NCBI GenBank assembly: GCA_007136585.1
Contig: SLGR01000152.1
Span: 1-7,175, forward strand
Reading direction: 5' to 3'
DNA from: Candidatus Sumerlaeota bacterium
GTDB lineage: Bacteria > CG03 > SLGR01
DNA length: 7,175 nucleotides
Part shown: in pieces, positions 1 through 7,175 of the stretch
How positions within the stretch are numbered: position 1 is the first letter of the stretch
How the letters are laid out: every line of letters begins with the position of its first letter
Translations under genes and position numbers: made by a program
Notes under the pieces: model-generated
Told to the model about the DNA's origin: nothing
Databases searched by the model: none
The model's input: the letters and a program-made list of their open reading frames with translations, nothing else

Positions 1-113
1 ACTAAAAACTTAGGAACAAAAGCAATCGCGAAAAACAACCCCGCCAAGGTAAACACAATCCACCCATAAAATCCCCAAGGGCGCTTCTCTCCATCAATGT
101 TTTTATTTCCCAT
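1..113 (-). CDS. 5' end of a membrane protein, possibly an MFS transporter (partial)
   Basis: This frame opens with ATG at 113-111 and runs off the left edge, giving 37 residues. A good ribosome binding site, GAGGAAGG (minus strand of 121-128), lies 7 nt before the ATG, which supports the start. The peptide has a short polar N-terminus (MGNKNIDGEKR). A hydrophobic stretch follows from about residue 13, beginning WGFYGWIVFTLAGLFF, which looks like a first transmembrane helix. A Phe-Tyr-Gly-Trp motif before helix 1 is common in MFS transporters of the oxalate/formate-antiporter type, but 37 residues cannot settle the family. The gene starts 30 nt after the stop of the methyltransferase fragment on the same strand, so the two were probably one operon. 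All three Ile codons are ATT. No function is assigned. Confidence 0.5.
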   Translation of the reverse strand, partial: MGNKNIDGEKRPWGFYGWIVFTLAGLFFAIAFVPKFL

Positions 114-143
114 AGACTTGCCTTCCTCAAGTAACGGAAACGC

Positions 144-689
144 TTACGCTTCTGGAACACCCCACCAGCCGGGGTGGGGGAGCTTGCCTTCACGGCACCA
201 TCTACGTTCGTCGGAGCGCCACTCGGCTCGGTCGGCGATGGCATCGTCAACATCTTTAGGGGAAAGCACATCACAGGCGAGGATACCTGCCTTCTGGAGG
301 GGGGCGATATTGACGCGAACGCCGTCGTTGAGATCGGGAGTGTAGGTACTCTCCTGGGCGACAAACTCAGCAATGGTGTGGGGCGGGGTACGTTTGCCAT
401 CCAGGCTGGAAATGGCATCGTATAGGGGCTGCTGGGCTAGCCAGGGTTCCCAGGAGTGGGCCTCGGGGCACTCATACTTTTCAATACCCTCACGGAGTTT
501 CTTCGCTTTTGTTTGAAGGTATTTAATTTCCGCGTTAAGCGACTTAATTTGAGCTTTAAGAAAATCAAGCCGCACGACGATTGCCGATCGTCGGTCTCCG
601 CTGTAGCTAGGGAGCAGTTCTGCAAGCTCTTGTTTGAGTTCAGTCTGTTCTGTTTGAAGCTGCTTACGTTCTTCTTTGAGTAGAGGCGG
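144..689 (-). pseudogene. C-terminal fragment of an Eco57I/PglX-like adenine-specific DNA methyltransferase
   Basis: The frame is open from 689 to the stop at 146-144. Recognisable sequence starts near 680 and gives about 177 residues. The first ~75 form a Lys/Glu/Gln-rich coiled coil (LKEERKQLQTEQTELKQEL, then FLKAQIKSLNAEIKYLQ). The rest resembles the C-terminal end of large class I N6-adenine DNA methyltransferases of the Eco57I-type and BREX PglX groups: LNDGVRVNIAPLQKAGIL, then ADRAEWRSDERRWCREGKLP, then PGWW near the end. The SAM-binding and NPPY catalytic parts of a ~1,000-residue enzyme are absent, so this is a 3' remnant that cannot methylate DNA. An internal GTG at 575 could serve as a start but has no clear ribosome binding site. 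Upstream the frame meets a stop at 692-690, inside hspR-like sequence. The family call is from memory of conserved phrases. PglX versus a stand-alone type II enzyme cannot be decided, and no brxL or pglZ is visible. Confidence 0.6.
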
Positions 690-889
690 TCATTCCCCCG
701 GCTTCTCTTGGGGCAGACTATCTCCTCCGAATCAAGCTTCTTTAAGACCCATACCGGGATATCCAGAAGCCTGCTAACAACGCTTACAGTAAAAACAGGT
801 TCGTTATCCGGGATCTCAAACTCCTCAAAAACCTCGTCCCTGGTGCTGTTTTCAGGATCGTTCTCTTTATTTTTTTTACCTTTATTCAT
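437..889 (-). CDS. hspR: MerR-family HspR-like heat-shock repressor, intact only at its 5' end and followed by an out-of-frame tail
   Basis: Translation from ATG at 889-887 gives a charged N-terminus (MNKGKKNKENDPENSTRDE). A winged-helix MerR domain follows at about residues 30-75: EPVFTVSVVSRLLDIPVWVLKKLD, then EEIVCPKRSRGNDRLYSKK. The xPVxxxSVVSRLL opening and RLYS wing are typical of HspR-like repressors of chaperone genes. After about residue 73 the homology stops. The frame then reads through methyltransferase DNA in the wrong frame (FKQNRLNSNKSLQNC onward) to a stop at 439-437, so the 150-residue product is a chimera. The normal ~40-60 residue C-terminal effector part is missing. No Shine-Dalgarno site precedes the ATG. 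The upstream ATG at 934 lies inside the terminator hairpin and is unlikely. The gene follows hsp20 on the same strand, which fits a heat-shock regulator, but function in this form is doubtful. Confidence 0.65.
   Translation of the reverse strand: MNKGKKNKENDPENSTRDEVFEEFEIPDNEPVFTVSVVSRLLDIPVWVLKKLDSEEIVCPKRSRGNDRLYSKKNVSSFKQNRLNSNKSLQNCSLATAETDDRQSSCGLIFLKLKLSRLTRKLNTFKQKRRNSVRVLKSMSAPRPTPGNPG
665..690. other. Junction between hspR-like and methyltransferase sequences
   Basis: On the minus strand, hspR homology (Asn-Asp-Arg-Leu-Tyr-Ser-Lys-Lys) can be followed to about 671. Methyltransferase coiled-coil homology can be followed back to about 680 in a different frame. The two therefore meet or overlap by a few bases within an A/G-rich stretch (AAAGAAGAACGTA on the minus strand). 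Codon usage also changes across this point. No transposase, target-site duplication or att-like repeat is visible. It may be an illegitimate recombination or deletion end-point, or an assembly join made through a short low-complexity overlap. Confidence 0.6.
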
Positions 890-902
890 ATTAACTATAT
901 GA

Positions 903-932
903 TAAAAAGAAGAAGCCCGGCCGGGGCCGGGC
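903..932 (-). terminator. Rho-independent terminator after hsp20
   Basis: An 8-bp perfect GC stem (GCCCGGCC at 915-922, GGCCGGGC at 925-932) with a 2-nt loop is followed on the minus strand by TTCTTCTTTTTA. It starts 9 nt past the hsp20 stop codon. It should end most hsp20 transcripts before the hspR-like gene. On the plus strand the hairpin is followed by ATCCTCTTTT, so it might also work weakly in that direction. Confidence 0.8.
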
Positions 933-940
933 ATCCTCTT

Positions 941-1417
941 TTATTCACCTACGTCTATTTTCAGCTGTTTGGGTTTTGCGCTCTCCTTCTTGGGAAGCTC
1001 CACTTCAAGAACCCCTTTCTTATAGGAAGCGCGGATCTTCTTCTCATCCACATCCGAAGGAAGCGCGACAGCGCGCTGGAAGGCTCCGTAGTAAAGCTCC
1101 CTGCGAAGCTCGCCTCCCTCTTCGGATTTTTCCTCTCTCTTCTTCTCTCCCTTTATGGTAAGGATACCGTCTTCCAGGATCAGGTCGATCTCATCCTTCT
1201 TCATTCCGGGGATCTCAGACTTAACGACAATTTTATCCTTCTTGTCGTAAATGTCCATTGCGGGACCCCAGCCCTGCTCCGGAAGCGTATCCGCTGACGG
1301 GTCGAACCACTTTGACAGGGACATATTAAAGAGGTTGTTCATCTGACTCCGAAGCCTCTCCATGTCCTTGAAAGGATCCAGACCGCCTTCTCTCTCTCTC
1401 CAGGGAATAAGCGCCAT
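941..1417 (-). CDS. Small heat-shock protein, Hsp20/alpha-crystallin family
   Basis: This is an ATP-independent cytoplasmic holdase that binds unfolding proteins as oligomers and keeps them refoldable by ClpB and DnaK. The product is 158 residues, normal for the family. The N-terminal arm (MALIPWRE, then DPFKDMERLRSQMNNLF) is typical of bacterial class A Hsp20. The alpha-crystallin domain spans about residues 51-143, with PAMDIYDKKDKIVVKSEIPG, the LEDGILTIKGEK strand pair, and the hallmark GVLEVELPK at 135-143. The short tail ends in LKIDV, an I-x-V version of the I-x-I motif that docks into a neighbouring subunit. ATG at 1417 is chosen because AGGAGG lies 8 nt upstream. The in-frame GTG at 1426 overlaps that site and is rejected. 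The gene is divergent from clpB across a shared promoter region and is closed by a strong terminator. Confidence 0.95.
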   Translation of the reverse strand: MALIPWREREGGLDPFKDMERLRSQMNNLFNMSLSKWFDPSADTLPEQGWGPAMDIYDKKDKIVVKSEIPGMKKDEIDLILEDGILTIKGEKKREEKSEEGGELRRELYYGAFQRAVALPSDVDEKKIRASYKKGVLEVELPKKESAKPKQLKIDVGE

Positions 1418-1474
1418 AACTAACACCTCCTTTCGTTTTTTATTTTTCCCTAATCTGAGCCAACGCCCCGGCTG

Positions 1475-1503
1475 TTGACTTTCTCTCTTGTTTCCGTTAT
1501 TAT
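1475..1503 (+). promoter_or_regulatory. Sigma70-type promoter for clpB
   Basis: The -35 box is TTGACT (1475-1480), then a 17-nt spacer, then the -10 box TATTAT (1498-1503). Transcription would start near 1510, giving a leader of about 55 nt. The leader contains the clpB Shine-Dalgarno site GGAGG (1554-1558), 7 nt before the ATG. The -10 overlaps both the hsp20 promoter and the inverted repeat at 1490-1517. Confidence 0.75.
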
Positions 1504-1517
1504 TTTAACACGGAAAC
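1490..1517. promoter_or_regulatory. Inverted repeat, candidate shared operator of hsp20 and clpB
   Basis: A perfect 8-bp inverted repeat, GTTTCCGT (1490-1497) and ACGGAAAC (1510-1517), is separated by 12 AT-rich bases that contain both -10 boxes. A dimer bound here would block both promoters at once. It is neither CIRCE (TTAGCACTC-N9-GAGTGCTAA) nor the actinobacterial HAIR element (CTTGAGT-N7-ACTCAAG). The binding protein is unknown; an HspR-like repressor is one possibility. Confidence 0.6.
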
Positions 1518-1530
1518 CGAAATTTGTCAA
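1502..1530 (-). promoter_or_regulatory. Sigma70-type promoter for hsp20
   Basis: Read on the minus strand, a consensus -35 TTGACA (1530-1525) is followed by a 17-nt spacer and a -10 TAAAAT (1507-1502). The start would be near 1495 and the leader about 78 nt. The promoter runs head-on into the clpB promoter, and their -10 boxes share bases 1502-1503. Confidence 0.75.
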
Positions 1531-1565
1531 GACCGTAAACCGTATTATTTTAAGGAGGAAATAAA

Positions 1566-4139
1566 ATGATTAAATTTGATAAATTCACGACAAAAACACA
1601 GGAGGCCCTGCAGAAGGCCCAGCATACCGCGATTGAGATGGAGCACCAGCAGATAGACGCGGAGCATCTGCTTCTTGCCATGCTGGAGCAGGAGAACTCC
1701 GTAGCCGCTCCCCTTATGGAGAAGCTCGAGGTGCCCGCCGCGCCCCTGAAAAAGGAGCTCCGGGAAGAGCTCGGAAAACGACCCAGGGTATCAGGCGGAA
1801 AAACTTATATGGCCAGGCGCCTGGAGAATATTATAAACAGGGCTTTCACCGAGGCTGGGGCCCTTAAGGACGAGTATATCTCTTCCGAACACATACTTCT
1901 TGCGATGACAACCGAGCGGGAAGGGACCGTAGCGGCGATTTTCAGGAAACACGGTCTCAATAAGGAGAAGCTCCTTAAGGGTATCTCGGAGATACGGGGG
2001 AGCCAGAGGGTAACCGACCCCGACGCGGAAGAGAAATACCGGGCCCTTGAGAAATACGCCCGCGATCTCACAGCCCTGGCCCGCCAGGGGAAACTTGACC
2101 CTGTCATAGGGCGCGATGAGGAGATACGGCGGGTAATTCAGGTACTTTCCAGGAGAACTAAAAACAACCCCGTACTCATAGGCGAACCCGGGGTCGGAAA
2201 GACCGCCATAGCCGAGGGGCTGGCCAGGCGGATAGCCGAAGGCGACGTCCCCGAGTCCCTTAAGAACAAGCGGGTCGTGGCCCTTGATATGGGGAGCCTC
2301 CTGGCGGGGGCAAAGTTCCGGGGCGAGTTTGAGGAGAGACTGAAAGCAGTCCTGAAGGAGATAACCTCATCGGATGGGCAGATAGTCCTATTCATAGACG
2401 AACTTCACACCGTTGTGGGGGCAGGGGCCGCCGAGGGGGCGATAGATGCCTCAAATATGCTCAAACCCGCCCTGGCCAGGGGGGAACTCCGCTGCGTAGG
2501 GGCGACCACCCTTGACGAGTACAGGAAACATATAGAGAAAGACCCGGCCCTGGAGAGACGGTTCCAGCAGGTGATTATAAGGGAACCGGATGTCCAGGAT
2601 ACCATAGCGATACTCAGGGGGCTCAAGGAGCGTTATGAAGTTTTTCACGGAATTAAGATAATGGACTCTGCGTTAATCTCCGCAGCCGTTCTTTCAAACC
2701 GATATATCTCCGACAGGTTCCTTCCGGATAAGGCCATAGACCTCGTAGATGAGGCGGCAAGCAGACTTCATATAGAGATAGAATCCATGCCTACGGAAAT
2801 AGATGAGATACAGAGGAGAATAAGCCAGCTTGAGATTGAGAAGACCGGACTCAGGAAGGAAAAAACCCCCGATTCAAAATCCAGGCTCAAAAAAATAGAG
2901 GAAGAACTTTCCGGGCTTAAGGAGGAGATATCAAGACTGAAAAGCCACTGGCAGAGAGAACGTGATATAATAATGAAGATACGGGAGATAAAGGACAGTA
3001 TTGAGAAAAGCCGGATCGCCCAGGAGAGGGCGGAGCGGGAAGCTGATTACGAAAAAGCCGCCGAACTTAAATACGGAACCATAAACTCCCTTGAGAATGC
3101 ACTCTCAGAAAAGACCCGGGAACTTTCGGAACTTCAGAAGGATATGCGCCTCCTTAAAGAAGAGGTGGACGAAGAGGATATCGCCGGGGTGGTCTCCAAG
3201 TGGACAGGGATTCCTGTCTCAAGGATGATGGAGAGCGAGGTTCAGAAACTTCTCAAAATGGAGGATAAGATCAGGGAGCGGGTTGTCGGCCAGGACGAGG
3301 CGGTAAAGTATGTCTCCGAGGCGGTAAGGCGCTCAAGGGCCGGGCTCCAGGATGAGAGCAGGCCCATAGGCTCCTTTATCTTCCTGGGCCCCACCGGGGT
3401 GGGAAAGACCGAGCTTGCCAGGAGACTGGCCGAGTTTCTCTTTGACGACGAAAAGGCCCTTGTCAGGATAGATATGAGCGAGTATATGGAGAAACACTCC
3501 GTGGCCCGGCTCATAGGGGCCCCTCCGGGGTATGTGGGGTTTGACGAGGGAGGGCAGCTTACCGAGATAGTGCGAAGGAGGCCTTACTCTGTAATCCTCT
3601 TTGACGAGATTGAGAAGGCCCATCCCGACGTCTTTAACGCTCTTCTGCAGCTCCTTGACGACGGAAGACTCACTGACGGACAGGGAAGGACCGTGGATTT
3701 CAGGAATACCATAATAATAATGACCTCCAATACGGGCAGCTCCCATATAGCCCGCCTGGGCCCGGAAGAGGCCGAAAAACTGGTTATGGACGAACTGCGC
3801 AGCACATTCCGCCCGGAGTTTCTTAACCGTATAGACGAGATCATACTTTTCCGCGGGCTGACAAAAGAGAATATAAAGGATATAGTAGATATACAGCTCG
3901 GCGATCTGGAGAGGCACCTTAAAGAGCAGAAGATAAAAATAGAACTCAGCAAACCGGCCCTGGAACTTCTCGCGGAACAGGGTTTTGACCCTGTATACGG
4001 AGCCCGGCCCCTAAAGCGGGCTATTCAGCGGGCCATAGTAAACCCCCTGGCCTCAAAGATCATAGCCGGAGAGTTCAGGGAGGGGGATACTCTGGAGGTC
4101 ACCCGAAAAGAGAGCCGGCTGGAGCTCAGCAGGAAATAA
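1566..4139 (+). CDS. clpB: ATP-dependent protein disaggregase ClpB (Hsp100)
   Basis: ClpB is a hexameric cytoplasmic AAA+ machine that threads aggregated polypeptides through its central pore together with DnaK/DnaJ/GrpE. At 857 residues it is full length for the family. The N-domain with two Clp_N repeats spans about residues 1-150 ([20 protein letters not shown]). The first AAA+ module has Walker A GEPGVGKT (206-213), Walker B IVLFIDE (273-279) and a pore loop AKFRG with Phe where E. coli has Tyr. A long coiled-coil M-domain (about 405-530) marks it as ClpB rather than ClpA or ClpC. The second module has Walker A GPTGVGKT (608-615), pore loop GYVG and Walker B VILFDEIE (676-683). The arginine-containing [15 protein letters not shown] motif lies near the end. 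No ClpP-docking IGF/IGL loop is visible. GGAGG sits 7 nt before the ATG. Most Ile codons are ATA. The gene is divergent from hsp20. Confidence 0.97.
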
Positions 4140-4147
4140 CCCCCTGA

Positions 4148-4178
4148 GGGGCAGGACGCCCCCCCCTATTGCTTTTTT
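4148..4178 (+). terminator. Possible weak terminator after clpB
   Basis: A hairpin GGGGC (4148-4152), AGGAC loop, GCCCC (4158-4162) is followed after about 10 nt by a run of six T (4173-4178). An alternative CCCC-TGA-GGGG hairpin (4141-4151) overlaps it. The distance between stem and T-run is longer than usual, so termination may be partial. Confidence 0.4.
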
Positions 4179-4196
4179 AAAAAAAACTTCTATAAT
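4169..4196 (+). promoter_or_regulatory. Promoter for the MFS-channel operon
   Basis: TTGCTT (4169-4174), a 16-nt spacer of T and A runs, and a perfect TATAAT (4191-4196) lie upstream of the transporter ATG at 4222. Transcription would start near 4203, leaving about 19 nt of leader. A GAGG (4208-4211) lies 10 nt before the ATG, a slightly long spacing. The -35 overlaps the tail of the possible clpB terminator. Confidence 0.65.
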
Positions 4197-4221
4197 CCTG
4201 CGCTTATGAGGATTAATTCAT

Positions 4222-5748
4222 ATGGATAATACAATAAGGGAAAGGGGGCTGAGACTCTCTGTAATAGACGGAGCCTTCTCCGCAGTTATGGGGGGGCTCT
4301 GCGGCGGTATATTTCTTGTGGGGTTCGTCCTTAAGGTCCTGGACGCGGATACGGGAAAGATAGGCGTTATAGCCTCGCTTCCGATGTTCGCGAACCTGAT
4401 TCAGCTCCTGGGCTCCTATATCATAGAAAAAACCGGAAAGAGCAAAAGACTCTGCCTGATATCCGTGGCTGTAAGCCGGGCTCTCTGGCTCCTTATAATA
4501 CTCCTTCCCTTCAGGATATTTGCCGGACTTTCCGATTACAGGATCTGGGTAGTCGTAGGCGTCATAGGGCTCTCCAGCCTCTTTGCAGCACTGGCCGGGG
4601 TGGGCTGGACATCCTGGATGAGCGAGCTTGTCCCGGAAGAAACAAGAGGGGCTTATTTCGGAAAAAGAAATATGATCTCCGCCTTCTTCGGGATGCTCTT
4701 TGTTCTTGCCGGCGGAAGGTTCATAAACTTCTGGGAGATGAGGTACCCCCATAACCAGCCTGCGGGATTCATCATTATTTTCGGTGCGGGGATTCTTGCG
4801 GGTCTCCTTTCCCTTATCTTTCTGAGAGCGGTCCCTGAAACCCCCGCCCCTCCCCGGCCGAAAGACGGGGGTTTTAACTTACGGGAGTTTCTCTCCCCGG
4901 TTAAAGACTCTAACTTTATAAAACTGGCCCTCTTTGGAGCCTCCTGGATATTCGCTGTCAACCTTGCGGCCCCTTTCTACGGCGTATATATGATAAACAC
5001 CCTGAAGATTGATTTCTCGACCCTGACCGTCTTTGGGACAGCCGCTACAGTGGCCACCCTTATAATGATGAAAATTTGGGGGCCTATAACAGATAAACTC
5101 GGGAACAAGCCGGTCCTCATCGTATCCAGCCTCGCGCTCGCAGCCGTGCCTTTTCTCTGGGTAAGCACAATACCGGGAAGATACTATATCCCGGTTATGG
5201 GAGCCCATATTCTCAGCGGAGCCTTTATGGCAGGGGCGGGGTTATCGCAGTTCAATATTCTGATAAAACTCTCTCCCCGGGAAGGGCGCTCCGTCTACCT
5301 GGCCCTCTACGCTGCCGCGACAGGGTTAACGGGTGCCCTGGCCCCTGTAGCGGGAGGGAGGCTATCCTTTCTTATGGAGGATATATCCGTAATTTTGCCC
5401 GGGTATACGCTGACAGGGCTTCACCTGCTTTTTATACTCTCTGCTGTTCTTATAGCCGTATCCCTGATATTTGCCGCAAGGATACACGAGGAAGGGAGCT
5501 CTTCCCCCATGGCTGTGGTCCTCCAGCTTAAAAACGACCTCAACCTTCAGGCGGGTATATCCGGGGCATCTGATTTTATTATCATCCGGGCCGCCAGGGG
5601 CGAAAATATCCTGCGCAAAATAGACAGGAAAACCGATGAGATAGCCGCCAGATCCGAGGATTCGGTGCGCAGGGCCCTTGAGAAAGGCGAAAAGCTGGTT
5701 GAAAAACCTGTAAGAAAGATAAAGGATTTTCTAAAAGAAGATGATTGA
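4222..5748 (+). CDS. Major facilitator superfamily transporter with a charged C-terminal cytoplasmic tail
   Basis: The product is 508 residues. About twelve hydrophobic segments can be placed at roughly 15-38, 46-68, 78-98, 106-126, 150-170, 181-201, 233-255, 265-285, 295-315, 322-345, 357-382 and 396-418. This is the 6+6 pattern of MFS secondary transporters of the inner membrane. A loop of about 30 residues (203-232) splits the halves. MFS motif A is recognisable in the second half (GPITDKLGNKPVLI, 287-300) and degenerate in the first (SYIIEKTGKSKR). VGWTSWMSELVPEETRGAYFGKRN (127-150) is a conserved loop in this type of MFS protein. Beyond helix 12 lies an unusual ~88-residue polar tail (421-508), rich in Lys, Arg and Glu and probably helical. 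The substrate is unknown. It is followed after 23 nt by the channel-like gene, so the two are probably co-transcribed. Confidence 0.85.
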   Translation: MDNTIRERGLRLSVIDGAFSAVMGGLCGGIFLVGFVLKVLDADTGKIGVIASLPMFANLIQLLGSYIIEKTGKSKRLCLISVAVSRALWLLIILLPFRIFAGLSDYRIWVVVGVIGLSSLFAALAGVGWTSWMSELVPEETRGAYFGKRNMISAFFGMLFVLAGGRFINFWEMRYPHNQPAGFIIIFGAGILAGLLSLIFLRAVPETPAPPRPKDGGFNLREFLSPVKDSNFIKLALFGASWIFAVNLAAPFYGVYMINTLKIDFSTLTVFGTAATVATLIMMKIWGPITDKLGNKPVLIVSSLALAAVPFLWVSTIPGRYYIPVMGAHILSGAFMAGAGLSQFNILIKLSPREGRSVYLALYAAATGLTGALAPVAGGRLSFLMEDISVILPGYTLTGLHLLFILSAVLIAVSLIFAARIHEEGSSSPMAVVLQLKNDLNLQAGISGASDFIIIRAARGENILRKIDRKTDEIAARSEDSVRRALEKGEKLVEKPVRKIKDFLKEDD

Positions 5749-5771
5749 TATTTTAAATGGGAGGTAATCTT

Positions 5772-6623
5772 ATGAACGGTTTTATGTATATTTTCAGGGA
5801 ACTTGCGGTATCTTCTTTCACCCAGCTGGCAGAGGCGGCAACCAGGTTCGGGCCCAAGGTCCTTCTTGCGGCTGCCGTAATGGGCGGAGGCTGGTTATCA
5901 GCCGTTATTATAAAAAAGATAACAGCCAAGCTCCTCCGGATGCTGGGGTTTGACGTATTTGCGGAAAAGTTCGGAATAACCTCCTTCCTTCAGAGAGGGG
6001 GTATCGCAAGAAAGCCCTCCTCCATAACAGGGCTGATATTATTCTGGGTAATACTTCTGAACTCCTTTATAATGGCATCCGATCTGATGCGCATAGGGTT
6101 TACCGTGGAACTCATACAGACCGTTTTTATATATATTCCCAGACTTGGCGCCTTCATAATAATACTTGCCCTGGGGGTCGCCCTGGGAAGGTTTGCCGAC
6201 CGCCTTATATACAAGGCATCCCTGCTTGCGAAAATACCCTTCAGCTTCCTCGCGGGAAAATCAGCCGGGTATATGGTTATCGCGCTGGCCCTTCTCCTTG
6301 CCCTGGATTATATGGGTGTCCCCAGGAGCCTCTCACTTCAGCTCTCAATAATCATAATAAGCGTCATACCTGTCCTTATCATTACGGCGCTCTTTACCGG
6401 GGGCAGGGAGCTTATCGCAAATATCGCAGCGGCGAAGTATATAAGCAGGGAGTTCGAGACGGGAGACGATATAAGCTCCGAGCACTTCTCCGGCAGGATA
6501 AGTTCTATGGACCTTTTTGCCGTAAAACTTAAGGACCCGGGCGGCGAGACCGTTATCCCAAATACAAGGTTCATCGGGGCTCTCATCCGCAGGGAAACCC
6601 CCCGCACGGACCGCGCAGACTGA
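5772..6623 (+). CDS. MscS/CmpX-like small mechanosensitive channel family membrane protein
   Basis: The start is ATG 5772 because GGGAGGT (5759-5765) lies 6 nt upstream; the in-frame ATG at 5757 precedes that site. The protein is 283 residues with about five membrane segments (28-48, 84-104, 117-138, 163-182, 189-209). The first, VLLAAAVMGGGWLSAVIIKKITAKLLRMLGFD, resembles the conserved TM-helix repeat of CmpX-type proteins. The last leads into GGRELIANIAAAKYISREFETGDDI (210-234), which matches the pore-lining helix and start of the MscS beta domain. VIPNTRFI (261-268) matches the V-IPN strand of that domain. The protein ends 15 residues later, so the MscS alpha/beta vestibule is missing. It may act in osmotic protection or as a non-channel membrane regulator. 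It sits 23 nt after the MFS gene. Confidence 0.75.
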   Translation: MNGFMYIFRELAVSSFTQLAEAATRFGPKVLLAAAVMGGGWLSAVIIKKITAKLLRMLGFDVFAEKFGITSFLQRGGIARKPSSITGLILFWVILLNSFIMASDLMRIGFTVELIQTVFIYIPRLGAFIIILALGVALGRFADRLIYKASLLAKIPFSFLAGKSAGYMVIALALLLALDYMGVPRSLSLQLSIIIISVIPVLIITALFTGGRELIANIAAAKYISREFETGDDISSEHFSGRISSMDLFAVKLKDPGGETVIPNTRFIGALIRRETPRTDRAD

Positions 6624-6648
6624 AACTTTCACCTCCTGCCGGATGTCT

Positions 6649-6661
6649 AACTTCTGAAGTT
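6649..6661. promoter_or_regulatory. 13-bp palindrome next to the marR -35 box
   Basis: AACTTC-T-GAAGTT is a perfect palindrome around one central base. It ends on the first base of the TTGACA -35 box of the MarR-family gene. Such a position suits an operator. A shorter palindrome, TGAAA-C-TTTCA (6621-6631), overlaps the stop codon of the channel gene. Neither resembles a terminator, because no T-run follows. Confidence 0.4.
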
Positions 6662-6689
6662 TGACAAATATTGTTTTAATAATTAAAAT
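6661..6689 (+). promoter_or_regulatory. Consensus sigma70 promoter of the MarR-family gene
   Basis: TTGACA (6661-6666), a 17-nt spacer and TAAAAT (6684-6689) form a near-perfect promoter. The expected start is near 6696, at most a few bases from the ATG at 6698. The transcript would be leaderless or nearly so, which agrees with the absence of any Shine-Dalgarno site. Confidence 0.75.
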
Positions 6690-6696
6690 TTTTAAT
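6674..6696. promoter_or_regulatory. Three alternating palindromic 7-mers, candidate MarR autoregulatory operator
   Basis: TTTTAAT (6674-6680), ATTAAAA (6682-6688) and TTTTAAT (6690-6696) follow each other with one base between. They form two overlapping perfect palindromes with an 8-bp period. They cover the spacer, the -10 box and the predicted start site. MarR regulators usually bind short AT-rich palindromes over their own promoters. The low complexity of the DNA tempers the call. Confidence 0.45.
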
Positions 6697-6697
6697 A

Positions 6698-7165
6698 ATG
6701 AAAACATATAGAACAGCTGAATTCCTGGAAAACGCGTTTGTGGCCGTACCCCAAATGAAAAAGGCCCTTTCCTTCAAAGTCTCCGGGGAAATACTGAAAT
6801 ACGACCTTTCACTGGCCCACGCCCTGATCATAAGGGAGATTTCCCGCCTGGGCTCTCCCAGTATGGGTGAGTTGGTAAGGAACCTTGATATTTCCTGCGC
6901 AATGATGACCCACTTTATAGATCAGCTCCAGGAGAAGCATCTGGTCCGCCGAAAACGTTCCGATTCAGACAGGAGGGTCGTAAACGTTGTACTTACCAAA
7001 AAAGGGTTAAATATGCTGGAAAAGATACGAGGCGCCCATAAGGAAAAACTCGGGAAACTTTTATCGAAATTCACTGAAGCAGAGAGGAAAAATTTTATAG
7101 ATTCATTTGAAACTTTATACAGGCTCATAATGAAGTACGGAGAGACCCCGGATGAAGACACGTAA
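6698..7165 (+). CDS. MarR-family transcriptional regulator
   Basis: The product is 155 residues, the usual MarR size. The winged helix-turn-helix spans about residues 40-105: the recognition part is SMGELVRNLDISCAMMTHFIDQLQEKHLV (55-83), and the wing carries the family signature SDSDRRVVNVVLTKKG (88-103). Flanking N- and C-terminal helices would form the dimer interface. MarR proteins are dimeric, often ligand- or redox-responsive repressors of their own operon and of nearby efflux genes. Cys67 is the only cysteine, lies at the start of the recognition helix, and gives no clear redox motif. The gene has its own promoter and no ribosome binding site. The upstream MFS-channel operon is a possible target; anything downstream lies beyond the window. 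Confidence 0.9.
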   Translation: MKTYRTAEFLENAFVAVPQMKKALSFKVSGEILKYDLSLAHALIIREISRLGSPSMGELVRNLDISCAMMTHFIDQLQEKHLVRRKRSDSDRRVVNVVLTKKGLNMLEKIRGAHKEKLGKLLSKFTEAERKNFIDSFETLYRLIMKYGETPDEDT

Positions 7166-7175
7166 GGTTTTAATA

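Follow-up and report, generated by a model that had tools for sequence, protein, structure and literature searches.

A predicted bidirectional hsp20/clpB promoter and a candidate operator array for an HspR-like repressor in a metagenome-assembled genome

The hsp20/clpB locus

Two promoters that point at each other and share bases of their -10 boxes lie between the genes for a small heat-shock protein (hsp20) and a disaggregase (clpB) in a contig of Candidatus Sumerlaeota bacterium, which raises the question of how the two directions of transcription are controlled, by which protein and at which bases. The window, by which we mean the whole stretch of 7,175 nucleotides that was analysed, belongs, as contig 177, to a metagenome-assembled genome of 1.88 Mb; its family relatives, G001 and G002, are labelled Elusimicrobia. 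Features of the window are collected in Table 1. The hsp20 open reading frame can be read from GTG 1426, and translation most likely starts at ATG 1417, which lies behind AGGAGG, rather than at the GTG. A gene for an HspR-like protein of the MerR family follows hsp20 on the same strand, and the terminator-like stem-loop between the two may hold hspR output below that of hsp20.

In G001 and G002, clpB faces the gene order hsp20-hspR-dac. In the window, about 78 residues of hspR are present, joined to the C-terminal end of a PglX-like gene of the BREX type (ORF 144-575, minus strand, PADLOC 1.7e-6), and dac starts at most 22 bases into another contig of the same genome (G000:C69); the break (1-660 against 656-889) reflects either a chimeric assembly or an insertion into hspR.

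Table 1. Features of the window and their positions
Feature	Position	Strand	Details
hspR-like MerR gene	656..889	-	first 78 residues, truncated by contig break; NCBIfam HspR 3.7e-9
Terminator-like stem-loop	915..932	-	separates hsp20 from hspR; T-rich flanks
hsp20, small heat-shock protein	941..1417	-	Pfam HSP20 1.5e-23
clpB promoter (predicted)	TTGACT 1475-1480, TATTAT 1498-1503	+	17-bp spacer; predicted start ~1510
Inverted repeat GTTTCCGT-N12-ACGGAAAC	1490..1517		arms 1490-1497 and 1510-1517; centre 1503.5
Proposed HspR-like operator array	1495..1542		CpG at 1495-96, 1511-12, 1518-19, 1534-35, 1541-42
Bases common to both -10 boxes	1502..1503		same overlap in G002
hsp20 promoter (predicted)	TTGACA 1530-1525, TAAAAT 1507-1502	-	17-bp spacer; predicted start ~1495
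clpB, disaggregase	1566..4139	+	NCBIfam ClpB 1352.9 bits, above cut-off

Opposed promoters with overlapping -10 boxes

The original prediction of two near-consensus promoters, TTGACT-N17-TATTAT towards clpB and TTGACA-N17-TAAAAT towards hsp20, is correct at every coordinate, including the two bases that the -10 boxes share; the hsp20 promoter also has an extended -10, with TGT ahead of TAAAAT. When the 139-bp intergenic region was shuffled with its dinucleotides preserved, an opposed pair with overlapping -10 boxes, each promoter scoring at least 10/12, arose in 2 of 20,000 shuffles, and the observed total of 21/24 was reached in 0 of 20,000. By contrast, 465 of 5,000 shuffles (9%) contained a perfect 8-bp inverted repeat with a loop of at most 20. 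Thus, the promoter pair is a real signal, and the palindrome alone, not being significant, carries none.

The opposed arrangement is present in all three genomes of the family (the window's, G001 and G002). G002 keeps the pair as TTGACA-17-TAGTAT against TTGACA-17-TAAAAT, with the identical 2-bp overlap; G001 has TTGACA-17-TATTAT leftwards and, rightwards, a -10 box that can be read either as TATAAT with a 19-bp spacer, overlapping TATTAT, or as TATATA with a 17-bp spacer. With TATAAT, the two boxes of G001 overlap in the reciprocal 18-bp form, the price being a spacer of 19 bp (spacing counted by hand). Outside the family, no head-to-head hsp20-clpB was found at the loci where the region upstream of clpB is readable (L003, L007, L010 and L013).

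With -10 boxes overlapping on opposite strands (1498-1503 and 1507-1502), the region reads as a bidirectional promoter with predicted starts; opposed promoters that share a -10 are an already described class, and the geometry is not new. In the bidirectional promoters described by the Grainger laboratory, opposite starts lie 7-25 bp apart, mostly at 18 bp, with shared -10 bases; the preferred spacings are 18, 10 and 23, basal transcription proceeds with little competition between the directions, and AcrR represses PacrA/acrR in both of them (PMC12825309, PMC10268837). The window resembles these in its shared -10 bases and in its 15-bp distance between starts, which is inside the 7-25 range, and G001 has their reciprocal 18-bp form. 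Unlike them, the window has both -35 boxes near consensus and heat-shock proteins as both products, and its 15 bp, measured between predicted starts, is not among the preferred 18, 10 and 23.

Two descriptions of the locus in the original prediction need to be adjusted accordingly. The promoters do face each other, but their predicted starts are already crossed (1495 leftwards, 1510 rightwards), so that the transcripts diverge without overlap. Polymerase could indeed occupy one promoter at a time, but output need not suffer from this, given the little basal competition found in the work on this class.

An HspR-like regulator linked to hsp20 and clpB

The hspR-like gene of the window is the single one found in its genome, and full-length relatives of its product occur in G001, G002, G004 and G006. 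The full-length G001 protein has a MerR-type winged helix (Pfam MerR_1 2.8e-9, above cut-off), and the best folds for its model (pLDDT 85) are the GlnR-DNA and TnrA-DNA complexes. NCBIfam HspR is the best family for all seven proteins, yet they score 37-71 bits, and the window fragment 36 bits, against an equivalog cut-off of 105; for this reason they are named HspR-like.

Gene order ties this regulator to the two chaperones. It adjoins hsp20 in 5/5 genomes of the order that have hspR: in all three family genomes it lies 3' of hsp20, and in two further genomes the two genes form one operon. A scan of named genomes found relatives in Omnitrophota and Caenarcanales, mostly adjoining hsp20/clpB; of 74 loci of these two groups, 50 have hsp20 or clpB 3' of hspR, and HspR-like relatives were found in 101 of the 285 Omnitrophota genomes searched. 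The seven genomes of the window's order yielded no HrcA, with control genomes positive. The regulator is accordingly filed as HspR-like and as working like HspR: it has the MerR fold and the link to chaperone genes, with a score below the cut-off and without HAIR.

A candidate palindromic operator in Omnitrophota and Caenarcanales

De novo motif discovery was applied to 74 distinct hspR upstream regions, nearly all from Omnitrophota and none from the phylum of the window itself. The best runs, which differed in seed type, converged on the palindrome RTTMGATWATCKAAY, which has two forms: a CG type (TTTC-GATAATC-GAAA) and a TA type (TGTTA-GATTATC-TAACA). A palindrome with at least 12/15 matches to either form is present in 54 of the 74 regions versus 2.1 in shuffles, the consensus coming from the same data, and in 49 of these 54 it lies 17-19 bp before the TTGAC of the -35, a position that lay outside the model. 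Exact matches number 19 in 22 genomes, about one per genome, and by their coordinates 17 are at hspR promoters (8/9 of the CG type, 9/10 of the TA type). Given its presence in 54 of 74 regions, its fixed position and matches almost only at hspR, the palindrome looks like a dedicated operator, as a predicted site. The extra matches, inside a long ORF in G156 and near glutamate synthase genes in G103, look like chance.

CpG steps at 0, 7, 21 and 42/43 from the first C are found in 15, 15, 14 and 13 of 16 CG-type loci, respectively, against a background of 3.6%. The layout that this predicts begins with a dyad, after which further half-sites come at intervals of about two helical turns and reach across the -35 into the spacer. 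The two operator types track two protein clades with different recognition-helix motifs (WVLK for the CG type, WTLR for the TA type), and on the tree the HspR group of the window falls within the clade that has CG operators. This split agrees with co-evolution of protein and operator, although it needs a single change on the tree and so represents one event only. Omnitrophota also have a second, more canonical HspR-like branch with an ATLRIWE helix, which is without the TTTC/GAAA or TGTTA/TAACA operator (L117, L120-L123).

These operators share features with several known ones. HAIR is CTTGAGT-N7-ACTCAAG; HspR of H. pylori covers 70-80 bp with a central HAIR and flanking dimers, and the S. coelicolor dnaK promoter has three HAIR copies (PMC6102357). 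Like the HspR/HAIR systems of Streptomyces, Helicobacter and Campylobacter, the one considered here combines a putative MerR-family repressor, chaperone genes including clpB and a proposed extended operator for several dimers; the inverted repeat of the Omnitrophota relatives has the N7 centre of HAIR, and the CG-type array is laid out much as in H. pylori. Its halves, however, are TTTC/GAAA or TGTTA/TAACA instead of CTTGAGT/ACTCAAG, and on sequence comparison HAIR appears to be used neither by the window nor by the relatives' promoters. The GlnR/TnrA box, TGTNA-N7-TNACA (PMC6191146), fits the TA-type TGTTA-N7-TAACA, and GlnR and TnrA provide the closest solved structures by both sequence and fold (4r4e, 7tea); they act on nitrogen genes, whereas the HspR-like gene is linked to hsp20/clpB. 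HrcA is likewise a repressor of chaperone genes, and many Omnitrophota loci (L042, L043, L046-L048, L057, L061, L063 and others) have a CIRCE-like GCACTC-N9-GAGTGC that separates hspR from hsp20/clpB, which suggests that HspR and HrcA may both act on the hspR-hsp20/clpB operon there. Unlike those loci, the window is without CIRCE, and HrcA was not found in its order.

Candidate operators in the window

The original prediction that the hsp20/clpB region matches neither HAIR nor CIRCE stands: within 3 mismatches there is no HAIR in the intergenic region (one 3-mismatch match lies inside clpB) and no CIRCE (TTAGCACTC-N9-GAGTGCTAA) in the window. The Omnitrophota CG-type matrix (TTTC-N7-GAAA) does not recognize the window either. 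Its best score there is 4.18 bits, equalled in 1685/3000 shuffles, and its p values against shuffles are 0.56 for the window, 0.29 for G002, 0.35 for G001, 0.26 for G004 and 0.12 for G006. With no score above shuffles, the transfer of this matrix to the window was dropped; the failure counts against HspR control, and the case for such control here is made from genes, phylogeny and geometry.

The geometry is that of the CpG steps. Read on the minus strand, the array of the window has offsets of 0, 7, 23, 30 and 46 across both promoters, or -12, -5, +11, +18 and +34 from the first T of the hsp20 -35, and these positions are identical in G002; the full array is carried by these two genomes. The array shares with the CG type a 7-bp distance between CpG steps and a repeat of about 21-23 bp, a measure that was chosen after the pattern had been seen. 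The five-of-five spacing arose in 0 of 20,000 shuffles of either region, figures that overstate the case since the pattern was noticed first; between the window and G002, 5/5 CpG steps are kept versus 17/44 other non-promoter dinucleotides, again for a post hoc pattern. Fragments of the same spacing occur near the Omnitrophota position in G004 (-33, -11) and G006 (-33, -26). G001, which has a similar HspR, is without the array; a palindrome, AGTAGAAAATTTCTACT, lies in this genome just before the hsp20 -35 (L006 2273-2289), at the place taken by CpG steps in the window and G002.

The 8-bp perfect inverted repeat is present, and centred, as originally described, and was proposed there to be an undescribed operator. 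As a unit, GTTTCCGT-N12-ACGGAAAC is unlikely to be one, because a repeat of this kind arises in 9% of shuffles, and because this one occurs at a single site in the whole genome and is inexact in relatives: GTTTC-N18-GAAAC in the window corresponds to GTTTC-N17-GAAAT in G002, and G001 has neither. Its arms hold the first two CpG steps of the array and its right arm adjoins the third, which explains why a palindrome was noticed there. A search for TTCGGWWWYCGTR in five genomes gave, beyond the known promoter sites, matches inside genes that look like chance.

A related alternative is that HspR binds a single dyad near this palindrome, GTTTC-N17/18-GAAA(C/T), with TTTC/GAAA halves one helical turn wider than N7. 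Its half-sites match those of the CG type, G002 has its version at the same place, and one GTTTC-N18-GAAAC with at most 1 mismatch occurs in the window versus 0.23 expected. We consider it improbable all the same: its spacing differs by 1 bp between the two genomes, nothing alike exists in G001, an 8-bp repeat is as frequent in shuffles as stated, and this reading offers no account of the CpG steps conserved at 1518, 1534 and 1541.

Proposed control of hsp20 and clpB

We favour, with a probability of roughly 0.6, a bidirectional heat-shock promoter repressed in both directions by the HspR-like protein at an array of CpG half-sites. Two near-consensus housekeeping promoters with partly shared -10 boxes would transcribe hsp20 leftwards from about 1495 and clpB rightwards from about 1510. 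The HspR-like MerR protein, encoded 3' of hsp20, would repress both directions by binding CpG-containing half-sites that recur roughly every two helical turns between 1495 and 1542; several dimers side by side would then cover the start sites and -10 boxes of both promoters as well as the hsp20 -35. In known HspR systems, release on heat shock is aided by a chaperone; here, heat shock would release HspR, and hsp20, hspR and clpB would rise together. The proposal builds on what was observed, namely a conserved promoter pair, an HspR-like gene linked to hsp20 and clpB, the operator found de novo in relatives and the CpG spacing shared with G002; from these we infer the binding of HspR to the array of the window, its stoichiometry and cooperativity, and the heat trigger.

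Several elements of the original prediction are retained in this proposal: a single site able to block both promoters is supported, with AcrR at PacrA/acrR as the precedent for one repressor acting both ways, and the HspR-like protein is the likely binder. The two-way switch is retained as joint silencing, but gene order, phylogeny and the relatives point to a repressor that shuts both promoters together rather than one that chooses between them. The wider regulon that the prediction envisaged at dnaK and groEL found no support: inspection by eye of the sequence ahead of dnaK and groES, in five genomes of the order, revealed no array of this kind; here the system differs from HspR.

The same promoter might be controlled by another protein, such as a different MerR, a MarR or some other repressor, with the HspR-like protein acting elsewhere. 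The failure of the matrix from HspR-like operators to match the window is what this explanation has in its favour; the linkage of hspR to hsp20/clpB in 5/5 order genomes having hspR and in most Omnitrophota loci, the finding of no HrcA in seven genomes of the order and the near restriction of the relatives' operator to hspR promoters make it doubtful. Least likely is a constitutive bidirectional promoter without a dedicated operator, its control coming from RNA or a sigma factor and its repeat from chance, for although the palindrome alone is not significant and both promoters are near consensus, non-promoter CpG steps are conserved between the window and G002, near-consensus heat-shock promoters usually require a repressor, and the window has no Rfam element and hence no known RNA thermometer.

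There is also a broader reading for which the odds appear to us evenly balanced: the HspR-like clade of Elusimicrobia, Omnitrophota and Caenarcanales would use its own non-HAIR operator, with TTTC/GAAA or TGTTA/TAACA halves, N7 geometry and extra half-sites about two helical turns apart, and in the window's family the array would have moved onto the bidirectional hsp20/clpB promoter, where a single cooperative assembly would silence transcription either way. Both the class of promoter and the kind of repressor are known; the operator and the array were not found in the literature searched on HspR in Omnitrophota and Elusimicrobia and on HspR motifs, in which subscription journals are thinly covered. 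If true, this would provide a heat-shock control circuit for large uncultured phyla that are difficult to investigate by other means, and its short operator and one small protein would be accessible to in vitro work from synthetic DNA. The split between CG and TA operators, each with its own HspR-like clade, may offer a natural case of a MerR/GlnR-type helix changing specificity while the target operon is kept, and a bidirectional promoter under one stress repressor would be a simple way to pace the holdase Hsp20 with the disaggregase ClpB.

Two further observations concern neighbouring genes. A diadenylate cyclase (DAC) gene lies directly 3' of hspR in two family relatives (L037 4291-4821 and L040 4261-4749), an adjacency that is a possible link between c-di-AMP and heat shock. 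Elsewhere in the window, a TTGACA-17-TAAAAT promoter (6661-6689, plus strand, 11/12) lies just ahead of a gene for a MarR-family regulator (6698-7165).
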